Of a stretch of 64,000 nt of DNA, positions 1-64,000 are shown in pieces (within the stretch, counting starts at the first letter, position 1; each line of letters begins with the position of its first letter). Origin of the DNA: Dietzia lutea (GTDB taxonomy: Bacteria > Actinomycetota > Actinomycetes > Mycobacteriales > Mycobacteriaceae); NCBI RefSeq assembly GCF_003096075.1, contig NZ_CP015449.1, positions 1,364,001-1,428,000 of the forward strand, written 5' to 3'. Under the pieces are notes generated by a model. It was not told where the DNA came from, made no database searches, and worked only from the letters and a program-made list of their open reading frames with translations. The position numbers and the translations under genes were made by a program.

Positions 1-2183
1 AGGGTGATGTAGTACGAGACGTTGCGGTCGATGCCGTCGGTCTCCGTCTCGTGGGCGGAACCCGGCCCGTACATCCGCTCGACGCCGGCGCGCATGATGT
101 GCGCGACCTCGTAGGCCCAGGCGGGGTCGTAGGAGATGATGCCCGGGTTGGTCGCCGCCAGCAGCGGGGAGTGTCCGTCCATGTGCTGCAGGCCCTCGCC
201 GGTGAGGGTCGTGCGGCCGGCGGTGGCGCCGAGCAGGAAGCCCCGTGCGAGTTGGTCGGCGGCGGCCCAGATGCCGTCGCCGGTGCGCTGGAAGCCGAAC
301 ATCGAATAGAAGATGTAGAGCGGGATCATCGGCTCGCCGTGGCTGGCGTACGCGGTTCCCGCGGCCGTGAACTCGGCGACCGAGCCGGCCTCGCTGATGC
401 CCTCGTGCAGGATCTGGCCGTTCTTGGCCTCCTTGTAGCTCAGCATGAGCTCGTGGTCGACCGAGGTGTAGTTCTGGCCGTGTGGGTTGTAGATCTTCAG
501 CGTCGGGAACCACGAGTCCATACCGAAGGTGCGGGCCTCGTCCGGGATGATGGGCACGAAACGGTCACGCAGCGACTCGTCGCGCATGAGCTCCTTGGCC
601 GTACGCACGAGCGCCATCGTCGTGGCCACGGCCTGCTTGCCCGAGCCCTTGCGCAGCGACTTCAGGGCGTCGATGTCGGGAACGTTCACCGGCGTGAAGG
701 TCTGTCGCCGCTCGGGCACGTGGCCGCCCAGGGCGGCACGGCGGTCCAGCATGTACCGGATCTCCGGGGAGTTCGGCCCCGGGTTGTAGTACGGCGGCTG
801 GGTCGGGTCGGCCTCGAGCTCCTCGTCGGTGATGGGGATCTGCTGCTTGTCGCGGAACAGCTTGAGGTCGTCCAGCGTCAGCTTCTTCATCTGGTGGGTC
901 GCGTTGCGCCCCTCGAAGTTCTGACCCAGCCCGAAGCCCTTGATGGTGTGGGCCAGGATCACCGTCGGCTGACCGGTGTGCTCGAGCGCGGCCTTGTACG
1001 CGGCATGGATCTTGCGGTAGTCGTGCCCGCCGCGGCGCAGGTCCCAGATCTCCTCGTCCGTCATGTCCTCGACGAGCTTGGCGGTGCGGGGGTCGCGGCC
1101 GAAGAAGTGCTCGCGGACGTAGGCGCCGTCGTTGGCCTTGAACGTCTGGTAGTCGCCGTCCGAGACGGAGTTCATCAGCGAGACCAGCGCGCCCTCGGTG
1201 TCCTTCTCGAACAGCGCGTCCCACTCACGGCCCCAGACGACCTTGATGACGTTCCAGCCCGCGCCGTTGAAGTAGGACTCGAGCTCCTGGACGATCTGGC
1301 CGTTGCCGCGGACGGGCCCGTCGAGTCGCTGGAGGTTGCAGTTGATGACGAAGGTGAGGTTGTCGAGCGCGTCGTTGGCCGCGATCTGCAGCGCGCCGCG
1401 CGACTCGACCTCGTCCATCTCACCGTCGCCGAGGAACGCCCAGACGTGCTGCTGGGAGGTGTCCTTGATGCCGCGGTTGTGCAGGTAGCGGTTGAACCGC
1501 GCCTGGTAGATGGCGTTGATGGGCCCGAGGCCCATCGAGACCGTCGGGAACTCCCAGAACTCGGGCATCGAGCGGGGATGCGGGTAGGAGGGCAGGGATC
1601 GGCCCGGGTGGCTCTTCTCCTGCCGGAAGCCGTCGAGATCGTGTTCGCGGAGCCGGCCCTCGAGGTACGCGCGGGCGTACATGCCGGGGGAGGCGTGGCC
1701 CTGGAAGTAGATGTGGTCACCGCCGCCGGGGTGGTCCTTGCCGCGGAAGAAGTGGTTGTATCCCACCTCGTAGAGCGGCGCCGCGCCCGCGTAGGTCGAG
1801 ATGTGCCCGCCCACGCCGATGCCGGGGCGCTGGGCTCGGTGGACCATGATCGCGGCGTTCCAGCGGATCCACCGGCGGTAGGTCCGCTCCACCGCCTCGT
1901 CGCCCGGGAACTCCGGCTCGAGGCTGGTGGGGATCGTGTTGACGTAGTCCGTGGAGGTGAGCGCCGGGAGCGGCACGCGTTGTTTCGAGGCACGTTCGAG
2001 CAGCCGCAGCATCAGGTAACGAGCCCTCTCGGGCCCGGCGGCGGCGAGCAGACCGTCGAGCGAATCCATCCACTCCTGGGTCTCCTCGGGATCGGAGTCC
2101 GCCAGGTAGGACGCGACGCCCTCGCGGAGGATCGGCACGTTGGTGGGTGCGGAACCGTTCCTGGGGCCTGCGTTCTCGGTCAT
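1..2183 (-). CDS. aceE: pyruvate dehydrogenase E1 component, AceE type (C-terminus outside window)
   Basis: This is the thiamine-diphosphate E1 subunit that decarboxylates pyruvate and passes the acetyl group to the lipoyl domains of E2 in the cytosolic pyruvate dehydrogenase complex. The translation starts [10 protein letters not shown]. It carries the ThDP/Mg motif GDGEMDE near bases 1398-1435 and runs off the window in the stretch NVSYYIT. About 727 residues are present, so roughly 190 are missing compared with the ~920-residue homodimeric E1 family. The ATG at 2183 is preceded by a GAGGA ribosome-binding sequence. The E2 partner is encoded at 31589-33898 rather than beside it, which is the usual dispersed arrangement in this order. 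Identification is secure; only the end is unseen. Confidence 0.95.
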
Positions 2184-2489
2184 GCTTCTCGTCCTCACTT
2201 CTGTGATTCGTACCCGCGGCGGTCCGGTGGGGCCACCACTCGTCGTGGTACATCGTCGGGCCCGCGCCGCGGTCCACGGGTGTGTGGTGGACCGCGTCGG
2301 GCTCGGACCGGGCCACCGTCGGCCCGTCGTTTCCGATTGTGCCCCAAAGCGTGACCCGCGACACCGTCGCGGGATGCCGCGCGCCGGTAAATGGGCGGTA
2401 GTCGTTTCCCCGGTGCCTGTCCGCGGGTAGTGTTCCTGGTCAGCGAAAGTCCTCGATGGACTACTCGGAATAGAGGGAGGAACACCACG
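2184..2489. other. divergent intergenic region between aceE and the DUF3052 gene
   Basis: These 306 bases separate two divergent genes and must hold both promoters. TAGTGT at 2428-2433 is a plausible -10 for the rightward DUF3052 gene. No convincing TANNNT hexamer was found for leftward aceE; CACAAT, read leftward at about 2336-2341, is the nearest. No small gene or RNA is recognisable. Confidence 0.4.
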
Positions 2490-2924
2490 GTGGTCGCCGC
2501 GGCGAACCAGCAGGACGGAGCGGACCAGGTCGCTGGTCAGCTCGATCTGACGGAGGGCATGCTCGTTCAGGAGGTCGGATGGGATTCCGACTGCGACGAG
2601 TCGATCAGCGAGGCCGTCGAGGACGCCGTCGGATCGGAGCTGCTGGAGGAGGACACCGACGAGGTGGTCGACGCGGTGCTGCTCTGGTGGAGGGACGGGG
2701 ACGGAGACCTCGTGGATCGGCTGATGGACGTCGTCACGCCGCTCGCGGACGAGGGGTCCGTGTGGGTCCTCACCCCCAAAACGGGGCGTGACGGGCACGT
2801 GGAGCCCGCCGTGATCGCGGAGTCCGCCCAGACTGCGGGGATGCTCCAGACCCGGACGGCGGCCATCGGGGACTGGGTCGGCAGTCGGCTCGCGCTCCGC
2901 AAGAACAGCATGCCGCGCAAGTAG
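2490..2924 (+). CDS. DUF3052 family protein
   Basis: This is a 144-residue acidic cytosolic protein of the actinobacterial DUF3052 family, whose function I do not know. The GTG at 2490 is chosen because GAGGGAGG lies at 2473-2480, 9 nt upstream, and because the upstream in-frame extension is basic and low-complexity, unlike the acidic body. The body reads [14 protein letters not shown], then an acidic helix with [11 protein letters not shown], a VWVLTP strand and a basic tail. The same neighbour sits beside aceE in mycobacteria. No signal peptide or membrane segment is visible. A role linked to aceE is not demonstrated. Confidence 0.85.
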
Positions 2925-2981
2925 GGCAGGGGCCCTCGGGCTCCGCGACGGCCCTGCGGGGAGGCGCGGCCCACGGTGGGA

Positions 2982-2987
2982 TAATCT
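2982..2987 (+). promoter_or_regulatory. candidate -10 of tRNA-Val
   Basis: TAATCT, within GATAATCTG, lies 34 nt before the mature 5' end of the tRNA and fits an actinobacterial -10 box. If used, transcription would start near 2993 and could continue into cobD. Confidence 0.45.
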
Positions 2988-3021
2988 GAGCCGCGCCGGC
3001 GGCCGTGAGGCGCCGGTGCAC

Positions 3022-3094
3022 GCGCGCGTAGCTCAGCGGTTAGAGCTCTGGTCTTACACACCAGCGGTCGGGGGTTCGATTCCCTCCGCGCGCA
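3022..3094 (+). tRNA. tRNA-Val (anticodon UAC)
   Basis: The sequence folds as a cloverleaf. The acceptor stem is GCGCGCG/CGCGCGC, the D-arm starts GCTCAG, and the anticodon stem CTGGT/ACCAG encloses the loop CTTACAC with anticodon TAC. The T-arm is GGGGG-TTCGATT-CCCTC and the discriminator base is A3094. The 3' CCA is not encoded; the next bases are CCCC. The tRNA is directly followed by the cobD start codon. Confidence 0.96.
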
Positions 3095-3098
3095 CCCC

Positions 3099-4136
3099 AT
3101 GGACACCTCTCGCGCCCGCGCATGCGGCATCGCCCTGGGCTTCCTCGTCGACGCGGCGCTGGCCGACCCGTCGAGGCGGCACCCGGTGGCCGGCTTCGGC
3201 GCGGTGGCCTCGCGTCTGGAGGGACTGCTCCACCCGCCCGCTGACACCGGTGAGGCCCACGAGACCGCCGGCGCCCACGACACGACGGCGGGCCGCGTGG
3301 CCGTGCGGGCCCGCGGTGTCGTCTTCACCGTCGTGCTCGTCGGCGGGGTGACGGCCGCCGCCCGCGGTCTCGACTCGGCCGTGGCCACCAGGCCCGCCCT
3401 GCGTGTGGCGACCACTGCGGCCACCGTGTGGGCCTGCCTCGGCGGAACCTCTCTACTCCGGATCGCACGTCGCCAGGCGGAGTTGCTCGAGCGGTCCGAC
3501 GTCGAGGGGTCGCGGCGGCTGCTCCCGTGGTTGTGTGGCCGGGTGCCCGGGGCGCTCGACGCCGGCCAGCTCGCACGGGCGGTGGTCGAATCGGTCGCGG
3601 AGAACACCTCCGACGCCGCGGTGGCAACCCTGTTCTGGGCCGGTCTCGCGGGCCCCGCCGGGGCGGCGGCCCACCGGGCGGCCAACACGCTCGACGCGAT
3701 GGTCGGGCACCGCTCACCGCGCTACCTCGACTTCGGCTGGGCGTCGGCTCGTCTCGACGACGTGCTGGGGTGGCCGGCCGCCCGGCTCGCGGGCCTGCTG
3801 ACGGCGGCCGTCGCCCCTGTCGTGAGCGGGCGGCCCGCGGAGGCGATCCGGATCTGGCGTCGGGACGCGTCGTCCCACCCGAGTCCCAACGCCGGCGTGG
3901 CGGAGGCGTCGTGCGCGGGCGCGCTCGGCGTCCGGCTCGGCGGGCCCACCCCGTACCCGTACGGGACGGAGCAGCGGCCCGGTCTCGGTGACGGCCCCGC
4001 GCCGCGCCCCGTCGACATCCGCCGGGCCGTCCGGCTCATGCGGGCGGTGCAGATCGGGGCCGCGGTGGCCGCCGTCTGCGCTGCCGCCGCGGGCGTGCCC
4101 GGCGCCCGATCCGGGCTCCGCGGGTCAGCCGACTGA
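3099..4136 (+). CDS. cobD: adenosylcobinamide-phosphate synthase CobD/CbiB
   Basis: This is an integral membrane enzyme of late cobalamin synthesis. It attaches the aminopropanol arm to adenosylcobyric acid to give adenosylcobinamide (phosphate). The 345-residue product has the family hallmarks DPSRRHPVAGFG near residue 25, VAENTSDA near residue 166, and NTLDAMVGHRSPRY with FGWASARLDD around 195-220. Several hydrophobic membrane segments are present, including one at the C-terminus. The ATG at 3099 is 4 nt after the tRNA-Val 3' end, so no ribosome-binding site is possible outside the tRNA. Translation probably starts from a processed, nearly leaderless transcript, but this is inference. The gene converges with the RCC1 gene 15 nt downstream. 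Confidence 0.93.
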   Translation: MDTSRARACGIALGFLVDAALADPSRRHPVAGFGAVASRLEGLLHPPADTGEAHETAGAHDTTAGRVAVRARGVVFTVVLVGGVTAAARGLDSAVATRPALRVATTAATVWACLGGTSLLRIARRQAELLERSDVEGSRRLLPWLCGRVPGALDAGQLARAVVESVAENTSDAAVATLFWAGLAGPAGAAAHRAANTLDAMVGHRSPRYLDFGWASARLDDVLGWPAARLAGLLTAAVAPVVSGRPAEAIRIWRRDASSHPSPNAGVAEASCAGALGVRLGGPTPYPYGTEQRPGLGDGPAPRPVDIRRAVRLMRAVQIGAAVAAVCAAAAGVPGARSGLRGSAD

Positions 4137-4151
4137 TCCGGGCCCCGCGGG

Positions 4152-5330
4152 TCACCCGACCGGCGCCCGCAGGACGAGGGCGCCCGAGACGGTCTGGGCC
4201 GGCCCGGGCAGCGGGACGCGCCGGGGCCGGGCGTCGCGAGCGGGCTCCGGTGAGCGCACGGGGCCGCGACCCCAGGACCACAACGCGCCGGAGCCGTCGA
4301 TCCCGTAGGGGGACGATTCCCTCGCCCCGATCCACCGCAACGGCGGCAGCCCCGGCACCGGCCTCGGAGAGGTGAGGACGGTGTCGTCGGTCGTGCCGTC
4401 GCCGAGCACCCCCGTGACGGTGCGTCCCCAGGTCCAGACGGTGCCGGCCGAGTCGAGCGCCAGCGCGAAGTGCTGGCCGCCGGCGACCTGCACCACCCCG
4501 GCGTCACCGAAACCGTCCACGCGGACGGGCCGGTTGGTCTGCCCGCCGCGCGGTTCCACGCCCAGCAGGCCGTGGACGTTGTTGCCCCACGCGCACACCT
4601 CGCCCGTCGCGGTGGCGATCACCGCGGCCCCGCTCGCGTCGGACACACTGACCGCACCGGGGGCGTCGCGGATCCGGCGGACCGTGGTCCCGGCCGGTTC
4701 ACCGAGGATCTCGGTGAGGTTGACGCCCCAGCCCAGGACACCGCCGTCCGACCGGAGGGCGAGGGCGCTGAGGGAGCCGTCGGCCACGGAGACCACCTCT
4801 TCGGCGCCCTGCACCGCGGCCGGGGTGGTGCGGACCGGGGAGTCGCCCCGGAAACCGCCGGAGGCGATGAACGAGTCGCCCCAGCCGGAGACGGTGCCGT
4901 CCGCGTGGGTGACGAGGAACGCCGACCCCACCGCGGCCACCGAGATCGCGTCCGAGACCCCGGGGACCCGGCGCGGCATCAGGGTCTGCCCGGCCCCGCC
5001 GGCCGTCCCGGCGAGGAGGCCCTCGTGGTCGACGCCCACCACGGAGACGGTCCCGCCGGCGTGCACGGCGGCCAGCGCGGGGCCGGCGTCGGCGACCGAG
5101 ACGACGTCGTCCCACCCGGGGATCGGACCCGTGGGCAGACCGCTCCGGATCACCTGACCGATCAGGTGGGCCTGCCCGGGCTCGTGGCGGGGGGCCGCGG
5201 GGAAGGCGGTGGAGTCCGGACAGGCGGAGGCGAGGAGGACGGCGCGGTCGGCCGGGCTGCACGCGGCCGTTCCGCCGAGCGCGAGGCAGAGGGCGGTGGT
5301 CACGCTGACGACGTGCCGCGGGATCCTCAT
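4152..5330 (-). CDS. secreted RCC1-repeat lipoprotein
   Basis: The 392-residue product starts MRIPRHVVSVTTALCLALGG and has a lipobox-like TAAC near residue 24, so it is likely exported and lipid-anchored. The rest consists of about seven RCC1/beta-propeller repeats. Each has a strand such as FLVTHADGTVSGWGD, LALRSDGGVLGWG, VIATATGEVCAWGNN or LALDSAGTVWTWG. Bacterial RCC1 propellers usually serve in binding rather than catalysis, and no ligand can be inferred here. The ATG at 5330 was chosen because it places the signal peptide at the N-terminus; the upstream in-frame extension is low-complexity shadow sequence. It lies 43 nt downstream of SURF1 on the same strand and may be co-transcribed. 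Confidence 0.8.
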   Translation of the reverse strand: MRIPRHVVSVTTALCLALGGTAACSPADRAVLLASACPDSTAFPAAPRHEPGQAHLIGQVIRSGLPTGPIPGWDDVVSVADAGPALAAVHAGGTVSVVGVDHEGLLAGTAGGAGQTLMPRRVPGVSDAISVAAVGSAFLVTHADGTVSGWGDSFIASGGFRGDSPVRTTPAAVQGAEEVVSVADGSLSALALRSDGGVLGWGVNLTEILGEPAGTTVRRIRDAPGAVSVSDASGAAVIATATGEVCAWGNNVHGLLGVEPRGGQTNRPVRVDGFGDAGVVQVAGGQHFALALDSAGTVWTWGRTVTGVLGDGTTDDTVLTSPRPVPGLPPLRWIGARESSPYGIDGSGALWSWGRGPVRSPEPARDARPRRVPLPGPAQTVSGALVLRAPVG

Positions 5331-5373
5331 CCCCGGATTCTGCTGGGGCGACGGGCGGTTGTCGAGCGGTTCG

Positions 5374-6405
5374 TCAGCTGCGCAGGCGGTCGGCGCGGCG
5401 GAACGCGCGCCGCTGCTCGGCGGCGTCGCGGTCGCCGTAGCGCGCGCGCATCGCGCGTTCGCGGGCCGAGATCTCGTCGTCGGTCGAGGCCTCGCCGCCC
5501 GGGGCCGACGCGTCGCCGCCGCTCCCGGGGGCCGGGCCGTCGTCCACGTCGCCGCCGACGGCGTCTCCGCCGACCGCGCTGACGTCGTCACCGGAGCTCG
5601 CGTCGCCGTCCGGGCCACCGCCCGACGCGGCGGCACCGGTGCCCGCCGTGTGGCCGGCGAGCCCGGCGTCGTCGTCGCGGCGCCGGGCGCGGATCTCGGC
5701 CCACGCGAAGTAGAGGAGGGCGGCCGGGGCGAGGACGCCGAAGGCGAGCCACTGCAGTCCGTAGGACAGGTAGGGCCCGTTCTCGATGCCCGGGATCGGA
5801 GCGGGGGTGAGCGAGCCGGGCTGGTCGCCGGTCAGCTGCAGGTATCCGGCGGGCCGGAGGTCGTGCCCGAGGGTGTCGCCGATGACGGTCGGGTCGACGA
5901 CGCGGACCGTGGGACGGCCGTCGAGCTCCACGGGCTCGGCCTGGCCGGGCTCGGCGACGCGCACGCGGGCGGTGATCCCGACCTCGTCCGCGGGCGCCGT
6001 GGGGTAGTCGGGGACGGCGTTGTTCTCGCCCACCTGAACGTAGCCGCGGTTGACGAGGAGGTCCGGCCCGTCGACGGGGTCGAACACGGTCAGCACGTGG
6101 TAGACGAGCTCGCCGTCGACCGACCGCAGCCGCAGCAGGGCCTCGGATTCCGGCTGCCACCGGCCGTCGAGGGTCACGAGCCGCCACTCTCGCTCGGCGT
6201 AGTCCTGCGGGCCGCGCACGACCTCGTCGAGCGGGGCGGGCTCGGCCTCGACGGACTCGACCAGCCGGGCGTTGCGGGCCTCGAGGTCGTCGCTCTTGCC
6301 GAGCTGCCAGGGGGCCAGGAACGCGAAGCACGCCCAGGCGAACAGGATCGCCGCGAGAACCCCGATCACCCACCCGGGGGTCAGGAAGCGCCGCAGGATC
6401 CGCAT
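5374..6405 (-). CDS. SURF1 family cytochrome oxidase assembly protein
   Basis: SURF1 proteins assist heme a insertion and assembly of the aa3 cytochrome c oxidase in the membrane. The 343-residue product has an N-terminal membrane segment (about 11-31, FLTPGWVIGVLAAILFAWAC) and a periplasmic core with YAEREWRLVTLDGRW and LVNRGYVQVG. A second membrane segment follows near residue 215 (YGLQWLAFGVLAPAALLYFA). About 110 extra C-terminal residues are rich in Gly, Ala and Asp and end in a basic helix, so the protein is longer than the usual ~270 residues. TATCCT at 6412-6417 sits 6 nt before the ATG, suggesting a leaderless start. The ptpA and ptkA genes lie just upstream, as in M. tuberculosis. 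Confidence 0.9.
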   Translation of the reverse strand: MRILRRFLTPGWVIGVLAAILFAWACFAFLAPWQLGKSDDLEARNARLVESVEAEPAPLDEVVRGPQDYAEREWRLVTLDGRWQPESEALLRLRSVDGELVYHVLTVFDPVDGPDLLVNRGYVQVGENNAVPDYPTAPADEVGITARVRVAEPGQAEPVELDGRPTVRVVDPTVIGDTLGHDLRPAGYLQLTGDQPGSLTPAPIPGIENGPYLSYGLQWLAFGVLAPAALLYFAWAEIRARRRDDDAGLAGHTAGTGAAASGGGPDGDASSGDDVSAVGGDAVGGDVDDGPAPGSGGDASAPGGEASTDDEISARERAMRARYGDRDAAEQRRAFRRADRLRS

Positions 6406-6411
6406 GCCCCC

Positions 6412-6417
6412 AGGATA
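6412..6417 (-). promoter_or_regulatory. -10 box of SURF1 gene (leaderless type)
   Basis: TATCCT (reading leftward) is followed by 6 nt and then the ATG at 6405. A transcript would begin at or next to the start codon. Confidence 0.55.
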
Positions 6418-6456
6418 TCGGGCGAGCGGGGCGGGGTACCGCCGCGGTGGTGGCCG

Positions 6457-6933
6457 CTACCCCAGGAGGTCGCGCACCTCGGCGACGAGGCCGGGCAGGG
6501 CGCGCGAGATCTGCATGCGCGTGCGGGTGAAGCCGCTGTCGTCGCCGTAGTAGGGGTCGGCGACGTCCGCGCCGTCGGCACCGGGTTCGTACGCGCGCAG
6601 CAGACGGACCCGGTCGGGGTCGACGCCGGCCCGCAGGAGGTGGTCGCGGTGGCCGCTGTCGAGCGCCACGAGCAGGTCGGCGTCGTGGTCGTCGTCGGAC
6701 AGGTGCGCGGCCACGTGCGCGGTGTCGTAGCCGTGGGCCGCGAGCTCGGACGCCGCGCGCGGGTCCATGCCGTGACCGACGTGCCAGTCGCCGGTGCCGA
6801 CGCTGGAGATCCTCACCCGGACGCCGAGCCCGGCCTCGTCGAACTCGTGCCGCGCCATGACCTCGGCCATGGGGGAGCGGCAGATGTTGCCGGTGCAGAC
6901 GAACACCACGCGAATCGTGCGGTCACCAGCCAC
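6457..6933 (-). CDS. ptpA: low-molecular-weight protein-tyrosine phosphatase (PtpA-like)
   Basis: This cysteine-based phosphatase removes phosphate from protein tyrosines. The P-loop is CTGNICRS, with nucleophile Cys13 and Arg19, and the general-acid loop is DPYYG with Asp126, so all catalytic elements are intact. With the GTG at 6933 the product is 158 residues, the family norm. This start overlaps the end of the HAD gene by 11 nt, implying translational coupling. The pairing with a HAD protein corresponds to the PtkA-PtpA pair of M. tuberculosis, where PtkA phosphorylates PtpA. Whether this copy is secreted or has a signalling role is unknown. Confidence 0.92.
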   Translation of the reverse strand: MAGDRTIRVVFVCTGNICRSPMAEVMARHEFDEAGLGVRVRISSVGTGDWHVGHGMDPRAASELAAHGYDTAHVAAHLSDDDHDADLLVALDSGHRDHLLRAGVDPDRVRLLRAYEPGADGADVADPYYGDDSGFTRTRMQISRALPGLVAEVRDLLG

Positions 6934-7591
6934 GGATGATCTCCTCCAGTCCTGTCGTGTCGACGGCCGACCAGCGAGCACGGTCCCACTCCTCGGGCCG
7001 GCCGTAGCCCCAGCGCACGAGAGCGGTGGGGATGCCGTAACGGGCGGCGCCGTCGATGTCGTGTTCGCGGTCGCCGATCATCAGCACCGCCTCCGTGCCC
7101 CCGTCGGCGGCGGCCACCGGCTCGACCCCCATCGCGGCGAGGGAGTGCGCGACGACGTCGGCCTTGGCCAGCCGCCCCACACCGATGTCGGCGCCACCGA
7201 CGAACTCGAAGGGCGCGAGCAGGTCGAAGTGGCCGAGGATCCTGCGGGCGGCGTTCTGGTCCTTGCTGGTGGCCACGGCCATCCGGTAACCGTCCACGGC
7301 GAGCCGGTTCAGCAGCGTGTCCATGCCGGTGAAGACGGCGTTCTCGCGCCAGCCGACCTCGTCGTAGCGCTCGCGGTAGGCGTCGATCGCGCGGTCGAGG
7401 TCGGCGCCGGCCAGGCCGAGCGAGGCGAGGGTGTCGATCATGGGCGGCCCGGCGATCGAGCGGATGTCGCGGGAGACGTCCCAGCGGGTGCCCACGACGT
7501 CGAGCGCGTGGTGCAGCGATCGGGCGATGCCGTCGAGGGAGTCGGTGATGGTGCCGTCGAGGTCCACGAGGAGGATCGGGCGGTCGGTCAT
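6923..7591 (-). CDS. ptkA: HAD-family hydrolase (PtkA-like; phosphoglycolate phosphatase fold)
   Basis: The 222-residue HAD protein has the nucleophile motif VDLDGTITDS (Asp10, Asp12), a motif II stretch MAVATSKDQ and motif IV MIGDREHDIDGA. By position it is the counterpart of PtkA (Rv2232), reported as a HAD-fold tyrosine kinase that phosphorylates the adjacent PtpA. From sequence alone it could equally be a phosphoglycolate-type phosphatase. The M. tuberculosis protein has a long disordered N-terminal region. Here the HAD core begins directly at the ATG, and upstream sequence belongs to the divergent cobC promoter. GGGAGG lies 8 nt before the ATG. Confidence in the fold is high, in kinase activity low. 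Confidence 0.85.
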   Translation of the reverse strand: MTDRPILLVDLDGTITDSLDGIARSLHHALDVVGTRWDVSRDIRSIAGPPMIDTLASLGLAGADLDRAIDAYRERYDEVGWRENAVFTGMDTLLNRLAVDGYRMAVATSKDQNAARRILGHFDLLAPFEFVGGADIGVGRLAKADVVAHSLAAMGVEPVAAADGGTEAVLMIGDREHDIDGAARYGIPTALVRWGYGRPEEWDRARWSAVDTTGLEEIIRGW

Positions 7592-7654
7592 GCCCCCATC
7601 CTCCCAGAGGCGGGGGCCACGCCGGTCGGTGGTCGGCGCGCGGGCGGGGCCCCA

Positions 7655-7660
7655 TACGCT
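7655..7660 (+). promoter_or_regulatory. -10 box of cobC (leaderless type)
   Basis: TACGCT is followed by 6 nt and the ATG at 7667, with no ribosome-binding sequence between them. Confidence 0.55.
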
Positions 7661-7666
7661 TCGGGC

Positions 7667-8776
7667 ATGACCGAACCGACCGGGGTCCGTGCCGACGAGC
7701 CGTCGTGGGCGGCGCTGCGTCACCACGGGGACGCCGAACTGGTCCCCGGCGCCCTGGACTTCGCCGTCAACGTGCGCGGGTCGGGGCCGCCGGCGTGGCT
7801 GCGCGACAGGTTGGCCGCGCGCCTCGTCGACCTGGGGGGATATCCCGGCGGCGACGACGACGAGGCCGCCGTCTCGGCCGTGGCCGCCCGTCACGGGGTG
7901 ATGCGCGAGCGCGTCCTGCTCCTGGGCGGGGCGTCGGAGGGGTTCCACCTCCTCGCCGGCCACGCGTCCCGGCAACGCCTGCGCGCCGCCGTGGTGCACC
8001 CGTCCTTCACCGAACCCGAGCTGGAGCTGCGACGGGCCGGCGTCAAAGTCGAGCGCGTCCTTCTGCCGGATCCGTTCCGTCTCGACCCGGCCCTGGTCCC
8101 GGGGGACGCGGACCTCGTCGTCGTCGGCAATCCCACCAACCCCACGTCGGTGCTGCACCCCCGCGCCGCCGTCGCGGCGCTGTGCCGTCCCGGGCGCGTC
8201 ACCGTGGTGGACGAGGCGTTCTGCGACGTGGTGGACGACGAACCCGAACACTCCCTCGCGGGCGCCGACCTGCCCGGCCTGGTCGTGGTGCGCTCGCTCA
8301 CCAAGACGTGGGCGCTGGCCGGCCTGCGCGTGGGGTACGCGGTCGGCGACCCCGCCGTGCTAACCGACCTCGCCGCGCACCGACCGCACTGGCCGCTGGG
8401 CACGCTCCAACTGGAGGCGATCCGGGCGTGCGTCGGGACGGACGCGGACGGTGAGCTCGCCCGCCTGCGCGTCGACGTCGCGGCGGAGCGGGAGGCGATG
8501 GTCGAGGCCCTCGCCGCCGCCGGGATCGAGGTGGCCGTGCCCCCGTCGGCGCCGTTCGTGCTGGTCCGCACCCCGCCGGGCCTCGATCCGGAGGCGTTCC
8601 GCAGCGGCCTTGTGCGCCGCGGCGTGGTCACCCGTCGCTGCGACACGTTCCCCGGCCTCGACGCGACCTACCTGCGGCTGGCCGTGCGGCCGGGCACGAT
8701 GGTGGACGAGCTCGTCGGCGCCTGGCACGCGGAGGCCGGCGCGGCGCGGAACCGACTGGAAGGGGAGCGAGCATGA
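7667..8776 (+). CDS. cobC: PLP-dependent aminotransferase, CobC/CobD(decarboxylase)-like
   Basis: This is a fold-type I PLP enzyme of the histidinol-phosphate aminotransferase/threonine-phosphate decarboxylase family, thought to supply the aminopropanol arm of cobalamin. The 369-residue product shows LLGGASEGFHLLA, the substrate/PLP stretch VVGNPTNPTSVLHP, VVDEAFCDVV with the PLP-pyridine Asp, and the Schiff-base lysine in SLTKTWALAGLRVGY. The ATG at 7667 opens a rightward operon that overlaps the Nif3 gene by 4 nt (ATGA). The M. tuberculosis counterpart (Rv2231c) is annotated cobC. A histidinol-phosphate aminotransferase role cannot be excluded from sequence alone. Confidence 0.85.
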   Translation: MTEPTGVRADEPSWAALRHHGDAELVPGALDFAVNVRGSGPPAWLRDRLAARLVDLGGYPGGDDDEAAVSAVAARHGVMRERVLLLGGASEGFHLLAGHASRQRLRAAVVHPSFTEPELELRRAGVKVERVLLPDPFRLDPALVPGDADLVVVGNPTNPTSVLHPRAAVAALCRPGRVTVVDEAFCDVVDDEPEHSLAGADLPGLVVVRSLTKTWALAGLRVGYAVGDPAVLTDLAAHRPHWPLGTLQLEAIRACVGTDADGELARLRVDVAAEREAMVEALAAAGIEVAVPPSAPFVLVRTPPGLDPEAFRSGLVRRGVVTRRCDTFPGLDATYLRLAVRPGTMVDELVGAWHAEAGAARNRLEGERA

Positions 8777-9930
8777 CCACCGGTAGGCCCACCCTGGCCG
8801 ACGTGATCGACCTGTTGGAGCGCGCCTACCCGCCGCGCCTGGCCGAGTCGTGGGACCGCGTCGGACTGGTCGCCGGCGACCCCGCCGCCGAGGTCTCGCG
8901 CGTCGTCGTGGCCGTGGACGCCACCGACGCCGTCGTCGACCACGCCCTCGCCGAGGGCGCCGACCTGCTGCTCGTCCACCACCCGCCGCTGCTGCGCGGC
9001 GTGCATTCCGTGGCCGCCGACACGCCCAAGGGGCGCCTGCTGCACCGCCTCATCGCCGGCGGATGCGCCCTGTACGCCGCGCACACCAACGCCGACTCCG
9101 CGCGGCCCGGCGTCAACGACGCCCTCGCCGACGCGCTCGGTCTCACCGCCGGCGCCCCGCTCTCACCGACCGGAGACGGCACCGTCGACCGGTTGGTGGT
9201 GACAGTGCCCGACGACGACCTCGACGATCTCCTACACGCCGTCTTCGCGGCCGGGGCAGGACGGATGAGCGGCTACACCGAGTGCTCGTTCTCCGTGCGC
9301 GGCACGGGGCGCTTCCGGCCCGGCGACGGCACCGACCCGGCGATCGGAAGCATCGGCGAGCCCGAACAGGTCTCCGAGACCCGCGTCGAGTTCGTGGCCC
9401 CGCCCGAGCTGCGCTCCGCGGTCCGGCGCGCCGTCGTGGCCGGGCACCCGTACGAGGTGCCCGCGATGGACGTCCTCGTCAACCACGCCGGGCCCGGCCC
9501 CGGGCCGGAGGACACCGGGCTGGGCCGGATCTGCGATCTCGACGAGCCCACCACCCTCGCCGCGTTCACCCGCCTCGTCGCCGACCGCCTGCCCACCACC
9601 GAGTGGGGGGTGCGGGCCGCCGGCGATCCGGACGCCGAGGTCCGGCGCGTCGCCCTGTGCGGCGGCTCCGGTGACTCGCTGCTCGGAGCCGCCCGCGCGG
9701 CCGGCGCCGACATCTATCTCACCGGGGATCTGCGTCACCACGTCGTGGACGAGCACCTGCGCGAGGGCGGGCCGATGCTCGTCGAAGCCGCCCACTGGGC
9801 GCTGGAGTTCCCGTGGTGCGCGCAGGCCGCGGCCCTGCTCGAGGAGGGCGCCGGGGTCACCGCGAGCGTGTGCGACCTGCGGACCGATCCGTGGACGGTG
9901 GCCGCCGGGGGAGCGCGCGGGCAGCGGTAG
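8773..9930 (+). CDS. Nif3-like dinuclear metal center hexameric protein
   Basis: This member of the NIF3/YbgI (DUF34) family has 385 residues including the inserted middle domain typical of Gram-positive forms. Metal-binding motifs are visible: LLLVHHPPLLRGV near residue 60, AAHTNADSA near 97, DIYLTGDLRHHVVDEH near 315-330, and EAAHWALEFPW near 340. The family is often labelled GTP cyclohydrolase I type 2, but its physiological substrate is not established. The ATG overlaps the end of cobC by 4 nt and the zinc-ribbon gene follows after 11 nt, so it is the second gene of a four-gene operon conserved in mycobacteria. Confidence 0.9.
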   Translation: MTTGRPTLADVIDLLERAYPPRLAESWDRVGLVAGDPAAEVSRVVVAVDATDAVVDHALAEGADLLLVHHPPLLRGVHSVAADTPKGRLLHRLIAGGCALYAAHTNADSARPGVNDALADALGLTAGAPLSPTGDGTVDRLVVTVPDDDLDDLLHAVFAAGAGRMSGYTECSFSVRGTGRFRPGDGTDPAIGSIGEPEQVSETRVEFVAPPELRSAVRRAVVAGHPYEVPAMDVLVNHAGPGPGPEDTGLGRICDLDEPTTLAAFTRLVADRLPTTEWGVRAAGDPDAEVRRVALCGGSGDSLLGAARAAGADIYLTGDLRHHVVDEHLREGGPMLVEAAHWALEFPWCAQAAALLEEGAGVTASVCDLRTDPWTVAAGGARGQR

Positions 9931-9933
9931 TCT
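9928..9933 (+). promoter_or_regulatory. internal -10 box before the zinc-ribbon gene (leaderless type)
   Basis: TAGTCT overlaps the stop codon of the Nif3 gene and lies 8 nt before the ATG at 9942. It could give a separate transcript for the downstream two genes. Confidence 0.5.
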
Positions 9934-9941
9934 TGGCTCCC

Positions 9942-10679
9942 ATGAAGGCCGATCCCCACGACCAGCGTCGACTCGTCGACATCGCCGACCTCGACCTGCG
10001 CCTGGCCGGTCTCGCCCACCGGCGAGAGCACCTGCCCGAGCAGGAGACGCTGGACGGTCTCACGGCCGAGCGCCGCGCCGCCACGGAGTCCGTCGCCCGG
10101 GCCCGGATCCACCTCGAGGACCTCGATCGCGCCCTGGCCAAGCTGCGCTCGGACCTCGACGCCGTCCGCCGTCGCCGCGCCCACGACTCCGACCTGCTGG
10201 CCTCCGGCAGCCTGTCCGAGCACCAGTCCACCGAGCTGGACTACGAACTGCGCTCGCTGGCCCGTCGGCAGGAGGCGCTCGAGTCAGAGCTCGGCGAGCT
10301 CAGCGAACGCCACGAGGCCATGGAGGCCGACGTCCGCCACTCCGGGGCGATCGTCACCGACCTCGATGCGCGCATCGGCATGGCGCGGACACTGCGCGAC
10401 ACCGCGCTGGCCGAGCTCGAGGACGCGGTCACCGCCACGACGGCCGAGCGGGCGCGCGAGGCGGAGGGGATCCCCGCCGAGCTCCTCGACTTCTACGCCC
10501 GGTGCGCGGAGAGCGCCGGGGTCGGCGTCGGCGCGGCGATCCTGGGCGGCGGCCGGTGCTCGGCCTGCGCGATGGATCTGGACCGCAGCACCGTGGCCGC
10601 GTTCCGCTCCGCGCCGGCCGACGACGTGCTCACCTGCCCCGAATGCGGCGTGATCGTCGTCCGTACCGGCAACCAGTGA
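9942..10679 (+). CDS. coiled-coil zinc-ribbon protein (C4-type zinc ribbon, DUF164 family)
   Basis: The 245-residue protein has a long charged helical N-terminal part (about 5-175) with heptad-like Leu and Glu/Arg patterns, typical of an antiparallel coiled coil. A C-terminal C4 zinc ribbon is formed by CSACAMDL and CPECGVIVV (two CxxC pairs). The family is structurally related to Cdc37/CT398-type coiled-coil proteins; its role is unknown, with nucleic-acid or protein binding proposed. It lies between the Nif3 and phosphatase genes and overlaps the latter by 4 nt (GTGA), as in mycobacteria. The start is the only ATG in register with the conserved N-terminus DQRRLVDIADLDLRL. Confidence 0.88.
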   Translation: MKADPHDQRRLVDIADLDLRLAGLAHRREHLPEQETLDGLTAERRAATESVARARIHLEDLDRALAKLRSDLDAVRRRRAHDSDLLASGSLSEHQSTELDYELRSLARRQEALESELGELSERHEAMEADVRHSGAIVTDLDARIGMARTLRDTALAELEDAVTATTAERAREAEGIPAELLDFYARCAESAGVGVGAAILGGGRCSACAMDLDRSTVAAFRSAPADDVLTCPECGVIVVRTGNQ

Positions 10680-11323
10680 GCGCGGGTCCCGGCTGGACCG
10701 GCGCGGCCGGTCGGCCCACCCGTATCGTCCTGGCCCGGCACGGCCAGACCGCCCTCTCGGTCGACCGGCGCTACTCCGGCCAGGGCGACCCCGAGCTCAC
10801 CGACCTCGGCCTGGCCCAGGCCGAACGCACCGCCCGGCGGCTCGCCGCCCTGCCGGACCTGGCCGCCGTGGTGTCCTCGCCGCTGCGCCGGTGCCTGGGC
10901 ACCGCCGAGCGCGCCGCCGAGGCCGCCGGCGTGCCGCTGATCGTGGACGACGACCTCATCGAGACCGACTTCGGGCGGTGGGAGGGGCTGACCTTCCGCG
11001 AGGCCGCCGAGCAGGACCCCGACACCCATTCCCGCTGGCTCGGCGACACCTCCGTCCCGCCGCCGGGGGGCGAGAGCTTCGAGGTGGTGCGGGAGCGCGT
11101 CGAGCGGGGCCTGCGTCGCATCGTCTCCGAGCGTCCCGGAGAGGTGGTCGCGGTGGTCAGCCATGTCACCCCCATCAAGCTGGCCATCCGTGCCGGCCTC
11201 GGCGCTGGCGACGAACTGCTGTTCCGCCTGCATTTGGACCTGGCCTCGGTGTCCGACGTGCGCTTCTACTCCGACGGGCCCACGTCGGTCCACCTGGTCA
11301 ACGACACCTCGCACCTCGACTGA
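10676..11323 (+). CDS. histidine phosphatase family protein (stand-alone, no RNase H domain)
   Basis: This 215-residue phosphoglycerate-mutase-like phosphatase has LARHGQTALS (catalytic RHG), SPLRRCLGTA, the acid-loop ETDFGRWEGL and the second histidine in VVSHVTPIK. The M. tuberculosis protein at this place (Rv2228c) fuses such a domain to an N-terminal RNase HI and is described as an RNase H/alpha-ribazole phosphatase. Here the GTG at 10676 overlaps the previous stop and no RNase H sequence precedes it, so only the phosphatase half is present. Alpha-ribazole-5'-phosphate (cobalamin) is a possible substrate given cobC nearby, but it is not proven. Confidence 0.87.
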   Translation: MSAGPGWTGAAGRPTRIVLARHGQTALSVDRRYSGQGDPELTDLGLAQAERTARRLAALPDLAAVVSSPLRRCLGTAERAAEAAGVPLIVDDDLIETDFGRWEGLTFREAAEQDPDTHSRWLGDTSVPPPGGESFEVVRERVERGLRRIVSERPGEVVAVVSHVTPIKLAIRAGLGAGDELLFRLHLDLASVSDVRFYSDGPTSVHLVNDTSHLD

Positions 11324-11360
11324 CGCGGCACCTCGCCCTCGACCGGCGTGCGCCGGAGAC

Positions 11361-11366
11361 TAGACT
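11361..11366 (+). promoter_or_regulatory. -10 box of rnpB
   Basis: TAGACT lies 5 nt before the base of the RNase P RNA P1 helix. TCGACC at 11339-11344, 16 nt upstream, is a possible -35. Confidence 0.6.
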
Positions 11367-11369
11367 GGG

Positions 11370-11815
<446 letters not shown>

Positions 11816-11910
11816 CCCCCGCCCCCACCAGTTCGGCACCGAACCGGTAGCGCGACCAGAGAGCTTGCGCGGACAGAGCGGCGGCGCAACCAGAAAGGCC
11901 GCGCGGGCAG

Positions 11911-11946
11911 AGGGGCAGCGCGACCGCCCCCAGACGCGCTGCCCCT
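11911..11946. repeat. 12-bp inverted repeat
   Basis: AGGGGCAGCGCG at 11911-11922 pairs perfectly with CGCGCTGCCCCT at 11935-11946 around a 12-nt C-rich loop. It could be the rnpB terminator or part of a small RNA. Confidence 0.6.
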
Positions 11947-12023
11947 TCGCCCTACGCTGGCCCCTTGCTCGAACATCGCCCGGTTGTGATGGCGAAATGG
12001 ACCATTTTCCCATCGCAAGACGA

Positions 12024-12059
12024 AGAGCCAGCGCATCCGGAGGGGGATGCGCTGGCTCT
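12024..12059. repeat. 15-bp perfect inverted repeat
   Basis: AGAGCCAGCGCATCC at 12024-12038 pairs with GGATGCGCTGGCTCT at 12045-12059 around the 6-nt loop GGAGGG. The stem is very stable and no T-tract follows. Confidence 0.65.
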
Positions 12060-12240
12060 CGGCCCGGTCGCGGGCGGGGCCCCGCCGGATGGCCCCGGCA
12101 CGTGCTGGCCCGCTGCGCCGCCACCGTCATGCCGCCGCGCCGCCCGTTCTCGCGTCGCGGGTCGTCACGCCGCGCATCGCCGGGCCGTCGCTAGTAGGGT
12201 CGGGGGAGAGGTCCAGCCCGTCGATCCGAGGAGGTCCGCC

Positions 12241-12414
12241 GTGTCGGGAGAGCAGTGGTACTACGACATCGCCACAGGTCAGGCACTGCAGGGCAAGGTG
12301 ACCAATTGGGACAACCGGATGGGCCCGTACGCCACGCGCGGCGAGGCGGAGGCAGCCCTGGCCAAGGCCAAGGCCCGCAACGAGGCGTGGGACGCCGAGG
12401 ACGAGAAGGACTGA
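12241..12414 (+). CDS. small SPOR-like domain protein
   Basis: The 57-residue protein begins VSGEQWYYDIATGQALQGK, then NRMGPYATRGEAEAALAKAK, and ends in an acidic tail. This matches the short SPOR-domain-like proteins found near rnpB and panB in this order. It is probably cytosolic and of unknown function. The GTG at 12241 is supported by GAGGAGG about 8 nt upstream and by family length. The gene converges with the CYTH-CHAD gene. Confidence 0.75.
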   Translation: MSGEQWYYDIATGQALQGKVTNWDNRMGPYATRGEAEAALAKAKARNEAWDAEDEKD

Positions 12415-12482
12415 CCGGGCTCGGCGACGCCCGCTAGGGCGTCGACCGCGTCGAGCGGGCCCCTGCGCCCGCTTGCTCCGAC

Positions 12483-14072
12483 CTACTTCTTGCCCTTCTT
12501 CCCCTTCTTGCGGCGCTTGCGCGCTGCGCGCCGTGACTCCGACAGTTCGCGGTAGGCGGCCGTGACCGCCGCGGCGTCGCTCTCGAACCCGTCGAGGGCG
12601 CGCTCGGAGAAGCCGCGCTCGTGCTCGAAGAGCACACCGAACCCGAACGTCGACTCGCGAGCCGTCTCGGCCCGGCGGGCGATCCGGCGGATCCACTGCC
12701 GGGCCGTGACGCTGTCCTGCACGTCCCCGAGCACGGTGTGCAGGCGCTGGCAGGCATCGCGCAGGGGTGCCACGGTGAGCTCGTCCGTGCCGGACAGGGC
12801 GTTGACGTTGCGCCGCAGGGCCTTGGCGCGCTTCCGGACGACGTGGGTGAGCTCCTCCCACTCGGCCAGCGTGAGGTCGAGTTCGGCCAGGTCGCGCTCG
12901 GTGCGGGTGCGGGCCTTGGTGAACTTCTTGAACTGGCGGTCGACGCCACTCAGCATCAGTTCCTCGGCCTCGCGGCGCTTCTTCTTTCCGCTCTTCGCCG
13001 TGGATCCGCCGGCGACGCCGACCAGGTCGTGGAGCCGGTCGACCAGGTCGAGGTACCGGTCGGAGAGCAGGGCCGAGGTGACCCGTTCACCCGCGCGACG
13101 GGCCTCCACGTCGAGTTCCGCCCGCAAACGGTGACGGGTCTGCGGGCTCACCACGTCCTCGGGGTATCCGGCGGCCAGCTCCCCGAGGCGCTCGTCGACC
13201 ACCTGGATGTCGCGGAGTTTGCCCAGAACGGCGGCGAGGACCTTGAGCTCGTCGAGCAGTCCGGGCAGGTCGAGATCGGTGCCGGCGGTGTGGGCCTCGA
13301 GCTCGGCGGCGTAGGTGCTGATGGTGCTGCGGAGGCCTCGGACCGCCACGCGCATCTGGTGGACGCCCACAATGGTGGTGCGCCGGGCGGCCGGGTCGTG
13401 GTCGAGCAGCTTCCCCAGGTCGCGCGTCAGAGCGTCGCGGACGGGGGAGGCGCCCTCGTCACCGGCGTCCGGGAGGGGTCCGATCGCGCGGGCGAGTTTG
13501 GAGGACGACGACGAGGTGGCGGCTCCGGCGTCCGTGCACGCGGCGGCGACGGCCGCGAGATGGGCGTGGGCGTCGGGCCGCGCCGGATCGACGATCTCGG
13601 CTTCCCACTCCCGCCATGTGGCCGCGGACCCGCCGTCGACGAAGGCCTCGGTGGAGACGTGATCGTCGCAGAACTCGATGACCGCGGTGCCGGCGTCGTC
13701 CCGCAGCGTGTGGACATGTCGGAGGTTGTCGATCCGGGCGACGGGCGCCAGCGGACGGCGACGGACCAGCCCGGCGACCGCGGAGAGGAACTCGTCCGGG
13801 ACCACGTCGCCGAGTGGGGCCTGGAGTTCGATCCGGCCGGCGTGGGCGGGCAGCTTGAGGTGCCATCCCTCGTCGTCCCCGCCGGTGCGGCGGCGCAGCG
13901 TCACCTTGTGCCGGGTGAGCGAGAGATCATCGGTGTCGAAGTAGACGGCGGAGAGCTCGTACTCCTCCGGACCGTCGGCGACGAGCGGCGCGAACGCGTC
14001 GGCGGACGGCACGGCGATGTCATCGTCGACCTCGAACTTGCTCTCGACCTCGACGGTCTCGTTGATCGTCAT
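12483..14072 (-). CDS. CYTH and CHAD domain-containing protein
   Basis: The 529-residue protein combines an N-terminal CYTH domain (about 1-205), marked by the ExExK signature EVESKFEV and a substrate-tunnel pattern LSAVYFDTDDLSLTRH, with a C-terminal CHAD helical domain (about 225-520) rich in conserved His and Arg (VHQMRVAVRGLRS, HVVRKRAKALRRN). CYTH enzymes act on triphosphates and CHAD domains bind polyphosphate, so a role in polyphosphate or triphosphate metabolism is likely but unproven. The ATG at 14072 places ExExK close to the N-terminus; a GTG 30 nt upstream is possible. The C-terminus is a long Lys/Arg tail. M. tuberculosis Rv2226 is the positional counterpart. Confidence 0.88.
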   Translation of the reverse strand: MTINETVEVESKFEVDDDIAVPSADAFAPLVADGPEEYELSAVYFDTDDLSLTRHKVTLRRRTGGDDEGWHLKLPAHAGRIELQAPLGDVVPDEFLSAVAGLVRRRPLAPVARIDNLRHVHTLRDDAGTAVIEFCDDHVSTEAFVDGGSAATWREWEAEIVDPARPDAHAHLAAVAAACTDAGAATSSSSSKLARAIGPLPDAGDEGASPVRDALTRDLGKLLDHDPAARRTTIVGVHQMRVAVRGLRSTISTYAAELEAHTAGTDLDLPGLLDELKVLAAVLGKLRDIQVVDERLGELAAGYPEDVVSPQTRHRLRAELDVEARRAGERVTSALLSDRYLDLVDRLHDLVGVAGGSTAKSGKKKRREAEELMLSGVDRQFKKFTKARTRTERDLAELDLTLAEWEELTHVVRKRAKALRRNVNALSGTDELTVAPLRDACQRLHTVLGDVQDSVTARQWIRRIARRAETARESTFGFGVLFEHERGFSERALDGFESDAAAVTAAYRELSESRRAARKRRKKGKKGKK

Positions 14073-14130
14073 GGACCGGTTGTACCAGTTGACGGTGAAC
14101 ACCGCCCACCGCGCTGCGTCCCTACCGGGA

Positions 14131-14146
14131 CTTACTTGCGGGTAAG
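14131..14146. promoter_or_regulatory. palindromic operator overlapping the monooxygenase promoter
   Basis: CTTAC-N6-GTAAG is a perfect inverted repeat whose right arm overlaps the -10-like TAAGAT (14143-14148). The geometry fits repression by a TetR-family dimer. The regulator is not in the window. Confidence 0.5.
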
Positions 14147-14148
14147 AT
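14143..14148 (+). promoter_or_regulatory. -10 box of the monooxygenase-SDR operon
   Basis: TAAGAT predicts a start of transcription near 14155, about 34 nt before the GTG at 14189, which has its own GGGAGA ribosome-binding site. Confidence 0.5.
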
Positions 14149-14188
14149 CAAGGTGGTGGCAATCACACGCTCGTCGTTGGGAGAAACA

Positions 14189-15736
14189 GTGGATAAGCCG
14201 ATCGTGGTCGACGTCCTCGTCGTGGGGGCCGGGTTCTCCGGCCTCGGCACGGCGATCCGGCTCTCGCAGGAGGGCTTCGACGACCTCGTGGTCCTCGAGC
14301 GCGGCCACGACGTCGGCGGGACGTGGCGCGACAACAGTTACCCGGGTGCGGCGTGCGACGTCCCGTCCCACCTCTACTCCTATTCGTTCGCCCTCAACCC
14401 CGACTGGTCCCGGGCGTTCTCCCCGCAGGGCGAGATCTACGACTACATCCGCCGGGTCACCGCAGAGAGCGGGGTTCGCGAGAAGATCCGCTTCGGGGTC
14501 GACGTCACCGCCGTCGAGTACGACGCCGACCGCGGCCGCTGGTCGGTGTCCACGAGCGAGGGGGAGTACGACGCCCGCGTGGTCGTGTTGGGCGTCGGTG
14601 CCCTGTGCGAGCCCAGGCTGCCGGAGATCGACGGCATCGAGGACTTCGCGGGCGACGTCTTCCACACCGCCCGCTGGGACCACTCGGTCCCGCTGGCCGA
14701 TCGCCGCGTCGCGGTGATCGGGACCGGGGCCTCGGCCATCCAGGTGGTCCCGTCCATCGCGCCGACGGTGGGGCACCTCGACGTCTACCAGCGCACCGCG
14801 CCCTGGGTCCTTCCCCGCATGGACCGGCCCTACCCGCGCCTCGAGCGGTCGCTGTACCGCCGGGTGCCCGGCCTGCAGAAGGCCGTCCGGGCCTTGCAGT
14901 ACGCCAGCCGCGAGTTCCAGGTGGTGGGGCTGACCCGCACCCGCGCCGCGTTGGCCCCGATCAAGGCGCTCGGCCGCGCGCACCTCGCGATGCAGGTCCG
15001 CGACCGGGTCCTGCGGGAGAAGGTGACCCCGAACTTCGAGATCGGCTGCAAGCGCATCCTGTTGTCCAACACCTGGTACCCCGCGCTCGGCCGGGACAAC
15101 GTCGACCTCGTGACCGAGCCGATAGCCCGGGTCACGGAGAGCGGGATCGTCACCGCCGACGGCGTCGAGCACCCCACCGACGTGCTCGTCGTGGCCACGG
15201 GCTTCCACGTCACCGACTCGCCGTTCTTCGAGCGCGTCCGCGGCACCGACGGCCGGACCCTCGCGCAGAAGTGGCGCAGCGAGGGCATGGAGGCCTACAA
15301 GGGCACCACCGTGGCCGGCTACCCGAACCTGTTCGTCCTGGTCGGCCCGGCCACGGGCCTCGGGCACTCGTCGATGATCTACATGATCGAGTCCCAGCTG
15401 AACTACCTCGTCGACGCGCTGCGCACCATGCGGGACCACGACCTGCAGACCGTCGAGGTCCGCGAGGCAGTCCAGGAGGCGTACAACCGCGAGCTGCGCG
15501 AGCACACCGGCGAGACCGTCTGGGTGACCGGCTGCCGGAGCTGGTACCTCGACGACAAAGGCAACGCCCCGGCCGTGTGGCCGGACTTCACGCTCGCCTT
15601 CCGCCGGCAGACCCGCGAGTTCGACCTGAGCGCCTACCACCGGCAGACCCGCGAGTTCGACCTGAGCGCCTACCACCGGCAGAGCGCGGCCCGGCTCGCG
15701 GCCGCGACGCCCACCGGGCAGGAGGCCCTCCGATGA
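14189..15736 (+). CDS. Baeyer-Villiger-type flavin monooxygenase
   Basis: This NADPH/FAD enzyme inserts oxygen next to ketones or hydroxylates organic substrates. The 515-residue product has the FAD motif GAGFSGLG (13-20), the BVMO fingerprint FAGDVFHTARW (153-163), the NADPH motif GTGASAIQV, and ATGFHVTDSPF near the C-terminal third. The GTG at 14189 is preceded by GGGAGA 4-5 nt upstream; GTG codons at 14153 and 14156 are alternatives if the transcript is leaderless. Near the C-terminus a 12-residue unit, RQTREFDLSAYH, occurs twice. It overlaps the SDR gene by 4 nt, and such BVMO-SDR pairs usually oxidise alcohol/ketone or lipid-like substrates. The exact substrate is unknown. Confidence 0.88.
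   Translation: MDKPIVVDVLVVGAGFSGLGTAIRLSQEGFDDLVVLERGHDVGGTWRDNSYPGAACDVPSHLYSYSFALNPDWSRAFSPQGEIYDYIRRVTAESGVREKIRFGVDVTAVEYDADRGRWSVSTSEGEYDARVVVLGVGALCEPRLPEIDGIEDFAGDVFHTARWDHSVPLADRRVAVIGTGASAIQVVPSIAPTVGHLDVYQRTAPWVLPRMDRPYPRLERSLYRRVPGLQKAVRALQYASREFQVVGLTRTRAALAPIKALGRAHLAMQVRDRVLREKVTPNFEIGCKRILLSNTWYPALGRDNVDLVTEPIARVTESGIVTADGVEHPTDVLVVATGFHVTDSPFFERVRGTDGRTLAQKWRSEGMEAYKGTTVAGYPNLFVLVGPATGLGHSSMIYMIESQLNYLVDALRTMRDHDLQTVEVREAVQEAYNRELREHTGETVWVTGCRSWYLDDKGNAPAVWPDFTLAFRRQTREFDLSAYHRQTREFDLSAYHRQSAARLAAATPTGQEALR
15605..15676 (+). repeat. 36-bp perfect tandem duplication inside the monooxygenase gene
   Basis: Two identical 36-nt units (15605-15640 and 15641-15676) encode RQTREFDLSAYH twice, and a third partial copy starts at 15677. 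The absence of silent differences suggests a recent slippage event. Confidence 0.95.
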
Positions 15737-16617
15737 GCGCCCGCGGCGCAGGACTGTCCCGCCACTGGCGCGCACGGGCCGACACGCGCCGCTGGCGGAT
15801 GGACGGCAAGGTCGTCGTCGTCACCGGCGCCGGGTCCGGCATCGGACGCGAGCTGGCGCGCGAGGCCGCCCGACGCGGCGCGCGGCTCGCCCTGAGCGAC
15901 ATCGACCCGGACGGCCTGGCCCGCACCGTCGAGCTCGCGCGCGGCGACGGCGCCACAGAGGTGCACTCGCAGCGCCTCGACGTCACTGAACAGGCCATGG
16001 TCGCCGAGTACGCCGGAAAGGTCGCCGAGCACTACGGCGTGGTCCACCTGGTGATCAACAACGCCGGTATCGCGTTCACCGGCGCCGTCGAACGGTCCGC
16101 ATACAAGGACATCGCGCGAGTCATGGACGTCGACTACTGGGGCGTCGTGCACGGCACCAAGGAGTTCCTCCCGCACCTCATCGCCTCCGGCGACGGCCAC
16201 CTGGTCAACATCTCCAGCATCTTCGCGTTCCTGTCCGTGCCCACGCAGAACGCGTACAACGCGGCCAAGGCGGCGGTCCAGCAGTTCACCGAGTCGCTGC
16301 GGATGGAGATGCTCGCCGCCGGTCACCCGGTGGACGTCACCTGCGTCCACCCCGGCGGCATCAAGACCGCCGTCGCCCGCAGCGCCGGCGCGGCCGAGGG
16401 GCTCGACAGCGCCGACTTCGCCACCATCTTCGACACGAAGTTCGCCCGCACGGAGGCCTCGGCCGCCGCGCGCGTCATCCTCGACGGCGTCGAGCGGCGC
16501 CGGCCACGCGTGTTGGTCGGGGTGGACGCGCACGTGCTCGACGCGCTGGTGAGACTGTTCCCGGCCGGCTACCAGAAGGCGACGGTCGCGGCCTCGCGTC
16601 GGTTCGGGGTGGTCTGA
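15733..16617 (+). CDS. SDR family NAD(P)-dependent oxidoreductase
   Basis: The 294-residue classical short-chain dehydrogenase has the cofactor motif TGAGSGIG (31-38), VINNAGIAF, the active-site serine in NISSIFAF, and the YxxxK pair in QNAYNAAKAA. An acidic residue after the second strand (SDIDPDG) suggests NAD rather than NADP preference. The ATG overlaps the monooxygenase stop (ATGA), so the two are coupled and probably act on the same substrate, for example alcohol to ketone before Baeyer-Villiger oxidation. About 22 basic residues precede the Rossmann core. The C-terminal stretch LVRLFPAGYQKATVAASRRF resembles SDRs that follow such monooxygenases in mycobacteria. Confidence 0.88.
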   Translation: MSARGAGLSRHWRARADTRRWRMDGKVVVVTGAGSGIGRELAREAARRGARLALSDIDPDGLARTVELARGDGATEVHSQRLDVTEQAMVAEYAGKVAEHYGVVHLVINNAGIAFTGAVERSAYKDIARVMDVDYWGVVHGTKEFLPHLIASGDGHLVNISSIFAFLSVPTQNAYNAAKAAVQQFTESLRMEMLAAGHPVDVTCVHPGGIKTAVARSAGAAEGLDSADFATIFDTKFARTEASAAARVILDGVERRRPRVLVGVDAHVLDALVRLFPAGYQKATVAASRRFGVV

Positions 16618-16644
16618 GCCCGCGCCCGCTCGCGCGGCCCCGGC

Positions 16645-16672
16645 GTCCGCCGCGGCGTCCGCCGCGGCGGAC
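16645..16672. terminator. hairpin between convergent SDR and iminopeptidase genes
   Basis: GTCCGCCGCGG pairs with CCGCGGCGGAC around a 6-nt loop in the 57-nt convergent gap. It has no T-run, so it may be a bidirectional terminator of the GC-rich type. Confidence 0.5.
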
Positions 16673-16674
16673 GG

Positions 16675-17688
16675 TCAGGGGCGGAACGCGTCCGTGGCCT
16701 CGAGCAGGTGGTGGGTGGTGCCCGGTTCGGCCATCGCGTGCCCGGCGTCAGGCACGATGTGCAGCTCGGAACCCGGCCACGCCGCGTGCAGCTCCCACGC
16801 GTTGGCCACCGGGCACACCACGTCGTAGCGCCCGTGGACGATCACGCCGGGGAGGTGGGCGATACCGTCCATCCGGTCGAGGATCGCCCGACCCCGCAGG
16901 AACGCGTCGTTGACGAAGTAGTGGTTCTCGATGCGCGCGAACGCCAGCGCGAACCGGTCCGGATCCCCGTCCTTGCCGACAGTCCGGGGCAGCAGGGTCG
17001 ACGTGGACGTCTCCCACGTCGTCCACGCCCGGGCGGCCTCCAGTTCGAGTCGCGGATCGCCGCAGTGCAGGAGACGGTGGTAGGCCGCGACGTGGTCGTA
17101 ACCGGGCGCGTGGACGGCGTCTGCGCCGTCGGCGGCGACGAGTGGCGCGAGGTAGCCCTCCCACACGTCGGGGAACAGGTGCGCGGCACCGCCTCGGTAG
17201 AACCAGTCGATCTCGCTCGGGCGGCACAGGAAGATCCCGCGCAGCACCAGGCCGCGGACCCGGTCGGGGTGCTCCTGGGCGTACGCCAGCGCGAGCGTCG
17301 AGCCCCACGAGCCGCCGAACACCAGCCAGCGGTCGACGCCCAGCGCCTCCCGCAGCCGCTCGAGGTCGGTCACCAGGTGCCACGTCGTGTTGACGGACAG
17401 GTCCGCGCCGTCGGCCACGTGCGGCGTGCTTCGCCCGCACCCGCGCTGGTCCACCAGGATGATCCGGTAGACGGCCGGGTCGAACATGCGGCGGTGCGCC
17501 GGGTCGGTGCCCCCGCCCGGCCCGCCGTGGACGAAGAGCACGGGAGCGCCGTCCGGGTTGCCTGAGCATTCCCAGTACAGGCGCTCTCCGTCGCCCACGT
17601 CGAGCATGCCCGTCTCGTACGGGTCGATCTCCGGGTACGGGGCGCGGCGCGCGCCGCCCCGGTCGGTGCCGGTCGCGGGGGCTCCCAC
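16675..17688 (-). CDS. pip: proline iminopeptidase (alpha/beta hydrolase, S33)
   Basis: This cytosolic exopeptidase releases N-terminal proline. The 337-residue product begins near PYPEIDPYETGMLDVGDG and has the oxyanion HGGPGGGTDP, DQRGCGRSTPH, the nucleophile elbow GGSWGSTLALAYA, and the acid and base in GRYDVVCP and DAGHAM. The GTG at 17688 follows the panB stop by 2 nt, so translational coupling with panB is likely; no independent ribosome-binding site is evident. M. tuberculosis has a different hydrolase (caeA) at the corresponding place, so this gene is a local substitution or insertion. The assignment to the S33 iminopeptidase family is firm. Confidence 0.9.
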   Translation of the reverse strand: MGAPATGTDRGGARRAPYPEIDPYETGMLDVGDGERLYWECSGNPDGAPVLFVHGGPGGGTDPAHRRMFDPAVYRIILVDQRGCGRSTPHVADGADLSVNTTWHLVTDLERLREALGVDRWLVFGGSWGSTLALAYAQEHPDRVRGLVLRGIFLCRPSEIDWFYRGGAAHLFPDVWEGYLAPLVAADGADAVHAPGYDHVAAYHRLLHCGDPRLELEAARAWTTWETSTSTLLPRTVGKDGDPDRFALAFARIENHYFVNDAFLRGRAILDRMDGIAHLPGVIVHGRYDVVCPVANAWELHAAWPGSELHIVPDAGHAMAEPGTTHHLLEATDAFRP

Positions 17689-17690
17689 GG

Positions 17691-18572
17691 TCAGAAGGAG
17701 TGCTCGGCGCCGGGGAAGGCCCGCGAGCGGACCTCCGTGCCGTACTCGCGGGCGGCCTCCCGCAGCGTGTCGGCCAGTTCGGCGTAGCGCTTGACGAACT
17801 TGGCGGTCCGCCCGGTGCTGTGGCCGGCCATGTCCTGCCACACGAGGACCTGGGCGTCGCAGCCGTTGCCGGCGCCGATCCCCACGGTCGGGATCTCCAG
17901 CTCCGCGGTGACCTCGCGGGCCAGGTCGGCGGGCACCATCTCCATGACCACGGAGAACGCGCCGACCTCCTGGACCGCGCGGGCGTCGGCGCGCAGCTGC
18001 TCGGCGGCGTCCCCGCGGCCCTGGACGCGGAACCCGCCGAGCCCGTTGACGGACTGCGGGGTGAAGCCGACGTGGGCCATCACGGGGATGCCGGCGTCGA
18101 CGATCGCCCGGATCTGTGGCGCCATCCGTACGCCGCCCTCGAGCTTGACCGCCTGGGCCCCGCCCTCCTTGAGCATGCGGGTCGCCGCGGCCACGGCCTG
18201 GGTGGGCGAGGACTCGTAACTGCCGAACACCAGGTCCGCCACGACCAGCGCCTTGGGCGCGCCCCGGGTGACGGCACGGACGAGCGGGATCATCTCGTCC
18301 TCCGTCACCGGGACGGTCGTGTCGTAGCCGTAGACCACGTTGGCCGCGGAGTCGCCCACCAGCAGGACGGGGATCCCGGCCTCCTGGAACAGGCGCGCGG
18401 AGACGAAGTCGTAGGCGGTGAGCATCGGCCACGGCTCGCCGGCGGCCTTGAGCTCGGCGAGGTGGTGCAGGCGCGTGACCCGCGTCAGGCCCTCCTGTCC
18501 GCCGGTGCCGGGCGGCGTCTGCTGCGGGGCGCCGCCGGAGCCGTAGACCGGGGTGTCGGGGGTGTCGCTCAT
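17691..18572 (-). CDS. panB: 3-methyl-2-oxobutanoate hydroxymethyltransferase
   Basis: PanB transfers a hydroxymethyl group from methylene-THF to 2-oxoisovalerate to give ketopantoate, the first committed step of pantothenate/CoA synthesis. The 293-residue product has the typical order [61 protein letters not shown] and [20 protein letters not shown]. The ATG at 18572 precedes a variable Gly/Pro-rich leader of about 35 residues, also common in mycobacterial PanB. AAGGAAGG lies about 13 nt upstream of the start. Proline iminopeptidase follows immediately. Confidence 0.96.
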
Positions 18573-18760
18573 GAGGTGTGTGGCCTTCCTTCGGTGCCTC
18601 GAGGCCGGCCGGGGGCCGGTCCCCGGGTGGGACAGGGGGCGGTGACGCCTCGCGCGGCGGCCGCCGCGCGGTGTCGCGGTCGAGTCTGCCACGAGCCCTC
18701 ACCGGGGGTCGGCCCGCGTCGGACCGAGGGGATGACTCACGCTCGTCCCACGGCAGGCAC

Positions 18761-18766
18761 TAGGTT
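18761..18766 (+). promoter_or_regulatory. -10 box of glnA2 (leaderless type)
   Basis: TAGGTT is followed by 6 nt and the ATG at 18773. The purine stretch GGAGG is only 1 nt from the ATG, too close to act as a ribosome-binding site. Confidence 0.55.
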
Positions 18767-18772
18767 GGAGGC

Positions 18773-20113
18773 ATGAACCGCCAGCAGGAGTACGTTCTCA
18801 GGACCCTCGAGGAACGCGACATCCGGTTCGTCCGGCTCTGGTTCACGGACGTGCTCGGCACCTTGAAATCCGTGGCAGTGGCGCCGGCCGAGCTCGAGGG
18901 GGCCTTCGGCGAGGGCATCGGCTTCGACGGCTCCGCGATCGAGGGGTTCTCCCGCGTGTCCGAGGCGGACACCGTCGCAAAGCCCGACCCGTCGACCTTT
19001 CAGGTCCTGCCGTGGGCGCACGCCGACGGCGGCCAGCACTCGGCACGCATCTTCTGCGACATCTACAACCCGGACGGCGGCCCGAGCTGGGCCGATCCGC
19101 GCCACGTGCTGCGGCGCCAGCTCAACAAGGCCGCCGACCTCGGCTTCTCCTGCTACGTGCACCCGGAGATCGAGTTCTTCCTGTTCAAGGACCTCGACAC
19201 CAACGGCGCCGAGCCGGTGCCCACGGACAACGGCGGCTACTTCGACCAGGCCGTACACGACACCGCCCCGCACTTCCGGCGGCACGCGATCGAGGCGCTC
19301 GAGGCCATGGGCATCTCGGTGGAGTTCTCCCACCACGAGGGTGCGCCGGGGCAGCAGGAGATCGACCTGCGCTATGCCGACGCCCTGAGCATGGCGGACA
19401 ACATCATGACGTTCCGCTACATCGTCAAGGAGGTGGCCATGAACAACGGGGTGTGGGCGTCGTTCATGCCCAAGCCCCTGCGCGACCACCCCGGTTCGGC
19501 CATGCACACCCACATGAGCCTGTTCGAGGGCGACTCCAACGCGTTCCACGACCCGGACGACGAGTACCAGCTGTCGGGTACCGCGAAGTCGTTCGTCGCG
19601 GGCATCCTCACGCACGCGCCCGAGTTCTCGGCCGTGACCAACCAGTGGGTCAACTCCTACAAGCGACTCATCGGTGGTGGCGAGGCCCCCACGGCGGCCA
19701 CGTGGGGCCGCGCCAACCGCTCGGCGCTGGTGCGGGTGCCCATGTACACGCCCAACAAGGCGTCCTCCCGCCGCATCGAGGTCCGCAGCCCGGACTCGGC
19801 GTGCAACCCGTACCTGGCGTTCGCGGTGATGTTCGCCGCCGGCATCAAGGGCGTCCAGGAGGGCTACGAACTGCCGCCGGAGTCCGAGGACGACGTGTGG
19901 ACCATGAGCCGCCGCGAGCGCCGCGCGATGGGCTACACCGACCTGCCGGGCAGCCTCGAGCAGGCGCTGGACGCGATGGAGGAATCGGAGCTGGTCGCCG
20001 AGGCGCTCGGCGAGCACGTCTTCGAGTTCTTCCTGCGGAACAAGCGCCGTGAGTGGCGCGAGTACCGGACCGACGTGACCCCGTACGAGCTGCGCAACTA
20101 CCTCAACCTGTGA
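18773..20113 (+). CDS. glnA2: type I glutamine synthetase, GlnA2 paralogue
   Basis: The 446-residue ATP-dependent glutamate-ammonia ligase family member shows [11 protein letters not shown], the glutamate-binding [27 protein letters not shown], and [21 protein letters not shown]. It is shorter than GlnA1 and at the adenylylation loop reads [13 protein letters not shown], without the NLY/DLY tyrosine, so it should not be modified by GlnE. It matches the GSI-alpha-like GlnA2 of M. tuberculosis by position and size. GlnA2 proteins are not always the main glutamine synthetase, so its physiological role is open. It overlaps glnE by 4 nt. Confidence 0.92.
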
Positions 20114-23100
20114 CCGGCGGCGGCATCGTGAGCAGGGACTCGTCCCGCCCGAGGCTGCCGAGCCCCGGGCGGCTCGGTCTGCTCGACGACCGTGCCGCCG
20201 ACTGGCTCGACTACCTGGGGTGGAACGACGACGACGCCGTGCCGGTGCTGTGGGCGCTGTCCCGGGCGCCGGACCCCGACCTTGCGCTGGGCGCGCTCGT
20301 GCGGCTGCGCGAGTCGCTCGTCGCCGCGGGCGACGGTGCCGGGACCGCCGGCGACGGGACCGCCGGCGACGGGTCGGGCGTCGCCGCGCTGGACTCCGCC
20401 CTGCTCTCGGACGCCCGCCTGCGCGCGCGGTTGTTCGGCCTGTTGGGCTCGTCGAGCGCGCTGGGAGACCACCTCGTCGCCGAGCCGACCCGCTGGCCCC
20501 TCCTGCGCGCGGAGCTGCCGTCGCCCAGGGAGGTCGCGGCCGCGATGCTCGGCGCGGTCGAGGCCGTGCCCGAGGAACCGGTGGAGGGCGCGCCCGAGCC
20601 GACCCAGCGCGACGACCTGTGCGCGGTGGGTACCTACCGCGCCGGGATCACCGGCGGCGCGGCCGTGAAGGTGCTGCGCTCGACCTACCGTGACCAGGTG
20701 GCGCTGCTGGCCGCCCACGACGTGGCGGCGGCGGTGGAGGACGAGGAACCGCGGCTGCCGTTCGCCGACGTGGGACGACGACTGTCCGACCTCGCCGACG
20801 CGGCCCTGACCGCGGCACTCGCTGTGGCCGTGGCCACCGTCTACCCGGACGGGCCGATGCCGTCGCGGCTGGGCGTGGTGGCGATGGGCAAGGGCGGCGC
20901 GCGCGAGCTCAACTACATCTCCGACGTCGACGTGATCTTCGTGGCCGAGCCGGCCGACGCGAAGACGGGCCGCGTGGCGGGGGAGATGATGCGCATCGGG
21001 TCGATGGCCTTTTTCGAGGTCGACGCCGCCCTGCGTCCCGAGGGCAAGTCCGGCGAGCTGGTGCGCACGGTCGACTCGCACGCGGCCTACTACAGGCGTT
21101 GGGCCAAGACGTGGGAGTTCCAGGCGCTCCTCAAGGCCCGCCCCATGACGGGTGACATGGCCCTGGCCACCGAGTACCACGACATCGTCCACCCCATGGT
21201 GTGGACCGCCGCCGAGCGCGACGACTTCGTCCACGACGTCCAGGCGATGCGCCGGAGGGTCGAGGAGAACGTGCCCGAGGCGCTGCGGGAGCGCGAGCTC
21301 AAGCTCGGCCGCGGGGGGCTGCGCGACGTGGAGTTCGCGGTCCAGTTGCTGCAGATGGTGCACGGCCGCACGGACGAGGACCTGCGCGTGACCAGCACGG
21401 TCGACGCGCTGGCCGCGCTGCGGGACGGTGGCTACATCGCGCGCGAGGACGGCGCCGAGCTGGTCGCCGCGTACGAGTTCCTGCGTCTGCTCGAGCACCG
21501 CCTGCAGCTCCAGAGGTACAAGCGCACTCACCTGTTCCCGGAGGACGACGACGAAGAGGCCTACCGCTGGCTGGCCCGCGCGGCGCACATCCGGCCGAAC
21601 GGTCCCAACGACGCCGCCCAGGTGTTGCGGCAGAGTCTGCGTCAGCTGCGCCGCCGGGTGCGCCGCCTGCACTCGAAGCTGTTCTACCGTCCGCTGCTCG
21701 ACTCGATCGCGTCCTACGACGCCGAGGCGCTCTCGCTCAGCCCGCAGGCGATGGAGCGGCAGCTGGCCGCGCTCGGGTTCGGCGCCCCGCGCAACGCGCT
21801 CGGGCACCTGCGGGCGCTGGCGGGGCAGAGCAGCCGCCGGGGCCGGATCCAGGCGCTGCTGCTGCCGACCTTCATGGAGTGGCTGGCCGACACCCCGGAC
21901 CCGGACGCGGGACTGCTGGCCTACCGCCGGCTGTGCGAGGAGAACGAGGAGGTCACCTGGTTCCTGCGCACGCTGCGGGACGACAGCATCGTGGCCCGCC
22001 GCCTGGTCCGGGTGCTGGGCACGTCGGCGTTCGTCGCGGGGTTGCTCATGCGGAACCCGGAGGTGATCCCCGACCTCACCGACGGCGCGGAGGGGCCCGT
22101 GCTGGTCGCGTCCAAGGTCTCGGACATCGCCTCGGCGCTCACGGCGTCCGCGGCCCGGCACCCGACGCCGGAGCGGGTCATCGCCGCCGCCCGGTCGCTG
22201 CGGCGCGCGGAGCTCGCGCGGATCGGTGCCGCCGACGTGCTGGGCATGATCTCCGTGCCGGACGTCGGCAGGCGGCTGACGGCCGTGTGGCGTGCGGTGC
22301 TCGAGGCGTCACTCGCCGCCGTGGTGCGCGACATGATGCCCGCCGACGGCCGCGCGCCGGCCCGGATCGCCTACATCGGCATGGGCAGGCTCGGCGGGGA
22401 CGAGTTGTCCTACGGCTCGGACGCGGACGTGATGATCGTGTGCGAGCCCACCGACGGCACGGGCGAGGACGAGGCGGTCCGGTGGGCCACGCAGGTGGCC
22501 GAGCGGGTGGGCAGGCTGCTGTCCTCGCCGTCGTCGGACCCCCCGCTCGACCTGGACGCCGACCTGCGCCCCGAGGGGCGCAACGGTCCCCTCGTCCGGA
22601 CCCTGGCCTCCTACCGCGCCTACTACTCGACCTGGGCCGACACCTGGGAACTGCAGGCGCTGCTGCGGGCGTCGTTCGCCGCGGGCGACCGCGACCTCGG
22701 CCTGGACTTCCTCCACATGATCGACGTCTTCCGCTACCCCGAGGACGGGGTGCCGCCGAAGGTCGTCCAGGAGATCCGCCGGATGAAGGCCCGGATCGAC
22801 TCCGAACGGCTGCCGCGGGGTGCGGACCCCGCCACGCACACCAAGCTCGGACGCGGTGGCCTGGCGGACGTCGAGTGGTGCGCGCAGCTGCTCACCATGC
22901 AGCACGCCGCGCGGGTGCCGGGCCTGCACACCACGTCCACCCTGGAGGCGCTCGACGCGGCCGCGTCGGCCGAACTGGTCTCGGAGGGCGAGCGCGACGC
23001 GCTGGTGCAGTCGTGGCTCATGGCCGGCCACGCCCGCAACGCGCTGGTCCTCGCGCGCGGCAAGGCGGTCGACCAGCTGCCGGGCCAGGGCAAGATCCTC

Positions 23101-23220
23101 GCGGCGGTGGCGATGATCTGCACGGGCCGGGCCGACGGCGCGGAGTTCCTCAACGAGTACCTGCGCGTGACCCGGCACGGCCGCCGCGCGGTCGACCGCG
23201 TGTTCTGGGGCGAGGACTGA
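20110..23220 (+). CDS. glnE: bifunctional glutamine synthetase adenylyltransferase/deadenylase
   Basis: GlnE attaches and removes AMP on the regulatory tyrosine of glutamine synthetase. The 1036-residue product contains two nucleotidyltransferase domains. The N-terminal one carries [16 protein letters not shown] with VIFV near residue 275, and the C-terminal one carries [16 protein letters not shown] with VMIV near 765; both keep the SDxD metal motif. Each is followed by an adenylyltransferase helical domain with [12 protein letters not shown] or [12 protein letters not shown]. The GTG at 20110 overlaps the glnA2 stop; a second GTG at 20128 is an alternative. It sits between glnA2 and glnA1 as in mycobacteria. 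Its likely target here is GlnA1, which retains the tyrosine. Confidence 0.95.
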
Positions 23221-23250
23221 CGCCACCGGCGTCCGGGCGGGGGTCCGGGC

Positions 23251-23286
23251 GCGGGTCGGGGTGCGGGTCGGGGTGCGGATGGGGGT
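23251..23286 (+). repeat. 12-bp G-rich tandem repeat
   Basis: Two exact units GCGGGTCGGGGT and a third degenerate one lie in the 110-nt gap after glnE, within a G-rich stretch. No function is evident. Confidence 0.8.
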
Positions 23287-23318
23287 CGTCCCCGATGTGC
23301 CCGGGGCCCGCGCGCCGA

Positions 23319-23324
23319 TAACCT
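23319..23324 (+). promoter_or_regulatory. -10 box of the gene at 23331 (leaderless type)
   Basis: TAACCT is followed by 6 nt and the ATG at 23331, with no ribosome-binding sequence. Confidence 0.5.
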
Positions 23325-23330
23325 GGGCGC

Positions 23331-23690
23331 ATGCCTGTGACCATGAACCTCACCCTCACCCTCGACGGCGTGACGTACGGGGAGCTGTACGAGTTCGTCG
23401 ACGCCGTGCGCGCGGCCGGCGTCCCGGCCGACGAGCGGGTCCGCTGCATCGGCTCCGACGACAAGGGCGACCGCTTCGAGGTTGAGCTCGGCCCGGATCG
23501 TCGCCGTCCCGGCGCGGCCCGCGCGGCCTCCGGCGCCCTGGTGGGGCAGCCGGTGGAGCCGTCCTCCGCGTCGCCGTCCTCGCCGACCGTCGCGTCGGTG
23601 GCCGAGACGGTGCGCTCGATGGTGCGCAACGGTGACGACCTCGACCGGGTCATCTCCGCGCTGGGAGACCTGCGCAAGTTCCTGCGTTGA
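23331..23690 (+). CDS. hypothetical protein, 119 residues
   Basis: I do not recognise a named family. The N-terminal 55 residues look like a small alpha/beta unit (MNLTLTLDGVTYGELYEFVDAV, then VRCIGSDDKGDRFEVEL). A flexible Pro/Ser/Ala linker follows, and the C-terminal helix pair TVASVAETVRSMVRNGDDLD ends in LGDLRKFLR. No signal peptide or membrane segment is seen. A second ATG at 23343 is possible. The stop overlaps the TTG start of the next gene (TTGA), so the two are probably translated together. Confidence 0.65.
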   Translation: MPVTMNLTLTLDGVTYGELYEFVDAVRAAGVPADERVRCIGSDDKGDRFEVELGPDRRRPGAARAASGALVGQPVEPSSASPSSPTVASVAETVRSMVRNGDDLDRVISALGDLRKFLR

Positions 23691-24652
23691 GCGGTCGTCG
23701 CCCGGTCGCCCGGGCCGTCGCGGTGCTCTCCGCGCTCGTCGCGGCGGCCGGGGTGGCGTTGCACCACTCCCGCGCCGAGGTGGCGGTGGTCCCTGTCCTG
23801 GCGTCCTTCGCCGTGGCGTTCTGGGCGTTCTCCCTGGTCGCGCTCCTCGCCGCGGTGCGGGCCCGGTCGGTACTGCTCGGCATCGTGGCCGTCGCGCTGG
23901 TCGGCGTGGGCGTGGTCCAGTACGCGCCGCTGGTGGGACCGGCACCTGAGGTCGACGACGACGAGGGCGTCGGAGTGCGGGTGATGGTGCAGAACCTCGA
24001 GTACGGCCGGGCCGCCCCGCACGACGTGGTGCGGGCGGTACGCACCGGCGGGGTGGATCTGCTCCTGACGGTGGAGACCACCCCGGAGTCGGCGGACGCG
24101 CTGCGCACCGCCGGACTCGCGGGCCTGCTCCCGCACGAGGCCTCCGCCACCGCGCCCACGACCCAGGGGGTGGCCGTGTGGTCGCGGTTCCCGCTCTCGG
24201 CGCCGGAGCGGGTGCCGGGCTTCAGCCTGGGGCTGGTTCGCACGGAGATGGCCGGGCCCGGCGGTCCGGTGACGGTGGTGGCCGCGCACCCGGTGGCCCC
24301 CGTCTTCGACGCCGCCCTGGCGGTGGAGGAGGCCGACCGCCTGCGGTGGTACCTGGGCAGCCTGCCGGGCCCGGCCCCGGTGATCGTGGGCGGGGACTTC
24401 AACGCCACCTGGGACCACGTGCGGTTCCGTGACCTCCGCGGCCTCGGGTACACCGACTCGGTCTCCGGCGGCCGTGACGGGTGGGTGCCGACCTGGCCGG
24501 CGGGCCGGCGGTTCCCGCCGCTCATCGGGATCGACCACGTGCTGGCGCGGGGCGCGGTCGCGGTGGGGGAGACCGACACCGTCGAGGTGAACAGGACCGA
24601 CCATCTGGGCGTCCTCGCGACGGTGCGTCTGCCCGCTCCGCGGGGAGGGTGA
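23687..24652 (+). CDS. membrane-anchored endonuclease/exonuclease/phosphatase family protein
   Basis: The 321-residue protein has three hydrophobic segments (about 5-25, 32-58 and 62-82) followed by an EEP-fold domain. Recognisable are VMVQNLEYGR, the metal ligand in LLLTVETT, VVAAHPVAP, GGDFNATWDH and the terminal RTDHLGVLATV with the catalytic His. The order matches VanJ/YafD-type membrane EEP proteins. In VanJ-type relatives the domain faces outside and acts on undecaprenyl or teicoplanin-related substrates. That role is only a possibility here. The TTG at 23687 overlaps the previous stop. The conserved QN, E, GDFN and DH residues suggest an active enzyme. Confidence 0.82.
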   Translation: MSGRRPVARAVAVLSALVAAAGVALHHSRAEVAVVPVLASFAVAFWAFSLVALLAAVRARSVLLGIVAVALVGVGVVQYAPLVGPAPEVDDDEGVGVRVMVQNLEYGRAAPHDVVRAVRTGGVDLLLTVETTPESADALRTAGLAGLLPHEASATAPTTQGVAVWSRFPLSAPERVPGFSLGLVRTEMAGPGGPVTVVAAHPVAPVFDAALAVEEADRLRWYLGSLPGPAPVIVGGDFNATWDHVRFRDLRGLGYTDSVSGGRDGWVPTWPAGRRFPPLIGIDHVLARGAVAVGETDTVEVNRTDHLGVLATVRLPAPRGG

Positions 24653-24658
24653 CCTACC

Positions 24659-25225
24659 ATGCGCACCATGAGTACACGTTCGCGCGCGACCGGAGTCGTC
24701 GTCGCCACCGGCGCGGTGCTGGCGGCCGTCCTCGCGGGGTGCGGCGGGGCGACCGTGGAGGGGGAGGCCCCGGAGGTGTCGTCGGAGCCCACCACGTCGG
24801 CGCCGGCGACCCCGTTCGCCGAGGAACTGCCGGAGAAGCCGACCGAGCCCATACCGCCGCCCCCGCCGCAGTCGCCGGAGCCCGAGCCGATGCCCGGTGA
24901 GCCGGAACCGCTGCCCCTGCCCTCGGAGGCCGCACCCGACCCGGGGGCGGACCCGTCCGCCGAGTCGGCCCCGCCGGCCCAGCCCGCTCCGGGCGCGGGC
25001 GACTTCGCGGCGCTGCTCGAGCGTCGCGGGGTGACACTGCCCGCGGGCTTGGACCCGGTCGCCACGGCCACGGAGGCGTGCGGCCGCTTCGACGGCGGTC
25101 AGCAGATGGACGAGGTGTCCGGCTGGCTCGGCGACCACGCCCGGCTCGACCCGGACGGACAGGGGTTCTTCCTCGGCGCCGCTGTGGGAACGTACTGCCC
25201 GCAGAACTTCCCCAAGCTGGGCTGA
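24659..25225 (+). CDS. secreted lipoprotein with Pro-rich linker and DUF732-like C-terminus
   Basis: The 188-residue product has a signal peptide with lipobox VLAGC near residue 24, so it should be lipid-anchored outside the membrane. A 90-residue linker rich in Pro, Glu and Ala follows. The C-terminal domain of about 70 residues has two cysteines (TEACGRF and GTYCPQNF), spaced as in the mycobacterial DUF732 secreted-protein family. Function is unknown. GGGGAGGG lies 9 nt before the ATG at 24659. A second ATG at 24668 has TACCAT 7 nt upstream and could be a leaderless start. Confidence 0.75.
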   Translation: MRTMSTRSRATGVVVATGAVLAAVLAGCGGATVEGEAPEVSSEPTTSAPATPFAEELPEKPTEPIPPPPPQSPEPEPMPGEPEPLPLPSEAAPDPGADPSAESAPPAQPAPGAGDFAALLERRGVTLPAGLDPVATATEACGRFDGGQQMDEVSGWLGDHARLDPDGQGFFLGAAVGTYCPQNFPKLG

Positions 25226-25235
25226 CGCGCACCGC

Positions 25236-26066
25236 TCACATGCGGGCGAACCGCGCCCGCGCGATCGAGTAGACGCCGAACAGGGCGATGCCCGCGCCGG
25301 TGAGGACGAGCAGCACCTGTCCGAAGGGCTGCTCACCGACCGTGCGCAGCGCGGCGTCCAGCCCGCCGGCCTTCTCGGGGTCCGCGGTGACGACGGCGGT
25401 GATCACCAGCCCACCGAGGATCGCCAGCGCCACGCCCTTGGCGACGTACCCGACGCGCCCCGCGATGACGACCGCCCGACCGACCTCACCGCGGCCGGTG
25501 CGCTCGAGGTCCTCGACGAACTTCGCGGTCGCGCCCTTGTAGACGTGGTGGGCGCCCACCCCGAGCAGGACGAGCCCCACGACCACCAGCACGACCTTCC
25601 CGGCGCCCGAGCCCAGCAGGCCGGCCGTGGCGCCGGACGCGGTCTCCGAGTCCGACCCGCCACCGCCGGACGCGAACCGCGCGGTGGTCAGCCCCAGGGC
25701 CACGTAGACGGCGGCCTTCGCCCCGGCCCTGAGCCGGTCGGAGGCATCCTCGGGCCCCAGCAGGACCTCGATGACCTGCCACAGGCCCAGCGCGAGGAAC
25801 GCGGCAGCACCGGCCCACAGCATCACCTGCCCGCCGGGCGCGGCGGCGATCTGTGCGAGCGCCCCTGAGTTGGAGGCCTCGCCGCCTCCGGAGCCCAGCG
25901 CGATCCGCACGGCGATCCAGCCGATGAGCAGGTGGACGACGCCGTTCATGACGAATCCCGCGCGGGCCAGCCACTCCAGCGCCGGGTGGTCGACGGCGGA
26001 CCCGACGGCGCCGGACGCGGACCGCGCGGTGCCGGTGGCGGAACGGGAACGCAGCGGAGATCTCAT
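25236..26066 (-). CDS. DUF1206 multi-pass membrane protein
   Basis: The 276-residue protein has six predicted membrane segments arranged as three repeated pairs, each pair resembling LARAGFVMNGVVHLLIGW ... LWQVIEVLLG. Related stretches are AKAAVYVALGLTTARF, AHHVYKGATAKFVEDL and GRVGYVAKGVALAILG. This is the DUF1206 family of actinobacteria and cyanobacteria, whose function is unknown. A short charged N-terminus precedes the first segment. GGGAGAG lies about 8 nt before the ATG at 26066. It converges with the lipoprotein gene. Confidence 0.85.
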   Translation of the reverse strand: MRSPLRSRSATGTARSASGAVGSAVDHPALEWLARAGFVMNGVVHLLIGWIAVRIALGSGGGEASNSGALAQIAAAPGGQVMLWAGAAAFLALGLWQVIEVLLGPEDASDRLRAGAKAAVYVALGLTTARFASGGGGSDSETASGATAGLLGSGAGKVVLVVVGLVLLGVGAHHVYKGATAKFVEDLERTGRGEVGRAVVIAGRVGYVAKGVALAILGGLVITAVVTADPEKAGGLDAALRTVGEQPFGQVLLVLTGAGIALFGVYSIARARFARM

Positions 26067-26115
26067 GGGTGAACTCTCCCACGCCGGCGGGCTCTCCCCA
26101 TCTTCCGGTCCGCGG

Positions 26116-26526
26116 TCACCACTCGATCTCGCCGAGGACCTCGTTGCGGCGCCGCAGTTCGGCCAGGCGCAACTCGGTCGCGCGGTGCTCCTCCATGCGC
26201 CGGCGCGCCTGCTCGGCCAGGGCGTCCGCCTCGACCTCGGCGAGCAGCAACTGGAGGCGGTCTTTCTGCTCCCGCAGGGTCTCCACGGACGTGTCCATGG
26301 CGATGAGCCTGCGGGAGCCTGCCGTGGCGTGGAGGAAGGGGTTGCGTTCGAGGATGAGGCGGGCCTCCTCGGGGTCCAGCACCCGCGAGAGCTTGAGCAG
26401 GACCGGGTAGCCCTGCCCTTCGCGGTCGGCCTCGGGGTCGTGTTCGGGGTCCAGGGCGGCGGCGACCACCTTGAGCGGCCTGGCCCGCGGGGAGGCGCTG
26501 CGGAAGTCGAAAGCGTCCGTGTCCAT
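26116..26526 (-). CDS. hypothetical coiled-coil protein, 136 residues
   Basis: I do not recognise a family. The ATG at 26526 gives MDTDAFDFRSASP, then a globular-looking stretch GYPVLLKLSRVLDPEEARLIL. A long charged helix follows (about 85-130, [31 protein letters not shown] split by regular Leu), likely a coiled coil. The start is chosen over one 66 nt upstream because the extra residues resemble spacer sequence. It lies between DUF1206 and glnA1 on the same strand, after a terminator-like hairpin. Confidence 0.6.
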   Translation of the reverse strand: MDTDAFDFRSASPRARPLKVVAAALDPEHDPEADREGQGYPVLLKLSRVLDPEEARLILERNPFLHATAGSRRLIAMDTSVETLREQKDRLQLLLAEVEADALAEQARRRMEEHRATELRLAELRRRNEVLGEIEW

Positions 26527-26598
26527 GGTGATCCCGGCTCCTTCCCGGCCCACCGCCCGGTGGTGCTCCGGGCGACCAGTGCTACCTGGCACAACCGT

Positions 26599-26628
26599 AA
26601 ACGCCCCGGCCGTGGGGCCGGGGCGTTT
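26599..26628 (-). terminator. terminator of glnA1
   Basis: AAACGCCCCGGCC and GGCCGGGGCGTTT form a 13-bp stem with a 4-nt loop, downstream of glnA1 on the leftward strand. The stem ends in GTTT, giving a short T-tract. Confidence 0.7.
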
Positions 26629-26689
26629 CGGGGTTCCCGGGGCTACGGACTCCGGACCATGCAGGGCGGGCGATCAGATCGCCGCGCGC

Positions 26690-28123
26690 TCAGCAGTCGT
26701 AGTAGAGCTCGAACTCGTGCGGGTGCGGCCGCAGGTTGACCGGGGCGATCTCCTTCTCCCGCTTGTACGAGATCCAGTTCTCGATGAGGTCCTCGGTGAA
26801 CACGCCACCCTCGGTGAGGTACTCGTGATCCTGCTCGAGTCGGTCGATCACCGCGGGGAGGGAGGTGGGCGCCTGCGGGATGTCCGCGGCCTCCTCCGGC
26901 GGCAGCTCGTAGAGATCCTTGTCGACCGGCGCCATCGGCTCGATCTTGTTCTTCACGCCGTCCAGGCCGGCCATCATCATCGCGGCGAACGCGAAGTACG
27001 GGTTGCCCGAGGAGTCGGGGCAACGGAACTCGATGCGCTTGGCCTTGGGGTTGTTGCCCGTGATCGGAATGCGCACACAGGCCGAGCGGTTTCGCTGCGA
27101 GTACACGAGGTTGATCGGCGCCTCGTAGCCGGGCACCAGCCGGTGGTACGAGTTGATCGTCGGGTTGGTGAACGCCAGCAGCGACGGCGCGTGGTGCAGG
27201 ATGCCGCCGATGTAGTAGCGGGCGATGTCCGACAGCCCGGCGTAGCCCGACTCGTCGTGGAACAGCGGCTGGCCGTCCTTCCACAGCGACTGGTGGGCGT
27301 GCATGCCCGAGCCGTTGTCGCCGAAGAGGGGCTTGGGCATGAAGGTGGCGGACTTGCCGTTCTTCCACGCGGTGTTCTTGACGATGTACTTGAAGAGCTG
27401 GACGTCGTCCGCGGCGTGCAGCAGGGTGTTGAACTTGTAGTTGATCTCCTGCTGGGCGCCCGCGACCTCGTGGTGGAAGCGCTCGAGCTCGAAGCCGGCG
27501 TTCGTGAGGTTGGTGGACATCTCGTCTCGCAGGTCCACGAAGTGGTCGTACGGGGCGACGGGGAAGTACCCGCCCTTCTCGCGGACCTTGTAGCCGAGGT
27601 TGGGCGAGCCGTCAGCCTCCTGGCCGATGCCGGTGTTCCAGTTGCCCGCGCTCGAGTCGACCTCGTAGAAGCCGTGGTTGGTCCCGGAGCCGTAGCGGAC
27701 CGAGTCGAAGACGAAGAACTCGGCCTCGGCGCCGAAGAAGCAGGTGTCGGCGATACCGGTGGAGACCAGGTACTCCTCGGCCTTGCGGGCGACGTTGCGC
27801 GGGTCGCGGCTGTAGGCCTCACGGGTGAACGGGTCGTGGACGAAGCAGCTGACGTTGAGCGTCTTGGCCCGGCGGAACGGGTCCAGGCGGGCGGTGGCGA
27901 CGTCCGGCAGGAGCATCATGTCCGACTCGTGGATCGACTGGAAACCCCGGATGGAGGAGCCGTCGAACGCCAGGCCGTCCTCGAACATATCCTCGTCGAA
28001 CGCCGCTGCGGCGATCGTGAAGTGCTGTTCGTTGCCCGGCAGGTCGGTGAACCGGATGTCGACGTACTCGACGCCCTCGTCCTTGATGAACTTGATGACC
28101 TCGTCCGGAGTGGAGAATGCCAC
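26690..28123 (-). CDS. glnA: glutamine synthetase type I (GlnA1)
   Basis: This is the main ammonia-assimilating enzyme: glutamate + NH3 + ATP gives glutamine. The 477-residue product has [60 protein letters not shown], the glutamate loop, and [17 protein letters not shown]. The adenylylation loop is [10 protein letters not shown] with Tyr405, the GSI-beta target for GlnE encoded at 20110-23220. The GTG at 28123 has GAGGAG 7-8 nt upstream. Two GlnR-type boxes spaced 22 nt lie about 80-120 nt upstream, so nitrogen control of transcription is likely in addition to adenylylation. Confidence 0.96.
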
Positions 28124-28202
28124 GATTCGCTCCTCGTCTCTTCAAGTGCGACGGGCGACCGGTGTCCCCCGTCGTGCGGTGACCTCACGATATGGGCGAG
28201 GT

Positions 28203-28240
28203 GTTGCCCGGTCGTCAAGCGAATGTTTCGCCGGTGTTAC
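28203..28240. promoter_or_regulatory. paired GlnR-type binding boxes upstream of glnA1
   Basis: Read toward glnA1, the first box is GTAAC-N6-GAAAC (28240 to 28225) and the second TTGAC-N6-GCAAC (28218 to 28203). They are exactly 22 nt apart, i.e. two helical turns. This matches the a-site/b-site consensus described for actinobacterial GlnR (gTnAc-n6-GaAAc). The Corynebacterium AmtR motif is different. The site lies in the divergent region shared with the RDD gene. Confidence 0.72.
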
Positions 28241-28331
28241 GCGAGACGACCGGGGGCGTCCTTCCCAATGTGCGTAAGCCTAGTCGCGTGGGGCTGGGGT
28301 CGCCGACATGGGGAACGGCAGGTCGCCGGGC

Positions 28332-28337
28332 TACCCT
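28332..28337 (+). promoter_or_regulatory. -10 box of the RDD gene (leaderless type)
   Basis: TACCCT is followed by 6 nt and the ATG at 28344. Confidence 0.55.
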
Positions 28338-28343
28338 GGCTTC

Positions 28344-28829
28344 ATGCGTGATGTAGCGGGATCGTGGCTGTCCGGACCCACGTCCGGCAGCGGGCCGGAG
28401 CAGAAGTTCAAGGGCGAGAACCTCGGCCTGCCGGAGTCCGGCCCCGGCTCGATGGCCCCGCTCGGCGTCCGCTTCGGAGCGCTGGTCGTCGACTGGCTCC
28501 TGGCCTATGGACTGGTCGCCGCGGTCGTGTCGGTGGGTGGGCCCGGCGCACTGGGCGGGAACTCGTTCGCGGCGGTGTCCAGCTGGGCGGTGCCGTTGAT
28601 GTGGGGGGTGATCGGCGTGGTCTGCGTGTGGCTGTTCGCGCAGACCCCCGGTCAGGCGGTGCTCGGGATCGGTACCGCCCGGGTGGACGCTGAGGAACGC
28701 GTCGGCTTCCTGCGCTCGCTGGTGCGGGTGGTGTTCATCTTCTTCCTGCTGCCCCCGCTGATCCAGGACGAGGACGGCCGCGGCATGCACGACCGCGCCA
28801 CCGGCACGGCGCTCATCCGCTCCCGCTGA
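28344..28829 (+). CDS. RDD family membrane protein
   Basis: The 161-residue protein has an N-terminal cytosolic stretch and then an RDD domain starting LGVRFGALVVDWLLAYGLV (about 41-60). It has three membrane segments and the motif AQTPGQAVLGIGTARVD. The C-terminal pattern is DEDGRGMHDRATGTAL, the usual end of RDD proteins. RDD proteins are of general unknown function, with transport or ion antiport suggested for some. The ATG at 28344 is preferred over one 36 nt upstream because of the -10 box 6 nt before it. It is divergent from glnA1 and the same neighbour occurs in mycobacteria. Confidence 0.85.
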   Translation: MRDVAGSWLSGPTSGSGPEQKFKGENLGLPESGPGSMAPLGVRFGALVVDWLLAYGLVAAVVSVGGPGALGGNSFAAVSSWAVPLMWGVIGVVCVWLFAQTPGQAVLGIGTARVDAEERVGFLRSLVRVVFIFFLLPPLIQDEDGRGMHDRATGTALIRSR

Positions 28830-28857
28830 TCCGCTCCGGCTGATCCGCTTCCGCTGA
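28816..28857 (+). repeat. 14-bp tandem repeat containing the RDD stop codon
   Basis: Three units of TCCGCTNCCGCTGA (with one or two variants) run through the last codons and stop of the RDD gene. Each unit carries TGA, so the reading frame ends within the first. Confidence 0.85.
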
Positions 28858-28892
28858 TCCACCCTCGCCGAGGCGGCGCCGACTGAGCCCGG

Positions 28893-29648
28893 TCAGCCCC
28901 GGCGGCGGGCGCTGCGCTGGATGTTGCGGACCTTCGCGCCCTGGGGGACCGGGCCCTTGGGCATCTGGTTCTGCACACTGGTCTTGGTGCTCAGGGCCCG
29001 GAGGCGGGTGTCCAGGGCGTCGACCTTGGCGCGGCTGATGTTCATCGGGTAGCGGGTGAGGCGCCGGTTGAGCTTGCGCAGCGGCACCTGCTCCGGGGTG
29101 GCGTCGGCGTCGTCGCCCACGATCAGCTCGTAGATCGGGGTGTCGCCCACGACGCGGGTCACCTTCTTCTTCTCCTGGGTCATGAGCGGCTTGAGCCGGT
29201 GCGGCTGGCCCTCGCCCACGAGTACGATTCCGCAGCGGCCGACCACGCGGTGGACGGCGTCGAAGCTGGTGGTGGCGGCGACGGCCTGGTTGACCCGCCA
29301 CCCCGACCGGAGCTGGTCCAGCGCCCACGCGGCAGCCCCCGGCTGACCCTCGGCCTTGCCGTACACGGTGTTCTGCACGCGCCGCGAGAACACGACCATC
29401 GCGAGCATGAGGCCCACGAGCACGCCGAGCGGCAGCATCCACCACTCGCCACCCCACAGTGTGCCGAGGAGGAAGAAGACCACGGCCGAGAGGACGACCG
29501 CACCGATCATCAGTGGCCACAGGAGCTTGTCCTGCTTGGACTGGATCTTCAGCGCCTGCCACATCTGGCCGCGCTGCTCCTTGCCCGCCGCGCGCCGTGC
29601 GGCCCGGGCCGCCTTCTTGTCCGCCTTGCTGACCTCGCTCTTCGCCAT
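28893..29648 (-). CDS. DUF4191 membrane protein
   Basis: The 251-residue protein has a very basic N-terminus (AKSEVSKADKKAARAARR), two adjacent membrane segments (about 44-62 and 69-88), and a cytosolic C-terminal domain. That domain includes AVHRVVGRCGIVLVGEG and TRYPMNISRAKVDALDTRL. This is the DUF4191 family found beside lipA in actinobacteria, with no known function. The ATG at 29648 is preceded by TATCCT with a 7-nt gap. The adjacent GAGGGG is too close to the ATG for ribosome binding. It follows lipA after a strong hairpin. Confidence 0.85.
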   Translation of the reverse strand: MAKSEVSKADKKAARAARRAAGKEQRGQMWQALKIQSKQDKLLWPLMIGAVVLSAVVFFLLGTLWGGEWWMLPLGVLVGLMLAMVVFSRRVQNTVYGKAEGQPGAAAWALDQLRSGWRVNQAVAATTSFDAVHRVVGRCGIVLVGEGQPHRLKPLMTQEKKKVTRVVGDTPIYELIVGDDADATPEQVPLRKLNRRLTRYPMNISRAKVDALDTRLRALSTKTSVQNQMPKGPVPQGAKVRNIQRSARRRG

Positions 29649-29655
29649 ACCCCTC

Positions 29656-29661
29656 AGGATA
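29656..29661 (-). promoter_or_regulatory. -10 box of the DUF4191 gene (leaderless type)
   Basis: TATCCT (leftward) is followed by 7 nt and the ATG at 29648. Confidence 0.5.
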
Positions 29662-29690
29662 CGTGGCGTAGGCCGCGGTCAGAGAACCGC

Positions 29691-29727
29691 GCCGCCCTCG
29701 CCCCGAGGGGGACGGGGCGAGGGCGGC
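29691..29727 (-). terminator. terminator-like hairpin downstream of lipA
   Basis: GCCGCCCTCGCCCC and GGGGCGAGGGCGGC form a 14-bp stem with a 9-nt loop. No T-run is present. Confidence 0.6.
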
Positions 29728-29757
29728 GGGAGGAGCGTGGCGTGTGCGGCGCCGGGG

Positions 29758-30774
29758 TCAGGCGCGGGCGGTCTCGCGGGCCAGCACGCTCGAGGCCTCC
29801 TGGGACGCCGAGCCCTCCGAGGTGAGCTGCCGCAGGTGCTCGGGCACCGCCTGACCGCGGTGCTCGAGCGCCTGGACGTACAGGCGACCGGCGCGGTAGG
29901 ACGAGCGGACGAGCGGTCCGGCCATGACGCCGGCGAAGCCGATCTCGCGCGCCTGATCGGACAGCTCCACGAACTCCTCGGGCTTGACCCACCGGTCGAT
30001 CGGGTGGTGCCGCGGGGTGGGGCGCAGGTACTGCGTGATGGTGAGGATGTCGCACCCGGCGGAGTGGAGGTCCCGCATCGCGTCGACGATCTCCTCGGTT
30101 GTCTCGCCCATCCCCAGTATGAGGTTGGACTTGGTGACCAGACCGAAGTCGCGAGCGGCGCGGATCACGTCGAGGGAGCGCTCGAACCGGAACGCGGGCC
30201 GGATCCGCTTGAAGATCCGCGGCACCGTCTCGAGATTGTGCGCCAGCACCTCGGGACGCGACTCGAACACCTCGGCCAACTGGTCGGGGTTGCCGTTGAA
30301 GTCGGGGATCAGGTTCTCTACCCCTGTATTGGGGTTGAGCTCGTGGATCTTGCGGACCGTCTCCGCGTAGAGCCAGGCGCCCCCGTCGTCGAGGTCGTCA
30401 CGCGCGACACCCGTGATGGTCGAGTAGCGCAGGCCCATCTCGCGGACCGACTCGGCGACGCGCCGGGGCTCGTCGCGGTCGAGCGCGGAGGGCTTGCCGG
30501 TGTCGATCTGGCAGAAGTCGCAGCGACGGGTGCACTGCTCACCGCCGATGAGGAACGTGGCCTCGCGGTCCTCCCAACACTCGTAGATGTTGGGACAACC
30601 GGCCTCCTCGCACACCGTGTGCAGACCGCCACCTCGCACCAGGCCCTTGAGTTCCTTGTACTCGGGGCCCATCGTGGCACGGGTACGGATCCACGACGGC
30701 TTACGTTCGATGGGGGTCTCGGCGTTACGGGCCTCGATGCGCAGAAGCTTGCGGCCCTCGGGAGTCACAGTCAC
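29758..30774 (-). CDS. lipA: lipoyl synthase
   Basis: This radical-SAM enzyme inserts two sulfurs into the octanoyl chain on lipoyl domains. The 338-residue product has the auxiliary-cluster motif [13 protein letters not shown] and the radical-SAM motif [10 protein letters not shown] (CxxxCxxC), followed by [26 protein letters not shown] and [10 protein letters not shown]. The terminal RSSYRAG carries the conserved Ser of the auxiliary cluster. The GTG at 30774 is preceded by TAGGCT with a 7-nt gap, so it can be transcribed alone as well as with lipB 21 nt upstream. It supplies lipoyl groups for the E2 enzyme at 31589-33898. Confidence 0.96.
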
Positions 30775-30781
30775 GTCATCA

Positions 30782-30787
30782 AGCCTA
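30782..30787 (-). promoter_or_regulatory. -10 box of lipA (leaderless type)
   Basis: TAGGCT (leftward) is followed by 7 nt and the GTG at 30774, in the 21-nt lipB-lipA gap. Confidence 0.5.
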
Positions 30788-30795
30788 CGCGTGGT

Positions 30796-31473
30796 TCACG
30801 ACACGGGCAGTCGGCCGTCGAGCGCCTCCACCAAGTCGGAGGTGACCTGATCGAGAACGTCGGACACGGTGACGGTGCGGGCGAGTTCGGCGGTGAGCGA
30901 GGTGACCCCGGCGTCGACGATCCCGCACGGCACGATCCGGGAGAACGCGGTCAGGTCGCAGTCGCAGTTGAGGGAGAACCCGTGCATCGTCACCCCGCGT
31001 TGGACCCGGATGCCGATCGCGGCGATCTTGCGCTCGGGCCGCCCGTCCGAGGCCGCGCACCAGACGCCGGAGCGGCCGTCGACGCGACCGGCCTCCACTC
31101 CGAGCCGGGCGCAGGTGGTGATGAGGGCCTGCTCGACGCGGCGCACGTACTCGACCACGTCGATCGGATCGGTCAGCGCGATGATCGGGTACCCGACGAG
31201 CTGGCCGGGGCCGTGCCAGGTGATGCGTCCGCCGCGGTCCACGTCGACGACCGGGGTGCCGTCGACCGGCCGGTCGGCCGGTTCCGTCCGCTTGCCGGCG
31301 GTGTAGGTGGCGGGGTGCTCGAGGAGCAGTACGGTGTCGCCGCGTCGCCCGTCGGCGCGCTCCTCGGCCAGGGTGCGCTGGAGGTCCCAGGTGGGGGAGT
31401 ACTCGACGGTGCCGAGCCGCCGGATCTCCGGGGCGGCCGGGTCGCGGCGCAGGGACTGACCGGTGTGAGACAT
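30796..31473 (-). CDS. lipB: lipoyl(octanoyl) transferase
   Basis: LipB moves octanoate from acyl carrier protein to the lysine of lipoyl domains. The 225-residue product shows [31 protein letters not shown], the catalytic lysine in [23 protein letters not shown], and the catalytic cysteine in [14 protein letters not shown]. The ATG at 31473 is preceded by TACCCT with a 6-nt gap and no ribosome-binding site. It is the first gene of lipB-lipA and lies downstream of the E2 gene, separated by a terminator hairpin. Confidence 0.95.
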
Positions 31474-31479
31474 GACACC

Positions 31480-31485
31480 AGGGTA
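31480..31485 (-). promoter_or_regulatory. -10 box of lipB (leaderless type)
   Basis: TACCCT (leftward) is followed by 6 nt and the ATG at 31473. Confidence 0.55.
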
Positions 31486-31527
31486 GGCCGCGCGGGCGCG
31501 CGCGGACCGGGAGGGTGGTGCGACGAC

Positions 31528-31561
31528 GACGGGCGCCCTCCCCGGAAGGGGGACGCCCGTC
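31528..31561 (-). terminator. terminator-like hairpin downstream of the E2 gene
   Basis: GACGGGCG and CGCCCGTC form the outer stem and CCTCCCC with GGGGGA extend it inward around a GGAA loop. Confidence 0.6.
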
Positions 31562-31588
31562 GCGTGGTCGGCGGAACCGGCGGTGGGA

Positions 31589-33898
31589 CTACAGCCCGAG
31601 GTCGCCCTCGAACTCGGCCTTCTCCAGGCGGTCCTTGACCGTGGTGAGGAAGCGGCCGGCGTCGGCACCGTCGATGAGGCGGTGGTCGTACGTCATCGGC
31701 ATGAAGCCCATGGACCGGATGGCGATCGACTCGCCGTCGGTGTCCGCGTCCACCACGGGACGGCGCACGATCGCGCCGGTGCCCAGCATCGCCGCCTGCG
31801 GCGGGACGAGGATCGGGGTGTCGAACAGGGCCCCCTCGCTGCCGATGTTGGTGATGGTGAAGGTGCCACCCTGCAGGTCGTCCGGGGTGAGCTTGGACGC
31901 CCGGGCCCGCTCGGCGATGTCGATGATCGCCTTGGCCAGCCCCGGGATGTCCAGGTCCTGCGCGTTGTGGATGACCGGCGAGAGCAGACCCGCCTCGGTG
32001 TCCACGGCGATGCCGAGGTTCACCGAACCGTGGTAGGTGATCTCGTTGGTGCTCTCGTCGTAGGACGCGTTGACGTTCGGGTGCGAGACCAGGGCCTCGA
32101 CGACCGCCTTGGCGTAGAACGGCAGGTAGGTGAGCTTGACGCCGTGCTTGTCGGCGAACTGCTCCTTGACCTTCGATCGCAGCTGGGCCACACGGGTCAT
32201 GTCGACCTCGAAGACCTGCGTGAGCTGGGCCGAGGCCTGCAGCGACTCGCGGGTCTTCTGCGCCGTGATCTTGCGGATCCGGTTGGCCTTCTTGGTGGTG
32301 CCGCGCAGCTCGGCGAGCTCGGGCCGCACGCCGGCCGTCGACGGGCCGCCGGCGGGTGCCTTCTTCTCGGCGGGGGCCTCGGAACCGGAGTCGGTCCCCG
32401 CGCCCTCGGCCGCCGCGAGGACGTCCTGCTTGCGGATCCGGCCACCGATGCCGGTGCCCTTGACCGAGTCCAGGTCCACGCCGTGCTCCTGCGCGAGCTT
32501 GCGCACGAGCGGGGTGACGTACGGCGAGCTGCCGGCCTTGGCGGCCGCGGCGGGCTCGGCCCGCGGCGGGACCGCGTCGGCCGACCCGTCCGAGGAGGAC
32601 TTCTTCGGCGCCGACTTCCCGGACTTCTCCGCGGAGGTGTCCTCGGACTTCTGCTCGGCCTTCTTCTCCGCCTTGGCCGCGGCCTCGGTCTCCTGGGAGG
32701 GGGTGTCCTCCGGGACCTCGTCCTCGCCCGAGGCGTCGACGTCCTCGTCCTTGGCGTCGGTCGCGTTCTGCTCCTCGGCCGACTGGTCGTCGTCGGCGTC
32801 GTCGTCCGCGTCGCCCGAGTCGTCGGATGAGCCGGAGCCGTCGCCGATGACGGCGAGGGTGGCGCCGACCTCGACGGTCTCGTCCTCCTCGGCGACGATC
32901 TTCTGCAGGGTGCCGGCGACGGGCGAGGGGATCTCGGTGTCGACCTTGTCGGTGGAGACCTCGAGCAGGGGCTCGTCGACCTCGACGGTGTCGCCGACGG
33001 ACTTGAGCCAGCGGGTGATGGTGCCCTCGGTGACGGACTCGCCGAGCTCGGGCATGACCACGTCGGTGCCCTTGCCGCCGCCGGAGCCGCCGGAGGACTT
33101 CTTGGGAGCGGGCTCCTCGGCGGGCTCGTCGGCCTCGTCCGCGGAGTCGGACGCGTCGTCCGAGCCCTGGTCGTCCGAGGCGGGAGCGTCAGCCGCGTCG
33201 TCGGAGTCGTCCGCTTCATCGGCGTCGTCGCCCGAGTCGTCGGTGTCGTCGGATGAGCCGGAGCCGTCGCCGATGACGGCGAGGGTGGCGCCGACCTCGA
33301 CGGTCTCGTCCTCCTCGGCGACGATCTTCTGCAGGGTGCCGGCGACGGGCGAGGGGATCTCGGTGTCGACCTTGTCGGTGGAGACCTCGAGCAGGGGCTC
33401 GTCGACCTCGACGGTGTCGCCGACGGACTTGAGCCAGCGGGTGATGGTGCCCTCGGTGACGGACTCGCCGAGCTCGGGCATGACCACGTCGGTGCCCTTG
33501 CCGCCGCCGGAGCCGCCGGAGGACTTCTCGGGAGCGGGCTCCTCGGCGGGCTCGTCGGCCTCGTCCGCGGAGTCGTCGGCCTGCTCGACCTGATCAGCGT
33601 CCGCGGCGTCGTCTGCATCGTCGTCGTCGGCGGAGTCGTCGGTGTCATCGGACCCGCCGGAGCCGTCGTCGATGACCGCCAGCTCGCCGCCGATCTCGAC
33701 GGTCTCGTCCTCCTCGGCGACGATCTTCTGCAGGGTGCCCGCAGCGGGGGAGGGGATCTCGGTGTCGACCTTGTCGGTGGAGACCTCGAGCAATGGCTCG
33801 TCGACCTCGACCGTGTCCCCCTCCTTCTTGAGCCAGCGGGTGACGGTCCCTTCGCTGACGGATTCACCGAGAGCCGGCATCTGTACGGAGAAGGCCAT
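31589..33898 (-). CDS. dlaT: dihydrolipoyllysine acyltransferase (E2) with three lipoyl domains
   Basis: This is the E2 core of the pyruvate (and possibly 2-oxoglutarate) dehydrogenase complex. The 769-residue product has three lipoyl domains at about 1-77, 136-212 and 278-354, with target lysines Lys43, Lys176 and Lys318 in STDKVDTE. Acidic Asp/Glu/Ser linkers join them. A peripheral subunit-binding domain follows (about 457-495, [20 protein letters not shown]) and then a catalytic domain (about 535-769) ending in [12 protein letters not shown] with the active-site His near 739. Lipoyl domains 2 and 3 plus linker are almost identical at DNA level. Automatic annotation may call it SucB; the three-lipoyl layout resembles corynebacterial AceF. 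GAGGAG precedes the ATG. Confidence 0.93.
32819..33149 (-). repeat. 331-bp direct repeat, copy encoding lipoyl domain 3
   Basis: Identical to 33245-33575 except for one base (T versus C, changing Lys to Glu in the linker). The offset is 426 nt, i.e. 142 codons. Confidence 0.97.
33245..33575 (-). repeat. 331-bp direct repeat, copy encoding lipoyl domain 2
   Basis: Partner of the copy at 32819-33149. Lipoyl domain 1 (33660-33890) is clearly diverged from both, so only domains 2 and 3 are a recent duplication or have been homogenised. Confidence 0.97.
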
Positions 33899-34216
33899 GG
33901 TGTCGTGACTCCTCGAGAGGTCTAGAGGCGCTGCTCCCCGGCGCGGTCAGCGCCCGCTGTGAGCGGCGTCGTGGGTGGGTCTACTGTCTGTTCGTCGATA
34001 GCGCCTCGGACGGACCCGCTGAGGCGACCCGACCGGACGATCGCCGTCCATTGTGCCCTCTGCCACTGGACGGTGTCGTCGGACGCCCCGATCCGACCCG
34101 AGCGGGGCGACGAATCCCCCGGTGGGCGACGCGATACGCACTGCTCGTGATGGGTACGATCGAACCGGCGTGACCGGCCCCACCCCGGACGGGGGGCCGA
34201 TGGGAGGAGGCCGACC
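33899..34216. other. divergent intergenic region between E2 gene and a hypothetical gene
   Basis: This 318-nt gap must hold the promoters of both genes. TACGAT at 34155-34160 is a candidate -10 for the rightward gene, about 57 nt before its start. CCTCGAGAGG at 33911-33920 is a short near-palindrome next to the E2 start. No further gene or RNA is recognised. Confidence 0.4.
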
Positions 34217-34582
34217 GTGGGGATCCGCGACCTGTTCGGACGTCGTCGGCGAGGGATCGCCGCCGACCCGGCCGACCTCGACCACCTGCGCCGGTGGTGT
34301 CGCACGCGGGTGGGGGTCGAGGCCTACCTCGAGCCGGAGACCCTCGTCTCCGTGCCGGGCCTGTGCCTGGTGGCCTTCGACGGCGAGTGGACCCGCCGCC
34401 CGGTCGGCGACGTCGCCACCGCCCGCAGACTCGCCGCACGATTGAAGCTGCCGCTCTTCGACGCCTCGATCCAGGGCTACCCGCAACGCATGCGCGACTA
34501 CGAGCAGGTCCGCATCACCCGCGAGAAGCGCGAGCGCGCCCGCCGGCTCCGCGACCAGATGCGCGAAGCCGACGGGCGCTAG
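34217..34582 (+). CDS. conserved hypothetical protein, 121 residues
   Basis: This small basic cytosolic protein starts GIRDLFGRRRRGIAADPADL, then RRWCRTRVGVEAYLEPETLV and LVAFDGEWTRRPVGD. It ends in a charged helix that includes SIQGYPQRMRDYEQVRITRE. Similar proteins, sometimes loosely called oxidoreductase, are found beside pepA in this order. No cofactor motif is visible, so I leave the function open. The GTG at 34217 has an excellent GGGAGGAGG 6 nt upstream. It converges with pepA. Confidence 0.75.
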   Translation: MGIRDLFGRRRRGIAADPADLDHLRRWCRTRVGVEAYLEPETLVSVPGLCLVAFDGEWTRRPVGDVATARRLAARLKLPLFDASIQGYPQRMRDYEQVRITREKRERARRLRDQMREADGR

Positions 34583-34606
34583 CCACGAGCCGAGGCGGCG
34601 GGGTGG

Positions 34607-36121
34607 TCAGCCCGCCGCGGCGATGTCCTCGAGCGCGGCGAGCATCGTGCGGACCGGCACGCCGGTACCGCCCTTGGGCAGGTAGCCCTCCGGGCCGCCG
34701 TCGTTGTAGGCGGGGCCGGCGACGTCGATGTGCGCCCACTCCACGCCCTCGCCGACGAACTCGCGCAGGAACAGCCCGGCCGACAGCATGCCGCCCCACC
34801 GGTTCGGGGTGACGTTGGTCAGGTCCGCCACCTCGGAGTCGAGTCCGTCGCGCAGCTCCTCGGGCAGCGGCATCGGCCACCCGCCCTCACCGACCGACCG
34901 GCTCAGCTCGGCGACCCGGTCACGGAACTCGTCGGTGCCCATGACACCCGGGGTCTTCTTGCCCAGCGCCACCATCTGCGCACCGGTCAGCGTGGCGGTG
35001 TCGATGAGGTGCGAGGGCGAGTCCTCGCAGGCGCGGACGATCGCATCGGCCAGGATGAGCCGGCCCTCGGCGTCGGTGTTCTGCACCTCGACGGTCTTGC
35101 CGCCGTACATGGTGAGCACGTCACCGGGCCGGTACGCGGTGGCCGACGGCATGTTCTCGGCCATCGGCACGGTCGCCACCACGGTGAGGTCCAGACCGAG
35201 GCGCGCGGCGAGGATGACGGTCGCGACCACGGCCGCCGCACCGCCCATGTCCATCGTCATCTGCTCCATGCCCGCGGCCGGCTTGATGGAGATGCCGCCG
35301 GTGTCGAACGTGACGCCCTTGCCGACCAGCGCCACCGACGGACGGTTCTCGGCGCCCCGGTGGGTCAGCCGAACCAGGCGCGGGCCACGCGACGAGCCGC
35401 CGCCCACGGCGAGGATGCCGCCGTAGCCGCCCTCGGCCAGCGCGGCCTCGTCGAGCACCTCGACCTCGAGCCCGGCCTCACGCCCCAGCTCGGCGGCACG
35501 ATCGGCGAACGAGCCCGGGAACAGCAGGTTGGGCGGGGTGTTGATCAGATCGCGCGCGAGGCCGACGCACTCGGCGATCGTGGCGGCCCGGGCCACGGCG
35601 TCCGCGCCGCCCTCGGCGACGAACACCCTGACGGAGTCGGAGATCTCGTCGTCGTCGCCCCCGTCGGATCCGGTGACCTTCGCCGGCCGGAACGATCCCA
35701 GTCCCGCCCCCAGGGCCACCGGCTCGGCGCGCTCGTCGTCGAGCAGCACCAGCGCCGACCCCAGTCCGCGGCAGGCGTGCGCGGCGGCGCCGGCCGCGCG
35801 GCGCAACGTCTCGTCGGACACCTCGCCGTCCGAGGCGCCCAGGCCGACCAGCACCACCGACGCGCCGGGGACGCCCTCCGGCGCCGGCACGCGGGTCGTG
35901 GAGCCGACCTTCGTGGACGCGCCGACCGCGTGCGCGACCTCGGCCACCGCGCCGGTCACCGTGGCCTCGAGGCCGGGGGCGACGACGACGGGGGCCCCGT
36001 CACCCGAGCCGGCGGGCGCGGCGATGCCGATCACCACGACATCGGACTCCGCGGGGGCGGTCACCGCCTCGATCGGGGCGATGTCCGGGGTGTGGCTGAG
36101 GATCGACTGCGCGGTCGGCAT
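34607..36121 (-). CDS. pepA: leucyl aminopeptidase (M17)
   Basis: This dizinc cytosolic aminopeptidase removes N-terminal residues from peptides. The 504-residue product has a variable N-terminal domain (about 1-180) and the M17 catalytic domain with [28 protein letters not shown], the signature NTDAEGRL, and [14 protein letters not shown]. The metal-binding Lys, Asp and Glu residues are present. The ATG at 36121 is preceded by AGGAG at about 7 nt. It is divergent from gcvT, with the two promoters sharing the short inverted repeat TAGTC-N4-GACTA near 36212. M. tuberculosis pepB (Rv2213) is the positional match. Confidence 0.94.
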
Positions 36122-36267
36122 AGGGGCGCTCCTGGTGATCGGCGGGATGAGGTGGGTCGATGGACCGGTGCCCGGACGCCGCGGTGGGACCGCCACGGCG
36201 AGGGCACCATAGTCTATCGACTACCGTGGGAGGGAAGCCGTTACCGGAGAGCGCGAGGAGTGGCCAC

Positions 36268-37380
36268 ATGACAGACACCGGGGACCTCTACGAGGGGCCG
36301 CTGCACTCCCGCCACGCGGAGGCCGGCGCCACCTTCGCACCCTTCGGTGGCTGGTCGATGCCCGTGCAGTACACCGGCACAGTCGCCGAGCACACCGCCA
36401 CCCGCACCACGGTGGGGCTGTTCGACGTCAGTCACCTCGGTAAGGCGCTCGTCTCCGGTCCGGGCGCCGCGGAGTTCGTCAACTCGTGCCTCACCAACGA
36501 CCTCGACCGCATCTCCGCGGGCAGCGCGCAGTACACGCTGTGCTGCGACGAGTCCGGGGGAGTGGTCGACGACCTCATCGCCTACCGCGTCTCCGACTCC
36601 GAGATCTTCCTCATCCCCAACGCCGCCAACACCGCCGAGGTCGTCCGCCGGCTGCAGGCCGCGGCCGCCGAGCGCGCGCCCGACGTGAGCATCACCGACG
36701 AGCACCGTTCCCGCGCGGTGATCGCCGTCCAGGGCCCGCTCGCCGGCGAGGTGCTGGGCGCCCTCGGGCTGCCCACCGACCTCGACTACATGGCGTTCGT
36801 CGACGCCGACTGGAACGGGCGGTCCGTCCGGATCTGCCGCACCGGATACACCGGCGAGTACGGGTTCGAGGTGCTGCCCGCGTGGGACGAGGCCGGCCCC
36901 CTCTGGGACGCCCTCGCCGAGCAGGTCCTGTCCCGCGAGGGCGCGCTGTGCGGGCTCGGCGCCCGCGACTCCCTGCGCACCGAGGCCGGCTACCCGCTCC
37001 ACGGCAACGAACTGTCCGTCGACCTCAGCCCCCTCGAGGCGCGCTGCGCCTGGGCCATCGGGTGGGACAAGCCGTCCTTCTGGGGTCGCGAGGAACTGCT
37101 GCGGCAGAAGGAGGCCGGCCCCGCCCGGCGCGTGTACGCCCTCCAGGTCACCGGTCGCGGCGTCCTGCGCGCCGGTCAGACCGTGCGAGCCGACGGCCGC
37201 GAGGTGGGCGTCACCAGCTCGGGCACGTTCTCGCCGACGCTCAGGACGGGGATCGCGCTGGCGTTCGTCGACCTGGACGCGGGGCTCAAGAAGGGCGACG
37301 AGGTCATCGTGGACGTCCGCGGACGAGAGGTACCGTGCCGGCTCGCGGTACCCCCGCTCGTCGAGATCCGCACCCGCTGA
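36268..37380 (+). CDS. gcvT: glycine cleavage system aminomethyltransferase (T protein)
   Basis: GcvT transfers the methylene group from aminomethylated lipoyl-H protein to tetrahydrofolate, releasing ammonia. The 370-residue product has [65 protein letters not shown] and [20 protein letters not shown], which cover the folate-binding and C-terminal barrel regions. GAGGAG lies 7 nt before the ATG. Other glycine-cleavage genes are not in the window. ilvE follows after 42 nt on the same strand. Confidence 0.95.
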
Positions 37381-37422
37381 CCCCGCCCTTACCGCCCCCG
37401 CACTCCAGGAACGAGACCCGTC

Positions 37423-38523
37423 ATGTCCGACACGACCGACTTCGACATCCGCCCGTCCGCCTCGCCCAGGACGGCCGACGAGCGTGCCGCCATTCTCGCC
37501 AATCCCGGCTTCGGCAAGCACTTCACCGACCACATGGTCACCATCCCGTACGCCGGCGGTGCCTGGGGGACGCCGGTCGTCGAGGCCTACGCACCGCTGT
37601 CGATCGACCCGTCCGCCGTGGTCCTGCACTACGCCCAGACGATCTTCGAGGGCCTCAAGGCCTACCGCCAGGCAGACGATTCCATCGCCTCCTTCCGGCC
37701 CGAGCAGAACGCCGCCCGCTTCAACCGCTCCGCGCGGCGCCTGGCCATGCCGCAGCTGCCGGAGGAGCTGTTCATGGAGTCGCTGCGCCAGATCGTGGCG
37801 ATCGACCGCGACTGGGTGCCCGCCGCCGGCGGTGAGGAGGCGCTCTACCTGCGGCCGTTCATGATCGCCACCGAGACCGGACTCGGCGTGCGGCCGGCCG
37901 ACGAGTACCTCTACTCGGTCATCGCCTCCCCGGCCGGCGCGTACTTCTCGCGCGGGGTCGCCCCCGTGAGCGTCTGGCTGAGCACCGAGTACGTCCGCGC
38001 CAGCCCGGGCGGCACCGGCGCCGCCAAGTTCGGCGGCAACTACGCCGCCTCCCTGGCCGCCCAGGAGCAGGCCGCCGCCAAGGGCTGCGATCAGGTGGTC
38101 TGGTTGGACGCGATCGAGCGGAAGTACGTCGAGGAGATGGGCGGGATGAACCTGTTCTTCGTCCTGGGCACCGGCGACTCCGCCGAGATCGTCACCCCCG
38201 AACTGTCCGGCTCCCTGCTGCCCGGCGTCACCCGCGACAGCCTCCTGCAGCTGGCCCGGCACCTCGGCTACCGCGTCACCGAGCGCAAGGTCTCCGTGGA
38301 CGAGTGGGAGTCCGGCGTCGCGTCCGGCGAGATCTCCGAGGTGTTCGCCTGCGGCACCGCCGCCGTCATCACTCCCGTCGGCTCGGTCCAGCACGCCGGG
38401 GGCGGCTACACGGTGGGCGACGGCGAGCCCGGTGGGGTCACCATGCGGCTGCGCGAGACCCTCACCGGCATCCAGCGGGGTTCGGTCGAGGACCCGTTCG
38501 GCTGGATGACGCGCCTGGCATGA
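37423..38523 (+). CDS. ilvE: branched-chain amino acid aminotransferase
   Basis: This fold-type IV PLP transaminase catalyses the last step of valine, leucine and isoleucine synthesis and the first step of their breakdown. The 366-residue product has [30 protein letters not shown], the Schiff-base lysine Lys202 in [25 protein letters not shown], and the phosphate-binding [13 protein letters not shown]. The length is normal for the IlvE family. The ATG at 37423 has AGGAACGAG about 8 nt upstream. It is probably co-transcribed with gcvT and converges with cobS. Confidence 0.96.
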
Positions 38524-38599
38524 GCCGGGCCGTGTGACCCCGGCGCCGTCGGACGCCCGCCGCCGTCAGATCCCCGGCGCCGTCCGACTCCCGACGCCG

Positions 38600-39391
38600 T
38601 CAGGCGAGGAGCACCGCCGCGACGAGAGCCGCGGCGGTGCCGGCCTCGATCACCGCGCCGAGGACGTCGCCGTTGACGCCACCGAGCCGCCGGACGACGT
38701 GGCGCCCGAAGCCCGCCGTGGCCGCGTAGGCGAGCAGGCCCGCCGCCGCGCCGGCCACCGGCGCCCACCACTCGCCGTCGGCCGGCCCGGCCGCGGTCAG
38801 TGCCGCGCCGGCCAGTCCCGCGCCGGCCACCGCGCACAGGAGCGCGGTCATCGCCACGGCGACGCGCGACTGCGACCCCGCCACGAGCGCGCCGAAGCCC
38901 GTCGCCGAGGCCGCGGGGACCCCGCGGCGCAGCAGCACCACGGGCAGGCAGCGGGACAGGACGAACGCCGCGACCGGGGCCAGCCACGCTCCCGAGGCGA
39001 CCAGCGCGCCGAGCGCGGCCACCTCCGCCAGCAGGACGAGGACCAACACGGCGGCCCCCATCGGCCCCACCGAGCCGGAGCGCATGATCTCGAGCGCGCG
39101 GTCCGGGCCGGCGTACGAACCCAGCCCGTCGGCCGTGTCGGCCAGGGCGTCGACGTGCATGCCGCGCGTGAGCGCTAGGACGGCCCCCACGCCGACGACG
39201 CCGGAGAGCGTCGCGCCCGCCCCGAGGGCGTGAGCGCCGTGGGCGAGGGCGGTGGCCGTGGCGCCGCAGACCAGTCCCACGGCGGGCAGCGCGGTCATGG
39301 CGCGTCCGGCCGCGGCCGCGTCGGGGACGCCGTCGCGGTCGACGGGGAGGACCGTCATCCACGACAGCGAGAGGCGGACCGCGTCGAACAC
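38600..39391 (-). CDS. cobS: adenosylcobinamide-GDP ribazoletransferase (cobalamin synthase)
   Basis: CobS is a membrane enzyme joining adenosylcobinamide-GDP with alpha-ribazole(-phosphate) in the last steps of cobalamin synthesis. The 263-residue product is very hydrophobic and carries the family signature TRGMHVDALADTADGLGSYAGPDRALEIMRSGSVGPMGA split over residues 80-120, plus the C-terminal GRHVVRRLGGVNGDVLGA. The GTG at 39391 lies 6 nt after the stop of the upstream cobU-cobT fusion. Its own product's substrate, GDP-cobinamide, is made by that neighbour. No clear ribosome-binding site precedes it, suggesting coupling. Confidence 0.94.
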   Translation of the reverse strand: MFDAVRLSLSWMTVLPVDRDGVPDAAAAGRAMTALPAVGLVCGATATALAHGAHALGAGATLSGVVGVGAVLALTRGMHVDALADTADGLGSYAGPDRALEIMRSGSVGPMGAAVLVLVLLAEVAALGALVASGAWLAPVAAFVLSRCLPVVLLRRGVPAASATGFGALVAGSQSRVAVAMTALLCAVAGAGLAGAALTAAGPADGEWWAPVAGAAAGLLAYAATAGFGRHVVRRLGGVNGDVLGAVIEAGTAAALVAAVLLA

Positions 39392-39397
39392 GAACCG

Positions 39398-41146
39398 TCA
39401 GTCCCGGCCGCTGACCCCGGCGTCGGCGAAGGTCGCCATCTCCGTGAGGATCGCTACGGCGTTGTGGACGACCGGTAGGGCGGCGACGGCGCCGCTGCCC
39501 TCACCCAGTCGCATCGCGTGCTCGAGGATCGGGTCGAGCGACAGGTAGGTCAGCGCGGCCGAGTGGGCGGGTTCGGCGCTGCGGTGCCCGGCCGCCCACC
39601 ACTGGCGCGAGCCCGGAGCCAGCGCCTCGGCCATCAGGGCGGCCGAGGTGACCACCGAGCCGTCGAGTAGGCACGGCGTCCGGCGGATCGCCGCCTGGGC
39701 GAGGAACCCGGCCATCGCCGCGAGATCGGCGCCGCCGACCTTGCGCAGCATCGCCACGGGGTCGCGGAGGTCGCCGGACGCGCGGAACAGGGCGTCGCGG
39801 ATGGCGGCGGTCTTACGCATCCACCCCTCGTCGTCGACGCCGGTGCCGCGCCCCACGAGCTCGACGGGCTCGTGGCCGGTGACCAGGCACGTGAGGACGG
39901 TCGCCGGGGTGGTGTTGCCGATGCCGAGGTCGCCCGCGATGAGCAGGTCCGCCCCGGAGTCGACCTCCTCGTCGGCGATGCGGCGGCCGGCGGCGATCGC
40001 GGCCCGCACCTCCTCGGGGCTCAGCGCGTCCTCCCGGTCGATGGATCCGCTGGAGCGGCGGACCTTATGGTCGTCGAGCCCCCCGGGGCGCTCCGCGGAC
40101 ATCGCCATGTCGGCCACCCGGACCGTCGCGCCGGCGGTGCGCGCGAGGACGGACACGGCCGCGCCCCCGGCGACGATGTTGTCGGCCATCTGCAGGGTGA
40201 CCTCCCGCGGGAAAGCGGAGACCCCGTGCTCGGCGACACCGTGGTCACCGGCGAACACCACGACCCGAGCCCGCTCGAGCGGACGCGGCGGACACGTGTC
40301 CTGGCACGAGGCGATCCAGACGCCCAGTTCCTCGAGGCGTCCGAGGGACGCCGCGGGCTTGGTCAGCGTGAGGTGGCGACCGCGCGCCTCCTCGGCGACC
40401 GCGTGGGACGGCGGGTGGACCGGCGGGAAGACGACCGGGTCGTCGTAGTGCGCGACGTCCGCGAGGCCGGGGAAATCGTGCGGGGTCTCGGTGGGCGCGT
40501 CGGTGGGCGCGTCGGTGGGCGGGTCGACGGGGGAATCGGCCGGGGTGTCGGCGGGCGCGGCCGTCGCCGCGGGCGTGGTGACGCCCGCCACGGCGGGCGC
40601 GGTGACGGTGGGGCTCGGGCGTGCGTCGCCGAGGGGTAACGCGCGCCCGGCGACGACGAGGACCGCCGAGTCGCACACCTGCGCCAGTCGCCGGTTGAGC
40701 GTGCCGATCATGTCGGCGAACACCCGACCGGAGAGCGTGTCCGGGACCACGCCGAGGCCGACCTCGGGGGAGACCAGCACGACCGGGCCCGGGCGCTCGG
40801 CGACCGCAGCGACGAGCGCGTCCGTCTCGTCGGCGACCGCGGAACCCCCGTCGGTCCACCCGAGGGTGGCGTCCATGCGGCGGGTGAGCCAGCCTCCGAG
40901 GTCGTCGACGAGGACGGTCGAGTCCGGGTGCTCGGCGAGTACGCGGGTGATCTCGTCGGTCTCCTCGGTGACCCACTCGTCCGGCCGGCGGTCGCGGTGC
41001 GCGGCGATGCGGGCGGTCATCTCCGCGTCATCGGGGTCGCGTCGGGCGGTGGCGACATACACGACGTCGGTACCGGTCGCGGTGGCCACGGACTCGGCGT
41101 GGGCGGATTTACCCGATCGGATGCCGCCGAGGACGAGCAGGCGCAT
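39398..41146 (-). CDS. cobT: fused CobU-CobT: cobinamide kinase/guanylyltransferase plus DMB phosphoribosyltransferase
   Basis: The 582-residue protein fuses two cobalamin enzymes. Residues 1 to about 172 are CobU: P-loop GGIRSGKS at 8-15, [12 protein letters not shown], and [14 protein letters not shown] low-complexity linker of about 65 residues with PTDA repeats follows. From about 245 to 582 is Cob[64 protein letters not shown], and [11 protein letters not shown]; the terminal [12 protein letters not shown] contains the catalytic glutamate region. It activates both halves of the molecule that CobS, just downstream, joins. GGAAGGG lies about 9 nt before the ATG. Confidence 0.93.
40490..40525 (-). 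repeat. 12-bp tandem repeat in the cobU-cobT linker
   Basis: Three units of GGTGGGCGCGTC (the last with one change) encode the Pro-Thr-Asp-Ala repeats joining the two enzyme domains. Confidence 0.85.
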
Positions 41147-41178
41147 GGGTCAGACCCTTCCGGGGAGAGCGGGCGGGA

Positions 41179-41862
41179 TCAGATGGCGTCGCCCGGGCGG
41201 ACCCGGGGGCGCGGGGTGCGCAGCATCCGCGGCTGGGTCGCGCGCATGACGGCGTACCAGCCCATGCCGAAGCCGGTGTCGTCGGTGTCGGGGAACCGCT
41301 CGCGGACCGCCTTGTTGACGGTGCGGCCGAGGAGCACGCCGTCGATCACGACGACCGCGATGAGGACGAGGAACAGCGTCTGGCTGAACGCCAGCAGTTC
41401 CGGGTTCGGGATGAGCTGGAAGACGATGACGAACAGCGCCAGCGGCATGAACCAGTTGATGAGGCGGCGGTGCGTGTCCACCCAGTCGCGGGCGAAGCGC
41501 CGGACCTCGCCGCGGTCGCGGGAGAGGACGTAGCGGTCGTCGCCCTCCATCATGAGCTGGCGACGCTCCTCGCGGGCGGCGCGCTCCTCGGCCTTCGCGG
41601 CGCGGCGCTCCTCCTTGGACATGGAGGCCTGAGCTGCCTTGCGGCGTTCCTTCGCCTCCTTGCGGGTGAGCGGCGCGGTGACCGGCCCCTGGCGCATCCC
41701 GCGGGCGCGCTCCTGGTCGCGGCGCCGGGGCGTGGGCTTGCCCTTGCCAACGGGACGCCGCGGGTCGACTGCGGGCTCGGGCGTCGGCTCCGTCGCCGCC
41801 TCGGGGGCGGGGGAGTCCTTGCCGGTCTCGTCGTCTCTGGAGCCGAATGCGCGCAACTTCAC
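41179..41862 (-). CDS. DUF3043 membrane protein
   Basis: The 227-residue protein has a long charged N-terminal region (about 1-125) rich in Lys, Arg, Glu and Ala, with KEAKERRKAAQASMSKEERR. Two hydrophobic segments follow (about 138-156 and 160-178, LINWFMPLALFVIVFQLI and FLVLIAVVVIDGVLLG), then a short basic tail. This is the actinobacterial DUF3043 family; function unknown. The GTG at 41862 has TAGCCT 6 nt upstream and no ribosome-binding site. It lies upstream of cobU-cobT on the same strand, and the HesB gene is divergent. Confidence 0.85.
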   Translation of the reverse strand: MKLRAFGSRDDETGKDSPAPEAATEPTPEPAVDPRRPVGKGKPTPRRRDQERARGMRQGPVTAPLTRKEAKERRKAAQASMSKEERRAAKAEERAAREERRQLMMEGDDRYVLSRDRGEVRRFARDWVDTHRRLINWFMPLALFVIVFQLIPNPELLAFSQTLFLVLIAVVVIDGVLLGRTVNKAVRERFPDTDDTGFGMGWYAVMRATQPRMLRTPRPRVRPGDAI

Positions 41863-41868
41863 GGTCCC

Positions 41869-41874
41869 AGGCTA
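41869..41874 (-). promoter_or_regulatory. -10 box of the DUF3043 gene (leaderless type)
   Basis: TAGCCT (leftward) is followed by 6 nt and the GTG at 41862. Confidence 0.55.
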
Positions 41875-42026
41875 GGCGATCGCCGGTTGTGCCGGACATT
41901 CACCCATACGAGGTGACAGGCGTATCGTGTGGAGGGGAACGGGAGCCGGGGAATAGAGGACTCCCCGGTGGGCGTTGGAACCTGCATACGTCCCCGAAGC
42001 CCTCTCGGATCGCAAGGAGAACCGAC

Positions 42027-42374
42027 ATGACCACAGCGGAGAACACCGCCACCGGCGTACTGCTCACCGAGGCCGCCGCCTCCAAGGCCAAGGCCCTGCT
42101 CGATCAGGAGGGTCGCGACGACCTCTCCCTGCGCATCGCCGTCCAGCCCGGTGGCTGCGCGGGCCTGCGCTACCAGCTCTTCTTCGACGACCGTTCGCTC
42201 GACGGCGACGTGGTGGACGACTTCGGCGGCGTCAAGCTGGCCGTCGACCGCATGAGCGTCCCGTACCTCATGGGTGCCTCGATCGACTTCGTCGACACCA
42301 TCGAGAAGCAGGGCTTCACGATCGACAACCCGCAGGCCACCGGTTCGTGCGCCTGCGGCGACTCGTTCAACTGA
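42027..42374 (+). CDS. erpA: HesB/IscA-type iron-sulfur cluster protein
   Basis: This A-type carrier or insertion protein handles Fe-S clusters in the cytosol. The 115-residue product has the three family cysteines, one in VQPGGCAGLRYQL and two in the C-terminal GSCACGDSFN. The body SMRIAV/DFVDTIEKQGFTIDNP pattern is typical; the C-A-C-G variant matches my recollection of the mycobacterial homologue (Rv2204c). The ATG at 42027 has AAGGAG 9 nt upstream, one of the clearer ribosome-binding sites in the window. The 5' leader of about 100 nt contains TATCGT near 41922 as a possible -10. A long hairpin follows the stop. Confidence 0.9.
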   Translation: MTTAENTATGVLLTEAAASKAKALLDQEGRDDLSLRIAVQPGGCAGLRYQLFFDDRSLDGDVVDDFGGVKLAVDRMSVPYLMGASIDFVDTIEKQGFTIDNPQATGSCACGDSFN

Positions 42375-42397
42375 CCCCTCGGTCGCGCTGACCGCCT

Positions 42398-43425
<1,028 letters not shown>

Positions 43426-43460
43426 CCCGCCGCCCGGTCCGCCGTGCCCGTCCGGCGGGC

Positions 43461-45386
43461 TCAGAGGCGGACCGGGTATTCGCGCCGCTCGATGTCGGGG
43501 GAGATGCGCCCCTCCACGAAGATGCCGTGCCAGATCATGAAGCACAGCATGGTCCAGATCCGACGGCTGTGGTCGGAGTCGCCGCGACGGTGTTCGTCGA
43601 GCATGCGCATCACGGCGTCCTTGTTCACGTACTCGTCGGTGCCCGACGCCGCCACGTGCTCGCGCGCCCAGTCGTGGAGTTCCGGCCCGGCCAGCCAGTG
43701 GCGCGTGGGCACGGGGAAACCGAGCTTGCGCCGGTGCAGCACGTGCGCGGGCACGATCCGCTCGAGAGACTTGCGCAGGGCGTACTTGGTGGTGCCGTGG
43801 GCGATCTTCTCGGTGTACGGCAGCCGCGAGGCGACCTCGTAGACCTCACGGTCGAGGAACGGCACGCGCAGTTCGAGGGAGTTGGCCATGGTGACCTTGT
43901 CCGCCTTGACGAGGATGTCGCCGCGCAGCCACGTGAACAGGTCGAGGTGCTGCATGCGCGCGACGGGGTCCCAGCCGCGGGAGCGTTCGTAGATGGGTGC
44001 GGTGACGTCCTGGTGGCTCCACTCGGGGCGGTAGTCGCGCAGGACGGAGCGGACCTGGTCCTCGGAGAACGAGCGGGCGTTGCCGTAGTAGCGATCCTCC
44101 AGGGTCATCGACCCGCGGTGCAGGAGGCTCTTGCCCCGCGTGCCCTCGGGGATCAGCTCGCTGGCCTTACCGAGCGCGCGACGTAGGGCGCCGGGGACCT
44201 TCTCGAACGGCGCGAGCGACAGCGGCTCCTTGTAGATGGTGTAGCCACCGAACAGCTCGTCGGCGCCCTCGCCGGACAGCACGACCTTGACGTGCTTGCG
44301 GGCCTCACGGGCGACGAAGTAGAGGGGGACCAGGGCGGGGTCGGCGACCGGTTCGTCGAGGTGCCAGATGATCTCGGGGATCGCGGCGGCGAACTCCTCG
44401 GGGGAGACGACCTTGACGATGTGCTCGACCCCGATCGCGGCCGCGGACTCGGCGGCGACGTCGATCTCGGAGTACCCCTCGCGTTCGAAACCGGTGGTGA
44501 ACGTGAGGAGGTTCTCGTTGTGGCGTCGGGCCAGCGCGGCGATGGCGGTGGAGTCGATGCCGCCGGACAGGAACGAGCCGACGGTGACGTCGGCGCGCAT
44601 GTGCTTGGCGACCGAGTCCTCGAGGGCGGCGGCGATCTCGTCGTAGCGGCGCTCGGCGTCGCCGTCGGCGACGGGCGCCACGGGGAAGGTGGGTTCGAAG
44701 TACCGCTCGATCACCGGCTCGCCGCCGGGGGTGAGGGAGGCGTGGCACCCGGACTCGAGGCGTCGGACGCCGCGGGTGAGGGTCTCGTCTTCCGGGACGT
44801 ACTGGAGGGTGACGTAGTGCTGGAGGGCGCGGGTGTCGAGGGAGGTGTCGACGACGACGAGGTCGATCAGTTCGGTGACCGACTTCTTCTCGCTCGCGAA
44901 CACGGTTCCGCCGGGACCGGAAGCCATGTACAGGGGCTTGATGCCGAAGGGGTCGCGGGCGACGAAGAGGGACCGCTCGACGGTGTCCCAGATCGCGAAG
45001 GCGAACATGCCGCGGAGCCGGCGGACCGCGGCGGGGCCCCAGTGGTGGAAGGCGACGACGATCGGTTCGCCGTCGCCCTCGGTCTCGAAGGTGGCGCCGA
45101 ACTCGCGCCGCAGCTCGTCCCGCAACTCGAGGTAGTTGTAGATCTCGCCGTTGAACACGAGCGCATAGCGGTCGGGCTGCTCCGGCGGGCCCCAGCGGAG
45201 CGGCTGGTGTGAGTGCGAGATGTCGATGATCGACAGGCGGTTGAACCCGAAGGCCATGTCGCCGTCGACCCAGGTGCCGACCTCGTCGGGCCCGCGGTGG
45301 CGCTGGCACCCCATGGCGCCGAGCACGCGGGCCTCGTGGGTACGGGCGGAGCCGTCAGGGGTGATCAGACCAAGCAGGCCACACAT
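43461..45386 (-). CDS. asnB: glutamine-dependent asparagine synthetase-like amidotransferase (AsnB/LtsA)
   Basis: The class II amidotransferase starts MCGLLGLITPDG, with Cys2 as the glutaminase nucleophile, and has FNRLSIIDIS and FNGEIYNYLELRDEL. The ATP pyrophosphatase motif is LSGGIDSTAIAAL. The product is 641 residues. In this order the orthologue (LtsA in Corynebacterium, AsnB in M. tuberculosis) amidates meso-diaminopimelate of peptidoglycan and affects lysozyme resistance, so that role is likely here. Free asparagine synthesis is the alternative. The gene is divergent from ctaC and GAGGT lies upstream of the ATG. Confidence 0.92.
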   Translation of the reverse strand: MCGLLGLITPDGSARTHEARVLGAMGCQRHRGPDEVGTWVDGDMAFGFNRLSIIDISHSHQPLRWGPPEQPDRYALVFNGEIYNYLELRDELRREFGATFETEGDGEPIVVAFHHWGPAAVRRLRGMFAFAIWDTVERSLFVARDPFGIKPLYMASGPGGTVFASEKKSVTELIDLVVVDTSLDTRALQHYVTLQYVPEDETLTRGVRRLESGCHASLTPGGEPVIERYFEPTFPVAPVADGDAERRYDEIAAALEDSVAKHMRADVTVGSFLSGGIDSTAIAALARRHNENLLTFTTGFEREGYSEIDVAAESAAAIGVEHIVKVVSPEEFAAAIPEIIWHLDEPVADPALVPLYFVAREARKHVKVVLSGEGADELFGGYTIYKEPLSLAPFEKVPGALRRALGKASELIPEGTRGKSLLHRGSMTLEDRYYGNARSFSEDQVRSVLRDYRPEWSHQDVTAPIYERSRGWDPVARMQHLDLFTWLRGDILVKADKVTMANSLELRVPFLDREVYEVASRLPYTEKIAHGTTKYALRKSLERIVPAHVLHRRKLGFPVPTRHWLAGPELHDWAREHVAASGTDEYVNKDAVMRMLDEHRRGDSDHSRRIWTMLCFMIWHGIFVEGRISPDIERREYPVRL

Positions 45387-45558
45387 GCGTCGGGTACCTC
45401 GTCCATCGTCGTCGTAGCGTCCGTGATGGCCCGCCTGCGCGGGTCCGGACGCGTTCGAATACTACTGGTCGGTGGGTTCCCGCCCGTCCCGGCGGACGGC
45501 GTGGGGGCCTCGCGGGTGAATTGCCGGACCCGCGGCTTTCATTCTGAGAGCCGTGGTC

Positions 45559-45564
45559 TACTCT
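45559..45564 (+). promoter_or_regulatory. candidate -10 of ctaC
   Basis: TACTCT predicts transcription from about 45571 and a 5' leader of about 43 nt that includes the 16-bp palindrome at 45576-45591. Confidence 0.45.
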
Positions 45565-45575
45565 TCTAAGGTGTC

Positions 45576-45591
45576 CCGGCCACGTGGCCGG
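45576..45591. repeat. 16-bp perfect palindrome in the ctaC leader
   Basis: CCGGCCACGTGGCCGG is fully self-complementary, 22 nt before the ATG of ctaC. It may be a protein-binding site or an mRNA hairpin close to the ribosome-binding site. Confidence 0.75.
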
Positions 45592-45613
45592 TGCCGCTGA
45601 TCAGGAAGGCGTG

Positions 45614-46732
45614 ATGGTGGAACAGCGTGACGGGCGTCGTCGGACGCGCAGGGCGACTCTCGCGGTGGCTCTCGGTTCATTGGGCTTGCTGTTGTCCGGT
45701 TGTAGCCTCCACACCGACAACAAGTGGTGGAACCAGACGATCAACTTCGGATTCCCGACCGGTATCACCCCCGAGGGCGTCGCGATCCGTGAGTTCTGGA
45801 CGGGCACCGTCATCACTTCGCTCATCGTCGGGTTCTTCGTGTGGGGCCTGATCTTCTGGTCGATGGCCGCCTACCGCAAGCGTAAGAACGACAACGGTGA
45901 GTTCCCGCGGCAGACGGCGTACAACGTGCCGCTGGAGCTGATCTACACGGCTGCGCCGTTCGTGATCATCTCCGTGCTCTTCTACTTCACCGTGGTCACC
46001 CAGAACAAGGTTCTCGACCTCCGTCCGGAGGAGGAGGTCGGCGTCAAGGTCGACGTCACCGCGTACCAGTGGAACTGGAAGTTCGGCTACAACAAGGTCG
46101 ACGTGGCCGGCGCGAGCATCGAGGACGGCACCAACTACGAGGCGCAGCGTGCGGCCGAGGAGGCCGGTGTGCTCTCCGACGAGGCCCGCGAGGCGCTCGG
46201 TCATCATGGTGAGCCCGCCGCCGGTGGCCCGATCCACGGCCGTCTCGCCGAGGACAAGTCGTACCTGGCTTACAACAACATCGAGACCGTGGGCACCTCC
46301 GAGGAGGTCCCGGTCCTGGTCCTGCCGACCGGCACCCGCGTCGAGTTCCGGCTCGCGTCGGCGGACGTGATCCACTCGTTCTGGATCCCCGAGTTCATCT
46401 ACAAGCTCGACGTCATGCCGCACCCCGGCAAGAACCAGCAGTTGAGCATGTTCCAGATCGAGGAGATCGAGCGCGAGGGCGCCTTCGTCGGCCGCTGTGC
46501 CGAGATGTGCGGCATCTACCACGCGATGATGAACTTCGAGCTGCGCGCGGTCTCCCCGGAGGCGTTCGCCGACTACATCGAATTCCGCCAGGCCAATCCG
46601 ACCGCGACCAACGCGGAGGCGCTGGAGTCCATCGGGGAGGAGCCGTACTCGATCTCCACTGCACCGTTCAAGACCGGCCGCAGCGATACCCGCGACCAGA
46701 ACAACACCATCGAGACCGCGTCAGCTAACTGA
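45614..46732 (+). CDS. ctaC: cytochrome c oxidase subunit II
   Basis: CtaC carries the CuA centre that accepts electrons in the aa3 oxidase. The 372-residue product is a lipoprotein precursor (lipobox LLLSGCS near residue 30) with two membrane segments (about 65-85 and 108-130) and an external cupredoxin domain. CuA ligands are visible in DVIHSFWIPEF and GRCAEMCGIYHAMM. An insertion rich in Ala, Glu and His (about 165-210) precedes the CuA region. The ATG at 45614 has AGGAAGG about 4 nt upstream, with an in-frame GTG at 45611 as alternative. ctaF follows after 36 nt. Confidence 0.95.
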   Translation: MVEQRDGRRRTRRATLAVALGSLGLLLSGCSLHTDNKWWNQTINFGFPTGITPEGVAIREFWTGTVITSLIVGFFVWGLIFWSMAAYRKRKNDNGEFPRQTAYNVPLELIYTAAPFVIISVLFYFTVVTQNKVLDLRPEEEVGVKVDVTAYQWNWKFGYNKVDVAGASIEDGTNYEAQRAAEEAGVLSDEAREALGHHGEPAAGGPIHGRLAEDKSYLAYNNIETVGTSEEVPVLVLPTGTRVEFRLASADVIHSFWIPEFIYKLDVMPHPGKNQQLSMFQIEEIEREGAFVGRCAEMCGIYHAMMNFELRAVSPEAFADYIEFRQANPTATNAEALESIGEEPYSISTAPFKTGRSDTRDQNNTIETASAN

Positions 46733-46768
46733 CGGTTCTCCCGGTATCACGCGAAGGATTTCTGAACG

Positions 46769-47185
46769 ATGAGCGCAACAGTACGAATCTTCGACGCACT
46801 GTTTATCTTCCTGGCCATCCTGGCCATCGCGTACGCGTACCTCACCGGTACGTCGCGGACGGGCGTCGAGTGGGTCGGTACCACGGCCCTGGTGCTCTCG
46901 GCCGGCCTGAGCCTGCTGATCGGTGGTTACCTCCGCTTCGTGGCGCGGCGCATCAGCACCCTGCCCGAGGACTACGAGGAGGCCGAGGTCTCCGATGGTG
47001 CCGGTGAGCTGGGCTTCTTCAGCCCGCACAGCTTCTGGCCGTTTCTGCTGGCCTTCTCGGTCTTCGTCATCGGCTACGGTGCGGCGTTCTGGAACTGGTG
47101 GGTGCTCATCGGTGGCGCCGTCGGCGTGATCTTCTGCGCCTCCGGCTTGGTGTTCGAGTACCACTGGGGCCGCGAGAAGCACTGA
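46769..47185 (+). CDS. ctaF: cytochrome c oxidase subunit 4 (actinobacterial type)
   Basis: This small membrane subunit of the bcc-aa3 supercomplex is specific to actinobacteria. The 138-residue product has four hydrophobic segments (about 8-24, 33-52, 86-104 and 108-128) and the conserved lumenal stretch EAEVSDGAGELGFFSPHSFWP. GAAGGA lies about 12 nt before the ATG. It is co-transcribed with ctaC and followed by the best rho-independent terminator in the window. Confidence 0.93.
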   Translation: MSATVRIFDALFIFLAILAIAYAYLTGTSRTGVEWVGTTALVLSAGLSLLIGGYLRFVARRISTLPEDYEEAEVSDGAGELGFFSPHSFWPFLLAFSVFVIGYGAAFWNWWVLIGGAVGVIFCASGLVFEYHWGREKH

Positions 47186-48944
47186 CCCTCTGATCGTCTT
47201 CCGCCGGGGCCCGGCGTCGCTGTCCGCGACGCCGGGCCCCGGCGCTTTTTGGTCGTGATCGGGCCGCTCCCGCCCGACACTTTTCGCCGCGCGCCGGTGG
47301 CCGGCGCTGTCTAGAAGGGCGGTGTGTCGGTGTCGGTGGTGGGGTGGCCGGTTGTGGGTGGTGGTGTGGTGGTGTTGGCGGCGCGTTCGGCGGCCAGGCG
47401 TCGGGCGCGTCGGAGCCAGTGGGTGGCTTGTGGTCGGGGGTCGAGCCAGGGCCGGCGGGGTGGGGCGCTGGTCGCTTTTGGTTCGGGTTCGGGTTCGCGT
47501 TGGCGCCAGCGGGCCAGGGTCCGGTGGGATGGGTGGTCAGGGTGTGGCCGGTGTCGGTGGTCACGGTCAGGGTGCCGTCGGGGGCGAGGTGGTAGTGCCA
47601 GCCGTGGAAGGTTTTGAAGCGGTGGTGTTGGCGGCACATGATGGCGAGGTTGGCTTCGATGGTCAGGCCGCCGTTGTCGGGGTCGGTGTGGTTGAAGGGT
47701 CGGATGTGGTCGATGTCGCAGTCTTGGGCGGGTACGGAGCAGCCGGGGTGGCGGCAGGTGCCGTCGCGTAGGCGGATGCGGTGGGCCAGTTCGGTGCTGA
47801 TGCGGTAGCGGCGGGCTGTGGTGGGGGTGTCGGCGGTGCCGGGTTCGGTGTGGGGCACGGTGATGGTGGCGCCGACGCTGCGGGACAGCAGTTCGATGAG
47901 GGCCTCGATGGTGGCCGGGCCGCCGCGGGGGAGGTAGACCTCGGGTTCGCCGTCGGGGCCCAGGGGTGCGAGCACGGTGATGGTGGGGCGGACCTGGGTG
48001 GCCGGGCGGCGGGCTCCGGCCCGCGCGCCATCCCGTGTGCCGGTCTGCGCGTCGGCGGGTGTGTCTGCCGTGGCGTGGCCGCCCGCGTTGTCGCCGGGCT
48101 GGTCGGCTGTGTCGGTGGGGTCGGGGTCGAGGAAGGCGGCGACGAGGGCGTCGGCGCGTAGTTCGTCGATGCTGCGGATGTATTCGGCGTCGAGGGTGTC
48201 GGCGCCTGCGCGGGCGGCCTGCAGGCGGGCCTGTTTGTCGCGGGTGGCCTGCTCGGTGGCGGCGCGGTGCAGGACCTCGTAGACGGTGGAGGCTTCGGCG
48301 GCGGTCAGGTGGGCTGTGAGGTCGGCCATGCCGTCGGTGCCGCGGCGGAGGCGGATGTGGCGTTCGCGGGTGGCGGCGGCGCGGCGGGCGCGGACGCCGG
48401 CGGGGTCGTGGTCGGTGATGATGCGGTCGAGGGTGCCCAGGATGGCCTCGCGTCCGGGGCGTGTGCCGGCGGCGATGGCGGCCATGAGCCAGTCGATGAT
48501 CTCGCGTTGGACGGCGCCGCGGTGGGCCGAGTCCACGGTGCGCATCTGGCGGGCGAGCAGGGCGGCGGTGTCCTCGTCGAGGCGGCCGGTTTCCATGGCC
48601 TCGACCAGGGTGGGGAAGCGGGTGATCAGGGTGCGGGCCCGGGTGAGCAGGGTGCGGGCACGGTTGTTGTGCACGCCGTAGGCGGCGACGATCTCGGCGC
48701 AGGCGATGTGGAAGGGTTCGATGACGGCGTGTTCGGGTGTGAGGTCGACCTGCGGGTCGTATCCGGCGGCCAGGTCGCGTCGTTCCTGCTCGTCTTCGCA
48801 GACGGTGTAGAGGTGGTAGCAGGCCCGGAGGCGGGCGGCGGCGGCGATGTTCTCGGCGTAGAGGGCCTGCACGGCGGCGGCGCCGGCCGCGGCGATGGCG
48901 GGACAGTCGACGGAGCCGCCCGGGTGCGACTGTGCTCGCGTCAT
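47106..48944 (-). CDS. DUF222/HNH endonuclease family protein (13E12-type)
   Basis: The 612-residue protein has an N-terminal DUF222 helical region (about 20-330) and a C-terminal HNH motif with CRHPGCSVP, CDIDHIRPFNH, GGLTIEANLAIMCRQHH. This is the 13E12 repeat family, often present in many copies in actinobacterial genomes and sometimes linked to mobile DNA; biological role unresolved. After the HNH domain the chain is a Pro/His/Arg-rich tail that continues without a stop through the ctaF terminator and 80 nt into ctaF on the opposite strand. The true C-terminus may therefore be shorter or frameshifted. GAGGGGG lies about 9 nt before the ATG at 48944. Confidence 0.85.
   Translation of the reverse strand: MTRAQSHPGGSVDCPAIAAAGAAAVQALYAENIAAAARLRACYHLYTVCEDEQERRDLAAGYDPQVDLTPEHAVIEPFHIACAEIVAAYGVHNNRARTLLTRARTLITRFPTLVEAMETGRLDEDTAALLARQMRTVDSAHRGAVQREIIDWLMAAIAAGTRPGREAILGTLDRIITDHDPAGVRARRAAATRERHIRLRRGTDGMADLTAHLTAAEASTVYEVLHRAATEQATRDKQARLQAARAGADTLDAEYIRSIDELRADALVAAFLDPDPTDTADQPGDNAGGHATADTPADAQTGTRDGARAGARRPATQVRPTITVLAPLGPDGEPEVYLPRGGPATIEALIELLSRSVGATITVPHTEPGTADTPTTARRYRISTELAHRIRLRDGTCRHPGCSVPAQDCDIDHIRPFNHTDPDNGGLTIEANLAIMCRQHHRFKTFHGWHYHLAPDGTLTVTTDTGHTLTTHPTGPWPAGANANPNPNQKRPAPHPAGPGSTPDHKPPTGSDAPDAWPPNAPPTPPHHHPQPATPPPTPTHRPSRQRRPPARGEKCRAGAARSRPKSAGARRRGQRRRAPAEDDQRVSASRGPSGTRTPSRRRRRSRRRRHR
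47203..47250 (+). terminator. rho-independent terminator of ctaC-ctaF
   Basis: An 18-bp perfect stem (47203-47220 with 47226-47243, loop TGTCC) is followed by GCTTTTT. It lies inside the C-terminal part of the opposing HNH reading frame. Confidence 0.9.
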
Positions 48945-49008
48945 CGGTGCCCGCCCCCTCGCGTGTGTGGGTGTGATCGCCGCCCGACCGGGCGACTATC
49001 GCTCGTGT

Positions 49009-49024
49009 GTTCGATCAAGTGAAC
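49009..49024. promoter_or_regulatory. inverted repeat in the HNH gene promoter region
   Basis: GTTC-N8-GAAC lies 65 nt upstream of the HNH start in an AT-richer patch. It could be an operator; no matching regulator motif is recognised. Confidence 0.3.
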
Positions 49025-49147
49025 GCTAGCAACCCACTACGACACGATGGGGTTCCAACTCGTCTACCCGTGGCGAGCGGCGACAACCGGGGCGGCCGTC
49101 GGATGCGGCCGCTCGAGGACGGCCGTACGGGGCAGGGCGGCCACGAG

Positions 49148-49184
49148 AACGGGCCCCGTCCGCGGTGCGCGGTCGAGGCCCGTT
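49148..49184 (-). terminator. hairpin downstream of the acyl-CoA dehydrogenase gene
   Basis: AACGGGCC and GGCCCGTT form an 8-bp stem with a long GC-rich interior. It is a weak terminator candidate without a T-run. Confidence 0.4.
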
Positions 49185-49205
49185 CGGTGGGGTGGGGAGG
49201 TGCGC

Positions 49206-50363
49206 TTACAGCCCCATGTCCTTGGCGATGATGGTCTTCATGACCTCGTTGGTTCCGCCGTAGATCCGGTTCACGCGGTTGTCGGAGTAGAGGCGCGCGA
49301 TCGGGTACTCGTTGATGAAGCCGTAGCCGCCGTGCAGCTGGAGACAGCGGTCGATGACCTCGGCCGCGACCTCGGTGCAGAACAACTTGGCCGAGGCGGC
49401 CTCGGCGGCCGTGAGCTCGCCCGCGTCGAGCGCCTCGAGAGCCCGGTCGGCGACGGCCTGCGCGGCATCGACCTTGGCCTGGCAGGCCGCGAGCTCGAAC
49501 TTGGTGTTCTGGAAGGCGGAGACGGGCTTGCCGAACACCTCGCGCTGCCGGGTGTATTCCTTGGCGAAACGCACCGCGGCCGCGGCCTGCGCGTAGGCGC
49601 CGAAGGCGATGCCCCAGCGCTCCGACGGAAGGTTCTGGCCGAGGTACGAGAAGCCCCGGTTTTCCTCGCCGAGGAGGTCCTCGACGGGCACCTTGACGTC
49701 GGTGAAGGACAGCTCGGCGGTGTCGGAGGTCTTGAGTCCGACCTTGTCGAGCTTCCGGCCCACGGAGTAGCCCTCGAGCGAGGTCTGCACCGCGAGCAGG
49801 GAGATGCCGAATCGGCGGTCGTCCTCGCGCGGCGGCGCGGTACGCGCGCAGACGATGACGCGATCGGCGTGGACGCCGCCGGTGATGAAGGTCTTGGCCC
49901 CGTTGAGGATGTAGTGGGTGCCGTCCTCGGAGAGCTTGGCGGTGGTCTTCATGCCGGCGAGGTCCGAACCGGTGCCCGGCTCGGTCATGGCGATGGCCCA
50001 CATCTCCTCGCCGGAGACGAACTTGGGGAAGTATCGAGACTTCTGCTCGTCGGTCGCGAGCATCTTCAGGTAAGGCAGGCAAAGGGCCACGTGGACGTTG
50101 GACCCTCCGAAGCTCACGCCTGCGCGGATGACCTCCTCGGACTGGATGGCCTCGAACTTGTGCGAGTCGAGGCCGGCACCGCCGTACTCCTCGTCCACGG
50201 TGATGCCGAACAGGCCGAGGTCGGCGAGCTTGTAGTAGAAGTCGCGCGGGACGATCCCGGCTTCGTACCACTCGTCGTAGTGGGGGACGACCTCGGACTC
50301 GATGAAGTCGCGGAGGGTCTTCCGGAAGGCCTCGTGGTCTTCGTTGAACACAGTGCGGCGCAA
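49206..50363 (-). CDS. acyl-CoA dehydrogenase
   Basis: This FAD enzyme introduces a trans-2 double bond into acyl-CoA in beta-oxidation or related catabolism. The 385-residue product starts LRRTVFNEDHEAFRKTLRDF and has FGITVDEEYGGAG, the FAD-binding MTEPGTGSDLAGM, RQREVFGKPVSAFQ, QLHGGYGFINEYPIARLYSD and YGGTNEVMK. The position occupied by the catalytic Glu of MCAD/SCAD (YEGT) is Gly here. A glutamate elsewhere, as in isovaleryl/long-chain types, is expected to act. The TTG at 50363 is chosen because GGAAAGG lies about 8 nt upstream and it matches the family N-terminus. Substrate unknown. Confidence 0.9.
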   Translation of the reverse strand: MRRTVFNEDHEAFRKTLRDFIESEVVPHYDEWYEAGIVPRDFYYKLADLGLFGITVDEEYGGAGLDSHKFEAIQSEEVIRAGVSFGGSNVHVALCLPYLKMLATDEQKSRYFPKFVSGEEMWAIAMTEPGTGSDLAGMKTTAKLSEDGTHYILNGAKTFITGGVHADRVIVCARTAPPREDDRRFGISLLAVQTSLEGYSVGRKLDKVGLKTSDTAELSFTDVKVPVEDLLGEENRGFSYLGQNLPSERWGIAFGAYAQAAAAVRFAKEYTRQREVFGKPVSAFQNTKFELAACQAKVDAAQAVADRALEALDAGELTAAEAASAKLFCTEVAAEVIDRCLQLHGGYGFINEYPIARLYSDNRVNRIYGGTNEVMKTIIAKDMGL

Positions 50364-50444
50364 GAGGGTGCCTTTCCATCGGTGGCCCGCCCGGGTCGGC
50401 GGACCGATCGTGCCGGAGGGGAGCGGGGCGTCGGGTAGTGGACT

Positions 50445-50460
50445 GTTACCGGTGAGTAGC
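50445..50460. promoter_or_regulatory. imperfect operator-like inverted repeat upstream of the acyl-CoA dehydrogenase
   Basis: GTTAC-N6-GTAGC overlaps the candidate leftward -10 TAAGCT (50463 to 50458). It resembles the CTTAC-N6-GTAAG site at 14131-14146. Confidence 0.4.
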
Positions 50461-50515
50461 TTACAAGAAACCGACTGCGCTCCGCGGGTTCCACACCTCA
50501 TCCGTTTCGGCTATC

Positions 50516-51052
50516 TCACTCATTGCCGGGGATGAATTCCAGGCCTTCGTCCGCGACGATCCGGATCGGACCGCTGACGTCCGTCCCGTCGACTCGCTGA
50601 CCCTTCCGCGTCACCGCTACCACGCCCCCGTCGCGGAGCTCGAATGCGACCGAACGCGCGGCCTCCATATGGTCGCGCCAGCCCTCCCCGCCGACGACCC
50701 GGGCGGCATCCGAGGGGCATATCGACCCGGTGCCGCGGGATCGCAGGAGGGTTCTGATCGTCGCCTCGAGTCGCCGCCGCGTGCCCTCGTCGGTCGGCTC
50801 CCACCACGGATCGCCGCGCTCGCCGAGGGCGACCTTCGCGTCATGCACCATCACCCGGGCCGCGTCTCCCCGGGCCTTGACCTCACGCCGCCCGGTCATC
50901 AGTGCGCGAACCAGCTCGGCGCGGAGCTTCTCGGGGATCGAGGGGTCGGTCGCGCGCCAACGTCTGCCGCCGACCACGACGTAGTGGCCGTCGTCCGCGT
51001 GTTCCGCGCCGTCGGCCGGGCCCTGCTGATTGTCGGTCACCCTGTCGATCAT
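50516..51052 (-). CDS. DUF3253 domain protein
   Basis: The 178-residue cytosolic protein has an N-terminal segment HYVVVGGRRWRATDPSIPEKLRAEL with a charged helix VRALMTGRREVKARGD (about 25-75). A DUF3253 domain follows (about 95-165) with RRRLEATIRTLLRSRGTGSICPSDAARVV split around residue 115, MEAARSVAFELRDGG and GPIRI. DUF3253 looks like a winged-helix fold; function unknown. The ATG at 51052 is chosen because the upstream in-frame extension is non-conserved. It is divergent from the KstD-like gene with 124 nt between. Confidence 0.75.
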   Translation of the reverse strand: MIDRVTDNQQGPADGAEHADDGHYVVVGGRRWRATDPSIPEKLRAELVRALMTGRREVKARGDAARVMVHDAKVALGERGDPWWEPTDEGTRRRLEATIRTLLRSRGTGSICPSDAARVVGGEGWRDHMEAARSVAFELRDGGVVAVTRKGQRVDGTDVSGPIRIVADEGLEFIPGNE

Positions 51053-51133
51053 GCCTGTGAGAGTCCGCGGTCGGCGGTGATCGCATCCGACGGCGGTCTG
51101 TCCGAGGCCGGTGTTATCGTCACGACAGGGCAC

Positions 51134-51147
51134 TGAAACGCGTTCCA
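51134..51147. promoter_or_regulatory. KstR-type operator upstream of the KstD-like gene
   Basis: TGAAACGCGTTCCA matches the published KstR consensus TnnAACnnGTTnnA at all fixed positions. It lies 29 nt before the GTG at 51177, where repression of the promoter would be expected. Confidence 0.6.
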
Positions 51148-51176
51148 CCGGATGAGACGGAAGACGAGGGACCTTC

Positions 51177-52745
51177 GTGACGGCGCAGGACAGAACTTTC
51201 GACGCGGAATTCGACGTGGTGGTCGTGGGGTCGGGGGTGGCCGCGCTGTTCGGCGCCGCCGCCGCGGCCTCGCGCGGACTGTCCACCTGCCTGATCGAGA
51301 AGACCGACCGATTCGGCGGAACCTCCGCGTACTCCGGCGGGGCGGTGTGGCTGCCCGGTAACGCGGTCCTCGCCAGAGACGGTGTCGACGACTCAGTCGA
51401 GAAGGGCCGGACCTACTTCCGTGCGGTGGTGGGCGACCGAACCGACCGGGACGTACAGGACGCCTTCCTCAACACGGGGCCGGCGGTCGTCACCTTCCTG
51501 CAGGAGGAACTGGGCATCCCCACCAGGTTCCAGGCGTTCCCCGACTACTTCGACGCGCCGGGGCGCCAGGAACAGGGCCGGAGCATCTACCCGAAGCCGA
51601 TCAAGGGCGAGGAGGTCGGGGATCGGGCGGCGGATGTGCGTCCGCCGGTTCCCGCCGACCAGTTCGGCGCCGCCGAGGACACCACCCGGCTGGAGGGAGG
51701 CCGCGCATGGGTGGCCCGGCTCGTGCTCGCGCTCGACGCGATGGACTCCGCCGAGACGCGTCTGAACACCGCGGCGCAGGAACTGGTGCGGGACGAGGAC
51801 GGACGCGTGATCGGGGTGGCCGTCGACGGTGAGGGCGGCCGCCGGCTGCTCGGTGCCCGTCGAGGCGTGCTGGTCGCCGCGGGTGGGTTCGAGCGTTCCG
51901 GGGAGCTGCGTCACCGTTGGCAGCAGATGCCCACCGCCGATTGGTCGTCCTCGCATCCGGACACCGGCTCCGGCGACGCGGTCCGCATGTTCGAGCACGT
52001 CGGGGCGCAGCTCGACCTGCTCGACCAGTCGTGGTGGTGCCCCGCCACCCTTTTCCCGAACGGCCACGCGGCGTTCACGCTGGGGTTCCGCTCCGGGTTC
52101 ATCGTCGACGGCACGGGCCGTCGGTTCGCCGACGAGCTCCTGCCCTACGACCAGATGGGCCGCCGGATGCGCGCCCGGATGGCGGACGGGGCCGGTGACG
52201 AGTTCTGGCTGATCTTCGACGACGCCGAGGCCGGTAACTTCCCGGCCATCTGCATCCCCGCGCCCGAACCCGACCAGCTGCGCGAGGCGGGACTGTGGCA
52301 CACCGCCGGTTCCGTCGACGAGCTGGCGGCCGCCACCGGGCTGGACGCCGCGGCGCTGCAGGAGAGCCTCGAGCGGTTCAACGGCTTCGCCGAGCAGGGG
52401 AGGGACGCGGACTTTGCCCGGGGGGAGGACCCGTACGGTCGCTTCTTCCTGGGCGTCTCCACGGCCGAGCAGTGCCTGCGGCCCGTGGGAGGGGACCGTC
52501 TGCACGCCGTCCGCCTGGTCCTCGGTGACCTGGGCACCAAGGGCGGCGCGGTGATCGACGCGAACGGTGCCGTGCTCGACACGGAGGGTCGACCGATCCC
52601 GGGCCTGTACGCGGCGGGCAACTCGTCGGCGTCGGTGTCCGGGGAGGCCTACCCCGGGCCGGGCGTCCCGCTCGGCTCCGGAATGGCCATGGCCTTCCGC
52701 GCTGTGGCTGACATGGCCGGGGAGCCGTTGCCGATCGCACCCTGA
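51177..52745 (+). CDS. FAD-dependent 3-ketosteroid dehydrogenase-like flavoprotein (KstD family)
   Basis: The 522-residue flavoprotein of the fumarate reductase/KstD family has the FAD motif VVVGSGVAALFGA, the second FAD element FGGTSAYSGGAVWLPGN, LVAAGGF, and the C-terminal GLYAAGNSSASVSGEAYPGPGVPLGSG. In this last stretch Tyr492 and Gly496 correspond to the Tyr487/Gly491 pair that supports catalysis in Rhodococcus KstD1. It therefore probably dehydrogenates a 3-ketosteroid or related cyclic ketone. The GTG at 51177 has GAGGGA about 6 nt upstream. A perfect KstR-type operator 29 nt upstream supports membership of a steroid regulon. No other steroid genes are in the window. Confidence 0.83.
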   Translation: MTAQDRTFDAEFDVVVVGSGVAALFGAAAAASRGLSTCLIEKTDRFGGTSAYSGGAVWLPGNAVLARDGVDDSVEKGRTYFRAVVGDRTDRDVQDAFLNTGPAVVTFLQEELGIPTRFQAFPDYFDAPGRQEQGRSIYPKPIKGEEVGDRAADVRPPVPADQFGAAEDTTRLEGGRAWVARLVLALDAMDSAETRLNTAAQELVRDEDGRVIGVAVDGEGGRRLLGARRGVLVAAGGFERSGELRHRWQQMPTADWSSSHPDTGSGDAVRMFEHVGAQLDLLDQSWWCPATLFPNGHAAFTLGFRSGFIVDGTGRRFADELLPYDQMGRRMRARMADGAGDEFWLIFDDAEAGNFPAICIPAPEPDQLREAGLWHTAGSVDELAAATGLDAAALQESLERFNGFAEQGRDADFARGEDPYGRFFLGVSTAEQCLRPVGGDRLHAVRLVLGDLGTKGGAVIDANGAVLDTEGRPIPGLYAAGNSSASVSGEAYPGPGVPLGSGMAMAFRAVADMAGEPLPIAP

Positions 52746-52815
52746 ACAGCTTCGCGCGGCACCGGCCGGCCCGGCGGCTGCCCTCAGTGGCCGCCGAGGC
52801 CGGGACCGGCCGGGA

Positions 52816-55335
52816 TCAGCGGCCGGCCCAGCGGAGGAAGTCGGCGACCGGGACGACCGGTGTGCCCCACCGCTGGGCGGCCCGCGACTTGGTCGACTGG
52901 CTGCCCGGTTCGGCGATCACCAGCACGTCGCAGCGGGACTTGGTCACCGCCGACACCGGCTCGAGACCGCGCCGGCGAGCCATGCCTTCCATCTCGTCCC
53001 GCGCCACCACCGTGCCGTCCCGGTCGAGTGCACTACCGGTGAAACACACGCGCGCCCCGGGCCGCAGCACCTCGGCCACGTCGACCGCCGGCGCGGCCTC
53101 CAGCCCCCGCGTGAGATCCGAGCCCACCACCTCGGAGGCCAGCCGCAGCCTGTCGAGCAGGACTGCGGTCATCGGTACCCGCTGCGCGGCGCGACGGATC
53201 TGGTCGGCCACGAGCCCGCGCGCTCCCACCACGACATCGCGGTCGCCTGCGGTGATCACCTCGTCGTCGTCGCCAGTTCCCGGGTGACCACCGCGGCGCG
53301 GTGGGTCGAGTAGTACCGCCGACACCTCCGCGCTGATCCGCAGCATCGCCGACAGCTGGGGGAGTGCGGCCGGGGACGGTGGGTGGGCGTCGCCGTCGCG
53401 GGTGAGGAGGTACCCGCCCCGCGCCGGCTCCGCCGGACCCACCGCGCCCGGCCCCACCGCGCCCGCACCGGCCTCGTCCCCGTGCGGGTCGACCCGGTGC
53501 GACCCGGCGCCGACCACGTCGAACACCCCGGCGCCGGTCTCGTCGAGCCACAGCCGCTCCCGGGCCTCGAGTGCGACGCGCGCACGGCGGATCGCCGAGC
53601 CGGCGCGATGACGGGCACGCTCACCGGGAATGAGCGCGGCGGAGGGGATGTCCACCCCGGGCGGCATCGCCACCGGACTGCCCAGTCGCTCGAGCTCGGC
53701 GGCGAGACACTCCAGCGTGGCGTCCAGGTTCACGCCTATCGGCGTGTAGCCGTCCACGAGCGGCGCGATCATCGCCCACGCCTCCGGCAACGTCGGCGCG
53801 AGCAGCACGTCGGACGCGCTGATCCCGTAGTCCGCCCGCGCCTGCCCCAGGTCGCGCTGCGGGTTGACCAGCGTGGTCACCGCGCTACCGTCCGGGAATA
53901 CCACCGCGAGCTCCACCGGCCGCGGACGGGAACGGGCGCCGTCGCCCCCGACGGTGAGCGCCGCGATCGCACAGTAGCGTCGGCCGTGGACGTCGCCCTC
54001 GGGGTCGCGGAGGAACCGGAGGATCCGGCGGTCGGTTCCGAGGTCGCCCGGCCTGACCGGCCGGGTGAGGACGAGACCGTCCAGGGAACGCGACCGGCTG
54101 AGCGCGACATACAACTGGCCGGGCGCGAAGGTGCCGCCGCCGAGGTCCACGATGAGCCTGTCCAGCGTCTGACCCTGGCTCTTGTGGATGGTGATCGCCC
54201 AGGCCAGGGTGAAAGGGAACTGGCTGAAGGAGCCGACGGCCTCGTGGCGCACCGTGCCGTCGGAGCCGTAGGGGCGGGTCACGTCCCAGGTGTGTGGGGC
54301 GACCTCGGCCACCTCACCACCGGGGAATCCGACGACGACGACGGGTCCTGTCTCTCCCCGGCCCTCCCGTCGCCCCGGCGACGCATCGAGCACCCGCCCG
54401 ATGGAGCCGTTGACCCAGCGGTCCGCCGGGTCATTGGTGAGCATCATGACCTGGGCGCCGACCTTGAACACGAGCCTCGCCTCGGTCGGAGGCTCGAACC
54501 CGGTGAGGTCGCCGGTGATGGCAGCCTCCATCGTCAGCTCTGCCCCGGGGAGACGGTCGAGGCGTCGGCGATTGTGGGCGGCGGCCATCCGGTTGGTGGT
54601 GGTCAGCGTCAGCCACGGCGCGTCGTCCGGCGGCTCGAACCCCGGGTCGGTGCGCGAGTTGAGCCGCTCGAGTGCGGTGCCGACGAGCGTGCCCTCGCGG
54701 ATCGAGTTGAGGATGGCGGTCAGCTCCGGGTCGCCGGACTGCCGGAAGACGTGGGTGAGATCGACGGTGGGGAAGCGGTCGCGGTCGAAGCGCTCGGCGG
54801 AGAAGAAGTAGGGGGTCGTGTACGCCGCGTCGAAGTCGGGGCGCTCCGCCTCGGTGACGACCGGTGGGAGTTGGAAGAGGTCGCCCACCAGGACGAGCTG
54901 GACGCCGCCGAACGGCATCGTGGGGTCCGGACCGAATCGCTCGAGGGCGATCGCCATCATGTCGAACAGGTCGGCGCGGATCATCGACGCCTCGTCCACG
55001 ATCAGTGTGCGGACGCCGGCGAGCGCCCCGGCGAAACGCCCCGGGCGGTACGAGGCACTGCGGACGTGGTCGACGGTGAACCCGGGGTGTAAGCCGAACA
55101 GTCGGTGGATGGTGTAGCCGCCGACGTTGAGTGCGGCGATGCCGGTCGGGGCGGCGACCAGCGTGGGGCGACGGGTCTCCTCGAGGAAGCGACGGATGAG
55201 GGTCGACTTGCCGGTGCCCGCCTTGCCGGTGAGAAAGAGGTCGTGCCCGCCGTGGAGGAGTTCGAGGGCGTGGTCGACCTCATCGGTGAGCACGATCCCA
55301 CCGTCCGCGCCGGACGTGTGTGACTGCTCGGTCAT
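52816..55335 (-). CDS. PIF1-like DNA helicase with degenerate DnaQ-like domain and C-terminal BRCT
   Basis: The 839-residue protein starts with a superfamily 1B (PIF1/RecD-type) helicase (about 1-430): Walker A GKAGTGKST at 37-45, LVAAPTGIAALNVGG, Walker B LIVDEASM, LVGDLFQLPPV, and late motifs AWAITIHKSQGQTLD and YVALSRSRSL. Residues about 455-555 resemble a DEDDh exonuclease fold (VELAVVF, TLVNPQRD, YGISASDV), but the DxE of motif I is replaced (AALTVGG), so it looks inactive. A linker leads to a BRCT domain (about 758-839, VCFTGSALD, ...WGTPVVPVADFLRW). Likely role is in DNA repair or replication; no experimental counterpart is known to me. It ends 70 nt from the KstD-like gene, convergently. 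Confidence 0.8.
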   Translation of the reverse strand: MTEQSHTSGADGGIVLTDEVDHALELLHGGHDLFLTGKAGTGKSTLIRRFLEETRRPTLVAAPTGIAALNVGGYTIHRLFGLHPGFTVDHVRSASYRPGRFAGALAGVRTLIVDEASMIRADLFDMMAIALERFGPDPTMPFGGVQLVLVGDLFQLPPVVTEAERPDFDAAYTTPYFFSAERFDRDRFPTVDLTHVFRQSGDPELTAILNSIREGTLVGTALERLNSRTDPGFEPPDDAPWLTLTTTNRMAAAHNRRRLDRLPGAELTMEAAITGDLTGFEPPTEARLVFKVGAQVMMLTNDPADRWVNGSIGRVLDASPGRREGRGETGPVVVVGFPGGEVAEVAPHTWDVTRPYGSDGTVRHEAVGSFSQFPFTLAWAITIHKSQGQTLDRLIVDLGGGTFAPGQLYVALSRSRSLDGLVLTRPVRPGDLGTDRRILRFLRDPEGDVHGRRYCAIAALTVGGDGARSRPRPVELAVVFPDGSAVTTLVNPQRDLGQARADYGISASDVLLAPTLPEAWAMIAPLVDGYTPIGVNLDATLECLAAELERLGSPVAMPPGVDIPSAALIPGERARHRAGSAIRRARVALEARERLWLDETGAGVFDVVGAGSHRVDPHGDEAGAGAVGPGAVGPAEPARGGYLLTRDGDAHPPSPAALPQLSAMLRISAEVSAVLLDPPRRGGHPGTGDDDEVITAGDRDVVVGARGLVADQIRRAAQRVPMTAVLLDRLRLASEVVGSDLTRGLEAAPAVDVAEVLRPGARVCFTGSALDRDGTVVARDEMEGMARRRGLEPVSAVTKSRCDVLVIAEPGSQSTKSRAAQRWGTPVVPVADFLRWAGR

Positions 55336-55369
55336 TCCTACCTCGCGGGTCGAGGGCGGGGTGGACGAC

Positions 55370-55415
55370 GACCGCGGGCCGGACCTCCTCAGAGAAGGAG
55401 ATCCGGCCCGCGGTC
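55370..55415 (-). terminator. terminator-like hairpin of the qcr operon
   Basis: GACCGCGGGCCGGA and TCCGGCCCGCGGTC form a 14-bp stem, extended inward by CTCCT/AGGAG. It lies just after the qcrB stop on the leftward strand. Confidence 0.7.
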
Positions 55416-55430
55416 GGGTGCTGTCGGGGA

Positions 55431-57053
55431 TCAGTGCTCGTCGTGGCGACGAGTACGGTTCTCCTCCTGCAGCGTCGTGAGCATCGAGTGCTCGCGGTGG
55501 TGCTTGTCGTGATCGGCCTCGTCGAGCAGGCGCGCCTCCTCGACGGGGTCGGGCGTGAGCGCGCCGCGCGGGGGGCGGCCCGCGACGCCGAGCTGGTTCA
55601 TCTTGGTGGGCACCTTGGCGCCGGCGTACTCGAGCGGGACGGCGTGGCCGTGCTCGTCGATCTCGCCGAGGGGCTGGTGGACCTCGATGAACTCACCCTG
55701 CGGCATCCGCATGATGATGCCGGTCTCGATGCCGTGCTCCAGCACCTCGCGGTCCGAGCGCTGGAGACCCAGGCACAGACGGTAGGTGAAGAAGTACACC
55801 AGCGGCGGCAGCAGGATGAGCCCGATACGTCCGGCCCACGTCGTCGCGTTGAGCGAGATGGCGAAGTGGTACGCGATGAGGTCGTTGGAGCCCATCAGGA
55901 CCAGGATCACGTAGAAGGTGATCGCCATCATGCCGGAGGCGGTACGGACCGGCACGTCGCGCGGACGCTGCAGCAGGTTGTGGTGCGCCTTGTCGCCCGT
56001 GATCCTGGCCTCGATCTGCGGGTAGAGGAACATCAGCACGACCATGGCGCCGAGCATGACGGCCACCCAGGTGGTCGCCGGGATCGTGTACGGGCCGAGG
56101 TAGAGCTCCCAGGCCGGCATCACACGGGCGCCGCCCTCGGTCCACAGCATGTACCAGTCGGGTTGCGAACCGGCGGAGATGTGCGACGGGTTGTATGGCC
56201 CGAGATTCCATATCGCGTTGATCGTGAACAAGCCCGAGAAGAGCATGAGCATGCCGACGGTGATGGCACCGAACGCGATCGACTTGACGGCGAAGACCGG
56301 GAGGATCCGGACGCCGACGACGTTGTTCTCCGTGCGGCCGGGCCCGGGGAACTGCGTGTGCTTCTGGTACCACACCAGCGCGAGGTGAGCGGCGATCAGC
56401 GCGAGGATGATGGCCGGGATGATCAGCACGTGCAGGACGTAGAAGCGCGGGATCATGATCTCGCCGGGGAAGTCCCCGCCGAAGATCATCCAGTGCATCC
56501 AGGTACCGATCACGGGCAGACCCACGATGATCGCGGAGGTGATGCGGAGGCCGGTGCCCGAGAGCACGTCGTCCGGCAGACCGTAACCGAGGAAGCCCTC
56601 GACGATGCCCAGGAGCAGCAGCACGCAACCGATGGTCCAGTTGGCCTCACGCGGTCGGCGGAACGCGCCGGTGAAGAAGACGCGGATCATGTGGACGACC
56701 ATCGACGCCACGAACAGCAGGGCCGCCCAATGGTGGATCTGCCGCACGAAGAGTCCGCCACGGACCTCGAACGAGATGTCCAACGCGGTCTCGTAGGCGC
56801 GCGAGATCTCGATGCCGTTGAGCGGCGCGTACGCACCCTGGTAGATCACCTTCGACATGGAGGGGTCGAAGAACAGGGTGAGGTAGACACCCGAGATCAG
56901 CAGGATGATGAAGCTGTACAGGGCGACCTCGCCCAGCAGGAAGGACCAGTGCGTCGGGAAGACCTTGTTGATCTGCCGGCGCATGCCCTTGGCCATGGTG
57001 TACCGCGCGTCGAGGCCGTCGCCCAGGGACGCGAGTCTTGTGTTAGTGCTCAT
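55431..57053 (-). CDS. qcrB: cytochrome bc1/bcc complex cytochrome b subunit
   Basis: QcrB is the quinol-oxidising membrane subunit of the bcc complex. The 540-residue product has eight or more membrane helices, heme-binding histidines in [22 protein letters not shown] and [21 protein letters not shown], and the Qo-site loop (here PDWYMLW). An actinobacterial C-terminal extension of about 120 residues is rich in charged residues. The ATG overlaps the qcrA stop by 4 nt. The gene is last in ctaE-qcrC-qcrA-qcrB, the order seen in mycobacteria and corynebacteria, where the complex forms a supercomplex with aa3 oxidase. Confidence 0.96.
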
Positions 57054-58240
57054 GAACGACGCTCCCAGAAGGCGGGTCCGACCGGCTCGACGAAGTCACC
57101 GTTGGCGACGAGGTAACCCTCGTTGTCCACGGCGATGGGCAGCTGCGGAAGCGCGCGGGCGGCGGGGCCGAAAACCGGCTTCGCGTACTCGAGCGCGTCG
57201 AACTGCGACTGGTGGCACGGGCAGAGGAATCGATGGGTCTGCTGCTCGTACAGCGGGGTGGGGCAGCCGAGGTGGGTGCACACCTTCGAATAGGCGTACA
57301 GGTCACCGTAGTTGAAGTTCTCCTGGCCCTTGCGCTTGATCACTCGTGCGGCGTCTTCGGGGCGGAAGCGAACCACCAGAACCGCGTTGCGCGAGCCGTG
57401 GAGCGCGTGCATGTGCTCCTCGAAGTTACCCAACGCGCTCGCGGGCAGCGGGAAGACGGTCTCGAGGCCACCGGCGGCGAGGTCGTCGACGCGGATGCGC
57501 TCCAGGCGGCCCTCGCCGGCGGGCGGATGCCCGTCGGGGTAGACCTTGCCGGTGTCGCGGCCGAGGTAGACCTTCTCCGCTGGTAGACCGTCGGGACGGT
57601 TGTCGGAGGCGAGGGTCCATCCGGTGGTGTGGAGGGTGCCGTCACCGGCGAGGGTCATCTCGCCGCGTTTCCACGGGTTCTTGATCATGCCGCCGAGCGG
57701 CAGGATCGCGGAGAGGCCGATGAGCCCCACGCCCGCGCCGAGGAAGCCGCCCATGACCTTGCGGCGGCCGATGGTGGAGGTCTTCCACGAGTCGTTGAGC
57801 TCGGCGACGATGGTGCGACGGTCGACCTCGTCCGAGAGGCCGTCGTGACGGGTCTGGACCGAGACCTCGTCGGGGACGAACTTCTTGGTGAACTGCACGG
57901 CGCCGAAGCCCAGGAAGAGGATCGACAGGCCGATCGTGCCGCCGAGCAACGGCGTGTAGGCCATGTACAGCCAGTAGCCGTCCTCACCCTCGCCGCGGTA
58001 CTCCCACGGCCAGAAGATGTAGACGACGGCGAAGGCGAGGGCGAACAGTGCCGACAGCGCGAACCAGGTGGTGACGGTGCGCGCGGCACGCTTCTCGGCG
58101 CGTGTGGTCACGCCCTCGGGCCAGCGGTTCTCCCGGTGCCGGACATCGACCTCGTCGAGTTCGGTGCCCAGGCGTACGAGCTCGGCCTCGCTCATGCGGT
58201 CCAGGTCCGCCGGGGACGGGTTCTTCGGGGTCTCACTCAT
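57050..58240 (-). CDS. qcrA: Rieske iron-sulfur subunit of the bcc complex
   Basis: QcrA moves electrons from quinol to the cytochrome c subunit through a 2Fe-2S cluster. The 396-residue product has a cytosolic N-terminus, three membrane helices (about 58-76, 95-115 and 165-185), and a C-terminal Rieske fold with [12 protein letters not shown] and CPCHQSQFD, giving the two Cys and two His ligands. This three-helix layout is specific to actinobacteria. The ATG at 58240 overlaps the qcrC stop (ATGA). A GTG 18 nt upstream is in frame but lies inside qcrC. Confidence 0.95.
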
Positions 58241-59121
58241 GAACGGGATCCGATCCACAGGGTCGCACCGATGAGGGCGACGATGCCGACAAGCCAGATG
58301 GCCACGCCCTCGGTGACGGGGCCGAGTCCGCCGAGGCCGTAGCCACCGGGCGTCACCTTGTTATCCGTGGCCTTGATGTAGGCGATGATGTCCTTCTTCT
58401 CGTCAGGCGTGAGCTGCCGGTCCGAGAACTTGGGCATGTTCTGGGGACCGGTGAGCATGGCCTGGTACATCTCCTGCTCGTTGGCAGGGTCCAGTACCGG
58501 CGCGTACTTACCGCCGGAGAGCGCTCCGCCGCGGCCGGTGAAGTTGTGGCAGGACGCGCAGTTGAGCCGGAACAGCTCGGAACCGCGGGCGATCTCCTCG
58601 GCGCGGCTTTCGCCGGAGGCGCCTCGCAGCGACTCCTGCGCGATCGTGCCGTCGGCGTTGGTGATGATGCCCGGCCCGCCGCCGTGGAGGTCGACGTACG
58701 CCGCGAGAGCGATGATCTGCTGCTCGCTGTAGCGGGGCTTCTTGCGCTCGGCCTGCGCCTCGTTGTCCGCGGCCGGCATGCGGCCCGAGTGCACCTGGAA
58801 GTAGGTGGATCCCGCGCCGACACCGACGAGGGACGGTCCGCGGTCCTCGACACCCTGCAGGTTCTGCCCGTGGCAGGTGATGCAGGCGACGTCGTAGATC
58901 GACTTGCCCTCGGCGATGAGCGCGGCCTGATCCTGCTGGGCCGTCGCCACCTGCGGCTCCGGGACTACGGCGGTGGCGATCGCTCCCGCTCCGAGGAGGC
59001 CGGCAGCGATGACGAGCGCGCCGGTCGCCTTACGGCGCCGCTTGGTGGAGGCCGACCGCGTCGGGGTCGTCGCCGGGTCCGGCGACGGCGTGTCCGCAGC
59101 GGGTGGGTGAGGTGAGTTCAT
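58237..59121 (-). CDS. qcrC: diheme cytochrome c subunit of the bcc complex
   Basis: QcrC replaces soluble cytochrome c in this group and hands electrons to CuA of CtaC. The 294-residue product has a Pro/Thr-rich N-terminus, a membrane segment at about 31-52, and two c-type heme sites, CITCH (near residue 81) and CASCH (near 190). Axial Met candidates include [10 protein letters not shown], and a C-terminal membrane anchor is present (about 270-290). AAAGGGAA lies about 7 nt before the ATG at 59121. It is the second gene of ctaE-qcrCAB. Confidence 0.96.
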
Positions 59122-59177
59122 TGTGAGTTCCCTTTGGTGTTGGGACCTGCTGGACACAGCGTCCTGCGGCCAGCTGA

Positions 59178-59789
59178 CTACTGAATGAAGTAGATGGTGA
59201 CGAAGAGGCCGATCCAGACCACGTCGACGAAGTGCCAGTAGTAGGACACCACGATGGCGGCGGTGGCCTGCGCCGGGGTGAACCGCGACATCGTCGTACG
59301 CATCACGAGAACGACGAAGGCGAGGACGCCTGCGGCCACGTGGAGGCCGTGGAAGCCGGTGGTGATGAAGAAGACGGACCCGTAGACGCTGGAGGAGATG
59401 GTGGTCCCCTCGAGGTACAGCATCACGTACTCGTAAGCCTGGCCGATGAGGAAGACGGTGCCCATGACCGCGGAGATGACGTACCACCGCCGAAGTCCGA
59501 AGACATCGCCTTGCTCGGCGGCGAACACGCCCAGCTGGCAGGTGAACGATGACGCCACGAGGATCACCGTGATCGTCAGGGCGAACGGCACGTTCAGATG
59601 CGTTGGGTAGGAGGGCCAGTCACCTCCCGAGTTCGCCTTGGAGACGAAGTACATCGCGAACAGGCCCGCGAAGAACATCAGCTCCTGGGACAGCCAGATG
59701 ATGGTGCCCACACTGACCATGTTCGGCCGATTCAGCGAATGAACACGCTGGGCCATGGCCGATCCTGAGTTATCTACTGCGCTCGTCAC
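59178..59789 (-). CDS. ctaE: cytochrome c oxidase subunit III
   Basis: This membrane subunit of aa3 oxidase has 203 residues and five membrane helices, the short actinobacterial form. Hallmarks are [27 protein letters not shown], split around residue 28, [24 protein letters not shown] and [15 protein letters not shown]. The GTG at 59789 is chosen because it gives [20 protein letters not shown], the conserved N-terminus of the mycobacterial protein. There is no clear ribosome-binding site; CATACT lies 7-8 nt upstream. It is the first gene of the leftward ctaE-qcrCAB operon. Confidence 0.95.
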
Positions 59790-60082
59790 GTGGCCAAGTA
59801 TGACCCCTGAGGTGGGGCGAGTCTGCATGGACCCCCGAAATCGGCGTGTCCGCTCAGTGTTTCCGCAGGTCGCCTCAGATACGTCACCGTCAGGGGTCGG
59901 AAATCGCGCCCCTTGCAGGGGCTATCAGCGGCCTCTCAGGCTGGTCGGTCCGGACCGTCGCGCTTGCCGTGGTCAGGGGACGGTGCGGGCGGCGGCGGTG
60001 CCGGGGTGGCACGATTGACCCCGTGTGGCCGGGCCCTCGGGGTGCCGGCTCCGTTCTATGACACCAGAGGAGGTCGGGACAC

Positions 60083-61144
60083 GTGGGCAGTTCGGCGGCG
60101 ATCGACGGGGGCCGGTCCTGGCCCGGGGTACTCGGCACCCTCACGGCGGAGGAGGACCTGGATCCGGCGGACGCCCGGTGGGCGATGTCGCGGATCATGG
60201 AGGGCGTCGCGACCGATGCGCAGATCGCCGCGTTCGGCGTGGCCCTGAAGATGAAGGGTGTCACCGGACCCGAGCTCGAGGCGCTCGCCTCGACGATGCT
60301 CGACTACTCCCGTCGCGTGCCCACGGACCGCGCCTGTGTGGACATCGTGGGCACCGGCGGCGACCGGCAGGGCACCGTGAACATCTCGACGATGTCGTCG
60401 TTGGTGGTCAGCGCGTGTGGTGTGCCCGTCGTCAAGCACGGCAACCGGGCGGCGTCCTCCAAGAGCGGAGGGGCTGACGTCCTCGAGGCGCTCGGCGTGG
60501 CCATCGATCTCGGGCCCGAGGACGTGGGGCGTTGTCTCGACGAGGTGGGGGTGGCCTTCTGCTTCGCCCCCGTGTTCCACCCCGCTCTACGCTTTGCCGC
60601 GACTCCGCGCCGGGAGATCGGCATCCCGACCGTGTTCAATATCCTGGGCCCGTTGACGAACCCGGCCGCCCCGGCGGCGAATCTCATCGGGTGCGCCTTC
60701 GAGAATCTCATCTCGGTGATGGCCGAGGTGTTCGCGCTGCGCGGCCGGTCGGCTCTGGTCGTCCGCGGTGCCGACGGGCTGGACGAGATCACGATGACCG
60801 GTCCGACCCGAGTCCTGCGGGTGGCCGACGGTCACGTGGACGAGGACCGGATCGAGCCCGCGGACTTCGGGATGAGTACGTGCTCGATCGAGGAACTGCG
60901 CGGCGGCGACGGGGTGCACAACGCCGGGGTCGCCCGGGACCTCCTGGCGGGGAAGACCGGCCCGGTGCGTGACGCGGTGTTGCTCAATTCCGCGGCGGCG
61001 CTCGTGGCGTTCGACGGTCTCGACAGGGACGCGGACCTGGTGGCCGCGATGCGTGCGGCCGTGGACCGGGCGGCGACGGCGATCGACGACGGCGAGGCGG
61101 CGCGCCTGCTCGAGAAGTGGGTCGGTTTCAGCGCGAACCGGTGA
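60083..61144 (+). CDS. trpD: anthranilate phosphoribosyltransferase
   Basis: TrpD couples anthranilate with PRPP in tryptophan synthesis. The 353-residue product contains the PRPP-binding VDIVGTGGDRQGTVNIST, VVKHGNRAASSKSGGADVLEALG, APVFHPALR, FNILGPLTNPA and the anthranilate-site GADGLDEIT. The GTG at 60083 has GAGGAGG about 8 nt upstream. It stands alone, divergent from ctaE and ending 1 nt before the exonuclease gene on the other strand, as in mycobacteria where trpD is separated from the main trp operon. Confidence 0.95.
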   Translation: MGSSAAIDGGRSWPGVLGTLTAEEDLDPADARWAMSRIMEGVATDAQIAAFGVALKMKGVTGPELEALASTMLDYSRRVPTDRACVDIVGTGGDRQGTVNISTMSSLVVSACGVPVVKHGNRAASSKSGGADVLEALGVAIDLGPEDVGRCLDEVGVAFCFAPVFHPALRFAATPRREIGIPTVFNILGPLTNPAAPAANLIGCAFENLISVMAEVFALRGRSALVVRGADGLDEITMTGPTRVLRVADGHVDEDRIEPADFGMSTCSIEELRGGDGVHNAGVARDLLAGKTGPVRDAVLLNSAAALVAFDGLDRDADLVAAMRAAVDRAATAIDDGEAARLLEKWVGFSANR

Positions 61145-61145
61145 G

Positions 61146-62759
61146 TCAGGCCTGGCGGTGATCGGCGGCCGCGCGTTCGGCCCGGTCCGCCCAGTCCGTC
61201 AGGGTGTGCGCACCTCCGAGGGGGAGCGTCCAGCAGCCGTCGACCGAGACGATGCGGGTCTGCGTGGAGTCGATCCACCGATGCACATTCCGGATCTGGG
61301 CCCGGGTCGCCCCGGCGAACGGCCCCGGCGCGGGCCGCACGGTGGAGGCGGCGGCCCGTAACCCGTCGATGACCGGCATCGGCGCGGCTCCGGGTGGAAC
61401 CGTGCCGGATCCGGCGAGCCGGCCGTGGCGGACGACCGCCACCGCCCAGGCCCGTCGGGGTGCGGGTTGGACGAGGACGATCTCAGCGAGCGCGGCGGTC
61501 GCGGCCAGTTCCTGTCGGCGGGCGAGTACCCGGATGAGGGCGGCGGTCCTGTCGCGCAGTCGTGCCCCGCGCTCGAAGGCCCCGCCGGCGGCGAGCCGGT
61601 CGATCTGCTCGACGAGCGCGTGCAGCGGACCCGAGTCCCGCCCGTCGGCGAGCGCCGCCCAGAGCTCGGGCCTGGGCCGACCGCCGAACGCCCCGAGGAG
61701 GTCCTCCCAAGCGGCGCGCGCGTCCTCGGTGCGGCGGAACGGTCCGATCGCCGTGGGGTCGTCCGGGACCCTGACGATCGTCGGACGGCTGGCGCGGCCG
61801 GTGGGAGGGGAGAGCCACCAGCCTCGGCGGGGGCTGCGTGACCGTCTGTTGAACGGTGGCTGCAGTGAGTCGATGAGTTGTTCCTCGACCGTCCACGCCT
61901 CGAGGAGGTGGGCGCACGGCACAGCGTCCACCGAGGCGGCCAGGCCGACCATGGTGCGCATCCGTCCGCGGGTGTCCCCGCCGGAGTAATAGGAACGCGC
62001 GCGACGACGCACCGAGCCGGATGAGCCGACGTACAGCGGCCCGCCGGCCTCGTCGCGGAATACGTAGGCCCCGGGGCCGTCGGTGAGCGACTCGGTGAGG
62101 GTCGCGCGACGTCGGATCTCGGGAGCCAGGCGGCCGTCGTACGCCAGCAGCTCCGAGAGGGTGGACACCCCGCAGTCGCCCACCCGCGAGATGAGGGCGT
62201 GCAGCACGTCCACCGTGGCACGTGCGTCCTGCAGGGCGCGGTGATTGGGCTCGACCGTGGCGCCCAGGTGCGCGGCCAGCACCCCGAGCCGGTGCCCACG
62301 CGTCTCGCCTCGGTGGAGCACCCGCCGGGCGAGTGCGAGGGTGCACACGGACGGGGGATCCGGCCAACGGTGGCCCGTTGCGGCCGCGGCGGCGCGGAGG
62401 AAGCCGAGGTCGAACCGGGCGTTGTGCGCCACCAGGACCGCCCCGCGCGAGAACTCGAGGAACGTCGCCATCACCTCGCCGAGGGACGGTGCCCCGACGA
62501 GGTCCTCGGGGGCGATCCCCGTCAGTCTGCTGATGTGCCCCGGCAGCACGCCGTCGATCGAGACGAAGGTGGACAGCTCCGCCTGCACCTCGCCTCCCCG
62601 GACCCGGACGGCGCCGATCTCGGTGATCTCGTCGCCGCCCGGCCTGGTGCCGGTGGTCTCGAGGTCGACGACGACGAAGGTCACCTCGGACAGCAGCGGC
62701 TCGAGCTCGTCGAACGCGGCCTGCACGCCGACGGGTGCCGGTGAGGTGGGTGGGGGCAT
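61146..62759 (-). CDS. DEDDh 3'-5' exonuclease fused to GIY-YIG (UvrC-like) nuclease domain
   Basis: The 537-residue protein has an N-terminal DnaQ/epsilon-type exonuclease (about 25-195): VVVDLETTG with Asp32 and Glu34, VAHNARFDLGFL, and NHRALQDARAT, so all five DEDDh residues are present. A GIY-YIG domain follows (about 230-315, GAYVFRDEAGGPLYVGSSG...SYY) and a C-terminal UvrC-like region (about 320-537). This is the Cho-like DEDDh/GIY-YIG family of actinobacteria, probably acting in DNA repair. The ATG at 62759 is preceded by TACCGT with a 7-nt gap. It converges with trpD. Confidence 0.9.
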   Translation of the reverse strand: MPPPTSPAPVGVQAAFDELEPLLSEVTFVVVDLETTGTRPGGDEITEIGAVRVRGGEVQAELSTFVSIDGVLPGHISRLTGIAPEDLVGAPSLGEVMATFLEFSRGAVLVAHNARFDLGFLRAAAAATGHRWPDPPSVCTLALARRVLHRGETRGHRLGVLAAHLGATVEPNHRALQDARATVDVLHALISRVGDCGVSTLSELLAYDGRLAPEIRRRATLTESLTDGPGAYVFRDEAGGPLYVGSSGSVRRRARSYYSGGDTRGRMRTMVGLAASVDAVPCAHLLEAWTVEEQLIDSLQPPFNRRSRSPRRGWWLSPPTGRASRPTIVRVPDDPTAIGPFRRTEDARAAWEDLLGAFGGRPRPELWAALADGRDSGPLHALVEQIDRLAAGGAFERGARLRDRTAALIRVLARRQELAATAALAEIVLVQPAPRRAWAVAVVRHGRLAGSGTVPPGAAPMPVIDGLRAAASTVRPAPGPFAGATRAQIRNVHRWIDSTQTRIVSVDGCWTLPLGGAHTLTDWADRAERAAADHRQA

Positions 62760-62766
62760 GGCGGAG

Positions 62767-62772
62767 ACGGTA
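62767..62772 (-). promoter_or_regulatory. -10 box of the exonuclease/GIY-YIG gene (leaderless type)
   Basis: TACCGT (leftward) is followed by 7 nt and the ATG at 62759. Confidence 0.5.
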
Positions 62773-62935
62773 GCGGCGGGGTCCGACACCGCTGTCCGCG
62801 GCCGGTGGCCGTCACGGACCGGGGGAGTGTGTCGTACCCGGTTCCTAGGGTGCGCTCCAGGACGCCAGCCGCGGGGCCGGATCGCGGCTCGATAACGAAC
62901 GGGCAACACGCCCAGGACGGAATGTGAGGTAGATC

Positions 62936-63154
62936 ATGGTGTCGATGGATTGCACTCGCTGCCCGATGGGGCCGGGGAACTGTGAAGGCTGCGTCGTCTC
63001 GCTACTTCTCGGCGAGAAGGGCCAGGTAGACGAGCTTTCTCCGGAGTCCTGCGGGTATGTCCTCGACCCGGAGGTGCGGACGGCGATCGACGTCCTCCGG
63101 GCCGCGGGAATGGTGACATCGATCGACATCCTGGCCGCGGAAACCGCCGCGTGA
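62936..63154 (+). CDS. small cysteine-rich hypothetical protein
   Basis: The 72-residue protein begins MVSMDCTRCPMGPGNCEGCVV, with four Cys in the first 20 residues and a fifth in SCGYVLDP. The rest is a helix-rich tail ending in IDILAAETAA. The Cys spacing (CxxC, then C, then C) could bind zinc or a metal cluster. Similar short proteins precede the NlpC/P60 gene in related genera, but I know no function. GTGAGG lies about 7 nt upstream of the ATG at 62936; ATG 62945 is an alternative. It precedes the riboswitch. Confidence 0.65.
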   Translation: MVSMDCTRCPMGPGNCEGCVVSLLLGEKGQVDELSPESCGYVLDPEVRTAIDVLRAAGMVTSIDILAAETAA

Positions 63155-63186
63155 GCGGGGAACTGGACTTCGGCGAGACAGTTTCG

Positions 63187-63192
63187 TAACCT
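63187..63192 (+). promoter_or_regulatory. -10 box upstream of the c-di-AMP riboswitch
   Basis: TAACCT predicts transcription from about 63199, shortly before the riboswitch begins. Confidence 0.5.
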
Positions 63193-63207
63193 TTTCGAGA
63201 CCTCGGA

Positions 63208-63375
63208 AGTCATTCCCCGCCCGCCGGTGGGGAGCCGGGGTCACGCCTAAGCGCCCGAGGGCGCGCCGGGGAACCACGTTCCACTGGGGTGAATCGCTCG
63301 ACGACCGCGAGGTCGGCCAGCGTAGGACAGACTTCCGTGTCCGAACCCGTCAGCTAACCCGGTCGGTGCCGCAGG
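63208..63375 (+). ncRNA. ydaO/yuaA-type c-di-AMP riboswitch
   Basis: The leader carries the conserved blocks of this class: GGTGGGGAGCCGGGG, then GGGGAACCAC, ACTGGGGTGAATC near 63282, and CCGAACCCGTCAGCTAACCC near 63341. In actinobacteria this riboswitch commonly precedes genes for cell-wall hydrolases and resuscitation factors and turns expression off when c-di-AMP binds. It ends about 20 nt before the ribosome-binding site of the NlpC/P60 gene. The exact ends are approximate. Confidence 0.85.
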
Positions 63376-63395
63376 AAGAAAGAGGAAAGTCTCTC

Positions 63396-64000
63396 GTGGG
63401 AGCCCACAGCATCAAGACCAGCTCGACCGGCCGCCGCGTGGCCGCCGTCGGACTGCTCGCCGCCGGAGCCGCTGTCGCGGGCTCCGGGACCGCATTCGCC
63501 GCGCCCGTGACCGTCGACGTCCCCGTCGAGCTGCGGCTGCCGGGTGTTCCGGCCCAGGTCACCATCGACGTCCCGGAGGGCATCGCGCTTCCGGCCGGCC
63601 TCCAGCAGGCCGCCCAGGCAGCCCCGGCCGCTCCGGTCGAGTTCGCCACCCCGGCGCCCGAGATCTCCACCGGCCAGCGCGTCCTCGACGCGGCCACCAC
63701 CCGTGTCGGCTCGCCCTACGTCTGGGGTGCGACCGGCCCCAGCTCGTTCGACTGCTCCGGCCTGACCTCGTGGGCCTACAAGGAGGCGGGGATCTCGATC
63801 CCGCGCACGAGCCAGGCCCAGATCGGCGGCGGCACCCAGGTGGCCAAGTCCGACCTGCAGCCCGGTGACATCGTCGCCTTCTACAGCGGCGCGAGCCACG
63901 TCGGCATCTACGCGGGCAACGGTCAGGTCGTCCACGCCCCGTACTCCGGCACCTCCGTGAGCTACGCGCCGGTGGACTCCATGCCGTTCTACGGCGCCAC
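63396..64000 (+). CDS. secreted NlpC/P60 peptidoglycan hydrolase (C-terminus outside window)
   Basis: This cysteine endopeptidase probably cuts stem peptides of peptidoglycan. The visible 201 residues hold a signal peptide (about 1-36, cleavage near AFA-AP), a Pro/Ala-rich linker, and an NlpC/P60 domain from about 90. The catalytic Cys120 is in SFDCSGLTSWAY, His168 in GASHVGIYAG and His180 in VVHAPYSG. The chain runs off the window at MPFYGA, close to the usual end of the domain. AGAGGAAAG lies 6 nt before the GTG at 63396. M. tuberculosis Rv2190c is the positional match; the c-di-AMP riboswitch ahead of it implies second-messenger control. Confidence 0.93.
   Translation, partial: MGAHSIKTSSTGRRVAAVGLLAAGAAVAGSGTAFAAPVTVDVPVELRLPGVPAQVTIDVPEGIALPAGLQQAAQAAPAAPVEFATPAPEISTGQRVLDAATTRVGSPYVWGATGPSSFDCSGLTSWAYKEAGISIPRTSQAQIGGGTQVAKSDLQPGDIVAFYSGASHVGIYAGNGQVVHAPYSGTSVSYAPVDSMPFYGA

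Follow-up and report, generated by a model that had tools for sequence, protein, structure and literature searches.

A KstR-repressed promoter most likely drives a stand-alone 3-ketosteroid Δ1-dehydrogenase (KstD) gene in Dietzia lutea, to judge from the sequence of the locus and its counterparts. Because the same repressor site occurs here and at the corresponding genes of related Dietzia genomes, it is very probable that this lone kstD gene is induced by sterols as part of one gene set with the steroid cluster of the genome. It would add to the KstR sterol regulon an off-cluster member that is common to most sampled Dietzia genomes, alongside two dispersed candidates, an OYE-family gene and an HsaD-like hydrolase. 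Annotation confined to the cluster would miss all of these. The window, meaning the whole stretch of DNA analysed, is 64,000 nucleotides long, and the features that matter here are as follows.

19535 to 19548, no strand: second match to the operator pattern, inside a glutamine-synthetase-like open reading frame, taken as chance
49206 to 50501, minus strand: acyl-CoA dehydrogenase family protein, a neighbour of the kstD gene at all 20 Dietzia loci
50516 to 51052, minus strand: DUF3253 protein, the divergent neighbour, start codon assumed, in 10 of 15 Dietzia loci
51115 to 51120, plus strand: -10-like hexamer TATCGT, 13 nt before the operator, a putative promoter element
51134 to 51147, no strand: KstR-type operator TGAAACGCGTTCCA, with a strict match before each of the 20 Dietzia genes of the locus
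51166 to 51171, plus strand: GAGGGA, a putative Shine-Dalgarno-like element read from the sequence
51177 to 52745, plus strand: predicted 3-ketosteroid Δ1-dehydrogenase of 522 aa, similar in type to KstD1 from R. erythropolis SQ1 and starting with GTG
52816 to 55335, minus strand: PIF1/RecD-like helicase, the convergent downstream neighbour, variable between species

When checked against the window sequence, TGAAACGCGTTCCA agrees at all fixed positions with TnnAACnnGTTnnA, the motif published for KstR (PMC1995591, in the portion available). It lies 29 nt before the GTG at 51177, which is the sole in-frame start after the upstream stop. A preliminary description of this DNA had placed an exact KstR operator at that distance from the start of a flavoprotein, and this is confirmed. 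The same description set the gene outside any steroid cluster, rightly, the cluster being some 570-660 kb distant, and between respiratory and repair genes, which holds for this genome, though the helicase varies between genomes. The helicase is present in nine of 14 Dietzia loci (L091 ends before it), and in the other five qcrB directly follows the kstD gene; it is also missing in one of four further Dietzia genomes. Across the set of 15 Dietzia loci, qcrB lies further along in all 12 that reach that far. The names ctaC, ctaF, asnB and qcrB as used here come from reading translations.

The dehydrogenase and its relatives outside Dietzia

The 522-residue protein gives a FAD_binding_2 Pfam match of 250.8 bits, and its best solved relatives are KstDs. 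It is identical in 239 of 503 aligned residues (48%; E 1e-135) to PDB entry 4c3x, which we take to be KstD1 of R. erythropolis SQ1 (RoKstD1). We regard the fold as settled because of this identity to solved KstDs. The catalytic residues Tyr119, Tyr318, Tyr487 and Gly491 of RoKstD1, whose roles are given in the accessible part of PMC5348764, correspond to Y124, Y324, Y492 and G496. All four are thus present in an enzyme that had been described as carrying the KstD Tyr/Gly catalytic pair. Of 14 pocket residues listed in the same part of that paper, 12 are the same as in SQ1 KstD1, the S52 and V296 of the latter being replaced by Ala and Leu, and the two enzymes sit on separate branches of the tree. 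The pocket residues of R. ruber KstD1 and KstD3, as listed there, differ from those of the Dietzia enzyme. Identity as a KstD2, suggested by a kshA neighbourhood, was rejected, since the pocket reads PGVP as in SQ1 KstD1, versus AGAT in R. ruber KstD2.

None of the NCBIfam KstD cut-offs is reached by the protein (402 of 789 and 387 of 788), but the proven RoKstD1, scored on residues 24-529 of its chain, falls under them as well (454 of 789 and 432 of 788). The missed cut-offs are among the points counted against the reading, but after this control they were set aside as a disproof of KstD identity. The protein and the KstD of the steroid cluster are 40% identical, hence paralogues from different subfamilies. 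A further KstD-like paralogue of this genome (C1:564115-565797) has the pocket end GGNP, as in R. ruber KstD1, and scores above the NF009474 cut-off (859 vs 675); a strict KstR site is absent within 1.5 kb of it.

A quick phylogeny (LG+G4, SH-aLRT only), in which 11 of the 49 inner branches are open and L130 drew a long-branch warning, placed the 18 operator-bearing rows in one clade (SH-aLRT 99), with the copies L074 and L076 outside it (98). Left out of the tree were one broken and one partial copy (L069 and L075), L097, L100 and L102 from Actinomadura, and two remote paralogues from the D. lutea genome itself. The nearest relatives detected outside Dietzia, at 64-68% identity, are that of Rhodococcus phenolicus (L092) and L129, L131, L133 and L134 of the same family. 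A second copy in the Dietzia genome G019 (L158) is 73% identical. Its neighbourhood comprises two IclR regulators, a KshA-type oxygenase (PF19298), HsaA-like and HsaC-like proteins, a LipP1-like esterase and a monooxygenase. The last matches the solved steroid monooxygenase 4aos, presumably that of R. rhodochrous, at E 7e-222. The R. rhodochrous enzyme converts progesterone to testosterone acetate (PMC12239570, in the part available).

Searches by tblastn with the G019 proteins found that KshA, the HsaA-like and HsaC-like proteins, the monooxygenase and IclR recur in five of five other relatives, and the esterase in four of five, one of these being a mere fragment at an edge. This recurring cluster (L158, L152-L156) of IclR, KstD, KshA, HsaA-like, HsaC-like and steroid Baeyer-Villiger monooxygenase genes appears to be a C21/C19 steroid route with regulation of its own, and its six 19-kb stretches contain no strict KstR site. 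The KstDs of the cluster (L158, L092, L129, L131, L133 and L134) fall in the same clade as the enzyme described here, at 64-73% identity, but differ from it in setting: they lie among steroid genes and IclR regulators, and the surrounding 19 kb are free of strict KstR sites. The motif AGCGGGA stands 58-139 nt before the matched KstD start in five relatives (L129, L131-L134) and at -169 in L076, and CAGTGGGAC stands at -91 to -98 in all eight Actinomadura homologues (L095-L102); each is perhaps the site of another regulator. None of the eight Actinomadura homologues has a strict KstR site in the 4 kb scanned upstream.

Such relatives raise the question of what the enzyme acts on. It is conceivable, though on balance unlikely, that the operator is bound by KstR but the main substrate is no sterol intermediate, the enzyme having kept the C21/C19 hormone range of its close relatives and sterol induction being a side effect. 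The closest relatives are accompanied by KshA, by enzymes like HsaA and HsaC and by the Baeyer-Villiger steroid monooxygenase, which would fit such a range, as would the preferences of SQ1 KstD1 for progesterone and of R. ruber KstD1 for 9OHAD and testosterone (PMC5348764, in the part available). However, KstDs are broad in range, so activity on AD and 9OHAD is expected anyway, and the pocket residues are almost those of RoKstD1. Further, the monooxygenase, sought at E 1e-150, is absent from the D. lutea genome and present in three of 23 Dietzia genomes.

The KstR system and conservation of the operator

The reading of the gene as a sterol-regulon member depends on a KstR system in the same genome. 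A scan of that genome (3.91 Mb, four contigs) found 22 distinct TnnAACnnGTTnnA sites, whereas the reversed pattern occurs once. A steroid cluster at 758-842 kb, which also contains kstR and a standard KstD, accounts for ten of these sites. The TetR protein of this cluster scores above the NCBIfam KstR equivalog cut-off (323 vs 280 bits). It also matches solved KstR proteins at E 1e-75, and its helix-turn-helix region is nearly the same as theirs. The gene is divergent from an acyl-CoA dehydrogenase-like gene, and an operator separates the two, which is the layout described for mycobacteria in the available portion of PMC1995591. Cluster genes that adjoin sites encode HsaA (638 vs a cut-off of 450), a steroid 3-ketoacyl-CoA thiolase (662 vs 515), the standard KstD, with its own site at 777773 (952 vs 788), and an MlaE-type permease (131 bits, under its cut-off of 212). 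Taken together, the 22 sites, kstR, and the genes and layout of the cluster therefore indicate that this genome has a normal KstR system. The preliminary description, which saw in the gene an isolated member of the cholesterol/steroid regulon, had proposed searching the genome for kstR and for further TnnAACnnGTTnnA sites. Its view is supported, as far as sequence can go, by a kstR above the equivalog cut-off with an operator adjoining, by the ten operators of the steroid cluster, and by the conservation of the site at 20 of 20 genes.

Across the genus, KstR scores over the cut-off in 22 of 23 genomes, the single miss being a genome that is 64% complete, and Dietzia is named among the genera with a cholesterol pathway in the accessible part of PMC4810484. 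The other 22 genomes hold 12-30 sites versus 1-14 for the reversed pattern, so the contrast is not equally sharp in all of them. The reversed-pattern control, reaching up to 14 in several sister genomes, would weigh against the main reading.

In the window itself, TnnAACnnGTTnnA matches twice, versus 0.05 matches expected from shuffles. The match at 19535 was rejected as a regulon member on its position within a glutamine-synthetase-like (glnA) reading frame, which was identified by reading its translation only. A matrix was built from the ten sites of the steroid cluster, and on it the glnA match reaches 14.4 bits. TGAAACGCGTTCCA is weak in its free positions and scores 17.8 bits, less than all ten cluster sites (19.0-26.4 bits, leave-one-out) and less than the three other dispersed candidates. 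This low score of the D. lutea copy would likewise count against membership in the KstR regulon.

A search of 23 Dietzia genomes at a threshold of E 1e-100 gave a match in 21. These contain 22 genes with more than 70% identity. The acyl-CoA dehydrogenase gene next to them assigns 20 of the genes to this locus (15 + 5 loci), and two lie elsewhere (L074 of G007 and L076 of G019). A strict operator stands upstream of all 20 genes at the locus, in 19 distinct sequences, and was not found upstream of the two copies at other loci. The set of 15 loci (14 distinct, 127,291 bases) contains 15 sites, one per locus and all before the kstD gene, with no match to the reversed pattern. These 15/15 and 20/20 counts overlap and are not independent, L079-L094 appearing to be the same genomes as the loci with G handles, and related Dietzia genomes are not independent events. 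Two pairs of sequences are identical (L065 and L066; L083 and L093).

The eight fixed positions are identical by construction because the rows were picked by the strict pattern, and the evidence of conservation lies in the finding of a match at each gene of the locus, not in the agreement of the fixed positions. In an ungapped, operator-aligned comparison of 19 of the 20 rows, with three register types mixed, the majority letter reaches 80% at the six free positions, 47% in the 60 nt before and 51% in the 25 nt after. The flanks are more alike within one register type. Operator strength ranges from 14.0 to 26.8 bits across the Dietzia rows, and the lowest value, that of L065, is below the glnA chance match, which we count against the reading. 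Also counted against it are the two genomes among the 23 with no copy at E 1e-100, G022 and G017 (78% complete), and G007, where the sole copy sits at another locus without an operator and the acyl-CoA dehydrogenase gene directly adjoins qcrB with no kstD gene in between. Two gene copies that look interrupted, in D. massiliensis (L087/L069, G009) and in G015 (L073), count against it as well; homology is in two pieces in one and a single stop lies within the match in the other, reflecting decay or sequencing error.

We consider it improbable that a different TetR-type repressor, one recognising a motif similar to that of KstR, uses the palindrome. Other-looking palindromes do occur among the genome matches, namely the perfect TGCAACnnGTTGCA at C1:83352 and C1:461503, which has low KstR-matrix scores (13.6 and 10.9 bits) and is possibly bound by another regulator. 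Yet in several sister species the site at the locus equals, letter for letter, a KstR-cluster site of this genome, either TAGAACGTGTTCTA, as beside kstR, or TGGAACGTGTTCCA, and the direct neighbours of the operator are the DUF3253 protein, the acyl-CoA dehydrogenase and the helicase, with no regulator among them. A chance match of the 14-mer can be dismissed: some of the 22 genome matches do fall within open reading frames, but the genome count and the strict site at every gene of the locus despite diverged flanks reject it, and of the 27 homologues scanned elsewhere, whether in Dietzia or in further genera (the cluster KstD not counted), none has a strict site within 1.5 kb on either side.

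Operator registers and the history of the locus

In 18 of 19 rows a TAnnnT box, which may represent a -10 element, takes one of three positions with respect to the operator, here called registers. The first type, counting from the operator's first base, has the box at -18/-19 in seven of eight loci, L075 being without it. In the second type the box is at -5 in six of six loci, its last T being the first T of the operator, and in the third it is at +31/+32 in five of five. The operator lies no more than about 35 nt from the box in each type, and such nearness would suit a repressor site. TAnnnT is a loose word, and two further ones in the scanned stretches, besides the one in L075, are counted against this interpretation. 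Parsimony on the protein tree gives one change for operator presence (31 rows) and three for register (18 rows), the latter being a rough figure because the tree has open forks.

Since the close relatives outside Dietzia lie in the IclR cluster without strict KstR sites, KstR control was probably acquired in Dietzia. The simplest history that the sequences suggest is that in Dietzia a gene of this lineage reached the ctaC-qcrB locus, where it came under KstR control; alternatively, there may have been loss from some lineages rather than gain in others. We speculate, as a plausible if still tentative account, that in an ancestor of most Dietzia a KstD gene from the IclR-associated cluster moved to ctaC-qcrB and was captured by KstR. 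Selection would then have kept the operator and not its place, leading to registers downstream of, overlapping and upstream of the -10 box through at least three changes by parsimony. If true, this represents a natural series in which repressor control is conserved and promoter layout is not. Such a record of how an operator has shifted is uncommon, and the register series would offer a usable system for following how repressor sites move while control stays.

Proposed regulation, precedents and other dispersed sites

In the scheme that we infer for KstR binding, induction and substrate, a KstR dimer on 51134-51147, just downstream of the -10-like box, would block transcription start or promoter clearance when sterol is absent. 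On sterols, KstR would bind a cholestenone-type acid or its CoA thioester, an inducer chemistry that draws on the available part of PMC5348764, and release the operator. The enzyme would then be produced together with the main cluster at 758-842 kb and, alongside the cluster KstD, would add a C1-C2 double bond to 3-keto-4-ene steroids. Engineering of Dietzia-type strains for AD or 9OHAD would thus have to reckon with a second sterol-linked KstD.

Lone KstR-linked kstD genes have a precedent in Nocardioides simplex, where KR76_02655 (kstD1) lies outside clusters, has a predicted KstR site and shows 5.2-fold phytosterol induction (PMC7807495, in the part available). It resembles the Dietzia gene as an off-cluster kstD with a predicted KstR site that is sterol-induced in its own host, and differs in belonging to another genus; the two are likened by description, not by neighbourhood or sequence. 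In R. ruber Chol-4, TnnAACnnGTTnnA boxes likewise occur near kstD1 and kstD3, but they stand between divergent steroid operons, and at kstD1 they are part of the promoter of the upstream cyp450 gene (PMC5348764, in the part available). Among open-licence papers, judged by title or the start of the abstract, none that links Dietzia with KstR, steroids or KstD is apparent on this gene.

Other dispersed sites occur in the D. lutea genome. A strong site at C1:2416500 (L046, L169-L186) stands about 35 nt before the assumed start of the OYE-family (FadH/BaiCD-like) gene, and 17 of the 18 Dietzia loci examined for this gene have a strict site, the miss being G022 and the partial locus L187 being left out. 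A strong consensus site at C1:3723105 (L049, L188-L207) stands just before the HsaD-like hydrolase gene, off the main cluster, and all 20 Dietzia hydrolase loci have a strict site, with two G006 fragments left out. Most OYE and hydrolase rows have almost equal spacing between site and gene, which is not so for the dehydrogenase. Lastly, a strong site at C1:2758576 (L047), scoring 25.6 bits, lies upstream of a matched short-chain dehydrogenase (SDR) domain.
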